The position numbers were made by a program, and so were the translations under genes. A DNA stretch of 64,000 nt from Planctomycetota bacterium. GTDB taxonomy: Bacteria > Planctomycetota > Phycisphaerae > Phycisphaerales > UBA1924. Numbering within the stretch: position 1 is the first letter of the stretch; each line of letters begins with the position of its first letter. Positions 1 through 64,000 of the stretch are shown piece by piece. Location: assembly GCA_003696675.1 (NCBI GenBank), contig RFGH01000224.1, positions 1-64,000 of the forward strand, read 5' to 3'. Under the pieces are notes generated by a model, which ran no database searches, was not told where the DNA came from, and saw only the letters and a program-made list of their open reading frames with translations.

Positions 1-716
1 GGGCGCGGGAGGTCGCCAGGATTCTCCGCGCCAAGGGGGTGGCTATCGCAACGATGCCGGCGGTGGCAGCCTCGGTGGCGGGCCTGAGCGTCATGTCGTT
101 CGGCGCCGAGTCGATGAACGGCGTGGGCGGGCTGGGGCTTGGGGCTGGGGCTGCAGTGTTGAGCTGGTCTCTGGGCCTGGTGTACTCGGTGCGGCACCGC
201 ACCACGCAGGGAGCGATCGGCGTCGCGGGGGCGGTGCTTCTGATCCATGTGTACATGGGGCTGATGCCGGGTTTCCTGGTGCTGGTGCGACGCGAACACC
301 CGATCTGGGTGCTGGTCTGGGTGCTCGCGTGCGTGAAGCTTTGCGACATTGGGGCCTATTTCACGGGCACGACGATTGGGCGAAACAAGCTGATCCCCTG
401 GCTCAGCCCGGGCAAGACATGGGAGGGGCTGGCGGGGGGCCTGATCACATCGGGTGTGGCCGGGGCGGTCGGGGCGTGGTGGTTGTCTTCGAGCGGGATC
501 GCGGCCCCGACCGTGCTGGGTGGGGCGGCGATGGGCGTGCTCTTTGGAGGGCTCGGCCAGGTGGGGGACCTCTCGGCGAGCCTGCTCAAGCGCGACGCCG
601 GCGTGAAGGATTCCGGCTCCTCGTTGCCCGGCTTCGGCGGGGTGCTGGATCTGATCGATTCGCCGGTGCTCGTGGCTCCGGTGGCCTTCTGGGCGTTGCA
701 CGGGCTGGCGGGATGA
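1..716 (+). CDS. cdsA: Phosphatidate cytidylyltransferase (CdsA), 5'-truncated
   Basis: The frame is open to the window edge, so the true start lies upstream; the first in-frame GTG at 39 is probably internal. The product makes CDP-diacylglycerol from CTP and phosphatidic acid in the inner membrane. Several hydrophobic segments are visible. The C-terminal family signature is recognisable: LLKR, then KD, then PGFGGVLDLIDS, close to the classical S-x-LKR-x4-KD-x5-PGHGG-x2-DRxD pattern. The usual H of PGHGG is F and the R of DRxD is L, a mild divergence. It is followed 63 bp later, on the same strand, by the coiled-coil protein. Confidence 0.85.
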   Translation, partial: AREVARILRAKGVAIATMPAVAASVAGLSVMSFGAESMNGVGGLGLGAGAAVLSWSLGLVYSVRHRTTQGAIGVAGAVLLIHVYMGLMPGFLVLVRREHPIWVLVWVLACVKLCDIGAYFTGTTIGRNKLIPWLSPGKTWEGLAGGLITSGVAGAVGAWWLSSSGIAAPTVLGGAAMGVLFGGLGQVGDLSASLLKRDAGVKDSGSSLPGFGGVLDLIDSPVLVAPVAFWALHGLAG

Positions 717-779
717 ACGGCGGAGGGGTGGGGGGCTAGAATTGGGCGAGCCGTTCGTTTCGATCGGCAGGAGGACCGG

Positions 780-1535
780 ATGTCGGTAACCAAGCAGCTT
801 CTCGCGGTGTTCCGAGTCGACAAAGAGATCAGGGGCTTGAGCTCGCGGCTGAACGCGGCGGAGCGTTTCCTCGGAGAACAGACCCGGCAGCTGGCGGATA
901 TCTCCACGCAGGTCTCCTCGCTGCAGGCCCAGCTTCGACAACTCCAGGCATCGGCGAACAATGCCGAGGGTGAGAGCAAACGGATCGAGGCCCACATCAA
1001 CGAGCTGCGTGAGAAGATGAACAACGCGCAGACGAACAAGGAATACAAAGCGCTGCTCAGCGAGGTCAACAACCTGAAAGAGCAGCGTTCTTCATTTGAC
1101 GACGAAGCGCTCGGGCATATGGAAAAGATCGAGCAGATCAAAGCCAAGCTCAGCACACTGGAGGAGTCTCGTGTGGAGCGAGAGAAGCTCCGTAAGGTGG
1201 CGGAGGCCGAACGCCAGGAACGGGCTGACGAGATCGCCGCGAAACTCGCCGAGTTGAGAGCCCGACGCGAAGAGTTGGCCGCGGGCGTTCCCAAGGACGC
1301 GATGGCGATCTACGAGGAACTGCTCGCTCAGCGCGGCGAGGACGCGATGGCGCCGCTGGAGATCGTGGATCGCAAGCGGCATGAGTTCGTGTGCGGGTCG
1401 TCGATGATGTCGGTTCCGGTTGAGGTAGCTGCGCAGTTGATGCAAGGCCGGCTGACGCTCTCGCCCAACGACGGGTGCATCCTGTATCTGACCGAGCAGA
1501 CCGAAGAGATTTTGATGGCGACCTTCAAGAAGTGA
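780..1535 (+). CDS. Coiled-coil protein with degenerate C4-type zinc-ribbon tail
   Basis: 251 residues. Residues of about 1-190 are charged, heptad-like and almost free of proline, so a long coiled coil. The tail (HEFVCGSSMMSVP ... NDGCILYL) matches in layout the C-terminal zinc ribbon of this widespread bacterial family, which normally has CxxC ... CxxCGRILY. Here only one Cys of each pair is left, so zinc binding looks lost. GAGGACCGG just before the ATG could serve as a weak ribosome site. Function of the family is not established; binding of nucleic acid or a scaffold role is inference only. Confidence 0.75.
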   Translation: MSVTKQLLAVFRVDKEIRGLSSRLNAAERFLGEQTRQLADISTQVSSLQAQLRQLQASANNAEGESKRIEAHINELREKMNNAQTNKEYKALLSEVNNLKEQRSSFDDEALGHMEKIEQIKAKLSTLEESRVEREKLRKVAEAERQERADEIAAKLAELRARREELAAGVPKDAMAIYEELLAQRGEDAMAPLEIVDRKRHEFVCGSSMMSVPVEVAAQLMQGRLTLSPNDGCILYLTEQTEEILMATFKK

Positions 1536-1573
1536 TCGTCTGATCGGCTCTTCTGTTGCAGCGAGAGCCAAAC

Positions 1574-2614
1574 TTAGAATAACTCGGATGTCTTCGGGGA
1601 GACGCCAAGGTATTCGCATGCCTTGGCGGTGAGTGCCCGTCCGCGTCGGGTGCGGGCCAGGAAGCCGATCTGGAGAAGATAGGGCTCGACCACATCCTCC
1701 AGAGTTCCCGAGTCCTCGTTCATCGTGGCGGCCACGGCTTCGAGCCCGACCGGTCCGCAGTCATAGACCGTGGCGATGGTTCGGAGGTAGGCGCGATCAA
1801 GCTCGTCGAGTCCGAGATGGTCGACGCCTTCGAGCCGCAGTGCGTCATCGACGATCGCGCCGGACATATGTCCTCCCGCTCGGACATCCGCGAAGTCGCG
1901 GACGCGGCGGAGGAGTCTGTTGGCGATCCGGGGCGTTCCGCGGGACCGCGATGCGATCGCTTCGAGCGATCCGGGATCGACGCGATGGATCCCGAGCAAC
2001 GAGCACGAGCGTTCGAGGATGCGTGTCAGTTCCGGCTCGTTGTAGTATCGAAGATGGTGGGTGATGCCGAATCGAGAGCGGAGGGGTGAGGACAGCAGCC
2101 CGGCGCGGGTGGTGGCGCCGATAAGGGTGAACGGGGCGCACTTGATCTGTACGGTGCGGGCGTTGAGCCCGGTGTCGAGGCAGACATCGATGCGGAAATC
2201 CTCCATCGCCGGGTAGATGAACTCCTCGACGGCGACGGGGAGCCGGTGGATCTCATCGATGAAGAGGACATCCCCAGCCTGGAGACGGGTTAGCACCGCG
2301 ACCAGATCGGTGCCGCGGGCCAGGGCCGGACCGGAGGTTGTGTGCACGCGTGTGCCCAGCTCGGCCCCGATGACATGGGCAATGGTGGGCTTGCCCAGAC
2401 CGGGCGGGCCGTGCAGGAGCACATGTTCGAGATGTTCGCGCGAACCATCATCCCGCGCTTTGGTGCGGGCCTGGACTGCCTCGACCGCGATAAGCAGACG
2501 CTCGACGAGTTCGGGCTGGCCGACATACTCGTCGAGGCTGCGTGGACGCAGGGCCCAGTTGGCGGACTCTTCCTCGGGAGTCTGGATGGGCGAAATCAGG
2601 CGTTCGGTGGCCAT
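1574..2614 (-). CDS. ruvB: Holliday junction branch migration helicase RuvB
   Basis: 346 residues, normal family length. RuvB is the hexameric AAA+ motor that drives RuvA-bound Holliday junctions. Visible: the N-terminal LRPRSLDEYVGQ segment, Walker A GPPGLGKPT (residues 69-77), Walker B FIDEIHRL, sensor-1 IGATTRAGLLSSPLRSRFG, the RSRGTPRIANRLLRR arginine-finger region and a winged-helix C-terminus. The Walker A residue after the lysine is Pro76 instead of Thr (codon CCC rather than ACC), which is unexpected in a working AAA+ ATPase. It is convergent with the coiled-coil gene, 38 bp apart. ruvA and ruvC are not in the window. Confidence 0.95.
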   Translation of the reverse strand: MATERLISPIQTPEEESANWALRPRSLDEYVGQPELVERLLIAVEAVQARTKARDDGSREHLEHVLLHGPPGLGKPTIAHVIGAELGTRVHTTSGPALARGTDLVAVLTRLQAGDVLFIDEIHRLPVAVEEFIYPAMEDFRIDVCLDTGLNARTVQIKCAPFTLIGATTRAGLLSSPLRSRFGITHHLRYYNEPELTRILERSCSLLGIHRVDPGSLEAIASRSRGTPRIANRLLRRVRDFADVRAGGHMSGAIVDDALRLEGVDHLGLDELDRAYLRTIATVYDCGPVGLEAVAATMNEDSGTLEDVVEPYLLQIGFLARTRRGRALTAKACEYLGVSPKTSELF

Positions 2615-2672
2615 GCTCGGACAGTGTATCGGTTGGGGGCCTGTCCGGGCATGACCTGCCGAGCATGTGGGA

Positions 2673-4634
2673 TCAGTTTCCCGCTGACGCGGTTTCCTGT
2701 GCTTCGGCCTCGGGGCGGGGGAGCAGGGAGGGCGCGTTGGCGAGGTTATACGCGGTGACAGCGGTGTTCACGGCGGACTGGATCAGATACTCCTCGATGG
2801 CGAGATCGAGCTTGTCGTTCTGGGTGTGCCAGCCGTAGCCGTATTCGGCGCGTCCGATCTCGTCCCAGAAGAAGCCCGGGATGCCCTCGCGGTTGAAGGC
2901 GGCGTGGTCGGAACCGCCGTGGGTATCGATTGCGGCGCCGGTGGGCCGGATGTTCACGAGGAGGTCTTTGCCGTCGATCTCGGAGTAGAACCGCCCATTG
3001 ACCCAGCTGGTGGCCGCGGCGAGATAATCGACCATCACATCGGCCGCCGGGACGCCGCCCTGGTAGTTTGTGCCGCCGTCATCGACGAACGCGGCGGAGA
3101 TCTTTGACTTCTCCTCATCGGAGAGCGAGCGGACATAGGCACGCGAGCCGAGCAGCCCCTGCTCCTCGCCCGACCAGAGCGCAAAGCGGATGGTGCGCTT
3201 GGGTTTCACGCCGAGGGTACTGAGAATGCGGGCGGCTTCCATGGTGACGGCGGTTCCGGTACCGTTGTCGGTCACACCCTGAGAACCAGGACCGTTCCAC
3301 GAGTCCTGGTGGGCCGAGATGATGATGACCTCATCGGGGTACTCGGTGCCGGGGATCTCCGCGATGACATTGTAAACGGGGATCGGGCCGGCGACGAGCG
3401 TGTGAGGCAGATCGAACTCGATATCGACCGGAACGCCCTGTGCGAGCCGTGCGGCGATGAAGTCGTGGTCAGATTGGCGGACATTGACCTCGATATCGAC
3501 GGGGATGTCGTCCAGTTCGCGTTCACGCCAGCCGTTGATGCTGGTGGTCCACACACGCTCGTCCTTTGAGCTTGACACAAAGCCCGCTGGGTTTTCGGCG
3601 AGGACCTTGGCGAGGATCGGATCATCAAACTCGGGTTTGTCGCTGGTTTCCAGTTCGCCGGCGAGCACGAACTCCATCGGGAACGAGTTGCCCGACGAGG
3701 AAGTTGAGGAACCGGTCATCTTGTCGCCGTCGAGCGTGAGCTTGATTTCGGAAACACCCATCGAATGCGAGTAGCGGAACTGCAGGTCGTTTCCTTCCAT
3801 CCGGGCGTCCTGGAGCGGGCCGGACGAGAAGTTCTGGACTGAGATGACGCCCTCGGGGGATTCGCCGAGCTTGGTCAGTACCAGATCGACCGGGATCTTG
3901 GTGCCGTTGTAATCGAGCGAGCCTGTCCACCTCTGGCCCTCGGGGAGGGCGGCCTGTTCGGATTCTTCCGCGACCGACTCTCCGGCGAGCTGCTTGCGTG
4001 TTTTGTCGCGCAGCTCGGCGTGCTCACGCATCAGGAATCCGACCGAGCGGATGCCGCGCCGTCCGGAGTACTCGGGGGTCATCAGAACCCAAGCCCCGGT
4101 GTAGGAGCCGGCGTTCGCTTCGTACTCTTCCAATGACGCTGGCATGGCGATGGCGGGGCCGCGGAGCGGGCCATCGGTGCCGCGTGTCCAAGCGAGGGTG
4201 GTGAACTCCAAGTCGCGAAGTTTGCCGTCGCCGCGCCCGGGATCAGCCAGATACACCGTGCCGGTGCTCGGGCCGCGATCGAATCGGGTGGCGATGGTGC
4301 CCCATTGCTCGAGTCGTGCGTTCGCCAGCCCCCATTCTGCGAAGTGATCGCGGGACCACTCCTGGGCTTTTTCTGAAGCCAGGGAGCCGGTCAGACGCGG
4401 GCCGTAGGTCTCCACCATTTCGGTGAGCAGGGCCATGACTTGCGAGTTGTTGGTCCCTTCATCGATGATGGCCTCGATGACCTTGGGATCGCCCATTTCG
4501 ATCGCGGGCGGGGGCACACGCTCGCCGTTGATGACCGCGAACCGTTCGGGAGCGGTGGGGGCGGATTGACAGCCGGCGAGCATTCCGGCGGCGAAGACCA
4601 TGGTGAACAGACCGGCGGTCCGAGCGAATCGCAT
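2673..4634 (-). CDS. M28-family zinc peptidase, lipoprotein
   Basis: 653 residues. An N-terminal signal ends in a lipobox (MLAGC, Cys22), so the protein is a membrane-anchored envelope lipoprotein. Residues of about 140-400 resemble a protease-associated domain with an insertion. The C-terminal third is a cocatalytic di-zinc aminopeptidase fold: SAHQDSW (His442), VTDNGTG (Asp456), WSGEEQG (Glu490/Glu491), VDDGG (Asp519) and GWHTQNDKLD (His602). Family knowledge says M28 enzymes remove N-terminal residues or cut carboxypeptidase-type substrates; the actual substrate cannot be read. It stands alone on the minus strand between ruvB and an unrelated secreted protein. Confidence 0.88.
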   Translation of the reverse strand: MRFARTAGLFTMVFAAGMLAGCQSAPTAPERFAVINGERVPPPAIEMGDPKVIEAIIDEGTNNSQVMALLTEMVETYGPRLTGSLASEKAQEWSRDHFAEWGLANARLEQWGTIATRFDRGPSTGTVYLADPGRGDGKLRDLEFTTLAWTRGTDGPLRGPAIAMPASLEEYEANAGSYTGAWVLMTPEYSGRRGIRSVGFLMREHAELRDKTRKQLAGESVAEESEQAALPEGQRWTGSLDYNGTKIPVDLVLTKLGESPEGVISVQNFSSGPLQDARMEGNDLQFRYSHSMGVSEIKLTLDGDKMTGSSTSSSGNSFPMEFVLAGELETSDKPEFDDPILAKVLAENPAGFVSSSKDERVWTTSINGWRERELDDIPVDIEVNVRQSDHDFIAARLAQGVPVDIEFDLPHTLVAGPIPVYNVIAEIPGTEYPDEVIIISAHQDSWNGPGSQGVTDNGTGTAVTMEAARILSTLGVKPKRTIRFALWSGEEQGLLGSRAYVRSLSDEEKSKISAAFVDDGGTNYQGGVPAADVMVDYLAAATSWVNGRFYSEIDGKDLLVNIRPTGAAIDTHGGSDHAAFNREGIPGFFWDEIGRAEYGYGWHTQNDKLDLAIEEYLIQSAVNTAVTAYNLANAPSLLPRPEAEAQETASAGN

Positions 4635-4679
4635 GGGGAGCGACCTCCAGACAGGTGTGATCGGGTGAGACGAGACCCT

Positions 4680-4693
4680 CGCCCGAGTGGGCG
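4680..4693. repeat. Short GC palindrome in intergenic spacer
   Basis: CGCCC-GAGT-GGGCG, a 5-bp stem with a 4-nt loop, in the 190-bp gap between the M28 peptidase gene and the secreted protein. A similar CCCG...CGGG core follows at about 4708. It is one of several similar palindromes in non-coding spacers of this window (see findings). No T-run follows on either strand, so it is not a convincing terminator. Confidence 0.35.
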
Positions 4694-4821
4694 ATATCCC
4701 GTTTCAACCCGTGCGGGCGAACTTGGTTGCGTCCGGAACCTCGCGGGAAGTGAACAGACGCGGCCGCACCGGGGGTGTGGCTGCGGAAGGATAGCCGAAT
4801 CTGAATGATCGGTGGGGTGGC

Positions 4822-6276
4822 TTACTTGAGCGGGAGGCCCTTGCGCTTCCAGAGGTTGACCAGGCGGTCCAGGGTGATCGGTTCCCAGATGCGTCCGTTG
4901 TGCAGTTCCGTGCGCAGCGGCTCGCCGCGGCCGTTGTACAGGTGCCTTGCGGCGGGGGTGTTGGCGTCGGGACGGGAGCGGACCACCCAGAGTTCGGGGG
5001 TCGCGGGGGGCTGCTCGACGGTGTCCTGGCGGAGGGTGATCGTGTTGGTGCCCGGGTTGTATGCGTAGAAGGCGAAATCTCCGGTTTGCCTGTTTTTGAC
5101 AAGCAGGGGGATCATGACCTGAGCGAGAACCTGTGAGACATACGCGTCGCCTTGGATGAGCGGCTTGGTATCCTGCAGGGGCAGTCCCGGCTGCTTGAGC
5201 TGGACCGTCATGCTGTTGCCAGAGCGGGCACCTGTGACGCTGGATTCGGTGGTGACCTCGCCCTGCCTGAGGGCCATATTGACCGTCCAAGATTCCTCCT
5301 TGAAATCCTCGCTGACAAAGTACACCGCCCTGGTGTCGACCCGGAGATTGGGTTCCAGCGCCATGGCGTCGAGTTGGACGATGAAGCCGGGGGTCTTGTC
5401 GGATCCGCGCCAGCGGCTCTCCGGCTTGCCGGTCACTTCACCGCGGAACCCGGACTTGAAGCGGATGCGTCGGTAGCCGTGCTCCTTATCGTCGGACTCG
5501 TCTCCCGTGGCGGAGGGGGTGTAGAGGCGTTCCCATCGCTCGCCGTAGGACTCGGCAAGCTTGCGCAGCTGATCTGGGGTCAAGCTGCGAAGCAGTGACC
5601 GGGCGTTCTCGATCGCGGCGGCCCTGGCTTCGGAGCGGGCTTCGAGGCTGGAGAGATCCATCGTGCCGACCGTGGTCTCGTACAGTGCTCGGGCTGTCGC
5701 GAAGACGCGTTCTTCGCACATGAGGTCGAAGACGACGAACTGCCGGGGTTCGACACGAAAGACGGAAAAGCCGCGAACGAGGGCGGGTTGGCCATCAAAA
5801 GCGGGGAAGTTGAGGTAAACCCGTTCACCCTCGATGCCTGCGGCAGCCAGGCCGCTTTGTCGTTCGCGGACCGTGACCGTGGTCTGGATGATGTTGCCCT
5901 TCATGTCCTCGCGTCCGTTGGCCCGGCGGAGCTGGTCGATGATCGACTCGATGACATCGCGGCTGGTCAAGTCGGGGTTGGTCGTCTTCTGGCCCTTGAT
6001 CACCAGAACGCCGAGCCCATCGGGGAACTCGACGCCCAGGGTGGCGTTGGAGCCGAAACTGGTCATCTCGGCTTTGGAATCGACCGGCAGAAAGACGGAC
6101 AGCCCGATCGCCTCGAGGCGGGTGGGGGTGGACTGCAGTTTGACCCCGATAGGGCCAGGCTGGGCTTCTGTCTGGGGGGGCGTCCCGAGGGTCGGGCGGG
6201 CGGTCTGGGCCTGGCAGGGGAGGGTGAGGAGCGTCACGCCGGTGGCGGCGGCAAGTTTGAAAAGGCGGCGGGTCAT
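4822..6276 (-). CDS. Hypothetical secreted protein
   Basis: 484 residues from MTRRLF; an in-frame ATG 12 bp upstream (6288) is possible but has a poorer context. Residues 1-25 form a signal peptide (KLAAATGVTLLTLPCQAQ). The rest is soluble, mixed alpha/beta, without metal motifs or repeats that I recognise. The middle holds an Ala/Arg-rich helix followed by SLTPDQLRKLAESYGERW. No family recognised and no function proposed. It is separated by about 190 bp from the M28 peptidase gene downstream on the same strand. Confidence 0.7.
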   Translation of the reverse strand: MTRRLFKLAAATGVTLLTLPCQAQTARPTLGTPPQTEAQPGPIGVKLQSTPTRLEAIGLSVFLPVDSKAEMTSFGSNATLGVEFPDGLGVLVIKGQKTTNPDLTSRDVIESIIDQLRRANGREDMKGNIIQTTVTVRERQSGLAAAGIEGERVYLNFPAFDGQPALVRGFSVFRVEPRQFVVFDLMCEERVFATARALYETTVGTMDLSSLEARSEARAAAIENARSLLRSLTPDQLRKLAESYGERWERLYTPSATGDESDDKEHGYRRIRFKSGFRGEVTGKPESRWRGSDKTPGFIVQLDAMALEPNLRVDTRAVYFVSEDFKEESWTVNMALRQGEVTTESSVTGARSGNSMTVQLKQPGLPLQDTKPLIQGDAYVSQVLAQVMIPLLVKNRQTGDFAFYAYNPGTNTITLRQDTVEQPPATPELWVVRSRPDANTPAARHLYNGRGEPLRTELHNGRIWEPITLDRLVNLWKRKGLPLK

Positions 6277-6394
6277 CGGATCCTCCAAAATCGGTCCTTA
6301 TCACGATTCGGCCCGGCGAGCCCGGCGGGTGGAGGATTCTGGGATCATCACCCGTCGATGTCCAAAAAGGGGCGTTGGGGCGGGGTGGTCTTGA

Positions 6395-6422
6395 TTGACT
6401 CGTCCCGGCGGGGGTCTACGCT
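6395..6422 (+). promoter_or_regulatory. Possible sigma-70-type promoter of the ribosomal cluster
   Basis: TTGACT (6395-6400), a 16-bp spacer, then TACGCT (6417-6422), about 150 bp upstream of rpsJ. The -35 is good and the -10 is poor (T, A and the last T match). It is the best candidate seen in the 6289-6575 spacer, which has no gene. Low certainty. Confidence 0.25.
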
Positions 6423-6462
6423 TCCCGGCTCGACCGGGGTCGATCTCCGGTGATTGCATTGT

Positions 6463-6482
6463 CACCCCGCTCCAGCGGGGTG
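6463..6482 (+). promoter_or_regulatory. Hairpin in the rpsJ leader
   Basis: CACCCCGC-TCCA-GCGGGGTG, a perfect 8-bp stem with a 4-nt loop, about 95 bp upstream of the rpsJ start. TCTCC rather than a T-run follows, so it looks like an RNA structure in the 5' leader rather than a terminator. The S10 leader of other bacteria is an autoregulatory target of L4; whether this hairpin plays such a role is unknown. Confidence 0.35.
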
Positions 6483-6575
6483 TCTCCATCGATGGCAGCC
6501 GACGATCAGGCCCGGGCGGTCCGGGGCAAGCTCGTCGGCCCGACGGGCGGGATGGCCCGCACGAGGACGGACTTC

Positions 6576-6884
6576 ATGAACGGCGGCAGGATTCGCATTC
6601 GGATGGAGGCCTACGACCATATCGCGCTCGACGCGTCGGCGCGAGAGATCGTGGACCACGCCAAGCGCACCAACGCCAAGGTCAAGGGCCCGGTGCCCCT
6701 GCCCACCCGGATTGAGCGGTACACTGTTCTTCGCGGCCCGTTTATCGACAAGAAGTCCCGCGAGCAGTTCGAGATCCGCACTCACAAGCGGATCATTGAC
6801 ATCCATGAGCCCAACGCTCGCACGGTCGAAGCCCTGAACAGGCTCGTCGTTCCGGCGGGCGTGTTCGTGAAAATCAAGGCTTGA
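6576..6884 (+). CDS. rpsJ: 30S ribosomal protein S10 (uS10)
   Basis: 102 residues beginning [15 protein letters not shown], which aligns with the usual S10 N-terminus; GAGGACGG lies about 7 nt upstream. In-frame ATGs at 6492 and 6552 would add up to 28 residues not found in S10, so I prefer 6576. S10 sits in the 30S head and also binds NusB. Conserved [20 protein letters not shown] and the RTHKRIIDI segment are present. It opens the ribosomal cluster, but a terminator-like hairpin separates it from rplC. rpsL, rpsG, fusA and tuf are not upstream. Confidence 0.95.
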
Positions 6885-6888
6885 TTTC

Positions 6889-6921
6889 TGCCCCTATCGC
6901 CTGCCGCGATAGGGGCATTTT
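6889..6921 (+). terminator. Intrinsic terminator-like hairpin between rpsJ and rplC
   Basis: A perfect 12-bp stem (6889-6900 with 6906-6917, arms TGCCCCTATCGC and GCGATAGGGGCA) with a 5-nt loop, followed by TTTT (6918-6921). It starts 5 bp after the rpsJ stop codon. By shape this is a textbook intrinsic terminator, placed inside what is normally one S10 transcription unit. Confidence 0.75.
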
Positions 6922-7002
6922 CCTCGAAATCGTCCTCTGCCGGCAACCCCTCGGGGCGGCACGACGCGGAACCCGGCCGAACCGGGATGTGAGGCATCCG
7001 CC

Positions 7003-7692
7003 ATGACCCTTCCGTCCAAGAGCGCCCATCTTCTGGGCCAGAAGATCGGCATGACCCGCGTTTATGACGAGCAGGGCGTTTCGATCCCGGTCACTGTGAT
7101 CAAGTTCGAGCCGAACCGTGTGACCCAGGTCCGCACGCCCGAGGTCGACGGGTATTCCGCTGTTCAGATCGGTGCCGATTCGATGAAGGCCCGCAACTCC
7201 ACCATGCCCCTGATCGGGCATGACGCAAAGGCCGGGTCGGGTCCGCTCCGCATTCACCGCGAGTTCCGTATGTCCGAGAAGGACGCGGCTAGCTTCGAGC
7301 TGGGCCAGGAACTGACCGTAGAGGTCTTCGAAGGCGTCAAGTTTGTGGATGTGATCGGGACCAGCAAGGGCAAGGGCTTCCAGGGCGGCATGAAGCGTCA
7401 CAACTTCAAGGGCCAGCTGGCCAGCCACGGCGTGGAACGCAAGCACCGCTCGCCCGGCTCGATCGGAGGCCATGCGACCAATCGTGGTCACTCGGGCAAG
7501 CTGAAGAAGGGTAAGCGGATGGCCGGTCACATGGGTGCGGAGCGTGTCACCGTCCGCAGCCTTGACATCGTCCGCCTGGACAAGGAGAACGGGCTGATTT
7601 TGGTCAAGGGACCCGTCCCGGGCCCGAACAAGGGCTGGGTTGAGGTCCGTCCTGCGATCCGGCTGAATCGCTCGAAGTCCAAGCGGGGCTGA
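7003..7692 (+). CDS. rplC: 50S ribosomal protein L3 (uL3)
   Basis: 229 residues. L3 is an early assembly protein of the large subunit near the peptidyl-transferase centre. Visible: LLGQKIGMTRVYDEQG at the N-terminus, the GTSKGKGFQGGMKRHNFKG segment, and the long central loop with HRSPGSIGGHA and KGKRMAGHMG. The C-terminus ends RLNRSKSKRG. It lies 118 bp after rpsJ, behind a terminator-like hairpin, and 290 bp before rplD, an unusually long gap for this operon. Confidence 0.97.
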   Translation: MTLPSKSAHLLGQKIGMTRVYDEQGVSIPVTVIKFEPNRVTQVRTPEVDGYSAVQIGADSMKARNSTMPLIGHDAKAGSGPLRIHREFRMSEKDAASFELGQELTVEVFEGVKFVDVIGTSKGKGFQGGMKRHNFKGQLASHGVERKHRSPGSIGGHATNRGHSGKLKKGKRMAGHMGAERVTVRSLDIVRLDKENGLILVKGPVPGPNKGWVEVRPAIRLNRSKSKRG

Positions 7693-7743
7693 GCGCGATT
7701 TGAAGAGTTTGGGCCGATTCGTTCGGTCCGGGTTGATTCCTGT

Positions 7744-7941
7744 CAGGGGCGGGCGAATGATCCCGACCCTGCAAGGCCCGGAAGGTCTGGTTGAGAAACC
7801 ACCGGGCGGCGACAAGTCAACAGCAGCCCGCTCCGACCTGGGTGGGCAGCGCCGAGTCGATCCCGTGCCGCTGGCACTCCTCTAGGGGTGCGTAAGCGAT
7901 AGCCAGCAGCCGGGTGAAGCGAAGCAACCCACGGGGCACGG
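7744..7941 (+). ncRNA. Candidate structured leader RNA between rplC and rplD
   Basis: The 290-bp rplC-rplD gap holds no credible ORF but many complementary segments. P1: CAGGG 7744-7748 with CCCTG 7767-7771, enclosing CGGG 7750-7753 with CCCG 7762-7765. P2: GCCCGG 7776-7781 with CCGGGC 7802-7807, enclosing TGGTT-GAGA-AACCA (7788-7801) with a GNRA tetraloop. P3: GGCG 7808-7811 with CGCC 7850-7853, enclosing GCCCGC 7826-7831 with GTGGGC 7842-7847. P4: CCGTGCC 7863-7869 with GGCACGG 7935-7941, enclosing GCTGGC 7870-7875 with GCCAGC 7902-7907. The P2 bulge AGGTC 7783-7787 could pair with GACCT 7835-7839 in the P3 loop. An L4-responsive leader is a guess. Confidence 0.5.
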
Positions 7942-7982
7942 TGTCCCGAGGGTTTCCGAGGCGTCAGGCGAGGTAAAGACTC

Positions 7983-8678
7983 ATGGAAGTCCCCGTCTAC
8001 GACATTCAGGGCAAGCAGGCCGGCACCATGTCGGTCGACGAAGTGGCCTTGGGTGAGACCGTCAATGCCGACCTGCTGAAGCAGGCGTTCGTGATGTACC
8101 ACGCGAATCTCCGTCAGGGTTCGTCCCGGACGAAGAATCGCGCTGAGGTCGCGTTCAGCCGCAAGAAAATGTACAAGCAGAAGGGCACGGGCAACGCCCG
8201 GCACGGCGACAAGAAAGTGCCGCAGTTCCGCAAGGGCGGCCATGCCAAGCAGAAGACGCGTGTCCGTGAGGATTACCACAAGGACATGCCCAAGAAGATG
8301 CGCCGCAAGGCGAATCGCAACGCCTTCCTGGCCAAACTGCTTGATGACGAGGTAAAGGTTGTCAAGGGCCTGAACTTCTCCGAGCCCAAGACCCGCGCGT
8401 TCGCGGACATGCTCAAGGCGCTCAAGATCGACGCCACTGCTCTGGTGGCGTTGTCCACCGACGGCGAGAAGAGCAAGAACGCTCGCTTGAGTGCCCGGAA
8501 CATCGAGAATGTGGAGCTGTGCCGTGCGGATCAGTTGACGGCGTTCAACATGCTCAACAACCGCTACCTGGTGATCGATCAGGCGGACTTGGAGGCTTGG
8601 TTGAACGGCCCGTCTTCGCAGACCGGGAAGTCCGCCAAGGTCGATCCGATGGGCCGCAAGGCCGAGGGGGTTGCGTGA
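7983..8678 (+). CDS. rplD: 50S ribosomal protein L4 (uL4)
   Basis: 231 residues, slightly long. L4 lines the peptide exit tunnel and in several bacteria represses its own operon. The family loop is visible: GSSRTKNRAEVAFSRKKMYK, then QKGTGNARHGDKK, then RKGGHAKQKTRVREDY. The usual GGGRKPWRQKGTGRARAG is altered to FSRKKMYKQKGTGNARHG, so the tunnel loop is divergent. The C-terminal 20 residues (SSQTGKSAKVDPMGRKAEG) are an extra tail. Its stop overlaps the rplW start (TGATG). A long structured spacer precedes it. Confidence 0.95.
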   Translation: MEVPVYDIQGKQAGTMSVDEVALGETVNADLLKQAFVMYHANLRQGSSRTKNRAEVAFSRKKMYKQKGTGNARHGDKKVPQFRKGGHAKQKTRVREDYHKDMPKKMRRKANRNAFLAKLLDDEVKVVKGLNFSEPKTRAFADMLKALKIDATALVALSTDGEKSKNARLSARNIENVELCRADQLTAFNMLNNRYLVIDQADLEAWLNGPSSQTGKSAKVDPMGRKAEGVA

Positions 8679-8959
8679 TGCTCGAGCCGCACTACATTCT
8701 TCGGCGTCCGCTGCTGACCGAGAAGAGCACGCAGGCGATGGAAAGCGCGAACATGTACACCTTTGAGGTGGACCGCCGTGCGTCAAAGCGGGACATCAAG
8801 GCCGCCGTCGAGAAAGCCTTTGGTGTCACCGTCGAGAAAGTGAACACCCAGAACCGCAAGGGCGGCTCGCGTCGGTTCCGCTACGGCACCGTCGAGGCTG
8901 GCGAGTGGAAGCGTGCGACGGTCCGCATCGCGGAGGGGCAGAAGATCGACCTGTTCTGA
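8678..8959 (+). CDS. rplW: 50S ribosomal protein L23 (uL23)
   Basis: 93 residues starting MLEPHYILRRPLLTEKS; the ATG overlaps the rplD stop by one base, so translation is likely coupled. L23 sits at the tunnel exit and docks trigger factor and SRP. The family core is clear: TEKS near the start, YTFEVDRRASKRDIKAAVEKAFGV, VNTQN, and KRATVRIAEGQKIDLF at the end. Confidence 0.95.
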   Translation: MLEPHYILRRPLLTEKSTQAMESANMYTFEVDRRASKRDIKAAVEKAFGVTVEKVNTQNRKGGSRRFRYGTVEAGEWKRATVRIAEGQKIDLF

Positions 8960-8994
8960 TCGGGCTCGCCTGATCTGATTGGAAGGAAGCAGTC

Positions 8995-9852
8995 ATGGGC
9001 ATCCGCGTTTACAAGCCGACCAGCGCCGGGCGTCGCAACGCCTCGGTCCTGACGCACGAGGAAGTCACGAAGACTTCCCCGGAGCGTTCGCTGCTCGAGC
9101 CGCTGAATCGCAAGGGCGGGCGTAACTCGCAGGGCAAAATCACCGTGCGTGGTCGCGGCGGCGGCGTGAAGCGCATGTATCGCAAGATCGACTTCAAGCG
9201 TCGTGACCGCGACGGAGTTGAGGGCAAGGTTGTTGGGATCGAGTACGATCCCAACCGTTCCGGCCACATCGCGCTGATCGAGTACGCCGACGGTGTCAAG
9301 CGTTACATCATTGCTCCCAAGGGCCTCAAGGATGGCGATACCGTCCTGAGCTCTTCCGATAAGGCCATCGAGCCAACCGTCGGAAACTGCATGCCTCTGA
9401 GGTACATCCCCACCGGTATGGATGTGCATGCCGTGGAGCTGGCCCCCGGTGGGGGTGCCAAGATGTGTCGCGCTGCGGGCATGTACGCCCGCTTGTCGAA
9501 CAAGGAGGGGGCATATGCCACCCTGGTCATGCCCTCGGGCGAAATCCGGCGTGTGCTGATTGACTGCCGGGCCACCGTGGGTGCTGTCGGCAACTCGGAC
9601 AATCAGAACCGCCGGATCGGAAAGGCCGGCCTGAACCGCAAGCTCGGGCGTCGTCCGAAAGTGCGCGGCGTGGCGATGTCTCACCATGCCCACCCGCTGG
9701 GCGGTGGTGAAGGTCGCTCCAAGAGCGGTCGTCCGCCGGTCAGCCGGTCCGGCACATTGGCCAAGGGCGGCAGCACCCGCAATCGCGCGAAGCCGTCTCA
9801 GGACCTGATCATCCGTCGTCGCAAGAGCAAGCGTTACGGGCAGCTGAAGTAA
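8995..9852 (+). CDS. rplB: 50S ribosomal protein L2 (uL2)
   Basis: 285 residues, usual length. L2 is needed for subunit joining and peptidyl transfer. Recognised by [14 protein letters not shown] at the start, [33 protein letters not shown], the central [20 protein letters not shown], and the C-terminal active-site-proximal loop [18 protein letters not shown], where the family normally has MNPVDHPHGGGEGR. The histidine [10 protein letters not shown] region is retained. GGAAGGAAG lies before the ATG. Confidence 0.97.
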
Positions 9853-9871
9853 GCGGAAGGGAAGCGAAACC

Positions 9872-10150
9872 ATGTCACGCAGCCTCAAGAAGGGCCCGTA
9901 TGTGGATGAGAAGCTCTACCGCAAGGTGGAGAAGATGGAAGAGTCCGGGGATCGGAGCCCGATCAAGACCTGGGCTCGGGCCTGCACGATCGTTCCCGAG
10001 TTTGTCGGGCACACATTCCAGGTTCACAACGGGCGCGTCTTCATGGATGTGTTCGTGACCGAGGACATGGTCGGGCACAAGCTCGGTGAGTTCGCGAACT
10101 CGCGGACCTTCCGCGGGCACACGAACAAGAAGGAAGGCATCAAGAAGTGA
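9872..10150 (+). CDS. rpsS: 30S ribosomal protein S19 (uS19)
   Basis: 92 residues, normal length. [19 protein letters not shown] is a near-canonical start; the [23 protein letters not shown] and [16 protein letters not shown] segments confirm S19, a 30S head protein contacting S13 and the B1 bridge. GGAAGGGAAG lies upstream. It is 19 bp after rplB and 35 bp before the extended rplV. Confidence 0.97.
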
Positions 10151-10185
10151 TCCTTTGGATCGCTCTTTGAAGGAAGGGCAGACCA

Positions 10186-10731
10186 GTGCGACTGCGAGCC
10201 GAAGAACTGAAGAAGCGTGCCGAGCAGGCCGGCCTCAGCGTTGAGCAGCTGGCCGAAGCGGTGTCGCGCGACGGGATGAGCGGCGCGAAAGCCGTGTCAG
10301 CCGTCAAGAACTGGATGGCCGGACGCGATCACCCCCGTTGCCGTCGGGCCGACATCGAGTCGCTCGCCAACGCGGTGGGGGTGTTGCCGAAGGACCTCTG
10401 CAAGTTCACGAGCATGGTGCGCATGCACCGCGGCTCGCCCAAGAAGGCCAAGCTCGTCGCGGATCTGGTCCGCGGCAAGAACGCCATCGATGCGGACAAC
10501 ATGCTCCGTTTCTCGACCAAGCGTGCCGCGGAGAACTTCCGCAAAGCACTCTTGGCTGCGATGGCCGATGCCGATCAGGCCGGCGCTGACCAGGGCAATC
10601 TTTTCATCAGCGAGATCAAGGTCGACAACGGGATGCACATCAAACGGTTCCGCCCCAAGGACCGAGGTCGTGCCCACCCGATCCTGAAGCGAACCAGCCA
10701 CATCACCGTCTCGGTACAGGAGCGGAACTGA
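10186..10731 (+). CDS. rplV: 50S ribosomal protein L22 (uL22) with N-terminal XRE-like HTH domain
   Basis: 181 residues from GTG; AAGGAAGGG lies 8 nt upstream. Residues of about 77-181 are a complete, ordinary L22 (MHRGSPKKAKLVADLVRGK, LRFSTKRAAENFRKAL, the tunnel hairpin KVDNGMHIKRFRPKDRG and RAHPILKRTSHITV). Residues 1-75 are extra and read like a Cro/XRE helix-turn-helix: LKKRAEQAGLSVEQLAEAVS, a variable turn, KAVSAVKNWMAGRDHPRCRR, then ADIESLANAVGVLPKDL. The frame is continuous and no good ribosome site precedes the internal Met77 or Met80, so a fusion is the simplest reading. The rpsC start overlaps the stop. DNA, rRNA or no binding by the extra domain is unknown. Confidence 0.93.
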   Translation: MRLRAEELKKRAEQAGLSVEQLAEAVSRDGMSGAKAVSAVKNWMAGRDHPRCRRADIESLANAVGVLPKDLCKFTSMVRMHRGSPKKAKLVADLVRGKNAIDADNMLRFSTKRAAENFRKALLAAMADADQAGADQGNLFISEIKVDNGMHIKRFRPKDRGRAHPILKRTSHITVSVQERN

Positions 10732-11435
10732 TGGGACAGAAAACGCACCCGTACGGACTTCGTCTCGGTGTGACCGAAGCCCACCGCTCTCGCTGGTACG
10801 CGCCCAAGGCGCTGTACGGCGAGCTGCTGGTTGAGGATGAGAAGATCCGCAAGCACCTCGATAAGAAGCTCAATCGCACTCCGCCGAACGCGGCTGTGTC
10901 GGACATCCACATCGAGCGGACCCGTGAGGAACTCAAGGTGATTCTCCGCACGGCCCGCCCCGGCCTGGTGATCGGCCCGAAAGGCGCCGAGGTCGAGCGG
11001 ATGACCGAAGAGCTGCAGTACATGACCGGCCGCAAGGTCTCGATCTCCATCATCGAGATCCGCGAGCCTGACCTGGACGCCCAGCTGGTGGCCGAGAATG
11101 TTGCCGAGCAGCTCAAGAAGCGGATGGGCTTCCGCCGTGTCGTCAAGATGCGTGCCGAGAGCGTCATGGCTGCCGGCGCCAAGGGTGTCAAGATTCAGAT
11201 CTCGGGCCGGCTCGGTGGTGCCGAGATGAGCCGAACTCTGGATGTCCGCATGGGCGCTCTGCCGCTGTCAACGCTGCAGGCCAACATCGACTACGGGTTC
11301 GCCGAAGCATTCACGACCTACGGCGCCATCGGCGTCAAGGTGTGGATCTTCAAGGGCGAGTATGCCGCGAACGAAGAAGAAGAGAACCAGTCCAACGCCG
11401 CCGGGGCCCGGGCCCGGGCGCGCGGCCGCCGGTGA
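10731..11435 (+). CDS. rpsC: 30S ribosomal protein S3 (uS3)
   Basis: 234 residues. MGQKTHPYGLRLGVTEAHRSRWYA is a canonical S3 start; the KH-type segment with RPGLVIGPKGAEVERM and the C-terminal ISGRLGGAEMSRT and GAIGVKVWIFKGE motifs follow. S3 guards the mRNA entry site and has helicase activity in the 30S. The tail ends in an Ala/Arg stretch (ARARGRR). TGATG overlap with rplV implies coupled translation. Confidence 0.97.
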   Translation: MGQKTHPYGLRLGVTEAHRSRWYAPKALYGELLVEDEKIRKHLDKKLNRTPPNAAVSDIHIERTREELKVILRTARPGLVIGPKGAEVERMTEELQYMTGRKVSISIIEIREPDLDAQLVAENVAEQLKKRMGFRRVVKMRAESVMAAGAKGVKIQISGRLGGAEMSRTLDVRMGALPLSTLQANIDYGFAEAFTTYGAIGVKVWIFKGEYAANEEEENQSNAAGARARARGRR

Positions 11436-11455
11436 GCAAGGAAGGGGTTTGACCG

Positions 11456-11881
11456 ATGCCTCCCTATAAGATTCCCAAGCGAGTCAAGCACCGCAAGGAG
11501 TTCCGGCGCGTCCGCGATCGGAAAGCGACAAAGGGCAACTATGTCGCCTTCGGCGACTTCGGCCTCCAGGCTCTCGAGGGCTGCTGGCTGAAGAGCAACT
11601 GCATCGAGGCGGGGCGTATCGCGTGCCAGCACTACCTCAAGCGTGAGGGCAAGCTGTTCATCCGCGTGTTCCCTGACAAGCCCATCTCCAAAAAGCCGCT
11701 CGAAACTCGAATGGGTAAAGGCAAGGCCGATGTGGATTACTGGGCAGCCCGAGTGCGTGCAGGAACGATCCTGTACGAGCTCGCCGGTGTGAGCGAGACG
11801 CGTGCACGCGAGGCGTTCTTCCGCGTGGCGATGAAGATGCCCGTTCGTTGCCGGATGGTCGGCCGACGGGTCGAAGCGTAA
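11456..11881 (+). CDS. rplP: 50S ribosomal protein L16 (uL16)
   Basis: 141 residues, normal length. It binds near the A-site tRNA and completes the peptidyl-transferase region. Diagnostic: KHRKEFR near the N-terminus, [46 protein letters not shown], and [19 protein letters not shown]. The conserved arginine before the MGKGK loop is retained. GGAAGGGGT precedes the ATG. Confidence 0.97.
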
Positions 11882-11893
11882 AGGAGGTTCGGC

Positions 11894-12085
11894 ATGAACG
11901 GTGCTGAGGTCAGAGCGATGAAGACCGAAGAGATCACCGAGGAGCTGGGCCGCCTTCGGACCAAGCTCTTCGAGCTCCGCAACAAGCGTGTGTCGGAGAA
12001 GATCGAAGACACCTCCCAGTTCGGAAAACTCCGCCGGGATATCGCCCGGCTTCTCACCGAGCAGACGGCGCGGGCCAAGGGCTAA
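11894..12085 (+). CDS. rpmC: 50S ribosomal protein L29 (uL29)
   Basis: 63 residues. Two-helix L29: EVRAMKTEEITEELGRLRTKLFELRNK, then FGKLRRDIARLLTEQTARAKG. It lies at the tunnel exit beside L23. AAGGAGG is present 5 nt before the ATG. It is tightly packed, 12 bp after rplP and 12 bp before rpsQ. Confidence 0.95.
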   Translation: MNGAEVRAMKTEEITEELGRLRTKLFELRNKRVSEKIEDTSQFGKLRRDIARLLTEQTARAKG

Positions 12086-12097
12086 CCGGAGCAGACC

Positions 12098-12355
12098 ATG
12101 AGCGAGTCGACGATAAAAGGCGCCCAGATCGGAACCGTGTCCACCGACGCGCGGGACAAGACCCGCAAGGTGGTCATCGAGTACCGCGCCAAGCATCCGA
12201 AGTACGGAAAGTATGTCAGCAAGCGCACCGTGCTCCACTGCCATGACGAGGAGAACTCGTCTCATGTCGGCGACATCGTCGAGGTGGTGCAGTGCCGCCC
12301 CGTGAGCAAGACCAAGAGCTGGAAGATTCACCGCATCGTCGAGAAGCGCAGCTGA
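12098..12355 (+). CDS. rpsQ: 30S ribosomal protein S17 (uS17)
   Basis: 85 residues. Primary 16S rRNA-binding OB-fold protein. The pattern is clear: GTVSTDARDKTRKVVIEYRAKHPKYGKYVSKRT, HCHDEENSSHVGDIVEVVQCRPVSKTKSW, RIVEKRS. The usual V-x-SxKMDKT motif reads V-S-TDARDKT here. It lies within the contiguous S10-spc series. Confidence 0.96.
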   Translation: MSESTIKGAQIGTVSTDARDKTRKVVIEYRAKHPKYGKYVSKRTVLHCHDEENSSHVGDIVEVVQCRPVSKTKSWKIHRIVEKRS

Positions 12356-12392
12356 TCCCGTGGGATCGGGCTGAGAAAGAAAGCAGGCCACC

Positions 12393-12779
12393 ATGCTTCA
12401 GGCAGAATCAAGGTGCGAAGTCGCGGATAACTCGGGCGCCAAAGTCGCCTACATCATCCGCGTCTATGGCGGGTCGACCCGCAAAGGCGGCTTCACTCGC
12501 AAGACCGCCGGCGTGGGCGACCGCGTCCTGGTCAGCGTCAAGAAGTCGCTGCCCGGATCGGACATCAAGGAAGGCGACAAGTCCAAAGCCGTCATCGTCC
12601 GCACCGCCAAGCAGACACGCCGCAAGGATGGGTCGTATGTCAAGTTCGACTCCTCGGCTGTGGTGCTGATCAATGACGACGGCAACCCGAAGGGCACCCG
12701 CATCTTCGGACCTGTCGCCCGCGAGCTGCGCGAGCGGAACTACATGAAGATCGTCTCGCTGGCCCCGGAGGTGGTGTGA
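12393..12779 (+). CDS. rplN: 50S ribosomal protein L14 (uL14)
   Basis: 128 residues. [17 protein letters not shown], then [33 protein letters not shown] and [20 protein letters not shown] are the L14 pattern. It bridges the subunits and binds the silencing factor RsfS in other bacteria. Slightly longer than the usual 122 residues by small insertions. The stop overlaps the rplX start by one base. Confidence 0.97.
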
Positions 12780-13111
12780 TGCCGAAGCATGTGCGCAAGG
12801 GTGACCTGGTCATCGTGACCTCCGGAGACCACAAGGGTCAGACCGGCGAGGTCGCCGAGGTCCTCACGAAGAGCAACCGCGTGATCGTCAAGGGCGTCAA
12901 TGTCCGCAAGCGGCATATCAAGCCGACCCAGCTCAACCCGCAGGGCGGCATCATCGAGAAGGAAATGTCGATCCACATTTCCAATGTCTCTCCTGTTGTC
13001 GACGGCCGCCCCACCCGCGTCCGCTTCGAGACCAAGAAGGACGGCAGCAAGGTCCGTGTGTCCGTTCGTGGCGGTAAGACGCTCGGCGAGGTCCGTGGGC
13101 CCAAAAAGTAA
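12779..13111 (+). CDS. rplX: 50S ribosomal protein L24 (uL24)
   Basis: 110 residues from ATG 12779 (TGATG overlap with rplN). An in-frame GTG at 12776 would add one residue only. The KOW motif at the start (VRKGDLVIVTSGDHKGQTGEV) and the GVNVRKRHIKPTQ.NPQGGIIEKE segment identify L24, an assembly initiator of the 50S. The spacer to rplE holds two tandem hairpins. Confidence 0.96.
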   Translation: MPKHVRKGDLVIVTSGDHKGQTGEVAEVLTKSNRVIVKGVNVRKRHIKPTQLNPQGGIIEKEMSIHISNVSPVVDGRPTRVRFETKKDGSKVRVSVRGGKTLGEVRGPKK

Positions 13112-13130
13112 CGACCGAAGCAACATCCTC

Positions 13131-13174
13131 CCGCCCTTGTGGGCGGATGGAGATCACCCCGCCCGTGCGGGCGG
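13131..13174 (+). repeat. Tandem hairpins between rplX and rplE
   Basis: Two near-identical palindromes: CCGCCC-TTGT-GGGCGG (13131-13146) and CCGCCC-GTGC-GGGCGG (13159-13174). Both arms are perfect 6-bp stems. No T-run follows. They lie 14-57 bp upstream of the rplE start and may pace or stabilise the mRNA; they also belong to the palindrome family seen in other spacers. Confidence 0.5.
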
Positions 13175-13187
13175 AGGGGAATGACCG

Positions 13188-13820
13188 ATGGCGAAGAAGC
13201 AGCAGGCGGACAAAGCGACGATCGATGCAGCGCTGCAGGCAAACAAGCCGCGCCTCCAGAATCTGTTCGATTCGCAGGTGCGAGGGAAGATCGCCGAAAA
13301 GTTCGGTGTCACCAACCCCATGGCCCAGCCAGCACTCGAAAAGATCACGATCAATGTGAACATGGGACGCCATCTCGACGGCACCAAGGTCCCGGCCAAT
13401 GTGAAGGAGGCGGTCCTTCATACTCTGACCACGATCTCCGGTCAGAAGCCGGTCATGATCGCGGCTAAGAAATCGGTGTCGAACTTCAAGGTTCGCGCTG
13501 GTTACGAGACCGCCGCCATGGTCACCCTCCGTCGCGACCGCATGTGGCACTTCATGGACCGACTGATCAATCTGGCCACGCCCCGCATCAAGGACTTCCG
13601 CGGCCTGAACGACAAGGCCTTCGATCGCCAGGGCAACTACTCCATGGGCCTGACCGAGCAGGGTGTGTTCCCCGAAATCAACATGGCCGAGCAGACCTTC
13701 ACGCACGGCATGAACATCAACTTCTCGTTCAGCAACTCGAATCCCGAGATGAGCAAGTTCGTCCTTCATGAGTTGGGCATGCCGTTCCGCAAGCCCGTTC
13801 AGAAGAAGGTCAAGAAGTAA
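13188..13820 (+). CDS. rplE: 50S ribosomal protein L5 (uL5)
   Basis: 210 residues, about 30 longer than usual because of an extended Lys/Gln/Ala-rich N-terminus and a basic C-terminal tail (KPVQKKVKK). Core features: ITINVNMG, TLTTISGQKPVMIAAKKSVSNFKVR, MVTLRRDRMWHFMDRLINLATPRIKDFRGL, and YSMGLTEQGVFPEI. L5 binds 5S rRNA and bridges to S13. It is preceded by tandem hairpins. Confidence 0.96.
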   Translation: MAKKQQADKATIDAALQANKPRLQNLFDSQVRGKIAEKFGVTNPMAQPALEKITINVNMGRHLDGTKVPANVKEAVLHTLTTISGQKPVMIAAKKSVSNFKVRAGYETAAMVTLRRDRMWHFMDRLINLATPRIKDFRGLNDKAFDRQGNYSMGLTEQGVFPEINMAEQTFTHGMNINFSFSNSNPEMSKFVLHELGMPFRKPVQKKVKK

Positions 13821-13844
13821 ACCCGCCGGAAGGAGAGGCACCCG

Positions 13845-14030
13845 ATGGCGACCAAAGCCCAGGTGGCAAAGAGCAACCGGACCCCCAAGTACTCCAGCCG
13901 CACCGTGCGCCGGTGTGAGCTGACCGGGCGCGCCCGGGGCGTCTACCGCAAGTTCCGTATCTCACGCATCATGCTGCGGAAGCTCGCCCTTGAGGGCAAA
14001 ATCCCCGGCATGCGGAAGGCGAGCTGGTAA
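13845..14030 (+). CDS. rpsN: 30S ribosomal protein S14 (uS14), short form with lost zinc ligands
   Basis: 61 residues, the length and layout of the zinc-binding type-Z S14, ending PGMRKASW. Type-Z proteins carry CxxC...CxxC. Here the four positions read Cys24, Thr27, Ser40 and Met43 ([16 protein letters not shown], then ISRIM), so the zinc site is gone while the short architecture stays. S14 is a late-binding head protein. AAGGAGAGG lies before the ATG. Confidence 0.95.
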
Positions 14031-14038
14031 TCGGCACG

Positions 14039-14058
14039 GCCGGCCCCAACGGGCCGGC
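14039..14058 (+). repeat. Hairpin between rpsN and rpsH
   Basis: GCCGGCCC-CAAC-GGGCCGGC, a perfect 8-bp stem with a 4-nt loop, 9 bp after the rpsN stop. No T-run follows. It may punctuate the mRNA; it resembles the other GC palindromes in spacers of this window. Confidence 0.45.
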
Positions 14059-14084
14059 AGCAGGAAAAGAAGAAGGCAACACCC

Positions 14085-14483
14085 ATGTCCATGAGTGACC
14101 CCATCGCCGACATGCTCACCCGCATCCGCAACACCGTGCGGAACCGTGGCAAGCATGTCACCGTGCTCAACAGCAAGGTCTGCCGCGGCATCGCCGATGT
14201 GCTCAAGACCGAGGGCTTCATCTCCGGCTACGTAGTCATCGACGACGGCCGCCAGGGCAAGATCCACATCTCGCTCAAGTACGGACCCCGCGGCGAAGCG
14301 CTGATCCACACCCTCGACCGCGCCTCAAAGCCCGGCCGCAGGCTCTACAAGAAGGTCAACGAAATCCCCTCCCCCATGCAGGGCCTGGGCATCTCGATCG
14401 TCTCGACCTCCCACGGCGTTCTCTCCGACCGCATGTGCCGAGAGCAGAAAGTCGGCGGCGAGCTGCTCTGCACCGTCACCTGA
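14085..14483 (+). CDS. rpsH: 30S ribosomal protein S8 (uS8)
   Basis: 132 residues. SDPIADMLTRIRNTVRNR start, KTEGFISGYVVIDDGRQGKIHISLKYG, RRLYKKVNEIPSPMQGLGISIVSTSHGVLSDRMCREQKVGGELLCTV: all standard S8. It binds helix 21 of 16S rRNA and in other bacteria represses the spc operon. The spacer before it holds a hairpin. Confidence 0.97.
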   Translation: MSMSDPIADMLTRIRNTVRNRGKHVTVLNSKVCRGIADVLKTEGFISGYVVIDDGRQGKIHISLKYGPRGEALIHTLDRASKPGRRLYKKVNEIPSPMQGLGISIVSTSHGVLSDRMCREQKVGGELLCTVT

Positions 14484-14553
14484 TATCACCCCCGTCTGGA
14501 ATCCCTGACCGAACCACGGCAGACGACGACGACAGACCTGAAGGAACCAAGCC

Positions 14554-15108
14554 ATGTCCCGAATCGGACGCAAACCAATCGAGATCCCCGCCAAGGTCAA
14601 GGCCTCGGTCTCCGGTCGCACAGTGACCATCGAGGGGCCAAAGGGCACCCTCAAGATGGAGCACCGCCCGGAGGTGTCCGTGTCGATCGATGATTCGACC
14701 AAGACGATCAATGTCTCGGTCGATCAGGCCAAAGCCGCCGAGGACCGCTCGATCCGCGCCTACTGGGGCACCACCCGCTCGCTGATCAACAACATGATTA
14801 TCGGCGTGACCCAAGGCTACGAGAAGAAGCTCGAGATCGTCGGCGTCGGCTGGACAGGCACCGTTTCGGGCAACAACCTCTCCCTCAAGATCGGCTACGC
14901 CAACCGGATCGATGTTCCCATCCCGCCCGGTCTGACCGTGACCGCCGACAAGCAACTGCTCACGATCACCGGTGCCGACAAGCAGGCGGTGGGGCACTTC
15001 GCGGCGTCCGTCCGCGCGAAGCGCAAGCCCGAGCCCTACAACGGCAAGGGAATCAAGTACGCGGACGAGGTCATCCAGCGCAAGCAGGGCAAGGCGTTCG
15101 GCAAGTAA
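14554..15108 (+). CDS. rplF: 50S ribosomal protein L6 (uL6)
   Basis: 184 residues, normal length. [19 protein letters not shown] start, [34 protein letters not shown] and the C-terminal [27 protein letters not shown] are diagnostic. L6 has two related domains and lies near the sarcin-ricin loop and GTPase centre. Confidence 0.97.
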
Positions 15109-15152
15109 TCATCCACCAGCGTGCCCGCCCGAGGTGGGGCACGACGGAGGTC

Positions 15153-15530
15153 GTGAAGATGGACAAGTTTAAGCACAAGGCACTCCGCCGCCAGCGGCGT
15201 CGAATCGGCACCCGCAAGCGTGTCACTGGAACGCCCGAGCGTCCCCGCCTGGCCGTCTACCGTTCGCTGAATCACATCTATGCACAGGTCATCGACGATC
15301 TGGCCGGTGTGACACTCGCGAGCGCATCGACGCGCGACAAGGGCGTTTCGCTCAGCACCGGCACCGGCACCGGCAACGCGTTGGCGGCAGAGGCGGTCGG
15401 GGCCGCAATCGCGGAGCGGGCCAAGAAGGCCGGTGTGAGCAAGGTCGTGTTTGACCGCGGCGGATTCAAATACCACGGGCGTGTCAAGGCGCTGGCGGAT
15501 GCGGCTCGCAAGGCCGGTCTCGAGTTCTGA
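15153..15530 (+). CDS. rplR: 50S ribosomal protein L18 (uL18)
   Basis: 125 residues; the start may be the upstream GTG/ATG pair but ATG-initiated [15 protein letters not shown] fits. L18 binds 5S rRNA with L5. The family pattern is present: [31 protein letters not shown], then [48 protein letters not shown]. It lies 12 bp before rpsE. Confidence 0.96.
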
Positions 15531-15542
15531 AAAGAGTAAACA

Positions 15543-16259
15543 ATGCCTGAAATCCTCGACGAAGCAACGAATCTCGAGTCCCACACGGTCGGCATTTACC
15601 GTACCAGCGCCACGGTCAAGGGCGGACGCCGCTTCAGCTTTGGCGCGCTCGTGGTCGTCGGTGACCGGCGCGGCAGGGTCGGCTACGGTTACGCCAAGAG
15701 CCCGGAAGTGCCCCTCGCCATCGAGAAGGCCCAGAAGCAGGCACGCCGCTCACTGACCACCATCAAGATGGCCGGCTCGACCTTCCCCCACGAGGTTGAA
15801 GGACGATACTGCTCGAGCAAGGTTCGCCTGATTCCGGCTTCGCCCGGTACCGGCGTGGTCGCCGGCGGCACGGTCCGTGCGGTCCTCGAGATGGCCGGCA
15901 TCACCGACTGTCTCTCCAAGTGCTACGGCTCCACCGGCAAGCTCAACACCGTCAAGGCAATTTTCAACGGTCTCGAGCAGATTCGCACCCGCGAGGAGAT
16001 CGCCGATCTCCGCGGCGTTGAGATCGCCACCACCGACATCGAGCAACGCATCGAACGCGGACGCCGATTCATGCCCGTCCGCACCGAGGGCGAGAAGATG
16101 AAGGCCCCCGTCAACACCATCGGCCAGGATCGTCAGCGCGGCGGTCGTGGCGGACGCGGTGGCCCCCGTGGCGGACGCGGTCGCGGCCCGGCCGAATCCT
16201 CCAGCACCGACGCCTCGATTCCCGCCGAGTCCTCCGACTCGTCGTCCAACGAGAGCTGA
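15543..16259 (+). CDS. rpsE: 30S ribosomal protein S5 (uS5) with RGG-rich C-terminal tail
   Basis: 238 residues against about 165 usually. The core is normal: TSATVKGGRRFSFGALVVVGD, GRVGYGYAKSPEVPLAIEKA, ARRSLTTIKMAGSTFPHEVEG, and SPGTGVVAGGTVRAVLEMAGI with the KCYGSTGKLNTVKA segment. From about residue 200 a tail of repeated GGRGG/GPRGGRGRG units appears, followed by a Ser/Glu-rich acidic end. S5 is involved in fidelity and mRNA entry; the tail would extend at or near that site. rpmD (L30), usually next, is absent. Confidence 0.95.
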   Translation: MPEILDEATNLESHTVGIYRTSATVKGGRRFSFGALVVVGDRRGRVGYGYAKSPEVPLAIEKAQKQARRSLTTIKMAGSTFPHEVEGRYCSSKVRLIPASPGTGVVAGGTVRAVLEMAGITDCLSKCYGSTGKLNTVKAIFNGLEQIRTREEIADLRGVEIATTDIEQRIERGRRFMPVRTEGEKMKAPVNTIGQDRQRGGRGGRGGPRGGRGRGPAESSSTDASIPAESSDSSSNES

Positions 16260-16300
16260 TCCAAGTCTTTCACGACCGATTTCCCCGGGAGTATCCCGCC

Positions 16301-16912
16301 ATGATGATCCACGATGTCACCGAGTTGGCCGGCAAATACAAAAAGCGCAAGCGCGTCGGTCGCGGCGTGGGCTCCGGTCACGGCAAGACCGCAGGCCGAG
16401 GTGTCAAGGGCCACTCCGCCCGCTCCGGCCACTCCAAGCGGTTCCAGTTCGAAGGCGGCCAGATGCCCTTCTTCCGGCGCATGCCGAAGTTCGGCTTCAC
16501 CAATGCCAAGTTCCGAACCGAGTTCTGGGCCGTGAACCTGGGCAAGATCGTCGCCCACGACGACTTCAAGAACGGCGGCACCGTCAACGCCGAAACCTTG
16601 GCCAAGGCAGGCATCATCCGCGATGCCTCCCGTGACCTCAAGATCCTTGGCGGCCTGGGCGAGGGAGACTCCGCCCTCAAGGTCAAGCTCGATGTGACCG
16701 CCAACCGCGTCACCGGCTCCGCCCGCAAGCTCATCGAGGACGCGGGAGGCAAGGTCAACGAGATCGGCACTCGCAAGGATCGCGTCCGCGGCGTCGATCG
16801 AAACACCGATGACCGCACCCCCAAGAACCTGACCAAGAAGCTCAAGAAGCGGGCTTGGCACAAGGCCCGGGCCGAGGCCTTCGCCCGAGGCGAGGTCCTC
16901 AAGAAGAAGTGA
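16301..16912 (+). CDS. rplO: 50S ribosomal protein L15 (uL15)
   Basis: 203 residues, about 55 more than usual, the extra mostly in a basic C-terminus (KNLTKKLKKRAWHKARAEAF, then ARGEVLKKK). The N-terminal glycine-rich rRNA-binding segment is classic: KRKRVGRGVGSGHGKTAGRG, then FEGGQMPFFRRMPKFGF. The C-terminal domain has ARKLIEDAGGKVNEI. It lies directly upstream of secY as in most bacteria. Confidence 0.95.
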   Translation: MMIHDVTELAGKYKKRKRVGRGVGSGHGKTAGRGVKGHSARSGHSKRFQFEGGQMPFFRRMPKFGFTNAKFRTEFWAVNLGKIVAHDDFKNGGTVNAETLAKAGIIRDASRDLKILGGLGEGDSALKVKLDVTANRVTGSARKLIEDAGGKVNEIGTRKDRVRGVDRNTDDRTPKNLTKKLKKRAWHKARAEAFARGEVLKKK

Positions 16913-17077
16913 TGCGAACCGAACGGTGAGCGACATTCCAGACCATCGCCGGACGCCGGGCCGTGCGGGCCGTACCATCGGGTGACTCACCCCCGAACGC
17001 CCGACCAGCCCGGCGTCCGGTCATTCACAAGGGCAGCCCAGGACGGGCCCCAGAAGACGAACGCCGCGAGAGAGCCC

Positions 17078-18469
17078 ATGCTGTTCCAGACCATCGCCAA
17101 TGTCTTCCGGATCCCCGAGCTCCGCTCCAAGATCCTCTTCACCTTGGGCATGCTCGCGGTCTATCGCATCGGGTTCTGGATCCCCGTTCCCGGCGTCAAC
17201 CAGGAAGCCCTCTCCCGATACTTCGAAGCGCAGGTCTCGACGGGCTCAGCCGCCGGACGCCTCTCCCAATATGTGGCGATTTTCTCCGGCGGCTCGTTCG
17301 GTCAGTCCACGATCTTCGGCTTGGGCATCATGCCCTACATCACGGCATCCATCATCTTCCAGCTCTTCGGCTCCGTTTCGCCACGGCTCAAAGCGCTCCG
17401 CGAGGAAGGCCCCACCGGCAACCAGAAAATCCAGGAATGGACCCGCTACGCCACGGTCGGGCTCTGCATCGTCCAAGCGCTCGGCTGGCTCAAGTTCATC
17501 ACAGGCTCGGGCCTTGTGTATCCCCAGTGGGCGAACAACCCCGTCTGGTGGATCATGGGCGTCGCCACCCTTACCGCCGGCACCGTCTTCCTCATGTGGC
17601 TCGGCGAACAGATCGACAAGCACGGCATCGGCAACGGTGTCTCGCTCATCATCATGGCCGGCATCCTCACGGGCATGCCCAATGCCATCATGTCCGTGAT
17701 CAGTAACTTCGAGCCCGGCGACCCCAACAAGATGGGCTGGATGGGCCTCATGCTCCTCGCAGGCGGCTTCGTGCTCGTCGTCGCCGGATCGGTGCTGCTC
17801 ACCGTCGCCCAGCGACGCATCCCCGTCCAGCAGGCCAAGCACATGCGTGGTCGCCAAAGTTTCGGTGGCCAGCGAAGCTACCTGCCCCTGAAGGTCAACC
17901 ATGGCGGCGTGATGCCCATCATCTTCGCGTCTTCCCTCATGGTCTTCCCCTCGGTCGTTTTCGGATACATGGCGGACAGCGCCCAGCAATCCGGCGCCGT
18001 CGGCTGGTACCCCGCCCTCGCCCAATGGCTGAGCACCAACTTCCAGATGGGCCAGTTCCCATACCTCGTGCTCTACATCGCGATGGTCTACTTCTTCAGT
18101 TACTTCTGGATCACTGTCCAGTTCAACCCTGAAGACATGTCCAAGCAGCTCCGTGACCACGGCTCGTTCATCCCCGGGCTCCGCCCCGGCCCCCGCACCG
18201 CCGAGTACCTCGAGGCCGTCATGGAGCGCATCACCTATGTCGGTGCGGCCTTCCTCGCCGTCATCGCCGTACTGCCCATGACCGTCAACCAGGGCCTCAA
18301 GGTCGACTTCGTCGTCACCCAGTTCCTCGGCGGCACCGGCCTGCTCATCGTGGTCTCCGTTGCCCTGGACTTCCTCCAGCGCGTCGAGGCGGCGCTGCTC
18401 ATGCGGAACTACGACGGCTTCCTGGGAGACGCGTCGGAACAGTCGCCCCGCATGCCAAGCGTCCGGTGA
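17078..18469 (+). CDS. secY: Preprotein translocase subunit SecY
   Basis: 463 residues from MLFQTIANVFRIPELRSK, with GCGAGAGAG upstream; an in-frame upstream ATG at 16982 would add a 32-residue hydrophilic extension not seen in SecY. The channel protein of the inner-membrane Sec system. Ten hydrophobic segments are readable. Diagnostic: IPVPGVN, IFGLGIMPYITASIIFQLFG, GNGVSLIIMAGI, VQQAKHMRGRQSFGGQRSYLPLKVNHGGVMPIIFASSL and the C-terminal TGLLIVVSVALDFLQRVEA. Its stop overlaps the map start (GTGA). Confidence 0.97.
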   Translation: MLFQTIANVFRIPELRSKILFTLGMLAVYRIGFWIPVPGVNQEALSRYFEAQVSTGSAAGRLSQYVAIFSGGSFGQSTIFGLGIMPYITASIIFQLFGSVSPRLKALREEGPTGNQKIQEWTRYATVGLCIVQALGWLKFITGSGLVYPQWANNPVWWIMGVATLTAGTVFLMWLGEQIDKHGIGNGVSLIIMAGILTGMPNAIMSVISNFEPGDPNKMGWMGLMLLAGGFVLVVAGSVLLTVAQRRIPVQQAKHMRGRQSFGGQRSYLPLKVNHGGVMPIIFASSLMVFPSVVFGYMADSAQQSGAVGWYPALAQWLSTNFQMGQFPYLVLYIAMVYFFSYFWITVQFNPEDMSKQLRDHGSFIPGLRPGPRTAEYLEAVMERITYVGAAFLAVIAVLPMTVNQGLKVDFVVTQFLGGTGLLIVVSVALDFLQRVEAALLMRNYDGFLGDASEQSPRMPSVR

Positions 18470-19290
18470 CCGACCCGCAGGCTTCTCCCTCAAAGTCAGG
18501 TCTGCTCGGCGTTGCCCGGGCGGGGCGTGTGACCGATGCCGTGCTGAGCAGCATCAGACGGCTCGCAACACCGGGCATGACGACCGCCGATCTCGACCGG
18601 CACGCCGCAATGCTTCTGTCTCGCTGCGGTGCCGAGTCCGCCCTACGCGGATACCAGGACGGGTGCGGTGGCGGTCCCTTCCCCGCATCCGTCGCGATTT
18701 GCATCAACAATGAAGTGATGGGAGCCTCCGATCGCGACCGGATTCTCCGCGCCGGGGACCTGATCACAGCGGATCTCGCGGTCCGGTTTCAAGGCTGGTA
18801 CGCCGACGCGGCGGTCACCTGGACCCTCGGCGATACCCCCCAGGAGCACCAGCGTTTGGCCGACGGCGCTCAGGCGGCGTGCGCGGCCGGCATACGCGCC
18901 GCCCGCCCCGGGGTTCCATGGACCGAGATCACCCGGGCGATCTGGACGGCCGCTCGAGACGCCGGGCTCGTTCTTTTGCGGGGCTACGACGCCCACGGCA
19001 TCGGGTCGGCCATGCACCAGGGACCCCGTCTGCCCATGCATCCCGATGACTTGTTCCGGCTGGATCCCCCCGGTTGGACCCCCGAACCAGGTTCGATCAT
19101 CACCATCGAGCCGGTCGTAGCCTCCCGGTATTCGGGGGTTGTCCGGTCCGGCTGGCTGGACCGGACGGCCGACGGCTCGCCCGCCACCTTCTTCGAGGCG
19201 ACCATCGCGGTGGGGGTCAGCAGAAATCTTGTGCTTGCGGGTCGTTGTTGGTGGCCCGGATGGAATGACTTGCGGCGGGGAGGGGGCTAA
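18466..19290 (+). CDS. map: Type I-like methionine aminopeptidase
   Basis: 274 residues from a GTG overlapping the secY stop, implying coupling. Removes N-terminal methionine from new proteins. The five metal ligands are recognisable: Asp in LITADLAV, Asp in GWYADAAVTW, His in AHGIGSAMHQ, Glu in ITIEPVV and Glu in FFEATI. The usual CHG motif upstream (the catalytic His79 region of E. coli) reads EVMGASD, one residue shorter and without His. adk, normally between secY and map, is absent. Confidence 0.88.
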   Translation: MTDPQASPSKSGLLGVARAGRVTDAVLSSIRRLATPGMTTADLDRHAAMLLSRCGAESALRGYQDGCGGGPFPASVAICINNEVMGASDRDRILRAGDLITADLAVRFQGWYADAAVTWTLGDTPQEHQRLADGAQAACAAGIRAARPGVPWTEITRAIWTAARDAGLVLLRGYDAHGIGSAMHQGPRLPMHPDDLFRLDPPGWTPEPGSIITIEPVVASRYSGVVRSGWLDRTADGSPATFFEATIAVGVSRNLVLAGRCWWPGWNDLRRGGG

Positions 19291-19410
19291 GATCCCTTCC
19301 CGCTGGTCGGCGTGGCGCCGTCCGGCGGTGTCTTGTCCGTTTACGGCCAGGGCGGCCCCGCCGGAGGGTGGGGGCAGATCATGTGGTTCCAGTCGGCTTT
19401 GGAGTCTGCC

Positions 19411-19527
19411 ATGAAGGTTCAGTCAAGTGTCAAGCGCCGGAGCAAGGACTGCCAGATCGTCCGCCGCAAGGGCAAGGTGTTCGTCATCAACAAGAAAAAC
19501 CCGCGGTTCAAGCAGCGTCAGGGCTGA
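19411..19527 (+). CDS. rpmJ: 50S ribosomal protein L36 (bL36), zinc-ligand-poor
   Basis: 38 residues starting [17 protein letters not shown] and ending NPRFKQRQG. Canonical L36 binds zinc with Cys11, Cys14, Cys27 and a His; here the positions are Ser11, Cys14, Asn27 and no His, so it is the C-minus type. Longer in-frame starts upstream are unlikely because the L36 N-terminus is conserved. Order map-rpmJ-rpsM-rpsK is normal except that infA is missing. Confidence 0.93.
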
Positions 19528-19580
19528 TCCGCCAGGCATTGCACAACGCCCGGTGAATCGGGCGAGCAAGGGAGCGCAGA

Positions 19581-19958
19581 GTGCCTCGTATCGCTGGTAT
19601 TGATGTTCCGGATCGGAAGAAGATCTACTACGCGCTGCAGTATGTTCACGGCATCGGGCCGAAGTTCGCCAAGGACATCCTTGACGAAGCCGGCATCGAC
19701 GGGAATCTACGCGCCAACGAGCTGCCCGAGACCGACATCGCCAAGATCAATCAGATCATCGACAATGGCTTTGTCGTCGAGGGCGCCCTCCGTCGCCAGG
19801 TCCAGCAGAACATCTCGCGTCTCCGCGAGATCCGCTGCTACCGCGGCGAGCGCCACCGCGCCGGTCTCCCGACCCGCGGCCAGCGCACCCGTTGCAACGC
19901 CCGCACCCGCAAGGGCCGCAAGAAGACCGTTGCCGGCAAGAAGGGCGTGAAGGGCTAA
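19581..19958 (+). CDS. rpsM: 30S ribosomal protein S13 (uS13)
   Basis: 125 residues, GTG start with GGGAGCG upstream. PRIAGIDVPDRKKIYYALQYVHGIG, then the helix-hairpin-helix region, SRLREIRCYRGERHRAGLPTRGQRTRCNARTRKG and a basic end VAGKKGVKG are diagnostic. S13 contacts P-site tRNA and L5 across the B1 bridge. Confidence 0.97.
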   Translation: MPRIAGIDVPDRKKIYYALQYVHGIGPKFAKDILDEAGIDGNLRANELPETDIAKINQIIDNGFVVEGALRRQVQQNISRLREIRCYRGERHRAGLPTRGQRTRCNARTRKGRKKTVAGKKGVKG

Positions 19959-20083
19959 GCCATTCTGTTTCCAGGCCTCCCGCCCCGGCGGGGGCATCAC
20001 ATTTGACCAATCGCAAGGTTTCAGCCCGCTACCTCCCATAGAGCACGGGAACCTCCAAGTGGAACCGACAGGAGCGATCGAAG

Positions 20084-20461
20084 ATGGCCAAGAAGGTCAA
20101 GAAAATCCGCAAGAATGTCGTGCGCGGCATCGCCCACATCAAGGCGACCCACAACAACACCCTCGTGACCATCACCGACACCAACGGCGAGACCCTCGCC
20201 TGGGATTCGGCCGGCACCATCGGCTTCAAGGGCGCCCGCAAGTCCACCCCGTTCGCCGCCACCCGCGCTGGCGAGCAGGTCGGCCAGAAGGTCCGCAAGA
20301 TGGGCATGACCGAGATCGAGGTCCGCATCACCGGTACCGGCGCCGGCCGCGAGAACGCCGTCTCGGGCATGGTCTCCACCGGGCTGCGTGTGACCGCCAT
20401 CGAGGATCGCACCCCGGTCCCGCATAACGGCTGCCGCCCCCGCAAGAAGCGCCGCGTGTAA
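20084..20461 (+). CDS. rpsK: 30S ribosomal protein S11 (uS11)
   Basis: 125 residues. [44 protein letters not shown] and the C-terminal [20 protein letters not shown] are canonical. S11 forms the 30S platform near the E site. A 160-bp spacer follows before rpoA, in the place where rpsD (S4) usually stands. Confidence 0.97.
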
Positions 20462-20520
20462 TGAACCACTACCCGCCGCGGACCACCGTCCGCGGTGCGG
20501 CATTCACTGACATTGGACAT

Positions 20521-20586
20521 GGCCTTGGGTGATAAGAAGGGGCGACCGCGTTCGGCAGCGCGGCGCAACCGATGAGCCCCAAGGCC
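20521..20586 (+). promoter_or_regulatory. Foldable leader upstream of rpoA
   Basis: A 9-bp outer stem (GGCCTTGGG 20521-20529 with CCCAAGGCC 20578-20586) encloses a 5-bp hairpin (CCGCG 20546-20550 with CGCGG 20559-20563). Just upstream another hairpin, CCGCGGAC-CACC-GTCCGCGG, lies at about 20476-20495. This fills the rpsK-rpoA gap where rpsD is normally found. It may be a translational control element for rpoA-rplQ. Confidence 0.4.
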
Positions 20587-20621
20587 CGGGATTGAAACCC
20601 GCTGCCGAGGAGATATGCACG

Positions 20622-21629
20622 ATGCGAGTCCGTTGGCGTGGCCTTGAGCTGCCCACCAAAGTTGTTTCCGATCCGAAGTTCTCCGCCCAGACCTTCGGCC
20701 GCTTCACCGTGGAGCCGTTCGAGCGTGGCATGGGCACGACGATCGGCAACTCGCTCCGCCGGATCCTGCTCTCCTCCATCGAGGGCGCATCCGTCACCGC
20801 CATCAAGATCAAGGGTGCCGAGCACGAGTTCACCTCGCTGCCCGGCGTGCTCGAGGACACCACCGACATCGTCCTCAACATCAAGAACCTGATCGTCCAG
20901 CTCGAGGGCGATGAGCCTCGCGTGATGCGTCTGGCGGCACAGGGCCCCGGCGAAGTCACCGCCGAGCTGATCGAGGCCGACACCTCCGTCACCATCCTCA
21001 ACAAGGATCTCGTCATCGCGACGCTGACCGACGAGGTCGCCTTCGAGATGGAGATCCATGTCGGCAAGGGGCGCGGCTATGTCCCCGCTACCGAGCAATA
21101 TGGCCGTACCGACGAGCAGGAGATCGGACTGATCCCTGTCGATGCGATCTACTCTCCGGTCCAGCGTGTGCGTTACAAGACCGAGAACACCCGCGTCGGC
21201 CAGCGGACCAACTACGACAAGCTCATCATGGAGATCTGGACCGACGGCACGGTCACGCCCGAGATGGCGTTGGTCGAGGCAGGCAAGATCCTCCGCAAGC
21301 ACATCAACCCCTTCGTCCAGTACTTCGAGGTCGGTCAGGAGACCGTCTCCGCCGAGGCCGCAGCGGCCGCAGGCGTGGACGAAGAACTCATCCGCAAGCT
21401 CGACATGCCCGTCGAGCAGCTCGAACTGTCCGTCCGGGCGAGCAACTGCCTGGAGTCGGCCCGTATCGACACCGTCGCCCAGCTGGTCACCATGAACGAG
21501 TCCGAGCTGCTCAAGCTCCGCTCGTTCGGCCGCACCTCGCTGCGTGAGGTCAAGCGCAAGCTCCAGGACATCGGCCTGGATCTTGGCTTCGAGCTGCCCG
21601 AGGGCTACACCATTCCGTCGCGAGACTAA
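20622..21629 (+). CDS. rpoA: DNA-directed RNA polymerase subunit alpha
   Basis: 335 residues from [14 protein letters not shown], with GAGGAG 10 nt upstream; an in-frame start at 20529 lies inside the foldable leader and is rejected. N-terminal dimerisation domain: [39 protein letters not shown]-terminal domain: [21 protein letters not shown], then [21 protein letters not shown], which binds UP elements and activators. Followed 41 bp later by rplQ. Confidence 0.97.
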
Positions 21630-21670
21630 CGCCTTTTCCGGGCCATGTCCGGCCCGTTCGGAGAACAGCC

Positions 21671-22342
21671 ATGCGTCACCGCAAAGCAGGCTACAAGCTG
21701 AACCGCACGACCGCCCATCGCAAGGCGATGCTGCGCAACATGGCCGCCAGCCTGTTCGAGCACGGCCAGATCACCACCACGATGCCCAAGGCCAAGGCGC
21801 TCCAGCCCTTCGTCGAGAAGATCGTGACCAAGGCCAAGCGGGGCGACCTGCACGCCCGCCGTCAGGTCATCTCGATGCTCGGCGCCGATCGCTACGCCTT
21901 CGCCTGGTCGCATCTGCCCAAGAATGCGACCGAAGAGGAACGCGAGCGCGTCGAAGCCCAGCGTGAGTTCACCCAGGGCTTCTTCGATATTCCCGACGCT
22001 GATCAGGTCGAACGCAACCGCTACGGCGAGCTCCGCAAGGCCCCGCGTCTGGTCAAGCACATCTTCGACCATGTCGCGCCACGCTTCGCGGACCGTGCTG
22101 GCGGATACACCCGCATCGTCAAGCTCGGCCGTCACCGCCTCGGCGACGCCGCCGAGCTGTGTGTGATCCAGTTCGTCGGCAACGAGGAAGGCCCCGAGAT
22201 CGGCGGACGCCCCTCCACCCGTCGCCGCCAGGCCGACCGCCGCACCGCGTTCGCCGCAAAGCTCCGTAAGGGCGGAGACACCAAGCCCGAGGCCAAGCCA
22301 GAGGCCAAGCCCGAAGCTCAGGCCGAAGAATCCGCCGAGTGA
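21671..22342 (+). CDS. rplQ: 50S ribosomal protein L17 (bL17) with long C-terminal extension
   Basis: 223 residues against about 120 usually. The first half is ordinary L17: [37 protein letters not shown], then [19 protein letters not shown], with [29 protein letters not shown] further on. An insertion lies at about residues 80-115. The end is a low-complexity [12 protein letters not shown] repeat and acidic tail. It closes the cluster, 24 bp before a strong terminator. Confidence 0.95.
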
Positions 22343-22366
22343 TCGGCGACACCATCGATCCCATGG

Positions 22367-22395
22367 CACCCCGGCTCTCCGCCGGGGTGTTTTTC
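22367..22395 (+). terminator. Terminator of the ribosomal cluster
   Basis: A 9-bp perfect GC stem (CACCCCGGC 22367-22375 with GCCGGGGTG 22381-22389), 5-nt loop, then TTTTTT (22390-22395). It lies 25 bp after rplQ and 35 bp before pheS, so it ends the long ribosomal transcript. Confidence 0.85.
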
Positions 22396-22429
22396 TTCTG
22401 ACACCGAACCGGCCGCTTATGATCACACC

Positions 22430-23461
22430 ATGCTCGACGATCTAAACACGCTGCAGACCCAAGGGCTCGCCGAGCTCGAGACCGCCGCCAACGCCGACGC
22501 CCTCGAGGCCTGGCGCATCGCCTATATCGGCCCCAAGGGCGCACTCAAAGCCCTCATGCCCCGGATGAAGGATGTTCCTAGGGAACAAAAGGCTGCGGTC
22601 GGGGCGCGCCTCAACGAGGTCAAGACGGCCCTCGAAGCAGCGTTCGAGCGCAAGAAGGCAGGATTCGCTTCCGCCGCAGCACACGAGGAACCTGCGGTGG
22701 ATCTGACCGAGCCGGGCATCGTGGAAACCGCCCACCTCGGGCGACGCCACATCATCACCCGCGTGCGGGCCGAGCTCGTCGAGGTGTTCGCCCGCATGGG
22801 CTTCGATGTTGCCCAGGGTCCCGAACTCGAAGACGACGAGCACAACTTCGTCAAGCTCAACATCCCCGCCGGCCACCCGGCCCGGGATCCGATCGACAAC
22901 TTCTATGTCGATGATCCCAACACCACCGGCACGCCGCGCATGCTCCGCAGTCAGACCTCCACCGTGCAGATCCGCACGATGGAGCGGGTGATCGGCGAGG
23001 GCGGCACGCCACCGATCAAGATTGTCTCGCCGGGCCGGGTATACCGCCCGGATACCGTGGACGCCACACATTCGTTCATGTTTCACCAGATCGAGGGCCT
23101 GTACATCGATCGCGGCGTGACGATGAGCGACCTCAAGACCACGCTGCTCCAGTTCGCGCGGGCTTACTTCGGTCACGATGCCGAGATCCGGCTCCGTCCC
23201 AGCTTCTTCCCCTTCACAGAGCCCAGCGCCGAGTTCGATATGAAGATCGCTCTCAAGCCGGGCGAGGAGCCAAAGTGGGTTGAGTTGGGCGGGTGCGGCA
23301 TGGTCGATCCGAATGTGCTGAAAGCCTGCGGCATCGATCCCGAAACATGGACGGGCTTCGCCTTCGGCTTCGGCATCGAGCGCATCGCCATGGGTAAGTA
23401 TGCCATCCCGGACATCCGCATGCTGTTCGAGAACGATGTCCGGTTCCTCGAGCGGGTCTGA
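22430..23461 (+). CDS. pheS: Phenylalanine--tRNA ligase alpha subunit
   Basis: 343 residues, usual length. The N-terminal coiled coil (residues 1-85) binds tRNA-Phe; the catalytic class II domain follows with motif 1 region GFDVAQGPELEDDEHNF, AGHPARD, LRSQTSTVQIRTME, motif 2 KIVSPGRVYRPDTVDATHSFMFHQIEGL, PSFFPFTEPSAEFDM and motif 3 GFAFGFGIERIAMGKY. It needs the beta subunit PheT, which is not next to it: a membrane protein gene follows, so pheT must be elsewhere. Confidence 0.96.
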   Translation: MLDDLNTLQTQGLAELETAANADALEAWRIAYIGPKGALKALMPRMKDVPREQKAAVGARLNEVKTALEAAFERKKAGFASAAAHEEPAVDLTEPGIVETAHLGRRHIITRVRAELVEVFARMGFDVAQGPELEDDEHNFVKLNIPAGHPARDPIDNFYVDDPNTTGTPRMLRSQTSTVQIRTMERVIGEGGTPPIKIVSPGRVYRPDTVDATHSFMFHQIEGLYIDRGVTMSDLKTTLLQFARAYFGHDAEIRLRPSFFPFTEPSAEFDMKIALKPGEEPKWVELGGCGMVDPNVLKACGIDPETWTGFAFGFGIERIAMGKYAIPDIRMLFENDVRFLERV

Positions 23462-23504
23462 CGCCCGCGATCTCTCCAGCCACACCAAGCACAGGGGGTG
23501 TGCC

Positions 23505-24101
23505 GTGTCCGATGACTACGAAGCGATCGATCCGGGGGATGACGCCGAGTTCATCCCACCGCCCGCTTGGCCGAAGATCATCGGCGTGATCAGCATGCTC
23601 TTCGCCGGGCTTGGGCTCGTGTGCGGCGGCTTGGGCTTCGCGTTCTCGGTGTTCGGCGCCGGCATGGTGAGCGGGGCGCTCGAGGGCGATCCTCCTCCCC
23701 CGACCATGGTGTTCGGACCGGCCGATTACGCCTTGGCGGGCCTGGGTCTCGTGCTGAGTGTGGTCCTGTTGTTCGCCGGCATCATGCTGTTCGGGCGTCG
23801 CCCGGTCGGGCGTTCGCTCCACCTGCTCTACGCGGTCTGCGCGATCCCGCTGAACATCTTTGCGGTGATCAACTCCATGACCAAGCAGGCCGACGCCGTC
23901 CAGTGGGCCAAGGACTTCCCCAACAACCCGATCGCCCAGCAGATGAACGCGGGCGGGGCGGCCAACGAGATCGGCCAGATCATCGGTCTGGTTCTCGGGC
24001 TCGGGCTCGGTGTGGGCGTTCCCCTGTTCTACTTCGTCTGGTTCGCCGCGATCAAGACCAAGCCGGTCCAGATCACCGGCACGGAAGACGGCGTGTATTA
24101 G
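23505..24101 (+). CDS. Hypothetical four-helix membrane protein
   Basis: 198 residues from GTG 23505 (VSDDYEAIDPGDDAEF) with AGGGGG before it; upstream in-frame starts would overlap pheS. An acidic cytoplasmic-like N-terminus is followed by four hydrophobic stretches at about residues 22-55, 75-98, 105-122 and 160-190. No family recognised. It heads a group of three small membrane-protein genes. Confidence 0.65.
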   Translation: MSDDYEAIDPGDDAEFIPPPAWPKIIGVISMLFAGLGLVCGGLGFAFSVFGAGMVSGALEGDPPPPTMVFGPADYALAGLGLVLSVVLLFAGIMLFGRRPVGRSLHLLYAVCAIPLNIFAVINSMTKQADAVQWAKDFPNNPIAQQMNAGGAANEIGQIIGLVLGLGLGVGVPLFYFVWFAAIKTKPVQITGTEDGVY

Positions 24102-24138
24102 CGGCATCGCCGGCATCGATCACGACGAAGACCCCGCT

Positions 24139-24552
24139 ATGGCGATCACGCAGACCCCCCCTCGCTGGATGGCCCGGTGGCTCATCGCCGCCGGGATCTA
24201 CAACCTGCTCTGGGGCGGGTTGACCGTGCTCTATCCGGCGTGGCTGTTCCGGATGACGGGCTTGTCCGAGCCTACTTACCCGTTCATCTGGCAGTGCGTC
24301 GGCATGATCGTCGGCGTCTACGGTGTCGGTTATCTGGCCGCGGCGAAGGATCCGATCCGGCACTGGCCCATCGTGCTCGTGGGGTTTCTCGGCAAGATCT
24401 TCGGCCCGCTCGGCTACGCCATAGGACTCGCCCGCGGGGAGGTACCAGCCGGATTCGGTGTGACCCTGCCCACGAACGATCTGATCTGGTGGGTGCCGTT
24501 CGGGATGATCCTCTGGGCGGCCTTCGTCCGGCATCGGGCGGGCACCGCATGA
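24139..24552 (+). CDS. Hypothetical small membrane protein
   Basis: 137 residues from MAITQTPPRWMARW. Four hydrophobic segments, including WLIAAGIYNLLWGGLTVLYP and CVGMIVGVYGVGYLAAA. Its layout (helix, PAWLFRMTGL loop, WQCVGM helix) resembles small integral proteins found with photolyase or alkyl-hydroperoxide genes, but I cannot name the family. The stop overlaps the next start (ATGA), so the two are coupled. Confidence 0.65.
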   Translation: MAITQTPPRWMARWLIAAGIYNLLWGGLTVLYPAWLFRMTGLSEPTYPFIWQCVGMIVGVYGVGYLAAAKDPIRHWPIVLVGFLGKIFGPLGYAIGLARGEVPAGFGVTLPTNDLIWWVPFGMILWAAFVRHRAGTA

Positions 24553-24980
24553 ACTGGCTGCTGAACGCCCAAGCCTTGGCCTCGTGCTGGATGTGCGGGC
24601 TGATCTGGTTTGTCCAGATCGTTCACTACCCGATGTTCGCCCGGGTAACGGGCGATCCCTCGCGGGCGTATGCGATCGAGCACCAACGCAGAACCACGCT
24701 CGTCGTCGGGCCGCCGATGCTGGTTGAGATGGTCGCGGCCGTCCTGATCGTGCTGTTCACGCCCGCCCATGTGCCGGTGTGGCTGGCGTGGACGGGTGTC
24801 GGCATGGTTCTGGGGCTGTGGGTGTCGACGGCGGCGATCCAGATCCCTCTGCACGCGAGGTTGGCCCGGGACGGGCACAGTGAGGCGGTGATCCGCCCGC
24901 TGGTGCGCACGAACTGGGCCCGGACGGTGATGTGGTCCGCCCGGGCCCTGGTTTCGCTCTGGATGCTCGCGGGCCGGTGA
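24549..24980 (+). CDS. Hypothetical small membrane protein
   Basis: 143 residues, ATG overlapping the previous stop. Four hydrophobic stretches; notable conserved-looking residues are FVQIVHYPMF near the N-terminus and IQIPLHARL and RTNWARTVMWSAR near the end. The last motif recalls DUF4149/heme-associated small membrane proteins, but this is only an impression. Coupling suggests a two-component membrane complex with the preceding gene. Confidence 0.65.
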   Translation: MNWLLNAQALASCWMCGLIWFVQIVHYPMFARVTGDPSRAYAIEHQRRTTLVVGPPMLVEMVAAVLIVLFTPAHVPVWLAWTGVGMVLGLWVSTAAIQIPLHARLARDGHSEAVIRPLVRTNWARTVMWSARALVSLWMLAGR

Positions 24981-25005
24981 TCGGCCCGTCACCGTCCCTG
25001 GATAA

Positions 25006-27774
25006 TCACGGGCAGCCGGCGTTGTACAGGTTGATGTACGCCTGCAAGTCGAAGATGTTGAACGACCCGAACGGGGCGGCGAGGTCCGCAGCCGGATCCT
25101 GAGCGTTGTAGAGCCCGATGAATGCTTGGATATCGAAGATGTTCAGCGTGCCGAACGGGGCGGCGAGATCGGCTTCACAGCCGCCGGCGATGAAGATCGT
25201 CTCACGGAGAACGCGCGTATTTCCGGAGTCCTCGACGGCGACCACGGTTACCTCGTGCGGGCCGGGTGCGAGATCTGGATCGAAGACCTTCCGCCACTCG
25301 TAGCGGTCGTAGGGGGGCACCTGGGTGCTCTGGTTGATCAGGGTGAGCGGGTCGGTGCCGACCGGCAGGTCGATGAACATGTGGACCTGTTTCGTCGTGC
25401 GGTCGAGGGCTTTGACACTGAACTCGGGGCGTGGACCATCGAGTGTCTGGCCGGCTTGGATCAGTTCGATGTCCGGGGGTAGGCGGTCAATATAGATCAC
25501 CTTGCGGACTTCGCGGAAGATCGGCGTGGTGCCGGCGGGCCTGTGGCGGAAGACGATCACGCTGAGATAATGCAGACCCTCTTCCATCTGTGTGGCGTCG
25601 ATGACCTGGCGATAAAGACCGGTCGAGTTGCCCGAGCCAAACAGGGGCTGATTGACCGTGAGGAACTGCTCGTAGCCGCCGATGACCGAGGCGGTCGGGG
25701 CGAAGTCGGGCGCGCCGTTGCCGTTGAAATCCTCGACGCGCTGGTTGAAGGCGAAGAGCGCGTTGTCGTCCGTGTTGGGATCGAGGGGATCGCCCGCGGT
25801 GGTCTGGACGCGGATCTCGAAAGAATCACCGGTGAGGACCGTGATGGGGTTGAGACGCTGGAGTGAGTCGGGGAAGTTGGCTGGATCCGGAGCGATGGTG
25901 CTCTGGCTGCCGATGAAGCTGACCGTCGCGTTCGGCAAGGCTTCAGCATACACGAGGTACCCGAGGCCGTGCTCGTTGCTGCCCGTCTTGTTGTTGGGGA
26001 CGGTCAGGGTGACCTGGCCGTTCGCGCCGACGACGATGGTTTCGGGAATGGTGTTCGAGCCGTCTACGGCCGGATCAGCGGCGTTGCCGGTCATCTCGTG
26101 CAGGCGGGTGCCTTGGGGATAACTGGTGTTGACGGTCACGGTGATGGTGCCGGAGTCCCAGCGGTCGTTGACCGCGACGAGGCAGTTTGCCTGCCCGTTG
26201 AAGGCACGCTCGAAGACGAACACATCGCTGGTGTTGCCGTTGAGAGGGAAGTACTGGCCGTAGGCGACCTGATTGCGGATTCGGACGAGGGTCGTGATGG
26301 TGTCGTCGAGTGATTGAGTCGCGGGGTTCCAGCCGAGGGCCTTGGGCGCGCCCTCACGCGGGTAGAAGCCGCCACCGGTCCGGGGAATGCCCCGGGCGTG
26401 GTGGTAGACGATCGAGCGGCCCGGGCGCATCAGCATGTAGGCGTGCATCTGGTGGCCCTGCTGGCGTTCGGTGGGGATGGGCGGCATGGACGAGCCGCTG
26501 CCGGTGGACCCGTTGTCGTGGCTGAAGACATGGTTGACGCCCATCGAGCCGTTGATAAAGCCGTCATCGGCGGCGTCGAGGTGGCCCGAATCGGCGTTGG
26601 CCTGAATGTTGGCCCATGAGCCGAATCCGCCGGCGTTAAGCAGATCGCGCAGCCGGGCGGCACCCTGCAGGTCGAGCGCGTCGCGATTGGCGAAGCTGTC
26701 CTTCCGGGTCAGGTTCGAGAGAATGTCGAAGTTGCCCGTGACATTCTCGCCGAAGGTGAACGGATTGACCTTCCGACCGTCGGGGGTGGTCCGCGTCATG
26801 TGGATCGCGCTATCGAAGTACTGATCCCAGAACCAGGTGGGGGCGTGCTTGCTGGCATCGAGACGGAAGCCATCGACGCCGATTTCTTGGATCATCCACT
26901 GCGACCAGCGCATGAGCAGTCCGGTGGCGTTGTCGGCCACAGCGTCGCCCGCCATTGGGTCGGCGGTGTTGAACGGGTACCGGATGAAGTTGATCGCGCC
27001 GGGGTGGCGGCTTGTGCCCGGGTTGGTAAAGGTGTCCGGGGCGAGATCGCGGTCGGGATACCTGGCGGCGTTGGCGGGGTTGGGCTGATTCCAGATGGTG
27101 CCGCTCGGGATGTTCTGCGGGTTGCCTGCGGCGACCGGGTGGCGAATGAACTGGTTGTTCGACTGGTGAGCGATGTCGATCAGCCCGACAAGGTCGCCGT
27201 TGATGAGGTCGTAGTTGGGACCGCCGGGATTCTCGCTCTGAAGATAGCCTTGGGCGTTACCGCTGTTGAAGTCACCCCAGTTGTCGGTGGGTTGCTTGTC
27301 GCGGGGAGGGTTCTCGCGGGGGATCCAGAAGCCGGGCCAGCCGCCTTGGGCGAGGAAGGCGTCGGACTCTGTGCGTCCGGAGTTGTGGTTGAGGATCGCG
27401 TCGATGTAGACCTCTGCGCCCGCCTGGTGCAGTTCGGCGATCATGGCCCGGAAGGTCGATTCGGTGCCGTAGGTGGTCCTGGCCCGGCCGGTCGAGAAGG
27501 TGAAAAGCGGGGGCTGGCCAAGATCGAAGCGGTCGAAAGGGTCGTAGCCTGGGCTGTTGTATGCGGAGGTTTTGGAGGGTGGGGGGAGCCAGACGGCGTC
27601 GTAGCCGGCAAGGAAGAAGTCCGGCACGCGGCGTTCGATGTCGTCCCACTCGGCCTCGAACCACTGGAGGTAGTTCTGCTTGTTCTGGGCGTGGGCGGAC
27701 CCGGCGGCTGCGGCGATGGCCGCAATGGCGATGAACGCGGCGCGTACCGGGACTGTTCGCATCTTGCTCTGCAT
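25006..27774 (-). CDS. Secreted alpha-amylase family (GH13) enzyme with dockerin-like C-terminus
   Basis: 922 residues. Signal peptide about 1-29 (ending AAAGSAHAQ). GH13 barrel: VWLPPPSKTSAYNSPGYDPFD, then AEVYIDAILNHNSG, DGFRLDASKH (nucleophile Asp306), FGENV (acid/base Glu343), FSHDNG (Asp420). Then beta-sandwich domains and, in the last 57 residues (25006-25179), a duplicated dockerin-like unit bounded by Cys (LNIFDIQAFIGLYN, FNIFDLQAYINLYN, ending GCP). It should hydrolyse alpha-glucans outside the cytoplasm. Divergent from the GH31 gene across 214 bp that hold two copies of the ACGAAAGTA motif. Confidence 0.93.
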   Translation of the reverse strand: MQSKMRTVPVRAAFIAIAAIAAAAGSAHAQNKQNYLQWFEAEWDDIERRVPDFFLAGYDAVWLPPPSKTSAYNSPGYDPFDRFDLGQPPLFTFSTGRARTTYGTESTFRAMIAELHQAGAEVYIDAILNHNSGRTESDAFLAQGGWPGFWIPRENPPRDKQPTDNWGDFNSGNAQGYLQSENPGGPNYDLINGDLVGLIDIAHQSNNQFIRHPVAAGNPQNIPSGTIWNQPNPANAARYPDRDLAPDTFTNPGTSRHPGAINFIRYPFNTADPMAGDAVADNATGLLMRWSQWMIQEIGVDGFRLDASKHAPTWFWDQYFDSAIHMTRTTPDGRKVNPFTFGENVTGNFDILSNLTRKDSFANRDALDLQGAARLRDLLNAGGFGSWANIQANADSGHLDAADDGFINGSMGVNHVFSHDNGSTGSGSSMPPIPTERQQGHQMHAYMLMRPGRSIVYHHARGIPRTGGGFYPREGAPKALGWNPATQSLDDTITTLVRIRNQVAYGQYFPLNGNTSDVFVFERAFNGQANCLVAVNDRWDSGTITVTVNTSYPQGTRLHEMTGNAADPAVDGSNTIPETIVVGANGQVTLTVPNNKTGSNEHGLGYLVYAEALPNATVSFIGSQSTIAPDPANFPDSLQRLNPITVLTGDSFEIRVQTTAGDPLDPNTDDNALFAFNQRVEDFNGNGAPDFAPTASVIGGYEQFLTVNQPLFGSGNSTGLYRQVIDATQMEEGLHYLSVIVFRHRPAGTTPIFREVRKVIYIDRLPPDIELIQAGQTLDGPRPEFSVKALDRTTKQVHMFIDLPVGTDPLTLINQSTQVPPYDRYEWRKVFDPDLAPGPHEVTVVAVEDSGNTRVLRETIFIAGGCEADLAAPFGTLNIFDIQAFIGLYNAQDPAADLAAPFGSFNIFDLQAYINLYNAGCP

Positions 27775-27852
27775 TGTGTCTGGCTCCCTCAGGTTGCGGC
27801 GGGGGACCCCTCCGCAGGGGCATTATGGCCGAAAGACGGTCGATTGTGAACC

Positions 27853-27861
27853 TACTTTCGT
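27853..27861 (-). promoter_or_regulatory. Candidate operator site A (ACGAAAGTA)
   Basis: ACGAAAGTA on the minus strand, followed by GGTTCAC; 79 bp upstream of the GH13 gene that runs leftward. The plus strand nearby reads ACTTTCG-TG-CGAAACT, a near-perfect inverted repeat. Identical 9-mer to sites B and C. Confidence 0.45.
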
Positions 27862-27942
27862 GCGAAACTTGCCCTGCGATGCCTCACGGATCGCTGGGTC
27901 CGGAAATTGGTCGGACAGGAGGACCGAGAACGGGTAGGATTC

Positions 27943-27951
27943 ACGAAAGTA
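27943..27951 (+). promoter_or_regulatory. Candidate operator site B (ACGAAAGTA)
   Basis: ACGAAAGTA on the plus strand followed by TTTCCCC, 37 bp upstream of the GH31 start. Opposite in orientation to site A and 90 bp away in the same divergent region. Confidence 0.45.
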
Positions 27952-27988
27952 TTTCCCCGGAGACGGGACTGAATGAGGGAGCCCGACG

Positions 27989-30181
27989 ATGACGCACCGT
28001 TTGACCCCCGCCGCGCTGATTGCGGCGGCCTGCATGTTTGCTGTGCCCGCCACCGCTCAGATGATCGCCGAACGGCTCGATGAAGGGATTGTGCGGTTCG
28101 ACGCGTCCCCTGCCGCGGCGGAGGCGCGGCGTCCGTCCTTTGCCATGGTTCGTGTGTTCGAGCCGACGGGGAAGGTTGACCCCGCCGAGGCGGGCGTGCG
28201 CCCGACATTCTCGCAGGACGCGGAGACCGGACGGTTTGTGGCGTCTATCGCCGTGGAGCCAGGGACGAGTCTGTACGGGACCGGTGAGTGCGCCGGTCCC
28301 CTGCTGCGCAACGGTCAGGTGACCGAGGCCTGGAACTACGACGCGTTCGGCTATGGGCTGGGCGACCCGAACCTCTACACCTCGCACCCGTGGGTGCTGG
28401 CGGTGCGGGCCGACGGGACTGCGTTCGGCGTGCTGGCGGACACCACCGAGCGGTGCGAGATGGATCTGCGGGGCGGGATCACCTTCCGCGCTCCGAACTA
28501 CCAGTTCCCGCTGATCGTGATCGAGGGCGATTCGCCGCAGGAAGTCATGATCGGGCTCGGGAGGCTGACCGGCACGATCGAGATGCCACCGAAGTGGGCG
28601 GTGGGATACCACCAGTGCCGGTACTCGTACAACCCGGACAGCCGGGTGAAAGAGGTGGCACAGGAGTTCCGCGATCGGAAGTTGCCCGCCGATGTCATCT
28701 GGATGGACATCGATTACATGGACGGGTATCGCGTGTTCACCTTCGACGAAGAGCAGTTCCCGGACCCCGCCGGTCTGAACGAGTGGCTTGATGAGCGGGG
28801 CTGGTCGAATGTCTGGATGATCGATCCGGGCGTGAAGAAGGAGGAGGGCTACTTCGTCTACGACTCCGGCACTGAGCATGATGTCTGGGTCAAGAACGCC
28901 AAGGGTGAGGTTTACACGGGTGAGGTCTGGCCGGGGGTGTGCGTGTTCCCCGACTATTTCCGCTCGGATGTGCGGCAGTGGTGGGCGGGCCTGTACAAGG
29001 ACTTCATGGCATTGGGCATCGACGGCGTGTGGAACGACATGAACGAGCCGGCGGTTTTCAATGTCCCAACGAAGACCATGCCCGAAGACAACCGGCACGA
29101 AGCGGACCCGGAACTCGGCGGTCCCGGCGACCATGCTCGGTATCACAATGTCTACGGGATGATGATGATCAAAGCGACCCGTGAGGGGGTCATGGCGGTC
29201 AATCCCGACAAGCGGCCGTTCGTGCTGAGCCGCGCGAACTACATAGGTGGGCACCGGTACGGGGCGACTTGGACAGGTGACAACAGCGCCAACTGGCCGC
29301 ACCTGGAGATGTCGATCCCGATGACTCTGAACCTGTCGCTGTCCGGGCAGCCATTCTGCGGACCGGACATCGGCGGCTTCGCTTACAACGGCGACGGTGA
29401 GCTCTTCGCACGCTGGATGGGGTTTGGAGCACTGCTGCCCTTCAGCCGTGGCCACACCGCGAAGGGCAACATCGACAAGGAGCCATGGGCGTTCGGTCCG
29501 GAGGTCGAGGCGACCTGCCGGCGTGCGCTGGAGCGGCGTTACCGCCTGATGCCGTATATCTACACTCAGTTCTGGGTCAGTTCGCAGACCGGGCTGCCGA
29601 TCGCGGCCCCGACTTTCTTTGCTGATCCTGCCGATCCGGCGCTGCGGAGCGAGGACGATTCGTTCCTGCTCGGCGAGGACCTGCTGGTGGTTGCCAAGGT
29701 GACGCCCGATGCCGACCGCGTGCCCGTGCTTCCCAAGCCTATTGACGGCGTGGCGTGGGCCAAGTTCGACTTCCCATCATTCGACGGCGGGCGGGACAGC
29801 AAGGACATCCACCAGCCGGACCTGTACATCAAGCCCGGTTCGATCATCACGGCCGCCCCGGTGACGCAGTACTTCGGCGACCGGCCCGACTCGCGGGACG
29901 AGTTGCACCTGATCGTCCACCTGGCTGCGGATGGAACGGCCGAGGGCACGATGTACGAAGACGCCGGCGAGGGCTGGGGCTTCAAGGACGGGGAGTATCT
30001 GCTGACGACCTACCGCGCCGAGACGCGTCGGGACGGTTCGGTGGTCATCCGCGTCAAGTCGGCCGAGGGTGCCATGCCGCGGTATGATCGGCCGGTGCGG
30101 GTGCGGCTGATCAACCCTGGTGGCGAAGAGTTCACCGTGTGGGGTACGGACGGCGAAGAGATTGTGGTGTTGCGGGGCTGA
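27989..30181 (+). CDS. Secreted alpha-glucosidase (GH31)
   Basis: 730 residues. Signal peptide 1-23 (ending VPATAQ). Retaining GH31: the barrel starts near PKWAVGYHQCRYSY; ADVIWMDIDYMDGYRVFTFD; the nucleophile motif DGVWNDMNEP (Asp350); acid/base ATWTGDNSANW (Asp431); and the following SGQPFCGPDIGGF. An N-terminal galactose-mutarotase-like domain and a C-terminal beta-sandwich flank it. It should release glucose from maltooligosaccharides in the periplasm, complementing the divergent GH13 enzyme. The ABC transporter converges on it. Confidence 0.95.
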   Translation: MTHRLTPAALIAAACMFAVPATAQMIAERLDEGIVRFDASPAAAEARRPSFAMVRVFEPTGKVDPAEAGVRPTFSQDAETGRFVASIAVEPGTSLYGTGECAGPLLRNGQVTEAWNYDAFGYGLGDPNLYTSHPWVLAVRADGTAFGVLADTTERCEMDLRGGITFRAPNYQFPLIVIEGDSPQEVMIGLGRLTGTIEMPPKWAVGYHQCRYSYNPDSRVKEVAQEFRDRKLPADVIWMDIDYMDGYRVFTFDEEQFPDPAGLNEWLDERGWSNVWMIDPGVKKEEGYFVYDSGTEHDVWVKNAKGEVYTGEVWPGVCVFPDYFRSDVRQWWAGLYKDFMALGIDGVWNDMNEPAVFNVPTKTMPEDNRHEADPELGGPGDHARYHNVYGMMMIKATREGVMAVNPDKRPFVLSRANYIGGHRYGATWTGDNSANWPHLEMSIPMTLNLSLSGQPFCGPDIGGFAYNGDGELFARWMGFGALLPFSRGHTAKGNIDKEPWAFGPEVEATCRRALERRYRLMPYIYTQFWVSSQTGLPIAAPTFFADPADPALRSEDDSFLLGEDLLVVAKVTPDADRVPVLPKPIDGVAWAKFDFPSFDGGRDSKDIHQPDLYIKPGSIITAAPVTQYFGDRPDSRDELHLIVHLAADGTAEGTMYEDAGEGWGFKDGEYLLTTYRAETRRDGSVVIRVKSAEGAMPRYDRPVRVRLINPGGEEFTVWGTDGEEIVVLRG

Positions 30182-30208
30182 GGCTGGCCCGCGGTGCTCG
30201 GAACAATG

Positions 30209-30237
30209 ACCCGGGTCTTCAGGCCCGGGTTTTCTTT
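30209..30237 (+). terminator. Terminator of the GH31 gene, overlapping the end of the ABC ATPase gene
   Basis: 9-bp stem with one G-T pair (30209-30217 with 30222-30230), loop TTCA, then a T-rich run (30230-30237). It lies 27 bp after the GH31 stop. On the minus strand the same bases encode the last residues and stop of the convergent ABC ATPase gene. Confidence 0.7.
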
Positions 30238-31793
30238 ACGCCTGTCTCGCGTGTGGCGAGGGTCATGATGTTGGTCTGCGTCATGTCCTTGCCGGAGAGT
30301 TCGCCCTGGATCCGCCCGTCAGCCATAACGAGGATGCGGTCGGATAGGGCGAGCAGTTCGGGCATCTCGCTGGAGACGAGCAAGACGGCCAGTCCGGCGG
30401 CGGCGGCTTCCTGGACGAGTCGGTAGACCTCGGCCTTGGTTCCGACATCGATGCCGCGGGTGGGCTCATCAAGGAGGAGGACCTTTGTGACATCCCGCAT
30501 CCAGCGGGCGATGAGGAGCTTTTGTTGGTTGCCGCCGGACAGTTCGCCTGGGCCGGTCTGGCGGAGGGTGGCGGTCTTGACCTGGAAGCGTTGGACGCGG
30601 TTCTGGACCTCGGCGAGTTCGGCGTTGAGATCGCGGATGCCTGCGTGCGACAGGTCGGGCATGATCGGGGCGAGGATGTTCTCGTCGATGGCGAGGTTGA
30701 AGAACAGGCCCTGAAGGCGGCGGTCCTCTGGGACATAGCCCATGCCTGCGGTGATGGCGGCCCGGGGGCCCTTGCCCGCGATGGAGACGCCTTCGATCTC
30801 GACCGAGCCGGTGGCTTTTGGATCCAACCCGAAAAGGGCGTTGAGCAGTTCGGAGCGGCCCGCTCCCACCAGGCCACCGATGCCCAGGATTTCGCCGGCG
30901 CGGAGATCGAAGGACACCGGCTCGATTTTGCCGGGGGAACAGAGATCTCGGACGCGGAGCCGTACGGGGGCGTCGGCGGTCACGCGGTGCTCGATGCCGG
31001 CGGCGTCGGCGAGGGCCTCGGCGGCCTTGGCGCCCGGCGTGGATAGTCGACGGCCGATCATCTGCTCGACGAGTGTGGGTTCGTCGATGTCGGCGATGAC
31101 GGAGGTGGCGACATACTGCCCGTCTCGCAGCACACTGACGCGGTCGCAGCAGGCGAAGATCTCGCTCATGCGGTGGGAGACATAGATGACGGTCACGCCT
31201 GACGCGGCCAGATCGCGTGCGATGGCGAGCAGGCGGTCGGTCTCGTGGATAGAGAGCGAGCTGGTGGGCTCGTCAAAGACGATGACCTTGGCCCCGCCGT
31301 GGGGCCCGTCCTCGTCGAGGGCGGCAGCGATCTGGCAGATCTGTCGGTGGCCGGGGCTGAGCAGGCCCAGAGGCTTGCGCACATCGATCGATGGTTCGAT
31401 CTTGTGGATGAGCCTGGCGGCGCGTTCCTCCATGGCCCGGAAGTCGACGCACAGGCCCTTCTTGGGGATGGCGTGCAGGCAGAGGTTCTCGGCCACGGAC
31501 AGGTTCGGGCACTGGGCCAGTTCCTGGTGCACGATGCGCACGCCGGCGGCGAAGGCGTCGTCGAGGGAGCCGGGTATGAGTTCGCGGCCGTCGATGGTGA
31601 CGGTTCCGGAGTCCTGTTTGTGCAGGCCCGAGATGATCTTGCCGAGGGTGCTTTTGCCGGCACCGTTCTCGCCCATGAGGGCGTGGACCTCGCCTTTGAA
31701 GAACTCCACGGAGACATCGTCGAGCGCCTGGGTGATGCCGAAGCGCTTGGAGATGTGGGTCGCGCGGAGCAGAGTTGGACGGGGATCCACCAT
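30219..31793 (-). CDS. Sugar ABC transporter ATP-binding protein (RbsA/MglA type)
   Basis: 524 residues, two fused ABC domains as in ribose and galactose importers. First domain: Walker A GENGAGKST, signature LSPGHRQ, Walker B VIVFDEPTSSLS. Second domain: degenerate Walker A GLVGAGRSE, typical for this family, signature LSGGNQQK, Walker B LLLDEPTRGID. Last gene of a permease - binding protein - ATPase operon. Sugar unknown; the nearby glycosidases suggest a hexose or oligosaccharide-derived sugar, but this family normally takes monosaccharides. Confidence 0.93.
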   Translation of the reverse strand: MVDPRPTLLRATHISKRFGITQALDDVSVEFFKGEVHALMGENGAGKSTLGKIISGLHKQDSGTVTIDGRELIPGSLDDAFAAGVRIVHQELAQCPNLSVAENLCLHAIPKKGLCVDFRAMEERAARLIHKIEPSIDVRKPLGLLSPGHRQICQIAAALDEDGPHGGAKVIVFDEPTSSLSIHETDRLLAIARDLAASGVTVIYVSHRMSEIFACCDRVSVLRDGQYVATSVIADIDEPTLVEQMIGRRLSTPGAKAAEALADAAGIEHRVTADAPVRLRVRDLCSPGKIEPVSFDLRAGEILGIGGLVGAGRSELLNALFGLDPKATGSVEIEGVSIAGKGPRAAITAGMGYVPEDRRLQGLFFNLAIDENILAPIMPDLSHAGIRDLNAELAEVQNRVQRFQVKTATLRQTGPGELSGGNQQKLLIARWMRDVTKVLLLDEPTRGIDVGTKAEVYRLVQEAAAAGLAVLLVSSEMPELLALSDRILVMADGRIQGELSGKDMTQTNIMTLATRETGVKKTRA

Positions 31794-31894
31794 CAGCCAC
31801 CAGCCGTCATGGGGTTAGGATGAGCGATGTGGGACATTCGGTGTCGGTCGTTTCCTGACTTCTGATGGCCGATCGCTGATCCCTTTTCCCCGGC

Positions 31895-32920
31895 TCAATC
31901 CTCTCCGAGCCAGATCTTCCAGTTCTGGCCGAACTCCTCGACATTGTCGGGGGTGACGATGTCGAAGGTGGCGTAGACGAACTCGGACTCGGGCTCGCGG
32001 TTGAACTCGAGCTTGTCGACGATCATCTCTACGGACTTCTCGCCCCAGCCGAAGTAGGGCTGGCCGACGAGTACCTGGACCTGGCCCTTCCTGACATACT
32101 CAAGAGGGAGCGGCAGAGGATCCATGGAGACAACCTTGGCGTTCTCGTAGATACCGTCGAGGGCGTTGTCGGTGTAGAGGGGCCAGCCGCCGACGAGGGC
32201 CCAGCCGGTGATGTCGGGGTTGGCGGTCTGGACCTGCTGCATCTTGGCGGCGGCCTCGGTGGCGGTTTCTGGGGTGAAGTTGTAGACATCTTTGATGGTG
32301 ATGCCGGGGAACTCGGCGGCGGCCTCGAGGACGCCCTTGACGCGGTTGGCGAGGTTGGTGGCGGCGGGGTTGCCGGTGAGGACGGCGACGGTGCCCTGCC
32401 CGTCCATGACGCTGGCGAGCTGTCGCATGACTTCGGCGCCGGCGGCGGTGTCGTCCACGCCGTAGTAGGCCATGCGGCCGGAGTCAGGGGCGTCGGAATC
32501 GAATGTGACCACGACGATGCCGGCGTCGACGGCGGCCTTGAGGGCGCTGTTGAGCACATTGGCGTCGGTGACGGAGATGGCGATTCCGTCGACGCCCGCG
32601 GCGATGAGCTGCTCGACATATTGGGCCTGCAGCTGGGCGTCTTCCTGGGGCGGGGTCTTCCACTGGACATTGACGGTGACGCCGTCGAGTTCCTCGGTCA
32701 GGCGGCGGCCGGCGGCTTCGGCGCCGGTCCGGGCGGCCTGGAAGACGGGGTTGGCGTTGCTCTTGGCGATGACGCCGATGGTGTAGACATTCTCGGCGGC
32801 GGTGGGGGCCTTGCCGGAGCCGCCGTTGGCGGCGGGCTGGTTGTTGGACTTGCCGCAGCCGTTGAGGGCGAGCCCGGCGGCGAGCAGTACGACGCCGGCG
32901 GTAGTGATGGTGATGCGCAT
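31895..32920 (-). CDS. Sugar ABC transporter substrate-binding lipoprotein (RbsB-like)
   Basis: 341 residues from MRITITTAGVV; an upstream in-frame start at 33016 overlaps the permease gene and lacks a signal. Lipobox LNGC (Cys about 20). Periplasmic-binding fold of the ribose/galactose type: TIGVIAKSNANPVFQAA, VEQLIAAGVDGIAISVTDANVL, VVTFDSDAPDSGRMAYYGVDD, VAVLTGNPAATNLANRVKG, and the C-terminal GQPYFGWGEKSVE. The 102-bp gap to the ATPase gene is the largest in the operon. Confidence 0.93.
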   Translation of the reverse strand: MRITITTAGVVLLAAGLALNGCGKSNNQPAANGGSGKAPTAAENVYTIGVIAKSNANPVFQAARTGAEAAGRRLTEELDGVTVNVQWKTPPQEDAQLQAQYVEQLIAAGVDGIAISVTDANVLNSALKAAVDAGIVVVTFDSDAPDSGRMAYYGVDDTAAGAEVMRQLASVMDGQGTVAVLTGNPAATNLANRVKGVLEAAAEFPGITIKDVYNFTPETATEAAAKMQQVQTANPDITGWALVGGWPLYTDNALDGIYENAKVVSMDPLPLPLEYVRKGQVQVLVGQPYFGWGEKSVEMIVDKLEFNREPESEFVYATFDIVTPDNVEEFGQNWKIWLGED

Positions 32921-32939
32921 GTATGTCTCCCTGCGAGGA

Positions 32940-34202
32940 TCAGCCGCGCCGCTTGGCGAGGCGTTGCTTGGTCTGGTCGATAACGACGGCGACGATGATC
33001 GCGCCGCCCATGACAATCTGGTTGTAGTTGGGGTCGACGCCGAGGATGATCATGGCGTTGTTGATAAGCTGGATGACGATGGCCCCGAGGACGGCGCCCA
33101 GGGCCGTGCCGCGTCCGCCCATGAGCGAGGCGCCGCCGATGACGGTGGCGGCGATGACCTGGAGTTCGTAGGCGTTGCCGGCGTTCGTCTCTGCTGCGCC
33201 GAGGTAGCCGAGGTAGACGCAGGCGGACAGCCCGGCGAGGGCGCCCATGATGGTGTAGACCAGCACCTTGACCCGCCCGACGGGGATGCCGGCGTACTTG
33301 GCCGCGGTCTCGTTGCCGCCGATGGCGAAGACCCGCCGCCCGAACACGGTGCGGGAGAGCGTGAACCAGCCGGCCACCGCGACGATGAGCATCACGATCA
33401 CAGGAACGGGCTGCACGCCGAGGATCTCGGCCTTGAAGAAGCCACTGGTGAACGACTCGGGGAAGCCGCCGATGGACTGGGTGTTGCGGAACTCGCTGGG
33501 CAGGACGATGGTCAGCCCGCGGAGGGCGGCCATCATGCCCAGGGTGATGACGAACGGGTGAACGCCGAGCCCGACGGTCATGGAGCCGTTGGCCAGGCCG
33601 CACAGTGCGCCGACACCCACGCACACGGCCAGGCCGACGGCGACGGCGACGAAGCCGTTGGCGTCCGGCCCGAGCGACGACATGGCCATCGCGCCGACGA
33701 TGGCCGATAGGCCATAGATCGAGCCGACGGACAGGTCGATGCCCGCCAGGATGATCACGGCGGTCATGCCCACGGCCATGATGGCGAAGAAGCTGGCGTC
33801 CTTGGCGACGAGGACGAGGTTGGCTTTGTTCAAGAAGGCGTTGACCTGGCGTTCGCCGTAGAGCGTGCGCTTCGCGGCGTCGTATCGCCAACCGTCTGCG
33901 GCGCTGTAGGTGCGCTCGCTGTCGCCCGTCCGCACGAGGAAGCCCGCGGTGCGAGAGCGGGAGAGCGTGCCGGGCTCGTGTTCAGCGCCGTCAAGATCGA
34001 GGAAGACGACCGTTGCATCCGGCGCGACCGGCACGGGGATGCTGCGGGTGATGGGGTTGGCCATGCCGAAGAGGGTCAGGCCCAGGCCCATGAGGAAGAT
34101 GACGATGAGCAGCCCGGATTCCTGGTGGGCGAACAGATCGCCCAGCGAACGGCGTCTGGGGCCATGCACGCCGGGCTGTCGCGACGGGGTGGGATCGTCC
34201 AC
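32940..34202 (-). CDS. Sugar ABC transporter permease (RbsC-like) with N-terminal insertion
   Basis: 420 residues against about 320 usually. A first membrane segment at about residues 29-52 (LLIVIFLMGLGLTLFGM) is followed by a hydrophilic stretch to about residue 130 (VVFLDLDGAEHEPGTLSRSR and on), then the usual eight segments begin with MAVGMTAVIILAGIDLSVGSIYGLS. The EAA-like region NETAAKYAGIPVGRVKVLVY and AATVIGGASLMGGRGTALGAVLGA are normal. The insertion would be outside the membrane. First gene of the operon. Confidence 0.93.
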   Translation of the reverse strand: MDDPTPSRQPGVHGPRRRSLGDLFAHQESGLLIVIFLMGLGLTLFGMANPITRSIPVPVAPDATVVFLDLDGAEHEPGTLSRSRTAGFLVRTGDSERTYSAADGWRYDAAKRTLYGERQVNAFLNKANLVLVAKDASFFAIMAVGMTAVIILAGIDLSVGSIYGLSAIVGAMAMSSLGPDANGFVAVAVGLAVCVGVGALCGLANGSMTVGLGVHPFVITLGMMAALRGLTIVLPSEFRNTQSIGGFPESFTSGFFKAEILGVQPVPVIVMLIVAVAGWFTLSRTVFGRRVFAIGGNETAAKYAGIPVGRVKVLVYTIMGALAGLSACVYLGYLGAAETNAGNAYELQVIAATVIGGASLMGGRGTALGAVLGAIVIQLINNAMIILGVDPNYNQIVMGGAIIVAVVIDQTKQRLAKRRG

Positions 34203-34293
34203 GGTTTCGGGTCCGTTCGGCGGGTCGGGTGTGGAGGCCAGGCAATAAGCCTATCCCGGGACTTTCGCTCCGAGGATAGGTCGAAAGGCCTGA

Positions 34294-36462
34294 TTAGTTG
34301 CAGGGGGCTCCGTTGTCGTAAATGACTATGAATGCATTGAGGTCAAAGATGTTCAGCATGCCATCACCACCAGGCGGAGATATATCGGCGTCAGGATCAG
34401 ATGCGTTGTACATAGAAATAAACATTGAAATGTCAAAGTAGTTGACCGAGCCACTCCCGTCGAGGTCAGCGAAGCAACGCTCTCGCATTCCCATATCCAC
34501 AACTCCGCTGGCAGGCCCTTGGACCCTCGCGCCACCGAGAATGTCAATAAGGATATCTTGAACCGCGTCTCCGTTGGTGTCCAGAGCTGAGTTGGAGCCG
34601 GACTCCCTCGCCGGGGACTTGAGCTTAATAGAATAATCCCCACTCGAAGGATCTTCGAGCCATGGATCGGAATACACCATGCCGGTCCCGCCGAAATTGG
34701 CGGCGGGGTCGTCGACGAGGCTGTATTCGGCAGTCAGATTGGGCTGGGTTGTACCGGCGATCTGGCCGGAAAGGGTGCCGACTGAATCGGTATTGTCCCA
34801 AAGAATTGAGTTGGCAATCAGAACGTTGGCGTCCGCGTCCCGGTATATGCCGCCGCCGATTCCTGCCGAATTTTCTGCGAAAGTGCAGTTGATGATCTTA
34901 GTTTGTGCAGTCGTATCGGTCAGGTAGATCCCGCCACCAACAAATGCTGTGTTATCTACGAAGAGCGAGTTTGAGACAATGCTTGCAGGGGTCCGGTAAA
35001 TAGCTCCTCCCAGTTCCGTGGCTGAGTTGCCTGTAAAGGTGCACCGGTCAACGAATAACTGGCCCGCACCATATATAGCACCGCCAGTTCCGTAGTTGCT
35101 CCCAGACCCAGTGCCGGCTGCAGTATTGTTCTCGAACACACAGTCTGTAACCGAGCCATATATATAGGTTGCCCCATACTGCTCGCCCGTGTTCCCTTCA
35201 AAGTGACTGTTTGAAAGCAAGGTTTCTCCGAACACGTATAGGGCTGCCGCGCCATTCGGCGAGAATGGCGAGTACTGGAAGAGCGTAGAGTTGTCTTGGA
35301 ATACACAGTCGTCGATGGTTGCATCGCCCCACTCAACACGAATCGCACACCCACCAACGCTGTCGCTGACGGTAGTGCCGGTCATTTCTAGATCAACCGT
35401 GTAGGTGTTGGGGAGACCAAGTTCGATCGTTCCACCGGTTTCGACATAGTTGTTGCCACCCATATAGTGCGCCCCGCCAGAGTTCCCAGAAAAAACGCAG
35501 TCCCTGATGACAATCGTTTTGTCGGAAGAGTTGGTTCCAGCCGATGGCGCGTAGATGGCACCAGCGCGGGCCGACTGGGTTGCACTATTACTCGAGAATG
35601 TAGTGTCGAATATGTGCAGAGTACCGATTTCGGTTTGGCCCGCGATGGGTACAAGGGCATGAAGGATCGCGCCGCCGCCAGGGTACAGGAAGTACAGGCT
35701 TGAAGAGCCAGCAGTATCGTCGACAATGAAATTGCCTTCAAAAGCACAGTCAGAGATGGTGACGGTGCCGCTCGAAAGGTTAACCATGCCGCCGCCGGCG
35801 GTGGCGGCGCTGTTGTCGACGACACGGACATTGGAGAGCATGATCTCGCCATCCAAGATCACGATGCCGCCTCCGGCATCGAAGTCAGGAAGGGTAGAGC
35901 CGAAAAAGTTATCGAAGCCGTAGGCATGCCCGTGAGAGATAGTGAGCCGATCGATGGTCTGCGGCGTTCCGCTCGTTCCGTCTACCACTACCACCTGGAA
36001 GACGTTCTCGCCGCGTGTGCTGAGGTCAAATGGAGAGTCGTTTCGAGAGTAGTCTCCCGTAAGTATGGTCGATGACGAGTCGAGAATCCGTTGCGTCGGA
36101 CTCGTTTCTGTTCCACTGAAGCCACCTAGCAGGTCGACTCCCGTCGGGATGACAAAGCTCTTTGCGCGTGAGGAAAGCGAGGCGCAATTGTTTAGCGGAT
36201 ATGCAGTGCAAACATTTGTGCCGTCGAACGTGTCGCGTGTGACAGCCCCGCTCGGATCGTATGTCCCGGCCGCAATCCAGATGTCGTCGCCGCTGGTCGC
36301 GACCGCGAGCGCATCGGCAAGATCAGTGTACGCATTTCTCCAACTCGTCCCATTGTTGAGTCCGGTGGCCGTGCCGTCTACATAAATAATCGCTGCCAGA
36401 CAAGGGGCCGAAGCCCAGCCGCCAACCAAGATGATGGACGCAAAGAGAGATGCTTTGTTCAC
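34294..36462 (-). CDS. Secreted parallel beta-helix protein with dockerin-like C-terminus
   Basis: 722 residues from GTG 36462 (VNKASLFASIILVGGWASAP), with AAGGAC upstream and a signal peptide; an ATG at 36534 would put 24 odd residues before it. Repeated NCTFAENSAGIGGGIYRDA-type units (also CTFTGNSATELGGAIY, CAFEGNFIVD) mark a right-handed parallel beta-helix like polymorphic outer-membrane proteins. The last 60 residues (34294-34476) are a dockerin-like pair: ADLDGSGSVNYFDISMFISMYN and LNIFDLNAFIVIYDN, with intact-looking calcium ligands in the first. The DNA is AT-richer than neighbours. Surface or secreted role; substrate unknown. Confidence 0.8.
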   Translation of the reverse strand: MNKASLFASIILVGGWASAPCLAAIIYVDGTATGLNNGTSWRNAYTDLADALAVATSGDDIWIAAGTYDPSGAVTRDTFDGTNVCTAYPLNNCASLSSRAKSFVIPTGVDLLGGFSGTETSPTQRILDSSSTILTGDYSRNDSPFDLSTRGENVFQVVVVDGTSGTPQTIDRLTISHGHAYGFDNFFGSTLPDFDAGGGIVILDGEIMLSNVRVVDNSAATAGGGMVNLSSGTVTISDCAFEGNFIVDDTAGSSSLYFLYPGGGAILHALVPIAGQTEIGTLHIFDTTFSSNSATQSARAGAIYAPSAGTNSSDKTIVIRDCVFSGNSGGAHYMGGNNYVETGGTIELGLPNTYTVDLEMTGTTVSDSVGGCAIRVEWGDATIDDCVFQDNSTLFQYSPFSPNGAAALYVFGETLLSNSHFEGNTGEQYGATYIYGSVTDCVFENNTAAGTGSGSNYGTGGAIYGAGQLFVDRCTFTGNSATELGGAIYRTPASIVSNSLFVDNTAFVGGGIYLTDTTAQTKIINCTFAENSAGIGGGIYRDADANVLIANSILWDNTDSVGTLSGQIAGTTQPNLTAEYSLVDDPAANFGGTGMVYSDPWLEDPSSGDYSIKLKSPARESGSNSALDTNGDAVQDILIDILGGARVQGPASGVVDMGMRERCFADLDGSGSVNYFDISMFISMYNASDPDADISPPGGDGMLNIFDLNAFIVIYDNGAPCN

Positions 36463-36550
36463 GCAAGTGTCCTTTGTGTGAGTGGCTTGCATGCCAACCC
36501 GTGGCGCATGCATTGTGCACAACGGGTAGGCCATATTTCAGGATATCATG

Positions 36551-37618
36551 TTAGTCGATCGTCCTCATAAAGCTGCTGCGGTTGGGGTCAAGCATGTTGA
36601 TGCTCTTGCCCTCTGTTTTTGCGATGTCCTGCTCGGCCTGCGAGATCGGTTCTAGACCAATCACATTACCGTCTTGGTCGTACCGATTGCGGGACCGGTG
36701 GGGATTGGCAAAGAAGGTGCGTTGCGGGTTCTTGGTTACAAACTCGACGTGGCCATCGGAGAAGGCGAAGTAGCCTCCAGCGTCGCCGTGATTGTCGACG
36801 TCCGCGTACCCGGTCTCTGGATTGAAGCCGAGCTCGTCGAGCACTCCTTGGGGTTCTTGCCCCGCAGTGTCATCGACCCAGTTGTAGCCGTAAAAGGCAT
36901 TCAGCGCGATGTCGTTCGTGTTCGTTTCGTCGCCCCACATCACCACTGAGGTCAAAACTCCGGGGTCATTCGCCTTCAGGCCGGCGAAGTAGAGGTAGCT
37001 GATGTTGTAGGAGATTACTTGTTCTTCGGTTGTCGGGGCTTGTGGGACCTTCGGTACGCGTCCGCTGAAACTGTACCTGCGGTTTTCAATGTTTCCAAAG
37101 CCGAAGTAGTTGTCTTCACGATCGCGCGGGCAGGTGAGAATTTCGAGCGCATCGAGATAGTCTCTCATGATCGGCGTGTCGCTCCCGTCCGGATACCGAG
37201 CGATGCCGCCAATCGGAGAGCCGATGTAGCCTCTGTCACCAACCGGAGGCGTTGAATAATCAGTGACAGTCGCATCGCCGGCCTGATACAGGCTGAACAT
37301 GCCGGCGACGCCTCCAGCGTCTTCCTGATTCGCAGCCAAGCGATACCGGCTCCAAGAAGGTGGCGGAGGCGCGGTGGGGTTCTTTGGTTGGACCGGCATC
37401 ATCGGAAACCAGTCCTTGTGGTCATTCGAGTAGACCAACATGGATTGCCCCATACCTCGAGCGTTCGCTTGGCAGATCAGGTTCTTGGCGGTATCGCGTG
37501 CCTTCCCGATCGCCGGCAACAGGATGCCGATGAGCAGAGCGATGATCGCGATCACCACCAAAAGCTCGATAAGTGTGAAACCTCCTTCGCGGCGTCCGAC
37601 GCGGTGGTGTGCCATCAT
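36551..37618 (-). CDS. Prepilin-type N-terminal methylation protein with H-x-DG tail (DUF1559-like)
   Basis: 355 residues. A classic type IV prepilin leader: RREGGFTLIELLVVIAIIA, then LLIGILLPAIGKARDTA, cut after the Gly-Gly and methylated on Phe. The C-terminal GGYFAFSDGHVEFVTKN matches the H-x-DG region of planctomycete proteins of this type. Middle: many short turns and aromatic residues. The family is strongly amplified in Planctomycetota; role is thought to be a pseudopilus or surface component. Likely co-transcribed with the beta-helix gene 88 bp downstream; two hairpins (37630-37648, 37659-37673) lie in its 5' leader. Confidence 0.88.
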   Translation of the reverse strand: MMAHHRVGRREGGFTLIELLVVIAIIALLIGILLPAIGKARDTAKNLICQANARGMGQSMLVYSNDHKDWFPMMPVQPKNPTAPPPPSWSRYRLAANQEDAGGVAGMFSLYQAGDATVTDYSTPPVGDRGYIGSPIGGIARYPDGSDTPIMRDYLDALEILTCPRDREDNYFGFGNIENRRYSFSGRVPKVPQAPTTEEQVISYNISYLYFAGLKANDPGVLTSVVMWGDETNTNDIALNAFYGYNWVDDTAGQEPQGVLDELGFNPETGYADVDNHGDAGGYFAFSDGHVEFVTKNPQRTFFANPHRSRNRYDQDGNVIGLEPISQAEQDIAKTEGKSINMLDPNRSSFMRTID

Positions 37619-37629
37619 GCTTCCCTCAT

Positions 37630-37673
37630 GGCCGGGCTTTCCCCGGCCTTCATGATCCGGCCCGGAGCGGGCC
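37630..37673 (-). repeat. Tandem hairpins in the leader of the prepilin-like gene
   Basis: GGCCGGG-CTTTC-CCCGGCC (37630-37648) and GGCCCG-GAG-CGGGCC (37659-37673), 12-55 bp upstream of the prepilin-like start at 37618. Both are perfect stems without a T-run. They may shape translation of the gene, or be members of the palindrome family scattered in spacers. Confidence 0.4.
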
Positions 37674-37724
37674 TGTCCCTCAGCACGAGTCTAACGGATG
37701 AATCCGCTCCCTGTCAAACGAATA

Positions 37725-37733
37725 TACTTTCGT
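37725..37733 (-). promoter_or_regulatory. Candidate operator site C (ACGAAAGTA)
   Basis: ACGAAAGTA on the minus strand, followed by TATTCGT, lying 3 bp before the GH13 start at 37737. On the plus strand it reads ACGAA-TATACT-TTCGT, an inverted repeat. Same 9-mer as sites A and B. Confidence 0.45.
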
Positions 37734-37736
37734 ATC

Positions 37737-39791
37737 ATGCGGAGACGGGTTCCGGCCATTCTGGCTCCGATCGGGCTCGTGTCCTGCGGGACGGCGCAAC
37801 AAGCTGTGGCGCAAGAGGATATGTCTTTGGCGAGTGTCCGGTGGATTGCGGATACCCCCCCGATCCTGGAGGTCACGATTCCAGAGCCTTGGGGCGGAAA
37901 TCGGCTGGTCTTGGAGGCTGCAGGTACTGAGGTCCGGGGTGTATTGGAACCCGATCCGGTCCGCGGCGGCTGGATGACGGCCCGGGTCCGACTTCCCGAC
38001 GGCGGGGCGGCGGGACCGGTTCGGTTAGCGCTCCCCGAAACCGGCGGACCGGTTCGGTGGATCGAGATCGAGCCGGATCGGGTGCCGACCGGGGCTTCCA
38101 GCCCGGACTGGGCCAAGGGGCTGGTCTGGTATCAGGTGTTTCCAGAGCGATTCCGCAACGGCAATCCCGAGAACGATCCCTACGGCTGGGCGCGAACGGT
38201 TCTTGCATGGGACGCGCCGTTCCACGATGCGTCGATGGAGGAGATCGAGATGATCTGGAATCGGCGGGTTGTGGACCCTCTGCGCTTCCGCAACGATCCC
38301 GATCGGTGGTGGGGGAGCGTCGGGCAGGGCGTGTACGAGCGGCGGTATGGCGGCGATCTGCAGGGGCTGGTGGCGTCGCTGCATGATTTGGCCGAGCTGG
38401 GTGTGACCGGGCTTTATCTGTGCCCGGTGTTCGAGGCGGAGTCGCTGCACAAGTACGAGGCGTCGGACCATCGCCATGTGGACCCCACGCTGGGGGACCC
38501 CGGGCGCCCTGTGGCAACGGATCGATCGGGCGAGGATCCGCTCGATGAGACGACCTGGGCGTGGGAGCCGGCGGACCGGTATCTGATCGAGGTCCTGCTC
38601 CCCGAGGCTCGCAAGCGCGGGATGCGCGTGATCCTCGACGGCGTGTGGAATCATGTCGGGCGTGAGCACTTCGCGTTCCGGGACCTGATCGAGCACGGGG
38701 CGCGGTCCCGGTACGCCGACTGGTTCAAGGCGGAGTTCAACGAGCAGGGCGACCTGGTCGGCTACGACGCTTGGGACCGGCGCAACGGGGCGTTGCCCGA
38801 GTTTCGTCAGACGCCCGAGGGGGATCTCGCGCCCGGGCCGAAGGCGCATGTGGAGGCGGTGACGCGGCGCTGGATGGATCCGGACGGCGACGGGGACCCG
38901 TCCGACGGTATCGACGGCTGGCGGCTCGATGTCGCGCCAGAGGTCGGGCGGGCGTTCTGGCGGGATTGGCGCACGCTCGTGCGGTCGATCAACCCGGACG
39001 CGGTGCTGGTTGGCGAGATCTGGACCGACGGGGCCTTGTGGTTTGATGGGGTGGCGTTCGATGCGCAGATGAACTATCCGCTGGCGATGGCGATCGCGGA
39101 CTGGCTCTCGATCGGGCGTGCGGCGACGACGGACGGCGTGCTGGCCGAGCGGATCCGGGCTGTGTTCTCGCACGATCCGGCGAACGACTTGGCGCAGATG
39201 AATCTGATCGCGTCGCACGATACGGAGCGGGGTGCCTCGCTGATGGCCAATCCGGTCGAGCGTGCGTACGACAACGGCGCGCAGCCGTGGGCGAAAGGGT
39301 CTTCGTACGACGCCGCACCGCCCGATGCCGAGTCCAAGCGCCGACTGATGCTGGCGTATGCCTTGCTGAGCGTCCTGCCCGGCTCTCCGATGATCTACAA
39401 CGGCGATGAGTTCGCGTTGCCCGGGGCGGACGACCCCGACAACCGGCGTCCGATGCCGTGGCCTGGCATCGCGCCCACGGCTGACACGCCGGACGCGGGA
39501 TTTCGAGCCGACCTGAGCGTCGTGCTCGGTTGGCGCCGTGACCCGCGATGGTCGGACACGCTGCGGTTCGGGACCCTGCAGGTCGAGTCGCTGGCGGGCG
39601 GGGGGCTGGTGTTCCGTCGCAGACTCGGGGAGGGTGTGGTCGAACTGGCGATCGCGCGGGACGGTCGGCCAGCCTTGGGTGCCGAGGCTAGGGGCCTTGA
39701 TTCGGTGGGCGCGTCGGTAGGTTGGGTCGAGGTGCCGGGAACCGGTGGCGGGGCGTGGTTTCGTGGTTCTGGCGGGGCTGGGACCCGATAA
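37737..39791 (+). CDS. Alpha-amylase family (GH13) enzyme, lipoprotein or secreted
   Basis: 684 residues from MRRRVPAILAPIGLVSCG; the LVSC box suggests a lipoprotein. An N-terminal beta-sandwich (residues of about 30-115), as in maltogenic amylases and neopullulanases, precedes the barrel: LVWYQVFPERFRNG, MRVILDGVWNHVGREH, DGWRLDVAPE (Asp398), VLVGEIWTDG (Glu427), IASHDTERG (Asp495). The MDPDGDGDPSDGIDG stretch before the nucleophile is a calcium-loop-like feature of that subfamily. It should cut cyclodextrins, pullulan or maltooligosaccharides. No clear ribosome site is seen; site C occupies that place. Confidence 0.92.
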   Translation: MRRRVPAILAPIGLVSCGTAQQAVAQEDMSLASVRWIADTPPILEVTIPEPWGGNRLVLEAAGTEVRGVLEPDPVRGGWMTARVRLPDGGAAGPVRLALPETGGPVRWIEIEPDRVPTGASSPDWAKGLVWYQVFPERFRNGNPENDPYGWARTVLAWDAPFHDASMEEIEMIWNRRVVDPLRFRNDPDRWWGSVGQGVYERRYGGDLQGLVASLHDLAELGVTGLYLCPVFEAESLHKYEASDHRHVDPTLGDPGRPVATDRSGEDPLDETTWAWEPADRYLIEVLLPEARKRGMRVILDGVWNHVGREHFAFRDLIEHGARSRYADWFKAEFNEQGDLVGYDAWDRRNGALPEFRQTPEGDLAPGPKAHVEAVTRRWMDPDGDGDPSDGIDGWRLDVAPEVGRAFWRDWRTLVRSINPDAVLVGEIWTDGALWFDGVAFDAQMNYPLAMAIADWLSIGRAATTDGVLAERIRAVFSHDPANDLAQMNLIASHDTERGASLMANPVERAYDNGAQPWAKGSSYDAAPPDAESKRRLMLAYALLSVLPGSPMIYNGDEFALPGADDPDNRRPMPWPGIAPTADTPDAGFRADLSVVLGWRRDPRWSDTLRFGTLQVESLAGGGLVFRRRLGEGVVELAIARDGRPALGAEARGLDSVGASVGWVEVPGTGGGAWFRGSGGAGTR

Positions 39792-39956
39792 TCATCCAAA
39801 AATCATCGGTCCAACGGGTGTTTTCACGAGTTTGGGGTCGAACTCGGAAACGGGTTTCGCTATTCTGAAATCCGAGAGCATCCTTCCGAGGGAAGGGCTG
39901 TCCGTTCCATGTGTTTCTGCGGGGGTGTCCCCGTGCATTCAAAGAGGGAGACCGAA

Positions 39957-42008
39957 ATGAACATTCGTCGCGTGGTCACTGCCACATCCATTTTTGCGGC
40001 GGCCGGCACCGTGCTGGCCCAGCCCGTCGTAGACGGGACCTTCGATCCGGTGACCGAGGGCTCGTTCTACAGCGACATCATCTGGGCGAACAATGTCCCG
40101 ACGGGCTTTGGCAACAACGAGGCCGGCGACTTCTCCGGCGGCAACTTCGGCGACCCCGAGAATGTGACTACGGGCATCGAGATCCGCATCCCGCTGAGCG
40201 CGCTGGGGCTTACCGGCAACGAGACCATTCGGATGGCCGGCTGGGTGAACTCGGGCGACCGGACATTCAAGTCCAACCAGATCATCGGCACGCTGCCGAT
40301 CGATACCCCGAACCTGGGTGGCCCGCAGGACTTCAATGCCCCTCCGCTGGACACGACCACCCAGCACATCTCGGTGGACCTGTCCTCGATCGCAACCGGC
40401 GCCGAAACGGTGGACGGCCTTCTTGATTCCGATGTGATCTACACCCGCGTGTTCCTGCAGCAGAACTACACCGGCTTCGGCAACGAGACCGACGGCACGG
40501 TGGACGGCGCCGGTCCGAACGGCGGCGGCTCCGAGATCGACGCGGTGTACATGGCCAAGAATGGCGGCGATCTGTACATCTTCATCGCCGGCAACCTTGA
40601 GTTCAACGGGAACGGTCTGGACATTTACATCGACACCGGCGCGGGTGGGGACGCTACGCTCGGCTCCGCATCCGGTTCGGGCGGGTTCATCCCCTCCGGC
40701 CAGAGCGGCCTGGTGTTCGATACCGGCTTCGACGCGGACTATGTCCTGTCGATCGACTCAACCGACGACGATGCCGATGGCATGACCCCGAATGTGCCCC
40801 GCGCCTACTTCGGCGGCATCAACTCGGACATCAACCTGCTCGGCACGCTGGCCGGCTATGGCGCCGCGAACGCGGGCGTGCCGACCGGCGGCGACGCCGG
40901 TGTTCCCAGCGTGACGCTCGCGGTGGACAACTCCAACACCGTGGGCGTTGAGGGCAATCCGGCCTCGCCGACTCCGATCGCTCCGGATGCGGATTGGGCG
41001 TATGGCTCGGAGCTGAACAATGTCCGTGCCTATCTGGACACCGCGAACAATCGTCTCTATGTGTTCGTCGGCGCCAACATGGAAGTGAACTACAACAAGG
41101 TCCAGTTCTTCTTCGATGTTCGTCCCGGCGGCCAGAGCACGATCCTGGACACCAATGTTGACATCAGCTTCAACGCGGTGAACAACCAGGCTGGCATCAC
41201 CTTTGATTCCGGTTTCGCCGCTGACTACTGGATGAACTTCAATACTGGCGTTGACGGTGGCACGAACACCGATGTCCGCTTCATGGACTCGACCGTGCTT
41301 CGCACCAACGGCGCCCAATTTGATCCCTTCTTCGGCGTGATCACGGACTACGGCAGCTACTTCGGTGGCGATGTCGCGATCATCGACTTCTCCGGACCGC
41401 GTCTGGACATCCAGGACGGGTCGCTGGGAGGTCTGTATGCCGAGTATGCTCCCCGTCTGATCTCGGACGACGCCTTCAACGGTGTGATCCCGACCGGGAT
41501 CCCCGGGCTGATCACCGTGGCGCTCAATAACTCCAATGTCGGTGGCGTGACCGATACGACGGCCGACTCGAACGCCGTGCGTGCGGTGAACACCGGCATC
41601 GAGTTCTCGATCGATCTGGACGAGCTGGGATGGGACGGCAACCAGGACATCCTGATGGCCGGCTGGATCAGCAACGCCGGCTTCGACTTCATCTCGAATC
41701 AGGTGTTCGGCGGCCTGCCCGCGGGTTCGGCGAATGTCGGCCCGCGTGACACCGACGGGGACGGCGTGGCCGATCTTGACTGGAACTCCATCGCTGGAAC
41801 TCAGTACATCAATCTCACCAATCCGCCCGTGTCGTGCCCGGCCGACCTGGCGGCGCCGTTCGGTGTGCTGAACATCTTCGATATCCAGGCCTTCATCGGT
41901 CTGTACAACACGCAGAACCCGGCCGCCGACCTGGCCGCCCCGTTCGGCGTGTTCAACATCTTCGATATCCAGGCCTATATCGGGCTGTACAACCAGGGCT
42001 GCCCCTAA
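39957..42008 (+). CDS. Large secreted protein with dockerin-like C-terminus
   Basis: 683 residues from MNIRRVVTATSIFAAAGT, signal peptide cut after VLAQ; GAGGGAGACCG precedes the ATG. Acidic, Gly/Asn/Asp-rich, few Lys, no Cys until the tail. Internal repeats: FGNNEAGDFSGGN near residue 40 and a FGNETDG/EIDAVYMAKNGGDLYIFIAGNLE unit that recurs as YGSELNNVRAYLDTANNRLYVFVGANME, so at least two homologous beta-sandwich modules. The last 57 residues (41835-42008) nearly copy the GH13 tail of 25006-25179. No catalytic motif recognised; a surface or glycan-binding structural role is inference. A strong terminator follows. Confidence 0.85.
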   Translation: MNIRRVVTATSIFAAAGTVLAQPVVDGTFDPVTEGSFYSDIIWANNVPTGFGNNEAGDFSGGNFGDPENVTTGIEIRIPLSALGLTGNETIRMAGWVNSGDRTFKSNQIIGTLPIDTPNLGGPQDFNAPPLDTTTQHISVDLSSIATGAETVDGLLDSDVIYTRVFLQQNYTGFGNETDGTVDGAGPNGGGSEIDAVYMAKNGGDLYIFIAGNLEFNGNGLDIYIDTGAGGDATLGSASGSGGFIPSGQSGLVFDTGFDADYVLSIDSTDDDADGMTPNVPRAYFGGINSDINLLGTLAGYGAANAGVPTGGDAGVPSVTLAVDNSNTVGVEGNPASPTPIAPDADWAYGSELNNVRAYLDTANNRLYVFVGANMEVNYNKVQFFFDVRPGGQSTILDTNVDISFNAVNNQAGITFDSGFAADYWMNFNTGVDGGTNTDVRFMDSTVLRTNGAQFDPFFGVITDYGSYFGGDVAIIDFSGPRLDIQDGSLGGLYAEYAPRLISDDAFNGVIPTGIPGLITVALNNSNVGGVTDTTADSNAVRAVNTGIEFSIDLDELGWDGNQDILMAGWISNAGFDFISNQVFGGLPAGSANVGPRDTDGDGVADLDWNSIAGTQYINLTNPPVSCPADLAAPFGVLNIFDIQAFIGLYNTQNPAADLAAPFGVFNIFDIQAYIGLYNQGCP

Positions 42009-42035
42009 TCAGGTGTTCTGATCGCTTGATTCTCA

Positions 42036-42070
42036 ACGACGCCCGCGCTGACGCGCGGGCGTCGTCTTTT
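42036..42070 (+). terminator. Terminator after the dockerin-tailed protein
   Basis: Perfect 12-bp stem (ACGACGCCCGCG 42036-42047 with CGCGGGCGTCGT 42054-42065), 6-nt loop, then CTTTT. 27 bp after the stop codon. Confidence 0.85.
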
Positions 42071-42108
42071 GAAGGGGGGTATTATGGGGCAACTTACGGA
42101 GAACCGGC

Positions 42109-43425
42109 ATGCGAAAGCACTTGATCCCCGTTGCATCGATCCTCGCTCTCTCGCTACCGGCGGCCGCGTGCGCAGCTTCCGGGGCATCCGCCGTTGTGCA
42201 GGAGCCTGACATGGTCCAGCCCGAACTGCTGCCTCAGGGGTTCGTCCTGCTGGTGACCGACGAGTCCAAGGCCGCCTCGCTGGAGCATCCCATCTACTTC
42301 GCGTCGAGCATCAACGGATGGAATCCGGCCGATCCGGAGTTCGTTCTGTCCCCGCGATCGGATGGGAAGTGGCAGATCGTGATCGACGATGTACCGGCGA
42401 ACACGACTATCGCGTTCAAGTTCACGATGGGCGGATGGGATCGTGAGGAGCTCGACGGCTCGGGCAATCCGATCGAAAACCGTTCCCTTCCGAAAGTCGA
42501 TCGGTCCAAGCTCGGGCCTGATGAGCGCCCGGTCCTGGAGTTCAGCGTGCCTGAGTTCCGCACGCCCGTGCCGATGGCCGAGGAAGTGCGGCGAACGGGC
42601 CGCTATCGCACGCTCGATGTCACAGGGGACATCCGCCGGCTCGAGGTGGTCGGCGGCGCGGGCGGGGCCGAGGCAATGATGCGTGACCTGCTTGTCTGGC
42701 TCCCGCCGGGCTATTCCGATCCGGCGAACGCGGGTCGGACATACCCGGTGCTGTACATGATGGACGGCCAGAATCTGTTTGAGGCGGTGCCTGGTCTTCC
42801 TAGCGAGTGGCACATCGATGAGACTGCCACCGAACTGATCGAGCGTGGCGAGATCGAACCCATTATCGTCGTCGGCGTGCCCCACGCGGGCGAGCACCGG
42901 CTTCGGGAGTACTTGCCCTTTGGCAGCATCCAGGGCCAGACCGGCGACGGGGACGCTTTTGTCGGTTGGATGACGCGGGAGGTCATGCCCCGTGTCGAGC
43001 GTGCCTTCCGCGTGAAGTCCGGCGCAGAGAACACCGCGATCGGCGGGGCATCGCTCGGCGGAGCTATTGCTCTGTATGCGTCTACCAAGCACCCCGATGT
43101 CTTCGGCAAGGTGATCGTCGAATCCCTGCCGATGCTCCACGACGACGGGAAGGCCGCGCGGGACTATCTCGATACGGTCACTGTGTGGCCCGGCAAGGTT
43201 TTCGTGGGTATGGGCGGGCGCGAGGTGAGCAATCACGAGAACGACGCCCCCCGCAACGCGAAGTATCGCGCGTGGGCCGAGGAGCTCGACCAGCGGCTGG
43301 CCGAAGCCGGGCTCGGCGAGGATCGTCGGCGTTTGCGGATCGATCCTCAGGCGCATCACAACGAGTTGGCTTGGGCCGAGCGATTCCCCGAAGCCATCCG
43401 GTTCCTCTTTCCTGCCCAGGACTGA
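42109..43425 (+). CDS. Secreted esterase D-type alpha/beta hydrolase with N-terminal starch-binding-like domain
   Basis: 438 residues; GGAG 7 nt upstream. Signal peptide 1-23. Residues of about 45-140 look like a CBM20/CBM48-type module (IYFASSINGWNPADPEF, GKWQIVIDDV, IAFKFTMGGWDREE). Residues of about 190-435 are a PF00756-type esterase: LLVWLPPGYSD, YPVLYMMDGQNLF, IIVVGVPHAGEHRLREYLP, nucleophile IGGASLGG (Ser315), and a C-terminal His in PQAHHNELAW. Such fusions de-esterify or transfer acyl groups on polysaccharides or siderophores; here the glucan neighbours favour a carbohydrate ester. Substrate not provable. Confidence 0.85.
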   Translation: MRKHLIPVASILALSLPAAACAASGASAVVQEPDMVQPELLPQGFVLLVTDESKAASLEHPIYFASSINGWNPADPEFVLSPRSDGKWQIVIDDVPANTTIAFKFTMGGWDREELDGSGNPIENRSLPKVDRSKLGPDERPVLEFSVPEFRTPVPMAEEVRRTGRYRTLDVTGDIRRLEVVGGAGGAEAMMRDLLVWLPPGYSDPANAGRTYPVLYMMDGQNLFEAVPGLPSEWHIDETATELIERGEIEPIIVVGVPHAGEHRLREYLPFGSIQGQTGDGDAFVGWMTREVMPRVERAFRVKSGAENTAIGGASLGGAIALYASTKHPDVFGKVIVESLPMLHDDGKAARDYLDTVTVWPGKVFVGMGGREVSNHENDAPRNAKYRAWAEELDQRLAEAGLGEDRRRLRIDPQAHHNELAWAERFPEAIRFLFPAQD

Positions 43426-43444
43426 AAGACGGTAGATCGGATGT

Positions 43445-45091
43445 TCAGCAAGCACCCCCCCGAGTGATCGGGGCGGTTTCAGTGTTGCCTTGGCGCGAGT
43501 GACCCAGAAGGCAGACACCCATCGCGATGGAACTGGCGATGGTCAACTTCCAGACGAAGGCCAGATCGAGGATGACCAGAAGTGGCGGGCGGCTGGCTTC
43601 GGGATTCGCCGCGACGGACGCCGCGTAGGTCTCACGGATCGCGTTCACATCGACCAGCCGCGTCCACAGGATCGGCTGCATCATCAGCACCAGGATGAAT
43701 CCGGTCGCCAACGCCGCGATCACGCTGGCTGTGCTTCCGCGCCGGGTGAGCAGCGCCGTCAGGAATACCGGCAGTAAACCGGCGTAGGCGAAGGTCATCA
43801 CGGTGAGCGCGAAGGTCAGAAGCGTTGTGTTTTCCCCGTAGTGATGCTGCCAGAACACGCACAGCACGGCGAATCCGCCCAAGATGAGGCCCCAAAGAAT
43901 CACGGCCAAGCGCCCCGCTCGCAAGTAGGCCCGTTCATCGAGCCCCGGGGCGAGGCGACGATAGAAGTCATTGATGCAGGTCGAGGCCATGGCGTTGACG
44001 CCGCTGTTGAGGCTGGAGAGCCCGGCCGCAAAGAGTCCCGCCATCATCAGACCGCTCACGCCGGGGGGCATGTGCTCGATGATGAAGGTGAGGAAGACCC
44101 GGCGGGAATCGGTGGGGGAGGCGGGCGATTCCAAGCCGCCGGCGAGCCAGAGTTCCGGTTGCTGGTAGTACACCCACAAGAGCAGCCCGACAATCAGGAA
44201 CAGCGCTACCGAGGGAATTCCGAAGAGGATGCCGCCGATGACTGATCTGGCGGCTGCCTTCTCATCTCGGCATGTCAGCATACGCTGGGTCATGTCCTGG
44301 TCCGTGCCGTAGGACGCAACGCCCATCAGCGTGAATCCCACGAACACGGCTGGCAGTGAAAACGGGTTGGCCCACCACGGCGTCGCTTCGCTGCCGAATG
44401 CAAAGACGGTCAGCTTGCTGTGACCGCCCTCTGCGCCGGAACGGAGAGCGTTGACCACCTCACCGGCGCCTGCGGGGAGCTGGTTGGCGATGAGTACGAT
44501 CGCGAGGATGCAGGCGCCCAGCAGCACGCTCATCTGGATCACATCGGTCCAGATCACGCTGGCGATGCCGCCCACGAGTGTGTATACGATCCCGACCGCG
44601 GTGAGCACGCCGATGGCGATGCAAAGGTTGAGCGGTTCAAGTCCCTTGTCCCCGAAGAGGATGATCGAGGCGGGAATCGCCCCGATATAGACGCGAACCC
44701 CGCTGGCCATGACCCGGCCGGCCATGTAGACAGCGCTTGTGGCCTGCATCGCGGTGCGGCCGTACCGCTGATCGAGCAGTTCGTAGATGGTCTGAACGCG
44801 GCGGCGGTAAAACGCCGGGAGAAAGACGAAGGCGATGACGAAAGCGGCGAGCACCATGCCGATGTTGGTGCTCAGGTAGGCCAGGTCGGTCTCGTAGCCC
44901 TGCTGGGGCACGCCGATGAATGACGCCGCCGACATGCTGGTGGCGACGATGGATACCCCAACCGCCCAGGTCGGCATCCGACGCCCGCCGAGAAAGTAAT
45001 CGTTCGTGTCCTTCTGCTCTCGGCGCGAGAACATCCAGCCGGTGATGGCGAGGAGCACGAAATAGGCCCCGAGAACGAGCCAGTCGAGCAT
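43445..45091 (-). CDS. Sodium:solute symporter (SSS family)
   Basis: 548 residues from MLDWLVLGAYFVLL; upstream in-frame ATG 45121 would add ten residues and is possible. About 13-14 hydrophobic segments. Family features: GRRMPTWAVGVSIVATSMSAASFIG early on, TNIGMVLAAFVIAFVFLPAFYRR, the FLTFIIEHMPPGVSGLMMAGLFAAGLSSLNSGVNAMAS segment with its conserved Ser/Gly pattern. Imports a solute with sodium; the substrate is unclear, sugars and sialic acids being common. It is divergent from the amidase gene and convergent with the esterase gene, 19 bp apart. Confidence 0.88.
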   Translation of the reverse strand: MLDWLVLGAYFVLLAITGWMFSRREQKDTNDYFLGGRRMPTWAVGVSIVATSMSAASFIGVPQQGYETDLAYLSTNIGMVLAAFVIAFVFLPAFYRRRVQTIYELLDQRYGRTAMQATSAVYMAGRVMASGVRVYIGAIPASIILFGDKGLEPLNLCIAIGVLTAVGIVYTLVGGIASVIWTDVIQMSVLLGACILAIVLIANQLPAGAGEVVNALRSGAEGGHSKLTVFAFGSEATPWWANPFSLPAVFVGFTLMGVASYGTDQDMTQRMLTCRDEKAAARSVIGGILFGIPSVALFLIVGLLLWVYYQQPELWLAGGLESPASPTDSRRVFLTFIIEHMPPGVSGLMMAGLFAAGLSSLNSGVNAMASTCINDFYRRLAPGLDERAYLRAGRLAVILWGLILGGFAVLCVFWQHHYGENTTLLTFALTVMTFAYAGLLPVFLTALLTRRGSTASVIAALATGFILVLMMQPILWTRLVDVNAIRETYAASVAANPEASRPPLLVILDLAFVWKLTIASSIAMGVCLLGHSRQGNTETAPITRGGAC

Positions 45092-45183
45092 GACAAACCC
45101 TGAAGAATCCTGCGTGGGCATGATGGGCACGATACCCTCAACCGACGGCATGTGCCGGACCGTTTGGGGACGGAGGTTGACGG

Positions 45184-46194
45184 ATGAGAGCATGGCTGAT
45201 TCGGATGATGGCGGTGTTTGTGCTCGTTTTCGCGGGGGGGTGTTCGAGCACCCGATCTCAGGGACCGATCGCCCGCCCGGGAGACCGCCTGGAGCGTCGC
45301 GGCGACGAGATCGTTGTGGCCGGGCAGTACTTCCACACCGGTGCGCCCGTCGTGCTATGGACCGACCCCGGTGGCTATGACGCCTACCGGGTCGAGCGGC
45401 GGTTTGCCCGAATGGACGAGTCGGGCTGGGACTCGATCAAGGACGGGCTTCCGTCGCCAAATCGCTACAACCAGCGGCTCACCGGCGACCCGGCGATGGA
45501 CGAGGCCAATCGCGGCGGCGGCTGGGAGCTCGATGACCTCCGCGGCGTGGTGGACCAGTTTGTTCTTCACTACGACGTCTGCGGGACGAGTCGCACATGC
45601 TTCCGGGTGCTTCATGATCTTCGGGGCCTCTCGGTCCACTTCATGCTGGATATCGACGGGACAATCTATCAGACGCTGGATGTGAAAGAGCGGGCCTGGC
45701 ACGCGACCAAGGCGAACACCAGGTCGGTCGGGATCGAGATCGCGAACATCGGGGCGTACCCATCGTCGGACTCGCCGCCCTTGCAGGAGTGGTATACGCG
45801 GGATGCCCAAGGACGCACACGGATCACGCTGCCCGCCCGCTTCGGAGATGGAGGGCTGCGAGCGCCCGGGAGGGCCGGGCGCCCGTCACGGGACGACCCT
45901 GTTTCGGGTGTGATCAATGATTCGGAGCTGGTGATGTACGACCTCACAGACGCTCAGTACGAATCGCTGATCCGGCTTACCGCGGCGTTGCACCGGGCTT
46001 TGCCCGAGATCCGATTGGATTACCCCCGTGCGCCGGGCGGTGGAGTCCTGCCTAGGGCCCTTGACGACGACGAGTTCCGGTCGTTTCGCGGGGTTCTCGG
46101 GCACTGGCATGTGCAGGAGAACAAGGTCGACCCGGGCCCTGCGCTCGACTGGGAGCGGGTCGTGGGTGGGGCTCGGGAGCTGTTGTCACGGTGA
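45184..46194 (+). CDS. N-acetylmuramoyl-L-alanine amidase (Amidase_2), lipoprotein
   Basis: 336 residues. Lipobox VFAGGC (Cys20). Amidase_2/AmpD-like core at about residues 115-310: FVLHYDVCGTSRTCFRVLHDLRGLSVHFMLDIDGTIYQTLD, AWHATKANTRSVGIEIANIG, and VLGHWHVQENKVDPGPALDW. The zinc ligands should be His in LHYD, His in GHWH and Asp in VDPG. It should cut the amide between MurNAc and the peptide stem. Long insertion between SVGIEI and GHWH. Confidence 0.85.
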   Translation: MRAWLIRMMAVFVLVFAGGCSSTRSQGPIARPGDRLERRGDEIVVAGQYFHTGAPVVLWTDPGGYDAYRVERRFARMDESGWDSIKDGLPSPNRYNQRLTGDPAMDEANRGGGWELDDLRGVVDQFVLHYDVCGTSRTCFRVLHDLRGLSVHFMLDIDGTIYQTLDVKERAWHATKANTRSVGIEIANIGAYPSSDSPPLQEWYTRDAQGRTRITLPARFGDGGLRAPGRAGRPSRDDPVSGVINDSELVMYDLTDAQYESLIRLTAALHRALPEIRLDYPRAPGGGVLPRALDDDEFRSFRGVLGHWHVQENKVDPGPALDWERVVGGARELLSR

Positions 46195-46212
46195 GCTGCT
46201 CAGCAGGTCCGG

Positions 46213-46578
46213 TCAGACCTTAAGCATCCATCCGCGGCGGTCTGTGAACGCGGCGAAGTCCCGCGAGCCGAAGCCGATCAGCCGAATCCCACCAGCCGTT
46301 GTGATACGATGCTTGCGGAGCAGCGTGCCGCACGAGTATCCGCACAGAGCCGAAACCACCGCGTGGGATGTACCCAGCAAACCTAGGCGTGAAAGGTTTC
46401 TCTCCTCGGCGAGCGGGTTCGACGGTTGGTAGAGCCACATCGCGACGGGATGCGCGATCAGGATCATCGTCATGATGGTGATCACCGGGGAGGCGCTCAG
46501 CGCGGTCAGTCGAGCACCGTGCTGTGCTGGTACCGAGGGCGAGGTCGCCGGGGCTGCCCCCGTGCGTCTGCGTGTCAT
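46213..46578 (-). CDS. Hypothetical membrane protein, coupled to speB
   Basis: 121 residues. The ATG overlaps the speB stop (ATGA), and the frame lacks stops for the whole length, so it is a likely third gene of the polyamine operon. Two hydrophobic stretches: ITIMTMILIAHPVAMWLY and LGLLGTSHAVVSALCGYSC. No family recognised. It might still be a chance frame. Confidence 0.45.
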   Translation of the reverse strand: MTRRRTGAAPATSPSVPAQHGARLTALSASPVITIMTMILIAHPVAMWLYQPSNPLAEERNLSRLGLLGTSHAVVSALCGYSCGTLLRKHRITTAGGIRLIGFGSRDFAAFTDRRGWMLKV

Positions 46579-47438
46579 GCACGGGCGGCGAAGACTTCGC
46601 TGAGCATGCGGTGAACAAGTTTGGCGGCAAAGAAGTCGCTGCCGTGATGCGCTTCATGGGGGCACAGTTCGACCACATCGAACCCGATGACCGTTCGTTC
46701 GCGGCAGACCCGCCGAACCAGATCGTTGACTTGCCGCCATGTCATGCCATCGGGCTCGGGTGTTCCCGTCGCCGGCAGATAGGCCGGGTCGAACGCATCG
46801 AGGTCGACCGTGATGTACACGGTGTTATCGAGCATGGCCATGACGCGGTCCATCCAGGAATCGTCCTTCGATTTGCTGATCTCCCAGCCCCAGACGATGC
46901 GGGAGCGGTCCATCGTGTCCCACTCGGATTTGTCGATGGCGCGGATCCCGACCTGGGCGATGGTCGCATGCTCGCGTGCCCGGGCCATGACGCAGGCGTG
47001 ATTGTGGGTGGAGCCGTGGTAAGACTCGCGGGTGTCGCCGTGGGCGTCGATCTGCAGCACGGTGAACCTCCCGGAGCCGAGGTGCTCGGCGATCGCTTCG
47101 ATTGCCCCGATGGTCACCGAGTGCTCGCCCCCGATGACAACGGGAAATCGCCCGCTTCTGAGCGCGTCAGAGACGCGTGCTCTCACGAGCGGCGCCAGGT
47201 CCTCGGGGGTGGTGTGGCAGAGGACGGGTTCCTCGGTGTGGATGCCGTGGATGTGAACTTCCGTCTGCGTCTCGATATCGAAGCATTCGACCTGCGTCGA
47301 TGCCTCGATGAGCGCGGCAGGGCCTTTGTCGGCGCCTTTGCGATAGGTGCTTGTCCCGTCGTAGGGCACGGGGATGATGCGGATGGAGCTGGTATCGGCC
47401 GCGGTGAACTCCGCGGGCGGTTCGAGGAACTGCGTCAT
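46575..47438 (-). CDS. speB: Agmatinase-like ureohydrolase (SpeB)
   Basis: 287 residues. Ureohydrolase fold with binuclear manganese ligands: GGEHSV (His), QIDAHGDTRES (Asp-His-Asp), TVDLDAFDP (Asp-Asp). The HGDTRESYHGSTHNHACV loop fits agmatinase (GDTR) better than arginase. It should turn agmatine into putrescine and urea. It lies 40 bp after speA on the same strand, giving a two-step arginine-to-putrescine path. Confidence 0.93.
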   Translation of the reverse strand: MTQFLEPPAEFTAADTSSIRIIPVPYDGTSTYRKGADKGPAALIEASTQVECFDIETQTEVHIHGIHTEEPVLCHTTPEDLAPLVRARVSDALRSGRFPVVIGGEHSVTIGAIEAIAEHLGSGRFTVLQIDAHGDTRESYHGSTHNHACVMARAREHATIAQVGIRAIDKSEWDTMDRSRIVWGWEISKSKDDSWMDRVMAMLDNTVYITVDLDAFDPAYLPATGTPEPDGMTWRQVNDLVRRVCRERTVIGFDVVELCPHEAHHGSDFFAAKLVHRMLSEVFAARA

Positions 47439-47478
47439 GGTGTTGCGGCTCCGGCGTGCTTGCGGACGGGGATGTGGA

Positions 47479-49458
47479 TCAACTCAGATCGGCTTCGGGG
47501 TCCAAGTAGGTGTACCCCTTCAGGCCGTTGTCGTAGAAGTCAATCAGGATTCGGCTCTCCGCGACCGACATGGATCCGGCGCGGACAGCCTTCTCGCACT
47601 CTCGCTCGAGGTGCTTGCTCAGCGTGTCCGGCTCATACTGGACATAGCTGAGAACTTCTCGGATGGAGTCTCCGCGAACGATCTCGCCGATGACCCACTT
47701 GCCATCCTCGACATCGATGTGAACCGCGTGGGCGTCGCCGAACAAGTTATGCAGGTCGCCGAGTGTTTCCTGATAGGCGCCGACCAAAAACACCCCGAGG
47801 AAGTAGGTCTCGTTGTTGAGATCGTGGACGGGGAGTGTCCGCTCGGGGGTTCCCTGGTTGCCGATGAACATGTCGATCTTTCCGTCGGAATCACAGGTGA
47901 TGTCCGCGAGCACGGCCCGTTCGGTGGGTTCTTCCTTGAGCCGGTGGATCGGCATGATCGGGAAGAGTTGGTCGATGGCCCAGTGATCCGGCAGCGACTG
48001 GAACAGGGAGAAGTTGCAGAAGTAGTTTTCGCACATCAGATCGTCGATCCGCGCGAGCGGCTCGGGGACCTCGTCGAGCTTGGCGCAGCGGTCCTGGACC
48101 AACGAGCAGGTGGTCCAATACAGACGCTCGGCCAAGGCCCGTTCCTGCAGTGTCAGATACCCGAGGCTGAACAGGGTCAGCGCCTCTTCGCGGGCACGCT
48201 CGGCATCGTGGAAGCATTCCACGAGGCGGCCGCTCGGGCGCGCCGCCGTGGCGATCGCGGAACGCAGATCGCGGATCGGCTGCGGCTCTGCGTCCGATCC
48301 GTTCGCGTCGATGAGGCTTCGGTCAACGAGTTCGCTGGGGCCGGTCGAGCCGAGCACATTGAAAATGAGGGCCGAGCTGTGGGCGACCATGGCCCGCCCG
48401 CACTCGGTGACGATGGTCGGGTGCTCAACTCCCGCCGCGTCGCAGACTGAACCGATGCGATAGACCACATCGGATGCGTATTCGTCCAGTGAATAGTTCA
48501 TGGACGAGGGGCTGTTGGTCTGGCTGCCCTGATAATCGACGCCAAGCCCTCCGCCGATGTCGATCATCTTCAACCCGGCGCCCTCGTTCTGCATCTGGAC
48601 ATAGACATGGGCGAGCTCGGTGATCGCGCGCTTCACCTGCGAGATGTCCTGCAGCTGGCTGCCGGTGTGGCAATGCAGCAGAGTAAGGCTGTCGAGCATG
48701 TCGTGGCGCCTGAGCGTGTTGATGGCTTCGAGCAGTTCGGCCACCGTGAGGCCGAACTTACTCTTGACGCCCACGGATTCGGCCCAGCGTCCCGACCCGC
48801 CGGACGCGAGTTTGACACGAACGCCGATGGCCGGGCGGACATTGTGCTTCTCCGCGAAGTGGATGATCAGGCGAAGTTCCTTGACATTCTCCACAACCGG
48901 GATGATCCGGCGTCCGAGCTTCGTCGCCAGAATTACCGCCTCAATGTAACGGGCGTCCTTGAAACCGTTGCAGATGATGGCCTGGTTCGGCGATTCGATC
49001 GTCATCGCCAGAACGGCCAAAAGTTCGGGCTTCGATCCCACCTCAAGCCCAAAGCCGTACTTTTGCCCGAAGTCGCGTACCTCGTGCACAAGCTGGCTCT
49101 GCTGATTCACCTTGATCGGGTATACGCCGAGATAGCCTCCCTTGTAGTTATTCTCTTGCATCGATCGCTCGAACGCCTCGCGCAGCGAGCGGAGCCGGTG
49201 CTCGAGGATGCCGGTGAATCGGAGAAGGACGGGGGTTTCGATCCCCCGGGCCGAGAGGCCGTCGATGACCTCCATGAGGTCGATCCGTGGGCCGGTCGGA
49301 CCCGACGGGCGGGCGTCGAGGGTGCCCCGCTCGTTGATCGAGAAGTAGCCGCCCGACCAGTTGGGGACCCGGTACAGCGAGGCGCTGTCCTCGATGGTCC
49401 ATTGCGAGTCGGCCGAAGAGGACGGGGAAACGAGATCGGAACGGGTCGCGGTGGTCAT
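47479..49458 (-). CDS. speA: Biosynthetic arginine decarboxylase (SpeA)
   Basis: 659 residues, normal length for the large PLP-dependent form. The PLP lysine is in LGVYPIKVNQQ; later GLEVGSKPELLAVLAM, AIGVRVKLASGGSGRW, LLHCHTGSQL, IDIGGGLGVDY and TECGRAMVAHS mark the alanine-racemase-like barrel. It makes agmatine from arginine. It is upstream of speB in one operon and divergent from the deoxyhypusine-synthase-like gene, 125 bp away. Confidence 0.96.
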   Translation of the reverse strand: MTTATRSDLVSPSSSADSQWTIEDSASLYRVPNWSGGYFSINERGTLDARPSGPTGPRIDLMEVIDGLSARGIETPVLLRFTGILEHRLRSLREAFERSMQENNYKGGYLGVYPIKVNQQSQLVHEVRDFGQKYGFGLEVGSKPELLAVLAMTIESPNQAIICNGFKDARYIEAVILATKLGRRIIPVVENVKELRLIIHFAEKHNVRPAIGVRVKLASGGSGRWAESVGVKSKFGLTVAELLEAINTLRRHDMLDSLTLLHCHTGSQLQDISQVKRAITELAHVYVQMQNEGAGLKMIDIGGGLGVDYQGSQTNSPSSMNYSLDEYASDVVYRIGSVCDAAGVEHPTIVTECGRAMVAHSSALIFNVLGSTGPSELVDRSLIDANGSDAEPQPIRDLRSAIATAARPSGRLVECFHDAERAREEALTLFSLGYLTLQERALAERLYWTTCSLVQDRCAKLDEVPEPLARIDDLMCENYFCNFSLFQSLPDHWAIDQLFPIMPIHRLKEEPTERAVLADITCDSDGKIDMFIGNQGTPERTLPVHDLNNETYFLGVFLVGAYQETLGDLHNLFGDAHAVHIDVEDGKWVIGEIVRGDSIREVLSYVQYEPDTLSKHLERECEKAVRAGSMSVAESRILIDFYDNGLKGYTYLDPEADLS

Positions 49459-49583
49459 TGGTTGAGTCTAGAACGGGTTTCGCGGGTCGCGAGCCCGCGC
49501 CTACCGTCTGAGTCCCGTTTTTTGGTCCCCGCCGGGGGCCTCACACCCCCTCTTGGGCGGCGCCAGCCCGCAGGAGCCGAGTG

Positions 49584-50552
49584 ATGACGATCCGCGCCTT
49601 TATGGAGCAGCATTACCGCCACTTCAACGCCGGGGCCGCCCTCGACGCTGCGAAGGGTTACGAGAAGCACCTTTGCTCGGGTGGGAAAATGATGGTCACC
49701 CTCGCAGGGGCCATGAGCACCGCCGAGCTGGGGCGTTCGCTGGCCGAGATGATCCGGCAGGGCAAGGTGCACGCGATCACCTGCACCGGGGCAAATCTGG
49801 AGGAGGATGTCTTTAACCTGGTCGCGCACGATCACTATGTGCGAATTCCCGACTGGCGGGACCTGACCCCCGCCGACGAGCAGAAACTGCTTGATCGGCA
49901 CCTCAACCGGGTTACGGACACCTGCATCCCGGAAGAGGAGGCCATCCGGCGCATCGAGCATGTCCTGCTCAAGCGCTGGCAGGGAGCCGACCGGTCGGGC
50001 CAGCCCAAATTCCCCCACGAGTTCTTCATGGACACCCTGCTCTCGGGAGAGCTGGAAGAGTCTTATCAGGCAGACCCCAAGAACTCTTGGCTGCTCGCGG
50101 CGGCACAGGCCGGCATCCCGGTGTATGTCCCCGGATGGGAGGACTCGACCCTCGGGAACATTGCGGCCGCCCGTGTGATCGACGGCACCCTCTCCAGCAC
50201 CCGGTGCATCAAGTCCGGTCTGGACTACATGGTCCACTTGGCCGACTGGTACACCCGCACGACCGGAGATGGCACCTCGATCGGCTTCTTCCAGATCGGC
50301 GGGGGCATTGCGGGCGATTTCCCGATCTGCGTGGTCCCGATGATGCGTCAGGACCTCGAGCGTGACATCCCGCTCTGGGGTTACTTCTGTCAGATCTCCG
50401 ATTCGACGACCAGCTACGGGTCGTACTCCGGGGCCATACCGTCCGAGAAGATCACTTGGGAAAAGATCGCCCCGGACACCCCTCGCTACATGATCGAGTC
50501 CGACGCCACGATCGTCGCCCCGCTTGTGTTCGGATATCTGTTGGGCTGGTGA
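49584..50552 (+). CDS. Deoxyhypusine synthase-like protein (possible homospermidine-type synthase)
   Basis: 322 residues from ATG 49584; GTG 49581 one codon before is also possible, with CAGGAG upstream. Family features: CSGGKMMVTLAGAMSTAELG (NAD region), HAITCTGANLEEDVFNLV, VPGWEDSTLGN, FFQIGGGIAGDFPICVVPM, and the catalytic-lysine motif GAIPSEKITWEKI (Lys294). Eukaryotic members modify eIF5A with spermidine; bacteria have no eIF5A, and bacterial homologues are thought to make homospermidine or related amines. Divergent from speA-speB, so a polyamine role is likely. Confidence 0.9.
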   Translation: MTIRAFMEQHYRHFNAGAALDAAKGYEKHLCSGGKMMVTLAGAMSTAELGRSLAEMIRQGKVHAITCTGANLEEDVFNLVAHDHYVRIPDWRDLTPADEQKLLDRHLNRVTDTCIPEEEAIRRIEHVLLKRWQGADRSGQPKFPHEFFMDTLLSGELEESYQADPKNSWLLAAAQAGIPVYVPGWEDSTLGNIAAARVIDGTLSSTRCIKSGLDYMVHLADWYTRTTGDGTSIGFFQIGGGIAGDFPICVVPMMRQDLERDIPLWGYFCQISDSTTSYGSYSGAIPSEKITWEKIAPDTPRYMIESDATIVAPLVFGYLLGW

Positions 50553-50618
50553 GCCTGGTGAGCTTTACCCTCTCGCCCGAGCGGGTGGTGAGGGATATCA
50601 TCCGGACCCCTTCCACCC

Positions 50619-50707
50619 GGAGAGGTGGCTGAGTGGTTGAAGGCGCACGGCTGGAATCCGTGTTTACGGGGTAACCCGTAACGGGGGTTCGAATCCCCCC
50701 CTCTCCG
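50619..50707 (+). tRNA. tRNA-Ser (anticodon GGA)
   Basis: 89 nt. Acceptor stem GGAGAGG (50619-50625) with CCTCTCC (50700-50706), discriminator G. Anticodon stem CACGG ... CCGTG with loop CTGGAAT, anticodon GGA, reading UCC/UCU. A long variable arm (TTTACGGGGTAACCCGTAA) and the TTCGAATC T-loop fit a class II serine tRNA. CCA is not encoded. Confidence 0.96.
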
Positions 50708-50714
50708 CTTCGAC

Positions 50715-50745
50715 AAGGCCCTGCATCCGCAGGGTCTTGTTGTTT
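50715..50745 (+). terminator. Terminator of tRNA-Ser
   Basis: 10-bp stem with one G-T pair (AAGGCCCTGC with GCAGGGTCTT, loop ATCC), then GTTGTTT. It begins 8 bp after the tRNA. Confidence 0.65.
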
Positions 50746-51325
50746 CAGGGGGGGGTTACTTGTCCTCGATCAGCGGTGCGACGATGGCGTGAGTACGGTG
50801 GTCCGTACGCGCGAGTGTTTGTTGGTGATTGCTAGCTTCTGGCTTCGAGTTGCTTCCGTTCTTGAGTGGCATGCGATATCCGTGTGCTGGTTTGGTAGGG
50901 CTGGATATCGCTCGCTCGTGACATGAATCCAAACCCGGCCAGGACGCGGTCTGACCGGTGTGAGCGGCATGGCGAACTTGGCTGGCAAAGCGAGCGGTTG
51001 AGTGATGGGCCACCGAGTCTGCGGTTCGACAGTGACTTGCTTGTCCCGCGGCGCCGGCATGGTCCTCCGGACACGTGGTGTGTCCACTCATGGGCGGGCG
51101 AGACGATCCGGACCTGGATCTGCCCGTGATTCTGAGGCAGGCGTGTCTCATTGTCGGCAGGCGGGTTCAGAGTCGGGGGGGCAATCATCCCGTGCTGGGG
51201 CGGGCAAGTGAGCGGCGAGGCGAAATCGGCATATGAGTTCTGTTCAGGCTGCAGCAATGGCAGCCGGCGGGAGGTGGATGGCCTCTGAAACCGCGAGAGA
51301 CAGGCCTTCGGGGAGGTTTGGTTTC
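50746..51325. other. Gene-free spacer before the stress cluster
   Basis: About 580 bp without a convincing gene. Open frames exist on both strands but have poor codon bias, no ribosome sites and no family features. The base composition is somewhat less GC-rich than the coding neighbours. It could hold activator sites for the sigma-54-like promoter at 51326 or the worn remains of a gene. Confidence 0.5.
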
Positions 51326-51341
51326 TGGCATGCGATTTGCC
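51326..51341 (+). promoter_or_regulatory. Sigma-54-type promoter of the Hsp20 gene
   Basis: TGGCATG-CGAT-TTGC, against consensus TGGCACR-N4-TTGCW. The invariant GG (51327-51328) and GC (51339-51340) are 12 bp apart as required. Transcription would start near 51352, leaving a leader of about 56 nt that ends in TAAGGAGGTG before the ATG. Confidence 0.55.
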
Positions 51342-51407
51342 GAATATTTTCTGCCCCTATGGGCGTGAGTTGCTTTCGCACGAACCATGTTTGTAAGGAG
51401 GTGGCAC

Positions 51408-51923
51408 ATGCTCAGCATCTTCCCCAACACGATCCCCGGCTTGAGCCGAAACTCGGTCTTCGGGCAGATCGCCCGCGACATGGACAGGTTGTTTGAATCG
51501 GTCGCGACCCGTCCGATGGTTGACTCAGCCTCCCGTACCTGGCCGGGCATGAATGTCTGGCGTGATGGCGACGACATTGTCGCCGAGGCCGAGATTCCGG
51601 GCTTCCGGATGGAGGACATTGAGGTTCTCGCGACCGAGCACATGCTGACGATTCGCGGGCAGCGGCGGAGCTCAACGCCTGAGAACGCCACAGCCCTTCG
51701 TATTGAGCGTTCGGTCAGCCGCTTCGAGCGGTCGCTGCACCTGCCGGTTGAGATCGACCCAGACCGTGTGCGTGCGACCCTGGCCGATGGCGTGCTGCGT
51801 GTCACGCTGCCGGTCGCGGAGGCGGCTCGTCCGAGGCGTGTGCAGATTCAGTCGCTGGCTTCGACCCCGGCGCGTGAGGCTCTGCCCACCTCGCCGGTGT
51901 CGCAAGCCGAGGCGACGGCCTGA
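51408..51923 (+). CDS. Small heat-shock protein Hsp20 (first of two)
   Basis: 171 residues. An exceptionally strong ribosome site (TAAGGAGGTG) precedes the ATG. The alpha-crystallin domain runs from about residue 45 to 145: WRDGDDIVAEAEIPGFRMEDIEVLA, LTIRGQRRS, FERSLHLPVEIDPDRVRATLADGVLRVTLP. The GVLRVTLP motif is diagnostic. A holdase that binds unfolding proteins. It heads the stress cluster, 36 bp before a microprotein gene. Confidence 0.95.
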   Translation: MLSIFPNTIPGLSRNSVFGQIARDMDRLFESVATRPMVDSASRTWPGMNVWRDGDDIVAEAEIPGFRMEDIEVLATEHMLTIRGQRRSSTPENATALRIERSVSRFERSLHLPVEIDPDRVRATLADGVLRVTLPVAEAARPRRVQIQSLASTPAREALPTSPVSQAEATA

Positions 51924-51959
51924 GCGTATCTCGCGCATCTTAGACGAAGGAGTTTCACC

Positions 51960-52100
51960 ATGAGCAACGCCGCCGTGGCGAACGATGCCACTCGCACCGA
52001 ACGCAGGGGCTGGCTCGGGCGGTGGAAGCCCAAGCTCCCTTCGTTCGGACGGAAGAACCGCAATCAGGCAAGGCAGTCCAAGGAGACGAAGAAGGAGTGA
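51960..52100 (+). CDS. 46-residue basic microprotein between two Hsp20 genes
   Basis: ATG at 51960 with GAAGGAG 6 nt upstream, stop at 52098-52100. Sequence begins MSNAAVANDATRTERRGW and ends RQSKETKKE, strongly basic, with a central RGWLGRWKPKLPSFGRKN patch. The next Hsp20 ribosome site (AAGGAGTG) lies within its last codons, so the two are coupled. No known family recognised. Too short for most gene finders. Could bind nucleic acid or modulate the chaperones; this is speculation. Confidence 0.65.
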   Translation: MSNAAVANDATRTERRGWLGRWKPKLPSFGRKNRNQARQSKETKKE

Positions 52101-52105
52101 TCATC

Positions 52106-52531
52106 ATGGCTGACAACGGCAACGGATGCTGCTCGGCCATTGAGCAGCGAGACAATGTGACCGCCATCCAGAACACCCAATCGCACGGCAAGACGAGCGA
52201 TGTGACCTATCGGCCACCGCTGGATCTGTACGACCTCGGCGATCGCTACGAGATTCAGTTCGATGTGCCCGGGACGACAGCGGAAGCGATCGAAGTGACG
52301 GTCCACGATCAGGTTCTTACGGTGGAGGCCCGCGTCCAGGCCCGTTACCCGGGAAACATCACGCCGCTGCTCGGCGAGTACGGCGTGGGCGACTTCCGCC
52401 GGCAGGTCCGGCTGGGTGAAGACATCGATAGCCAGTCGCTGAGCGCGATCTACACCGACGGGGTGCTGACGCTGAGCCTGCCGAAGCGGGCCGAGCGCCA
52501 GCCGCGGCGGATCGAGGTGCGTGCGGGCTAA
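52106..52531 (+). CDS. Small heat-shock protein Hsp20 (second)
   Basis: 141 residues from MADNGNGCCSAIEQRD, 5 bp after the microprotein stop, with AAGGAG in its end. Alpha-crystallin domain from about residue 38: DLYDLGDRYEIQFDVPGTTAEAIEVTVHDQVLTVEARV, then FRRQVRLGEDIDSQSLSAIYTDGVLTLSLPK. The N-terminus is short and carries a CC pair. Different enough from the first Hsp20 to suggest a heteromeric pair. Confidence 0.93.
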   Translation: MADNGNGCCSAIEQRDNVTAIQNTQSHGKTSDVTYRPPLDLYDLGDRYEIQFDVPGTTAEAIEVTVHDQVLTVEARVQARYPGNITPLLGEYGVGDFRRQVRLGEDIDSQSLSAIYTDGVLTLSLPKRAERQPRRIEVRAG

Positions 52532-52565
52532 GACGAGCGGCTTGGATGTCCGTGATATCGAAACA

Positions 52566-52591
52566 CGCCCCGGCCCGAGAGTACCGGGGCG
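52566..52591 (+). repeat. GC hairpin between the Hsp20 and htrA genes
   Basis: CGCCCCGG (52566-52573) with CCGGGGCG (52584-52591), 10-nt loop. No T-run follows, so a weak terminator at best. It lies 34 bp after the Hsp20 stop. Confidence 0.35.
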
Positions 52592-52634
52592 CGGTTGATA
52601 AGCGATCTGCATGTTCGGCGAAAGGAGGTTCCAG

Positions 52635-54143
52635 ATGATGACTCGCCATCGTTCTCTGGTCACCGGTCTCACGGCGGTCCTCGGGATCGCTGTCCTGTTC
52701 GTAACGCCTCCTGTCATCGCGCATACGAGTGTCAGCCCGGGCGACCTCGATCGTGCGCTCACACTCGCTGATGATCTTTCGGTTGCGTTCGAGCATGCGG
52801 CGGATGTGGTGTCACCCTCGGTCGTCAATGTCCGTGCCACGATGCGCGTTCAACCCGCGAACGGCGTACAGCAGTTCCGTGGGTTCGAGAGCCCATTCGG
52901 GAACTCGCCATTCCGTGAGTTCTTTGGCGATGACTTCTTTGATCGATTCCAAGCACCACTGCCGCGTTCGGGAGAACTCCTCCGACAAGGCCAGGGTACT
53001 GGTTTCGTCGTCTCTGAGGACGGTTACATTCTCACCAACAACCATGTGGTTGAAAACGCGACCGAAATCACCGTGCAGTTCAGCGAGAGGGCTGGCTCTC
53101 GCACTGAGTATACGGCCGAGGTTGTCGGGACCGATCCCGCGACCGATCTTGCGCTGCTCAAGATCGACGCAACAGGGCTCACGCCGGTCGAGTTCGCCGA
53201 TTCCGACGCGGTCCGTATCGGACAATGGGTTATCGCTGTGGGTAACCCGTTCGGGCTGGAGTCTACGATCACAGCGGGCATTGTGAGCGCTATGGGAAGG
53301 ACGCGCGTCGGGATCACCGATTACGAAAACTTCATCCAGACCGACGCGGCGATCAACCCCGGCAACTCCGGCGGTCCGTTGGTCGATCTGCGAGGGCGCG
53401 TCATTGGTGTGAACACCGCGATCGCCACACGGAGTGGTGGCAACATGGGCATCGGCTTCGCCATCCCGAGCAACCTTGCCAGATCGATCATGGACAGCCT
53501 TCGCGACAATGGCATCGTCACTCGCGGCTGGCTCGGCGTCATGATCCAGGATCTAGACGAAGGGCTTGCACAGTCCTTCGACTTTGAGGGTACCGAAGGC
53601 GTGCTCATCTCGCAGGTCCAAAAGGGCAGCCCGGCGGACGATGCCGGCCTGCGTGTCGGCGACATTATCACCAAGTTCAACGGTGAGCCGCTGGCCCGCG
53701 TGGACCAGCTCCGGCTGCGCGTTGCTGCGACCGATCCCGGCGACAAGGTGGACATCGTTGTATTCCGCGACGGGCGCGAGCGAACGATCAAGGTCGAAAT
53801 CGGTGAGCTTGAGCAGGAGGCACCCGTTGCTACATCAGGCTCATTCGTGGATACGCTCGGGATGCAACTCCGTGATCTCGATAGCGCAATCGCATCGCAA
53901 CTGGGCATCGAAACCGAATCCGGCGTGGTTGTCACCGATGTCGAGCCGTTCAGTCCGGCTGCACGGGCTGGCCTTCGTTCCCGCGATGTGATCACGCATG
54001 TCCAAGGCGAGCCGGTTGACAGCGTCCGTGATTTCCGTCGCGAACTCCAAAGTCGAGACCTGGATCGAGGTGTGCGGCTCACGGTTGTCTCTGGCGAGGC
54101 CCAGCGGTTCGTGTTCCTGCGAGTACCGAAGGATCGGGGCTGA
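52635..54143 (+). CDS. HtrA/DegP-type periplasmic serine protease
   Basis: 502 residues from ATG 52635, with AAAGGAGGT 7 nt upstream, a near-perfect ribosome site. Signal segment 1-30. Trypsin-like domain: ILTNNHVV (His137), DPATDLALLKID (Asp171), NPGNSGGPL (Ser245). Two PDZ domains follow (GWLGVMIQDLDEGLA..., and GMQLRDLDSAIASQLGIE...). A chaperone-protease for misfolded envelope proteins. Same-strand neighbour of two Hsp20 genes. A terminator follows at 54204. Confidence 0.95.
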   Translation: MMTRHRSLVTGLTAVLGIAVLFVTPPVIAHTSVSPGDLDRALTLADDLSVAFEHAADVVSPSVVNVRATMRVQPANGVQQFRGFESPFGNSPFREFFGDDFFDRFQAPLPRSGELLRQGQGTGFVVSEDGYILTNNHVVENATEITVQFSERAGSRTEYTAEVVGTDPATDLALLKIDATGLTPVEFADSDAVRIGQWVIAVGNPFGLESTITAGIVSAMGRTRVGITDYENFIQTDAAINPGNSGGPLVDLRGRVIGVNTAIATRSGGNMGIGFAIPSNLARSIMDSLRDNGIVTRGWLGVMIQDLDEGLAQSFDFEGTEGVLISQVQKGSPADDAGLRVGDIITKFNGEPLARVDQLRLRVAATDPGDKVDIVVFRDGRERTIKVEIGELEQEAPVATSGSFVDTLGMQLRDLDSAIASQLGIETESGVVVTDVEPFSPAARAGLRSRDVITHVQGEPVDSVRDFRRELQSRDLDRGVRLTVVSGEAQRFVFLRVPKDRG

Positions 54144-54203
54144 TCAGGTCGCACACTGTTCTCGTCACTCACTGAGCGACATTTGATCCGAGGTCATCAT
54201 CGT

Positions 54204-54237
54204 GCGCCCGTGCGAAGTTTGCGCGGGCGCTTTCTTT
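54204..54237 (+). terminator. Terminator after htrA
   Basis: GCGCCCG (54204-54210) with CGGGCGC (54224-54230), extended inward by a T-G and two G-C pairs, then TTTCTTT. 61 bp after the stop codon. Confidence 0.75.
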
Positions 54238-54333
54238 GGGTTGACATGCTCCCCGTTTCCTGATCCATGCCTATCAGAGTCCCTGCGGCCCCGGTGGGGA
54301 AGTAGAGCAGTGTGAACCGGATGAGGAACATAA

Positions 54334-54471
54334 ATGAGCACATCATGGTTACGCCGCGAGTATACCGATACGAAGTTCGCGGCCGGACCGGGCTTGGTCG
54401 AGATCACCCCACGGGACAGTATTGGCGAGCAGTTGTATGCACGCGCATGTGCGGCAAGTATGGTTCCGTGA
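54334..54471 (+). CDS. Possible 45-residue ORF upstream of dnaJ
   Basis: ATG 54334 with GAGGA 7 nt upstream; MSTSWLRREYTDTKFAAGPG and ending CAASMVP. In another frame a downstream segment, SVNASEVLRLKGLDIHNARLK (to 54530), looks protein-like, so a frameshifted single gene of about 65 codons is possible. No homology recognised. The rest of the 54238-54698 spacer has hairpins (about 54580-54600 and 54623-54646) and no other gene. Confidence 0.3.
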   Translation: MSTSWLRREYTDTKFAAGPGLVEITPRDSIGEQLYARACAASMVP

Positions 54472-54698
54472 ACGCCAGCGAGGTGCTTCGGCTCAAGGGG
54501 CTCGACATCCACAACGCCCGGCTGAAATAGGCGGTGGCGGACCCGGCGAGCGACAACCCGATTCTGCAGCCGCGGTCTTCGCCGCGGCCCGAATTTCGGG
54601 GCGTGTCCGTGCCTCGAGGCTGTCCGGCCCTTCGGGCGGACAGCGGGGCACATCACTCCCGCCCGGGTGTGCGGGAGACTATCATCACGAGCATAACT

Positions 54699-55751
54699 AT
54701 GGATATACCCGACTACTACAGCGCACTTGGGGTCAGCGAGTCAGCATCTCCGGACGAGATCAAGCGGGCGTTTCGTGCGCTCGCCAAGCAGTATCATCCC
54801 GACAGCTATGTCGGGGATGACCCCAGCGGAGCTGAGCAGCGCTTCAAGCGAGCGAGCGAGGCGTATGAGGTGCTCAGCGATCCTGAGCGTCGAAAGACAT
54901 ATGACCAGATCAGGCGGGGTGGGTTCGACTCAAGGGGACATGGCGGGCAACGAGGCGCTCCTACTGGATCTACCCGGACGATGTCCCCCGAGGAGTTTGA
55001 GGAAATATTCGGGCGAGGTGGATTCTCCGACTTCTTCGCCTCGGCGTTCGGCGAGAGCTTTGCGCGTCAGGCTGGGAAGAGAAGCCGAACACATGCTCGC
55101 TATCGAACCCGTGGCGCGGACATCGAGGCCGTGCTCACGATCCCCGTCCGCGATGTATTTCAGCCGGGAAAGAGGAGCTTCCAGATCGCAGGGTCGAAGC
55201 CCTGTGAGTCCTGCGGCGGGGTCGGCTTCCTCGACAACGGTCATGTTTGCCCCGCCTGCGCCGGAATCGGCCACACGCGAGTGATGAAGTCGGTCGAAAT
55301 CAAGCTGCCGTCGGAGCTGCGAGACGGTCAGGTGATGCGTCTCCGAGGCCTCGGAGAGCCCGGCTCCGCGGGGGCGCCTGCTGGCGATCTGCTGCTCACG
55401 ATCCGGATCGAGGATGATGACAAGTTCCGGGTTTTAGGCGATGACATCGAAGCCGACCTGCCCGTCACGCCGTGGGAGGCGGCGCTCGGAGCCGAAGTCG
55501 CGGTCACGGCGCCAGATGGAACTCGGCTCAGTGTCAAGGTTCCGGCCGGGACACGGTCCGGCGCACGGCTTCGCGTCAGGGGCAAAGGGCTTTACACATC
55601 CGACAAGGGGCGTGGTGACCTCTACCTTCGCATCAGTCTCACCATGCCTGAGCATCTTACCGATCGCCAGCGCGACCTCCTTCGACAGCTCGCTGAGTCC
55701 GATTCTCAGCCCATCAGCGGTGGTGCACGCATGCCGGGAGCGTGGGCATGA
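54699..55751 (+). CDS. DnaJ/CbpA-like co-chaperone with reduced zinc finger
   Basis: 350 residues from MDIPDYYSALGVSES. J domain residues 1-70 with HPD (AKQYHPDSY), then a Gly/Phe-rich linker (FGRGGFSDFFASAFGESF). Residues of about 170-190 hold two CxxCxGxG-type units (CESCGGVGF, CPACAGIGH) instead of the four of DnaJ; CbpA has none. Two C-terminal beta domains follow (VEIKLPSELRDGQVMRLRGLG, DLYLRISLTMPEHLT). It should activate DnaK. Its stop overlaps the start of the CbpM-like gene. Confidence 0.92.
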   Translation: MDIPDYYSALGVSESASPDEIKRAFRALAKQYHPDSYVGDDPSGAEQRFKRASEAYEVLSDPERRKTYDQIRRGGFDSRGHGGQRGAPTGSTRTMSPEEFEEIFGRGGFSDFFASAFGESFARQAGKRSRTHARYRTRGADIEAVLTIPVRDVFQPGKRSFQIAGSKPCESCGGVGFLDNGHVCPACAGIGHTRVMKSVEIKLPSELRDGQVMRLRGLGEPGSAGAPAGDLLLTIRIEDDDKFRVLGDDIEADLPVTPWEAALGAEVAVTAPDGTRLSVKVPAGTRSGARLRVRGKGLYTSDKGRGDLYLRISLTMPEHLTDRQRDLLRQLAESDSQPISGGARMPGAWA

Positions 55752-56017
55752 CAGAGATCCGCTACATCATGAAGGATGACAGGCAGTATGTCTTCGTGCG
55801 CGAGATCATTGAGGTGTTCTCCATCGACAGAATCGACCTCGATCGGTGGACGGTTGCCGGTTTCATTGAATCCCCCGTCTTGATCGACGGCGAACCGGCT
55901 TACGAGGCAACCGTTCTCGACCAGATCACGCTCGTCATTCGATGGACGCGGCATTTGGGCATGGACGAGATGCAGATCAAGTACTCATTGCGTGTTCGGC
56001 AGCCCGGATCACGATGA
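55748..56017 (+). CDS. CbpM-like modulator of the DnaJ-type chaperone
   Basis: 89 residues, ATG overlapping the dnaJ stop (ATGA). Predicted helical with a MerR-like N-terminal helix-turn: YVFVREIIEVFSIDRIDLDRW, VAGFIESP, then TVLDQITLVIRWTRHLGMDEMQIKYSLRVR. The gene order (dnaJ-like then small MerR-like) copies E. coli cbpA-cbpM, whose product inhibits the J protein. Sequence likeness is weak, so the call leans on context. Confidence 0.6.
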   Translation: MTEIRYIMKDDRQYVFVREIIEVFSIDRIDLDRWTVAGFIESPVLIDGEPAYEATVLDQITLVIRWTRHLGMDEMQIKYSLRVRQPGSR

Positions 56018-56312
56018 GCGCAGCTGTTACCCCGTCAATGTCACAGCACGCCCTGCCTTGATCCGAGGGCCAGGCCACACAGTCGCTTACCCTTGCGCCG
56101 TCGGGCAGGGCGTCGCATCCCTTTGTCTATGGCAAGTCTTGCCAAATCCTCACCGGCTTCATGCACTGCGGTTCCGCGGTCATCTTCAGACCGGTCAGGC
56201 CGGCATCGGGCACCGCGACGAGGAGATCAACGCGGTCATAGTGGGCTCAGGAATGCAGAGGGGACCTCGCAGGATTGCCATTGCTGGTCGGAAGCCTCTC
56301 CTGGCGGATGAT
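56018..56312. other. Spacer without recognisable gene
   Basis: 295 bp between the CbpM-like gene (plus) and the thioredoxin-like gene (minus), which converge. A plus-strand frame runs through it and over the thioredoxin-like gene but lacks coding features. No terminator-type hairpin with T-run was seen. Confidence 0.5.
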
Positions 56313-56615
56313 TTATGGAAAGCCTCTTTTTCGAACAGCTGCGACGATCGCGTCCGCGTTCGGGACACCATCCGCGTAGTACCGACAGGTCAGCGTCGAA
56401 GATCTTGGTACCGGGTCGCCGAAGAGGTCCCGATTCTCGAGGATGACGGTTGGTGATCCATAGCCCCGCCGGAGGTCGTTCGCTGGTAAGTCTTCGAGAT
56501 CGATGGTTACAACACGCCACTCGGGACCAAGTTGCGCCGCAGCCTGGTTGACAGACTCGATCATCGGTGGCGTGTTGGGACAGCCATCAAAGTAGAGCAC
56601 AGTGAGTTGTCTCAT
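56313..56615 (-). CDS. Small thioredoxin-like protein
   Basis: 100 residues from MRQLTVLYFDGCPNTPPMIE, with AAAGGGGAA upstream. The YFDGCPN start and the later YGSPTVILENRDLFG (cis-proline-like SPT) and LTCRYYADG segments are those of the small thioredoxin-fold proteins often found near mercury or arsenic resistance genes. Only one Cys in the CPNT site, so a redox role would need a partner. An upstream in-frame ATG (56747) is rejected for lack of a ribosome site. Confidence 0.7.
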   Translation of the reverse strand: MRQLTVLYFDGCPNTPPMIESVNQAAAQLGPEWRVVTIDLEDLPANDLRRGYGSPTVILENRDLFGDPVPRSSTLTCRYYADGVPNADAIVAAVRKRGFP

Positions 56616-56751
56616 CGTGTCGTTCCCCTTTCGCGTGAGTTCCATTCGGGAGATAGACCTCGAATCAATCCACCCGATATCGGTTGTGTTGGACCGAAGC
56701 CTGCCAAGGGAGCAAAGTTCACTGACTCCGCCAGATCTGGGTTTCACTCGG

Positions 56752-58050
56752 TCAAACCTTGATGATGATCTGTCGTCGCCAGAGCCACCAGCAGAAACCC
56801 CACCAGAGCGAGAGCCAAGTCAGCACAAAGACCCAGCCCCCCCAAGCGGCGGCGGATGCCTCCGATGCCCCGAGCTGGCCGGCCCAGTGACTGATCCAGG
56901 CGATTACACCACCGGCGATTGCACCCGAATGACCATTGGGGTGGATGATCTGCCATTTGGCAAAGATCAGCTTGAAACTCAGTTCCGCACAGATGTACAA
57001 CGCGAGTGCGTTGAGTCCATAGACCCGCAGCACCCAGAATGTGGTGACCTTCCATGTGTCGGTCAGGAGAAATAAGATCGCGAGGAGGAGGGCGCCGGTG
57101 CCCGTGCTGAGCAGGCAATAGCTCGGGCTGAATAGCCACTTGCTGAAGGGCACCGTGAAACGCCCGAACCATCCCCCGCCTTCGGGGCGATAACCTGCCT
57201 GCAGGAGGTAGGCCAGCATCGTCATGGCGAGTCCGAATCCGAGCAGGCGAGCAGCCCGCTTGAGCTTGGGTCGCTGTTCTTCGCTGAGTATCTCCGTACA
57301 CCAGCCGCCGACGACCGCGATGGCGGCGCACGGCAGAAACTGCTGCGCCATGCCGAACCAGCCGGCGACGAATACCCAGAAACGCCCCCGCCCCTCGCGG
57401 GCGAGCGTGGCCTTGAGATGCTCAAGGTGCAGCAGCCGCTTGACATCATCGAAGTGCGTGAAGGTTCCCGTTCCAGTGGTGCCGCCACCACGGGGTGTTA
57501 GGCCTGCCGCATCCATGTTCGCGCGGGCGAAATCGGCCGGGATCAGCGTCAGCGTTGCGAGTTTGAGTATCAGCACACCTATGACAAACCCGATCTGTGC
57601 CCACTTGGGAAGCAGATAGACGCAGACTGCGCAGAAATAGCCGATGCCGATCAACTGAAGGATGTTCCAGCTGAACCAGTCCGTCCAGGTGAGGGGCCGA
57701 TCGGCCGCCGATCCGGCGACTGTCAGCAGCACCCCGAGCAGGTAGATCACGCACGCCCGGCGTGCGGCCGAGACGGCCTTTCGCCACGCGGACATCGATC
57801 GCCCACGCCCCGACCGCATCGAGAGCGGGATGGCGCATCCGGCAATGAACAGAAACCAGGGAAAGACCAGATCCGTGAATGTGGCGCCCTGTGCCGGCGC
57901 GTTCCAGTCGACATGGAAAAGCTGCGGATGAAAAACATCTGGATTCCAAGTCATGTTGACGAGGAGCATCGCGGCGATGTCAAACCCGCGGAATGCATCG
58001 AGGCACAACATCCGCTCTCGTGCGGGATGAGCCTGCTCTGGGCTGGTCAT
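56752..58050 (-). CDS. Multi-pass membrane acyltransferase-like protein (heparan-glucosaminide acetyltransferase type)
   Basis: 432 residues, ATG overlapping the lysA stop (ATGA). About ten hydrophobic segments. RMLCLDAFRGFDIAAMLLVN is the family start (R-x-xSLDxFRG), then TFTDLVFPWFLFIAGCAIPLS with a conserved Phe/Pro pattern. These proteins (DUF5009 or NagX-like) resemble lysosomal HGSNAT, which acetylates terminal glucosamine across a membrane. Role here unknown; a link with amino-sugar or glycan use is plausible with GH38 nearby. Confidence 0.82.
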   Translation of the reverse strand: MTSPEQAHPARERMLCLDAFRGFDIAAMLLVNMTWNPDVFHPQLFHVDWNAPAQGATFTDLVFPWFLFIAGCAIPLSMRSGRGRSMSAWRKAVSAARRACVIYLLGVLLTVAGSAADRPLTWTDWFSWNILQLIGIGYFCAVCVYLLPKWAQIGFVIGVLILKLATLTLIPADFARANMDAAGLTPRGGGTTGTGTFTHFDDVKRLLHLEHLKATLAREGRGRFWVFVAGWFGMAQQFLPCAAIAVVGGWCTEILSEEQRPKLKRAARLLGFGLAMTMLAYLLQAGYRPEGGGWFGRFTVPFSKWLFSPSYCLLSTGTGALLLAILFLLTDTWKVTTFWVLRVYGLNALALYICAELSFKLIFAKWQIIHPNGHSGAIAGGVIAWISHWAGQLGASEASAAAWGGWVFVLTWLSLWWGFCWWLWRRQIIIKV

Positions 58051-59429
58051 CGGGCCATCTCCGCTTGCCAAGCGACACCGCGATGGGCGATGCCGGGCGC
58101 GATCAGATCGATCGGCCGCTGTCGCTCGCGGATGATCGTCACCTTGTCTCCCGCCACCATGACTTCGGCAGGCAACGGCTGGTCGTTATATGTGCTGGCC
58201 ATGGTCATGCCGTACGCCCCCGCGGTGAACACGGCCAACCGATCGGCCAGACGGACTTCCGGCAGGTCAACGCCTCGGGCGAGAAAGTCCCCGGACTCGC
58301 AGACGGGACCGACCACTTCGCATGGCTCCCCTGACGGCGGGAGAAAGCGACGTTCGGTCGGCTCGCGGCCGGCCTCCACGCGGGTCGCCCATACAAAATG
58401 TTTCGCGCCGTACAGGGAGGGTCTGATCAAGGCGTTCATGCCCGCATCACAGATCACAAACCGGCGTCCGCTCTGACGCTTCACGTGTCGAACCCCGACC
58501 ACGAGGATGCCCGCGTTGCCCATGATCGTTCGGCCAGGCTCCAAGGCAACGCGGATGCCGCGGTCCACGAGGTGGCGCACGGCCGGGCAGATCGCGTCGG
58601 CGAACACCTCGAACGGCGGCGTTTGGCCGGTTTCGTAGTCTGCGCCGATGCCGCCGCCGAGATCCAGGTGCTCGATCCGTGTGCCTTCCGCTCCAACTCT
58701 GTCGATCAGCGTTGTGAGCGTTCCGATGGCGCGGATGTAGGGGGTGGGCGAGTAGATCGGCGATCCGAGATGGACATGCAAGCCGATGACCCTCAGGTGC
58801 GGGTGGCCAAAGAAGTCTCGGCAGATCGCGGCGGCCTCGGATTCGGGGACGCCGAACTTGTCGCTCGATCGCCCTGTGGTGGTGTGGTCGTGGGCGCCGG
58901 CGTCGATGTCAGGATTGATGCGGATCGCGATCCTGGCCGGGACGCCCAGTTCGCTCGCGATGGACGCGATCCGCTCGACCTCGGACCGCGACTCGGCGTT
59001 CAGGACCCCGACCACGCCGCGACCAGCGGGATCCGGCATGGCGAGCTCGGAAGCATGGTCCCGCAGGGGGCTGTAGCGACCGTCCAAAGCCGCACGGATT
59101 TCATCGTCCGATTTTCCGACGCCCGCGAAGACCACTTTCTCCATGGGGCAGCCGGCCAGCCACGCCCGCTCAAGCTCCAGCCCAGAAACGACATCGCACC
59201 CCAGACCCGCACCGACGAGGGTGCGGAGCACGGCAAGGTTGGAGCACGCCTTGACCGCGTAGCACAGCAGGGGATCGATCGATCGGAACGCCTCTCTCAA
59301 GCGGTGGACATGGTCGAGGATGGTGGTCTTGGAGTAGATGTAGAGGGGGGTTCCCACCGCGTCGGCGATGGCGTCGACGGGCACCGATTCGGCGTACAAC
59401 TGCCCGTATTGATAGCGGAAATGGTCCAT
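58047..59429 (-). CDS. lysA: Diaminopimelate decarboxylase (LysA)
   Basis: 460 residues, 30-40 longer than typical. PLP lysine in LCYAVKACSNLAVL; CDVVSGLELERA; KFGVPESEA; LHVHLGSPI; LDLGGGIGADY; ALEPGRTIMGNAG for the phosphate and the substrate loop; VCESGDFLA with the dimer-interface Cys; AYGMTMASTYND. It makes lysine from meso-diaminopimelate. The specificity could in principle be carboxynorspermidine, but the length and CESGD motif favour LysA. Upstream and coupled to the membrane acyltransferase gene. Confidence 0.93.
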   Translation of the reverse strand: MDHFRYQYGQLYAESVPVDAIADAVGTPLYIYSKTTILDHVHRLREAFRSIDPLLCYAVKACSNLAVLRTLVGAGLGCDVVSGLELERAWLAGCPMEKVVFAGVGKSDDEIRAALDGRYSPLRDHASELAMPDPAGRGVVGVLNAESRSEVERIASIASELGVPARIAIRINPDIDAGAHDHTTTGRSSDKFGVPESEAAAICRDFFGHPHLRVIGLHVHLGSPIYSPTPYIRAIGTLTTLIDRVGAEGTRIEHLDLGGGIGADYETGQTPPFEVFADAICPAVRHLVDRGIRVALEPGRTIMGNAGILVVGVRHVKRQSGRRFVICDAGMNALIRPSLYGAKHFVWATRVEAGREPTERRFLPPSGEPCEVVGPVCESGDFLARGVDLPEVRLADRLAVFTAGAYGMTMASTYNDQPLPAEVMVAGDKVTIIRERQRPIDLIAPGIAHRGVAWQAEMAR

Positions 59430-59505
59430 GCGGCAGGATGGCGAAGATTATAGAATAATCCGACCCAGCGTGTGAGCCCTTCTCGGCATCTTCCGGAGTT
59501 TTCCC

Positions 59506-62500
59506 ATGCGTCCCGACAGCGTCGTATTTCTGCCCCGCTTCGAGACGCTGTGCCGCGAGGTCATCGCCCCGGCCGTCTGGCCGGCCCAACACCCGTTGGC
59601 GGTGGGGCAGTGGGGGTGTTCGGAGCGATTCGCGATCGAGTCGGCCCAGCGTGCATCCTTTGAGCCGGTCACCCTGCCCTATGCGTGGGGGCCCGCATGG
59701 TCGACCCGTTGGTTTCGGCTCAGCGGAACGGTTCCTTCTGGGCTGAGGGCTCAGGGGCCGCACCAGCGTCTGCGGCTGCGGGTGGATACCGGCACGGAGG
59801 CGACAGTTTGGTACGGAGCGACCCCGATCCGCGGGGTGGAAGAGAACCGGGACGCGGTTGACCTGCCCGATCTGGCGTCGGGGCAGCCGGTCGATGTGCT
59901 GGTCGAAGCGGCGTGCAACCACCCATTCGGCGACCAGGTGTTCACATGGGACAGCCGCGAGCGGGGCGAGCGTTGGCGGTCATCGACTCCGGGTCTGCTG
60001 TCGCGGGCCGAGGTGGCGGTGTTCGATGAGATGGTTTGGCGGTTGTTGACGCGGATGCGATTCGGCTCGCAACTGCTGTCATTGCTCGATCCACGCTCGG
60101 TCCGGGCGCAGGACTTGTATGCCTGCCTTCGGCATGCCGCGGATGCCGTGGACGATGCCGATGTTCCCGGTTCAGCGGAGCGAGCGCTCGCGATCCTGAA
60201 TCAGGGATTGGCTCGTTCAGCACCCGGCTCTGCGCCGAGACTGATCTGTGTGGCGCACGCCCACATCGACACGGCATGGCTCTGGACGATCGCTGAAACA
60301 CGGCGGAAAACAGTCCGATCCTGGACGAACGCACTGGACCTGATGGACCAGGATCCGGATTTGCACTTTATGTGCTCGCAGCCCCAGCAGTACGCGTGGC
60401 TGGAAACCGATGCCCCCTCGGTCTTCGAGCGTATCAAGGCCAAGGCGGCGGAGGGAAGGTGGGAGCCGGTAGGTTCAATGTGGGTCGAGCCGGACACGCT
60501 GATTCCGTCGGGAGAGTCACTCGTGCGGCAGATGCTGTACGGGGTTCGCTACTTCGAGTCCCGCTTTGGAGCAAACGGAAGGCAGACATGTGTATATCTC
60601 CCCGATACATTCGGCTTCCCTCCGTGTCTCCCGACCATCATGCGGTCTTGCGGGGTGAGCGTGTTCATCACGAACAAGCTGGCCTGGAATCAGGCGAACA
60701 CCTTTCCGCACACCTCTTTCCGGTGGCGTGGGCTGGACGGCTGTGAGGTGCTCGCTCACAACACGCCCGGCGGAGATTACAACGCCACGCTGACGCCGAA
60801 GGAGCTCGTCCGAGCCGCCGATCATGTGCGTGGGCGTGACCAAGCCGGTCTGATGGGCCCGGCGGTGGCATTGCAGCCCTTCGGTTTCGGTGACGGCGGC
60901 GGCGGGCCTACCGCCGAGATGGTTGAGCGAGCCAGGGCGGGCTCGGATTGTGACGGGCTGCCGAGAGCCGAGCTCGGATCGGTGCATACACTTATCGATG
61001 CGTTACACGAGGAGGACGAACAGGCAGGCGGGTTGCCGGTCTGGGACGGCCCGCTTGATCTGGAACTGCACCGCGGCACCCTGACCACACATGCGTGGCT
61101 GAAGCGAGCGAACGCGGAAGGTGAGCGGCTGCTCCGTTCGGCCGAGCTCATCGCATTCGGGCGGACCAACACAGAGGACGCTTGGCAGACCCAGCTCGAC
61201 GGGGCCTGGGAGCGATTGCTGCTCAACCAGTTCCACGACATCCTTCCTGGCTCGTCAATTGCCCCGGTCTACGAAGACGCGCGGCGCGATCAGGAGTTTG
61301 TGGCAAGGTCTGCCAAGCGCGTGCGTGCGGCGGGCGCCGGGGCTGGTCAGCCGATGGTTCTGAACACCGCTTCAGATCCCGCGAGTGGAGTGGTGGAAAC
61401 AGCGAACGGCTTGCGGTATGTGGATGCGGCCGCTTATGCCTTGGGAGAAATCCTTTCTGGCCGGAACCCTCCGAGTGTCGAGGTGGACGGGCGGCGTGTC
61501 TCGAACGGGTTGGTGAGCTTTGAGTTGGACGACTGCGGTCGGCTGGCACACCTATCGGTCGGTGGGGGCGTGAATCTCGCTTCGGACCGGCCGCTCAACG
61601 AGCTGAGGCTTTACCGGGATCGTCCCATGAACTGGGATGCCTGGGACATCGATCTGGATTACGAGCGGCTGCTTGTCTGGTCGAACGATCGGCCGACCCA
61701 GGTCAATCTGGTTCGGAGCGATCCGCTGCGGGTGGAATGGCAGGTTTCAGGCGTGGCAGGTGGATCGGCGTATCGCCAGACATTCCGGCTGGACGCGGGT
61801 TCACCATTCGTGGAGGTTGATACGGAGATCGACTGGCAGGAAAACCACCGTTTGCTGCGTACCGAATCGACCGTGCCGGTGCGTGCGGAACGGGCGACGG
61901 TCGGTACCCAGTTCGGCTATGTGACGCGTCCAAACCACCGGAACACGAGTCACGATCGGTTCGCGTTCGAGTTCGCGTGCCACCGTTGGATGGACCTTTC
62001 GGAGCCGGGGCAGGGGTTGGCGGTGCTCGCGGATGCGATCTATGGACGCAGCGTTCATGGCGGCACGATGGGGCTCTCCTTGTTGCGGTCGCCGAGCCAT
62101 CCCGATCCGGCAGCCGATCGCGGCGTGAACCGCCTCCGCTATGCGTACATGCCCCACACCGGAGACTGGCGGAGTGCTGATGTGGATCGATATGCCCAAT
62201 CGTTCTGCGAACCGTTGCATCTGCTGGATGCCGCGGGGCCCGTACGACCGTTCTCGATTGATCGCGGGCTTGATGACCGTATCGAAGTGGCGGCGTTCAA
62301 GCGGGCCGCGGATGCGGCGACTGGGCGGGTGCTGCGGCTGGTCGAAACCCGGGGGCGTCACGCCGAGATCACGGTGCGCTTCGAGCTTCCGACCCGCTCG
62401 ATCCGTATCGTGGATGCGCTGGAACGCCCGATCTCAGGGCATGAGCCGCATGAGGGTGCAGAGGTTCGACTGCGGGTGCGTCCGTTCGAGTTGATCACTC

Positions 62501-62520
62501 TGATGGCGACCATGGGCTGA
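59506..62520 (+). CDS. Alpha-mannosidase (GH38)
   Basis: 1004 residues. No signal peptide at the start (MRPDSVVFLPRFETLCREVI), so probably cytoplasmic. Zinc and catalytic features: AHAHIDTAWLWTIAETRRKT (His251/His253/Asp255), RWEPVGSMWVEPDTLIPSGE, nucleophile VYLPDTFGFPPCLP (Asp367), and the NQFHDILPGSSIAPVYEDA (His) segment. C-terminal beta domains follow. It should cleave alpha-linked mannose. It lies 4 bp from the convergent FAD protein gene. Confidence 0.95.
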   Translation: MRPDSVVFLPRFETLCREVIAPAVWPAQHPLAVGQWGCSERFAIESAQRASFEPVTLPYAWGPAWSTRWFRLSGTVPSGLRAQGPHQRLRLRVDTGTEATVWYGATPIRGVEENRDAVDLPDLASGQPVDVLVEAACNHPFGDQVFTWDSRERGERWRSSTPGLLSRAEVAVFDEMVWRLLTRMRFGSQLLSLLDPRSVRAQDLYACLRHAADAVDDADVPGSAERALAILNQGLARSAPGSAPRLICVAHAHIDTAWLWTIAETRRKTVRSWTNALDLMDQDPDLHFMCSQPQQYAWLETDAPSVFERIKAKAAEGRWEPVGSMWVEPDTLIPSGESLVRQMLYGVRYFESRFGANGRQTCVYLPDTFGFPPCLPTIMRSCGVSVFITNKLAWNQANTFPHTSFRWRGLDGCEVLAHNTPGGDYNATLTPKELVRAADHVRGRDQAGLMGPAVALQPFGFGDGGGGPTAEMVERARAGSDCDGLPRAELGSVHTLIDALHEEDEQAGGLPVWDGPLDLELHRGTLTTHAWLKRANAEGERLLRSAELIAFGRTNTEDAWQTQLDGAWERLLLNQFHDILPGSSIAPVYEDARRDQEFVARSAKRVRAAGAGAGQPMVLNTASDPASGVVETANGLRYVDAAAYALGEILSGRNPPSVEVDGRRVSNGLVSFELDDCGRLAHLSVGGGVNLASDRPLNELRLYRDRPMNWDAWDIDLDYERLLVWSNDRPTQVNLVRSDPLRVEWQVSGVAGGSAYRQTFRLDAGSPFVEVDTEIDWQENHRLLRTESTVPVRAERATVGTQFGYVTRPNHRNTSHDRFAFEFACHRWMDLSEPGQGLAVLADAIYGRSVHGGTMGLSLLRSPSHPDPAADRGVNRLRYAYMPHTGDWRSADVDRYAQSFCEPLHLLDAAGPVRPFSIDRGLDDRIEVAAFKRAADAATGRVLRLVETRGRHAEITVRFELPTRSIRIVDALERPISGHEPHEGAEVRLRVRPFELITLMATMG

Positions 62521-62524
62521 GTTT

Positions 62525-64000
62525 TCAAGACTCCCAAGGCCACGAAACGGGCATGCCCTGCCCGACTGCTTCGCTACGCAGCCGAGCTACGGCTTCGGAG
62601 TTCTCGCAGACAGCGAATGGCTCGGTCCCGTGTGTCAAGCACCAAGCGCCAAGCAGGCCGGCGGCTTCGCCGATTGCCCATTCGACCGGGTGGAGCCTGG
62701 TGCATCCATTCGCGACATGCGACACACCGAGGGCTTTGCCGGCGGCGATGAGGTTCCGTACCCTGACCGGCACGAGCGATGAGAGCGGGATGCGGAAAGG
62801 GCATGCCGGCACATAGACATTGTTTCTGCCAGCCGCCGTTGGATGCAGGTCGATCGGGTAGTGTCCGATGGCGATCGAATCAGGGAAGGGTTCGCCTGCT
62901 CCCCACGGTGTGGCGTTCTGGTTGGGTCGGCCGTCGCGTTTGCGCTGCTCGGTTCCGACATGGGCTTCGGTGAGCATGGTGCGGGCGAGTAGACGCCGGG
63001 GCTCGCGGATGTACGCGGCCTTGGCAAACCCGTCGTGGGTTCCCAGTTCATCTCCCCGCAGTCGCAGTCCGGGATAGCCTGTGCCGCCATCATGCCGTGG
63101 GGCTTCGGTCTGCATCCAATACAAGAGACACCGCGACTGTTCGCGGGCCGCCTCGTAGGCATTCGCTCGTTGAGGGTCTGAGACGCCGAGAAGAATGTGC
63201 TGCCAGTGGTCCATCTGGACCCAGTTGACAAGGCATACATCGGGGTATTCAGCGGCGTGGGTTTCCAGGTATGCCGCCCGGTTAACGATCCGGCGGTATC
63301 GCCAGAGTTCCAACAGCCCCTCCTCCGGCTCGTCTGGCCAGGGGACCATTGGCAGCGTGCGACCTTTGAGGGCGTCGTGCGATGGCACGGTCCAACTCAT
63401 GAGCGGGCCTGTCCACGGAGGGGCCATCTCCGGGACATAGGTACGCCACCGGTCATACCCCGAAGGGCGGTCGATCGTGTGGTCTTCCTCCGGGCGGTGC
63501 TCCATGGCGAAGCACCAGCTGAATGCCTGCTGATCCCGTTCGTCGTGGGATTGCCCTTGGCGGAGATCAGTCCGGGCGTGAAGCTCACCGAAAACCGCTT
63601 GTGATTCGGCACCGATCAGGGACTCTACCGAGCCGAGGTCGAGCACATCGCCAAGGTCTGTGGCATCGAGGACGAGGTTGGCTTCGATGGCGATGTCCTC
63701 GTTTGTGCGCGCGTCTCGGAAAATCACGCACGAAATGCGGTCATCGGAGTGTTCCGCGCGGAACAGTATGAGCCCGGTGCGCAGGTCGATGTTGCATGCA
63801 AAGGATGACCGCGTGATGGTGTTTCTGAGGACTTGCTCGATCACACGCGGCTCTGCGCACAGCCGGCTGACCCAGCCGGCGCCGGGGTTGAGGTTGGGCA
63901 TGGCGGCCACCTTGGGGCGGAGCGGGCGGTGGGTTCGGTACCACTCGCGGACCTCGTGGCGGAGTTGTGCGTACGCAGCGGTTGCTCCCACGAAACCGGC
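62525..64000 (-). CDS. FAD-dependent oxidoreductase, 5'-truncated
   Basis: At least 490 residues; the frame runs off the window end, so the N-terminal GxGxxG nucleotide-binding motif is not seen. Present: an ANLVLDATDLGDVLDLGSVE segment (typical of FAD-dependent dehydrogenase-like proteins of the PF12831 type), ECRAMEHRPEE-like region (FSWCFAMEHRPEEDH), RNLIAAGKALGVSHVANGCTRLHPVEWAIGEAAG with the conserved second FAD contact. These proteins are common in planctomycete carbohydrate clusters; substrate unknown. Possibly an operon partner of something beyond the window. Confidence 0.8.
   Translation of the reverse strand, partial: AGFVGATAAYAQLRHEVREWYRTHRPLRPKVAAMPNLNPGAGWVSRLCAEPRVIEQVLRNTITRSSFACNIDLRTGLILFRAEHSDDRISCVIFRDARTNEDIAIEANLVLDATDLGDVLDLGSVESLIGAESQAVFGELHARTDLRQGQSHDERDQQAFSWCFAMEHRPEEDHTIDRPSGYDRWRTYVPEMAPPWTGPLMSWTVPSHDALKGRTLPMVPWPDEPEEGLLELWRYRRIVNRAAYLETHAAEYPDVCLVNWVQMDHWQHILLGVSDPQRANAYEAAREQSRCLLYWMQTEAPRHDGGTGYPGLRLRGDELGTHDGFAKAAYIREPRRLLARTMLTEAHVGTEQRKRDGRPNQNATPWGAGEPFPDSIAIGHYPIDLHPTAAGRNNVYVPACPFRIPLSSLVPVRVRNLIAAGKALGVSHVANGCTRLHPVEWAIGEAAGLLGAWCLTHGTEPFAVCENSEAVARLRSEAVGQGMPVSWPWES

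Follow-up and report, generated by a model that had tools for sequence, protein, structure and literature searches.

Does the long gap between the rplC and rplD genes of a planctomycete encode a structured RNA and, if so, what would such an RNA do in the middle of a ribosomal-protein gene cluster? We addressed this question in a window of 64,000 nucleotides (contig RFGH01000224.1, assembly GCA_003696675.1, order Phycisphaerales), in which the S10 cluster runs in the order rpsJ, rplC, rplD, rplW, rplB, followed by more ribosomal-protein genes. The length of 290 nt given for the gap in a preliminary description of this DNA agrees with the ends of the two genes, since the last base of rplC is 7692 and the first of rplD is 7983. 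Relatives from the same family have rplC-rplD gaps of 192-475 nt, and nearly all of them carry a common motif; the gap is thus neither absent nor unrelated in close relatives. Ribosomal-protein leaders known so far come mostly from other phyla. Two other genes of the window are also of note: the L22 gene (10186-10731) encodes an N-terminal helix-turn-helix (Pfam HTH_31, 1.2e-6) fused to Ribosomal_L22, and the RuvB protein (1574-2614, minus strand) has the Walker A sequence GPPGLGKPTIA, in which the lysine is followed by a proline, either as a real variant or through an assembly error.

The claim that the gap is structured and conserved is borne out by comparison with relatives and not by folding energy. 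The segment 7650-7945 has a z-score of -1.5, with 15 of 200 shuffles folding as well, which on its own is not above chance; for 7768-7947 the z-score is -0.4 (63 of 200 shuffles as good), and the median z-score of the core in 60 relatives is -1.75. Because single-sequence folding is unexceptional, the case for an RNA rests on comparison.

For this comparison we used a covariance model, R1, made from 11 sequences of other genera with the genus of the window left out. Its match in the window spans 7777-7924 and has a score of 51 bits and an E-value of 2.2e-9 (264 kb searched). Over 301 genomes of the order, R1 matched 126 genomes with exactly one copy in each. All of the 108 newly fetched matches are located between rplC and rplD and never before rpsJ, and the remaining 18 each end directly 5' of rplD, as judged by rplD coordinates; within the order, 126 of 126 matches precede rplD. 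The model-fitted alignment covers 99 distinct sequences; pairing is seen in 96.5% of its cells, and double changes are found in 15 of the 17 pairs (0 of 500 shuffles), with a covariation score of 0.472 compared with 0.164 for shuffled and at most 0.106 for slid alignments. A MAFFT alignment (A2) that was not fitted to the structure, which had however been drawn from those very sequences, gives the same picture (0.430 vs 0.179). The compensatory changes on which the preliminary description had made its RNA depend are therefore present, and the gap contains a genuine, lineage-conserved structured RNA.

Table 1. Features of the rplC-rplD gap and its surroundings (window coordinates; promoter, terminator-like site and second leader are predictions).
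Feature	Positions	Strand	Remarks
Terminator-like hairpin with TTTT	6889-6917		rpsJ-rplC gap, directly after the rpsJ stop codon
Second candidate leader	6929-6969		small conserved hairpin directly 5' of rplC; no Rfam match
rplC (ribosomal protein L3)	7003-7692	+	gene 5' of the element; Pfam Ribosomal_L3
Promoter-like element	7733-7761	+	TTGATT (7733-7738)-N17-AATGAT (7756-7761); predicted transcription start ~7768
Conserved core (covariance-model match)	7777-7924	+	51.0 bits with R1, 76.7 bits with R2
Helix P2	7777-7806	+	7777-7781/7802-7806, 7784-7785/7799-7800, 7786-7787/7795-7796
P2 unpaired parts			AA 5' internal loop 7782-7783, AA bulge 7797-7798, purine 7801
CGACAAG linker	7810-7816	+	single-stranded, conserved; from alignments
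Hairpin P3	7826-7847	+	GCCCGC/GUGGGC; variable, absent or different in other genera
GCCGAGUCGA	7851-7860	+	near-invariant; CCGAGT almost constant throughout the order
Helix P4	7862-7914	+	7862-7865/7911-7914, internal loop, 7870-7875/7902-7907
P4 apical hairpins	7876-7889, 7890-7897		GUAA loop in the latter; GAUA precedes the 3' strand
AGCGAAGC	7918-7925	+	window counterpart of conserved (UA)GGCGAAGC; from alignments
Hairpin P5	7933-7947	+	GGGGCA CGG UGUCCC; sequence and length vary among genera
Ribosome-binding site GAGGU	7970-7974	+	8 nt 5' of the rplD ATG
rplD (ribosomal protein L4)	7983-8678	+	gene 3' of the leader; Pfam Ribosomal_L4, 8.8e-48; product is the proposed ligand

The architecture of the element is summarized in Table 1. 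The 5' part of the family pattern reads xCCGG-AA-GG-(hairpin)-AA-CC-R-CCGGx, followed by CGACAA, a variable hairpin and GCCGAGUCGA, and the 3' part consists of helix P4, UAGGCGAAGC, another variable hairpin, a GAGG ribosome-binding site and the start of rplD. In the 99-sequence alignment, P2 has 97.7% of its cells paired with double changes in nine of ten pairs, and the outer four pairs of P4 are 97.8% paired with double changes in all four. The GCC of GCCGAGUCGA and the GGC of the 3' GGCGAA form a further helix in most members (91% paired); in the window AGC replaces GGC as the 3' partner, and one of the three pairs of this helix is therefore lost, while a relative (L002) has GGC. Hairpin P3 has the counterparts GCCCGUU/AACGGGC in L002 and UCCGCCC/GGGCGGA in another relative (L003), and both relatives carry P5 in the stronger form CGGGCACGGUGCCCG. 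P3, the inner part of P4, the apical hairpins and P5 are predictions made by reading the sequence; all listed pairs were checked and are complementary.

The fold drawn in the preliminary description, with a 5' stem, a GAGA tetraloop, a bulge-loop pseudoknot and a mutually exclusive switch, differs for the most part from the conserved one. Its 5' stem (GGGGCGGGC, 7746-7754, with 7826-7834) is unlikely to exist in RNA, since bases 7744-7768 are probably promoter, with the promoter-like element kept at an almost constant distance in the closest relatives, and a transcript starting there would lack this strand. The GGTT-GAGA-AACC hairpin does belong to the energy minimum of the window, but it competes with the conserved P2 pairing of GG 7784-7785 with CC 7799-7800, which covaries in relatives (GG/CC vs AG/CU). 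The pseudoknot between 7783-7787 and 7835-7839 is available to two of 100 cores (L001 and L002, from the same genus), where 2.4 would be expected by chance. Nothing found in relatives demands the alternative pairings proposed for GTGCC, and GGCAC at 7935-7939, one of its suggested partners, is part of hairpin P5. The 3' limit also has to be moved from 7941, as the conserved RNA extends from approximately 7768 or 7777 to the rplD ribosome-binding site.

The promoter-like pattern TTGATT-N17-AATRAT (AATGAT or AATAAT) is shared by the window and five distinct close relatives and lies 86-93 nt 5' of CCGAG (for this spacing, L002 and its duplicate L031 were anchored at position 211 of the gap), compared with 0.18 sequences on average in shuffles. 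A scan with a stricter sigma-70 consensus did not report 7733-7761. The conserved RNA is predicted to start at approximately 7768-7777, just before or at P2, and in the genus of the window an internal promoter would probably drive a transcript that begins with the leader. P2 directly adjoins the 3' end of rplC in more distant families (L134, L136, L137, L286); with no room for a promoter there, the element has to be transcribed together with rplC and rplD. A scan of window positions 7693-7982 found no terminator-like sites.

A second model, R2, was built from 100 sequences. R2 also matches 11 loci outside its training set (L114, L121, L122, L128, L129, L132, L135, L137, L284, L287 and L288), and seven of these belong to more distant families of the order (f3, f5, f6). 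Outside the order, R2 gave no match in the rplC-rplD regions searched, of which 20 came from other orders of the class and nine from another class, Planctomycetia; the gaps there are short or unrelated. Matches in a class-wide search were confined to the order, as were nine of the ten matches obtained from 294 genomes across the phylum; the tenth (G547) is weak, has no rplC or rplD nearby and was taken as a chance match. The element is apparently restricted to one order, Phycisphaerales, and the models detect it in part of that order (126 of 301 genomes with R1). The CCGAGU motif is missing from two loci in other families of the order, L133 (gap of 38 nt) and L285 (gap of 90 nt), which are possible cases of leader loss, and also from the gap of L023, a member of the same family as the window.

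A search of Rfam 15 (4227 families) returned no match at gathering score for the element in the window or in 20 further loci; the best sub-threshold match reached 17.1 bits, below the cut-off of 40. Identity with RNase P RNA was rejected, and the RNase P RNA of this genome is encoded on another contig. We found no report of a planctomycete ribosomal-protein leader in the open-access literature. The compensatory changes, the single copy per genome, the invariable position before rplD and the lack of an Rfam match give strong support to the proposal of a previously undescribed ribosomal-protein leader in the gap.

The closest known system is encoded in the same cluster. In E. coli, L4 is the autoregulator of the S10 operon, and its binding to the mRNA is competed by a fragment of 23S rRNA; the S10 leader serves as 5' UTR for the entire operon and contains a transcription attenuator (PMC10931766). 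The planctomycete element is likewise structured, L4 is its likeliest ligand as it is the known ligand in E. coli, and both systems would balance L4 against 23S rRNA. However, the E. coli leader precedes rpsJ whereas the planctomycete element is always found between rplC and rplD, and the E. coli leader has a Rho-independent attenuator whereas no terminator-like site was found in the leader of the window. Because these two features of the E. coli leader are not shared, we did not assign the element to that type and regard it as a new structural class within ribosomal-protein leaders. A survey of ribosomal leaders reported 20 new ones, including an L4 leader in Archaeoglobi and an L2 leader in Alphaproteobacteria, and none from planctomycetes (PMC7247131). 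The Archaeoglobi leader was likewise predicted to respond to L4 by comparative genomics (Eckert and Weinberg 2020, PMC7247131), but it is archaeal, precedes rplC and is rated as borderline by its authors; the Rfam scan gave no match to our element. The alphaproteobacterial leader, likewise a prediction within the S10 cluster, precedes an internal gene (rplB), but it differs in gene, phylum and predicted ligand, and the element has no Rfam leader match.

We consider it likely that the gap encodes a new, order-specific leader of rplD and the genes that follow, and that this leader most likely binds L4. L4 ranks first among the candidates because its gene immediately follows the leader and because it controls the S10 operon of E. 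coli through a leader. The invariant parts of the RNA (the bulged P2, CGACAA, GCCGAGUCGA and GGCGAA) would constitute the putative protein-binding site. L4 present in excess over 23S rRNA would most likely bind the leader, and bound L4 would lower translation of rplD and of the genes behind it, so that the cell probably adjusts its L4 output by means of a folded leader. The long gap separates rplD from the translation of rplC, and rplD therefore depends on a strong ribosome-binding site of its own; GAGGU is present in 38 of 100 leaders, mostly 7-9 nt from the start codon. Between the conserved core and the start codon lie 12 to 150 nt, no pairing of the core with the ribosome-binding site occurs in the predicted folds, and the mean pairing of the site does not exceed that of shuffled upstream sequence. 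Sequestration of the site by the core was therefore rejected, and the switch itself is invisible in the folds. Since the predicted folds leave the ribosome-binding site unpaired with the core and no terminator-like site was found in the leader of the window, the likeliest mechanism would be that excess protein stabilises a structure which impedes initiation at rplD.

The leader precedes not only rplD but also rplW, rplB and further ribosomal-protein genes, and with several such genes behind it position alone does not single out L4. Another protein of the cluster (L23, L2, S19, L22 or others) could serve as the ligand, as has been predicted for the L2 leader of Alphaproteobacteria (PMC7247131); we regard this as rather unlikely, given that rplD is immediately 3' of the element and that L4 is an established autoregulator elsewhere. 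The leader could also act without any ribosomal-protein ligand, as a translation standby site, as an element that stabilises the mRNA or directs its processing, or as a sensor of a small molecule or of temperature. Predicted folds that lack a ribosome-binding-site switch, and a core that ends at this distance from the start codon, would be in keeping with such a role, but the strict tie to a ribosomal-protein gene and a covarying scaffold that holds conserved unpaired segments would, judging from known leaders, be typical of leaders that bind proteins, and make this reading improbable.

The promoter-like element of the window's genus could serve an independent small RNA, the second possibility raised in the preliminary description, whose gene would lie between rplC and rplD by happenstance. 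This has very little probability: all copies share the strand of rplD and lie immediately 5' of it, the distant families offer no space for a promoter, and no terminator-like site was found between the core and rplD in the window. No copy of the element turned up apart from rplD, which leaves an independent small RNA unsupported. The unexceptional folding energy of single sequences would be expected of a chance structure, a reading that is refuted by covariation across the 99 sequences, and an unannotated coding stretch is refuted by the number of open frames across the core (82 observed, 79 expected from shuffles), with core lengths evenly spread over the three phases; together these two explanations retain a negligible probability. 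An L4-binding leader of rplD remains our preferred reading.

In regard to how L4 might recognize the leader, no mimic of the L4 site of 23S rRNA was found that holds within the order, although a three-dimensional mimic may exist. Against the 23S-bearing loci of the order, R2 gave only weak matches, and the best of these (L296, 17 bits) is located approximately 900 nt 5' of the 23S anchor, covers the P2 half only and was dismissed as chance. A likeness to the H18-H20 junction (GCC-GA...UA-GGC-GAA), seen against the Rfam consensus, was also discarded: the 23S rRNA of this genome differs, and that of the order does not keep it. The helix 16-18 region of the genome's own 23S rRNA (L140) is much shorter than the Rfam consensus and seems to be short family-wide.

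The neighboring rpsJ-rplC gap contains two further features (Table 1). In many relatives, as in the window, rpsJ is followed by a hairpin of this terminator-like kind with a T run, and these sequences suggest that the S10 cluster is split after rpsJ. The small hairpin directly 5' of rplC is composed of an outer stem, CUCU, an inner stem, A(C/U/A) and the other strand of the outer stem, with CUCU facing A(C/U) in an internal loop. Its outer stem covaries (CUUC/GAAG, CGUC/GACG in the window, GCUC/GAGC, GUUC/GAAC), and the covariation score over 18 sequences is 0.296 against 0.062 for shuffled alignments (0 of 500). A genome-wide search of 39 relatives placed 10 of its 12 best matches 5' of rplC by coordinates, with E-values from 2e-5 to 0.02. 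It seems possible, and we propose it tentatively, that the S10 cluster of the order consists of separately controlled units, delimited by the terminator-like site after rpsJ, the hairpin leader of rplC and the leader of rplD, the latter with its own promoter in the genus of the window.

If the cluster is indeed split in this way, the synthesis of L3 and L4 would be sensed by two lineage-specific RNAs and not by one leader at the start of the operon. The rplD leader and the rplC hairpin represent two candidate Rfam families. If the rplD leader functions as proposed, it would be another independent RNA solution for binding what is probably L4, and it would show again, within a highly conserved bacterial operon, that the control of ribosome balance is reinvented in each lineage.

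Follow-up and report, generated by a model that had tools for sequence, protein, structure and literature searches.

The hsp20 cluster and its upstream region

The window, by which is meant the whole 64-kb stretch of planctomycete DNA analysed here, carries a cluster of stress genes whose features, from the upstream candidate sites to the protease gene, are as follows.

51249 to 51263, forward strand: candidate activator-binding site (UAS), CTGCAG-CAA-TGGCAG, scored at 10.2 bits by a matrix trained on relatives; no binding data
51326 to 51340, forward strand: sigma-54 promoter, with its -24 element TGGCATG at 51326-51332, its -12 element TTGC at 51337-51340 and a predicted +1 at about 51352
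51395 to 51403, forward strand: Shine-Dalgarno sequence AAGGAGGTG, read directly
51408 to 51923, forward strand: first hsp20 gene, 171 aa, ATG at 51408-51410 (PF00011, E 7.4e-21)
51960 to 52100, forward strand: 46-aa basic open reading frame with its own good Shine-Dalgarno sequence, between both hsp20 genes, read directly
52106 to 52531, forward strand: second hsp20 gene (PF00011, E 2.1e-16)
52611 to 54143, forward strand: HtrA/DegP-type protease (PF13365 and PDZ domains)

Upstream, a tRNA-Ser gene occupies 50619-50708, and no obvious gene lies between it and hsp20. The 46-aa open reading frame probably shares the hsp20 transcript, of which the protease gene is possibly the last member, the operon being inferred from a gap of 79 nt. 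Further downstream there is a DnaJ-type gene at 54699-56017 (DnaJ and DnaJ_C domains, with MDIPDYY chosen as its start), followed by a 91-aa open reading frame that lacks a Pfam hit and may encode a CbpM-like modulator. The preliminary description of this DNA had called the hsp20 ribosome site near-perfect; it is in fact perfect, since AAGGAGGTG matches the usual anti-Shine-Dalgarno sequence at 9/9 positions. Because Rfam matched tRNA only, no known RNA thermometer is present at gathering score.

The putative promoter, TGGCATGCGATTTGC (TGGCATG-CGAT-TTGC), begins 82 nt 5' of the hsp20 ATG. Its GG (51327-51328) and GC (51339-51340) are ten bases apart, as sigma-54 requires, which bears out the earlier claim of a correctly spaced -24/-12 pattern in front of hsp20. 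The pattern TGGCAY-N5-TTGC has this one match on both strands of the window, against 0.13-0.38 expected, and with a weight matrix trained on relatives only, position 51326 is the top-scoring one of the 64 kb at 17.3 bits, a value reached about 0.11 times per 128 kb of Markov sequence. The runner-up of that scan, at 41192, falls within an open reading frame and is taken as a chance match. No sigma-70-like promoter was found in 50700-52700. The presence of rpoN, on which the proposal depended, is met by one copy in the window's genome (PF04552, E 4e-62; also PF04963 and PF00309). Though there is neither a mapped start site nor RNA data, it is very probable that 51326-51340 is a genuine sigma-54 promoter, part of a phylum-wide chaperone regulon. 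As a separate observation, TGGCATGCGATATCC at 50867-50881, 459 nt upstream, is a copy of the promoter's first 11 bases without the -12 element.

The suggestion that the gene-free stretch further upstream could carry enhancer sites has also been fruitful, for an activator-like site is found at 51249-51263. In comparison with CTGCCA-N3-TGGCAG, the palindrome of relatives, its right half is perfect and its left half degenerate. The best palindrome match within 51100-51320 falls at 51250 and has the 10.2 bits already given, with the training median being near 20. It stands 76 nt before the T of the -24 element, a spacing common before hsp20 in relatives, and palindrome and promoter together score 27.5 bits, which was reached by 0 of 12 million Markov positions. 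The matrices were built from 80 promoters and 78 palindromes of relatives alone, with the window and its genome's own dnaK and groEL outside the training. Circularity affects the matrix scores of the relatives, whose training sites were picked by consensus, but not the scores of the window or of its genome's dnaK and groEL.

Promoter and palindrome in relatives and across the phylum

Conservation of the -24/-12 elements before related hsp20 genes had been proposed as a check, and it holds at 25 of 30 loci, where at least 10/11 positions of TGGCACG-N4-TTGC are present within 300 nt upstream. These loci represent one per genome, own included, with 44/61 genomes having yielded a hit. In six control stretches taken from these loci the count was 0/30 every time, and with Markov shuffles the mean was 0.15. 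Most of the hsp20 loci also have TGYCA-N3-TGRCA, placed 53-132 nt upstream of the -24 element, and the CTGCCA-N3-TGGCAG palindrome lies some 50-140 nt upstream of the promoter in relatives. There are exceptions: L026 and L036 are without both elements, L028 has a weak palindrome, and L033, from a genome (G058) with a single activator, has a strong promoter without a palindrome.

For dnaK, upstream regions were taken from 54 of the 57 relatives with a hit, own dnaK being excluded and those of G022, G027 and G029 being left out, their upstream being off the contig or the gene partial. Promoter matches at 9/11 positions or better occur in 52/54 (3.5 in shuffles, 3 on the reverse strand), and each of the 54 has a palindrome of at least 8/10 no more than 200 nt upstream of the -24 element. 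A related-pattern search of the 61 relatives gave 17 sites, its reversed control 3; the neighbours are hsp20 (10), dnaK (2), groEL (2), clpC (1) and htpX (1), with the remaining site, L070, inside another coding sequence. The genes here were named by eye, except that eight of the hsp20 cases were recognized by coordinates shared with the hsp20 locus set.

In the window's genome itself, dnaK (C196:8157) and groEL (C147:66012) each have the promoter and a perfect palindrome, with combined scores of 41.1 and 42.6 bits, respectively. The flagellar sigma-54 site before its flgB is of a different kind, having a promoter without a palindrome and only 9.7 bits.

Palindrome-promoter spacings track the DNA helix at a period of 10.5 bp (R 0.50; n=74 once one genus had been thinned), with a nominal p of 8e-9 that is too small given the relatedness of the sequences, and the window's spacing is within 1 bp of the mean helical phase.

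How far does the arrangement extend? A search blind to genes, in which the composite pattern CTGCCR-N3-YGGCAG, 45-105 nt, TGGCAY-N5-TTG was sought in 343 Planctomycetota genomes, found matches in 50 of them, against one for the reversed pattern. Two of the sites are the window genome's own. All 30 loci read adjoin chaperone or Clp genes: dnaK at 10, groEL at 11, groES at two, hsp20 at three (L165 among them), clpC at two, htpG at one and a divergent dnaJ at one (L167), the identities being from Pfam except for L177, which was by eye. The idea that an activator-dependent sigma factor drives stress genes is thus supported and its scope widened: as far as can be judged from sequence, the arrangement recurs across the phylum, beside dnaJ and in front of dnaK, groEL, groES, hsp20, htpG and clpC, and a reading confined to hsp20 is too narrow. 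Since only 50/343 genomes match the strict composite pattern, a rule for the whole phylum is not thereby demonstrated.

A candidate activator

A sigma-54 promoter calls for an activator, and an enhancer-binding protein had been looked for nearby. That expectation was disappointed, as none of the four strong enhancer-binding proteins of the window's genome is encoded inside the window; the best candidate would act in trans, from contig C100.

G000:C100:12692-14113: candidate activator (L003), a receiver-AAA+-Fis HTH protein (PF00072, PF00158, PF02954)

Activators of this type have Asp53 in 8/8 and GAFTGA in 7/8, with GAYTGA in the other. Could the promoter and palindrome be real and be served by another enhancer-binding protein, of the genome's own L004 or L005 type, or by several that share sites? 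There are four to choose from and no binding data single out the C100 protein, and yet we consider this improbable. One of the others, L002, adjoins flgB and is for that reason probably flagellar, and close relatives of the L005 type (>380 bits) are present in at most 22/60 relatives. G042, G050, G054 and G058 encode only one PF00158 protein apiece (at E 1e-30 or better), which is orthologous to L003 and not of the L004 type, and all four keep the regulon, with palindrome and promoter before dnaK. Relatives of L003 at that closeness are in single copy in 60/61 genomes. One genome, G022, is without the chaperone activator and has one enhancer-binding protein, of the L004 type; its assembly is 91% complete, and the region upstream of its dnaK falls outside the contig.

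The linkage of activator to dnaK in family f38 is a further argument against another protein having this role. Eight genomes of the family have the composite site, and in six of these it precedes dnaK on the contig that also holds the activator: in four it immediately follows the activator gene, and in two a distance of 1.7-2.0 kb separates activator from dnaK. The remaining two genomes have activator and site on separate contigs. The gene order is kinase-activator-palindrome-promoter-dnaK, with a histidine kinase H-box before the activator in 6/6 loci, and Pfam identifies HisKA and HATPase_c in L222 and, in the part of L219 covered, HATPase_c. (In L219 and L222 an ABC transporter ATPase gene, recognized by eye, comes after the activator-dnaK cluster.) Among the loci of the order that were read, none has a kinase adjoining the activator.

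A single clade of 18 (support 0.996) unites the activators of the order and of f38 with that of Ca. Brocadia; it excludes the other three enhancer-binding proteins of the window's genome and has a nearly constant recognition helix, GERTLYRK. Two phylum loci, L209 and L211, are missing from the tree, having given no sequence. Among named activators the nearest are those of Ca. Brocadia and, for the flagellar protein, of a Phycisphaerae genome, from which the window's genome was inferred to be planctomycete, probably of class Phycisphaerae. The named loci had been drawn in by unspecific peptide patterns, and of six examined only L224 (Ca. Brocadia sp. WS118) is in the activator clade; the flanks of L224 have neither dnaK nor the palindrome.

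At a threshold of 1e-120 the L003 profile is matched in 266/343 genomes of the phylum, comprising 49/50 of those with the composite site and 217/293 of those without (Fisher p 3e-5). These last fractions were counted by hand, and the threshold may admit paralogues.

Proposed heat-shock control by sigma-54

The following scheme, for which there are no expression or binding data, is one in which we have considerable confidence. hsp20 would be transcribed from 51326-51340 by RNA polymerase carrying sigma-54, the closed complex waiting for an NtrC-type activator at the palindrome about 76 nt upstream. The activator, probably the C100 protein, which groups with the kinase-linked f38 activator before dnaK, would contact the closed complex via DNA looping and open it with the use of ATP. 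The same palindrome and promoter precede the genome's own groEL and dnaK, from which it follows that one activator would switch on the chaperones as a single regulon. The sequences themselves, and as yet nothing else, show the promoter, the palindrome and their spacing, the regulon, the conservation of the activator and its linkage to dnaK; it is by inference that the activator binds the palindrome, that phosphorylation activates it and that the signal is heat or misfolded protein.

The likeness to NtrB/NtrC, with kinase, receiver-AAA+-Fis activator, palindromic enhancer and sigma-54, is plain, but the targets here are chaperones, the palindrome is another one and the order's loci that were read lack a kinase beside the activator. 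The sigma-32 and HrcA/CIRCE systems have the same target genes as this regulon; they differ from it in the sigma factor and in regulating by sigma level or repressor instead of by an activator. E. coli ibpB, which encodes a small heat-shock protein, has been reported to have a sigma-54 promoter alongside sigma-32 control, whereas the sites here belong to the core regulon, with an activator site in common. Might heat shock here too be mainly the business of sigma-32, with the sigma-54 sites serving a side response? The presence of RpoH was not assessed in these genomes, and CCCCTAT near 51354 has what we take to be a faint resemblance to a sigma-32 -10 element. Nevertheless this is an explanation to which we give little credence. 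The sigma-54 element is at 52/54 dnaK genes, and besides the want of a sigma-70-like promoter around hsp20, HrcA was found in 0/61 relatives (with a control search positive in 7/14) and CIRCE before the 54 dnaK genes no more than in shuffles. That 51326-51342 is merely a weak terminator-like hairpin (TGGCA...TGCCG and then TTTT; the region yielded three terminator-like hits, this among them) matching sigma-54 by chance can hardly be entertained, for it has five pairs only, its -24/-12 elements are kept at most of the hsp20 loci and no such T run follows them in the relatives' sequences viewed.

Returning to sigma-54 and its activator, it seems reasonably probable, with the reservation about RpoH just made, that in most of the Planctomycetota core heat shock (dnaK, groEL, groES, dnaJ, hsp20, clpC, htpG and htpX) is run by sigma-54 together with a single dedicated NtrC-type activator at CTGCCA-N3-TGGCAG, fed by a histidine kinase, an ATP-gated two-component switch instead of a heat-shock sigma factor or repressor. 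If so, sigma-54 moves from specialized functions to the core protein-folding response of a whole phylum. This wiring differs from the textbook ones, and with activator, site and promoter named, planctomycete control becomes directly testable.

Studholme and Dixon reportedly catalogued in 2004 the sigma-54 enhancer-binding proteins of Pirellula sp. strain 1 and their possible targets. That work may overlap with the present one; a printed palindrome or activator for planctomycete chaperones was not found in the literature, nor did a search for the palindrome sequence as text give a match. Sigma-54 promoters have been predicted in silico to be enriched before GroEL, IbpA, GroES, GrpE, DnaJ and DnaK in Planctomycetota, mostly in Planctomycetia and less in Phycisphaerae (PLoS One 2025, PMC12316311), but the parts of that paper available to us contain no upstream activator site and no chaperone activator. 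In a heat array of R. baltica, so far as our partial view of the report extends, ClpB, GroEL, DnaJ, GrpE, Hsp20 and DnaK were induced, rpoH is present, rpoH, rpoE and rpoN were not regulated on heating, and its authors wrote of a significantly different response cascade (PMC2754498). A sigma-54/activator switch, if real, would explain chaperone induction there despite rpoN and rpoH not having been seen to be regulated.

A minor observation concerns groEL in the window's genome: at L080 (G000:C147:60000-68000) groES is flanked by two groEL-like genes, and it is before the first of these that the promoter and perfect palindrome stand.
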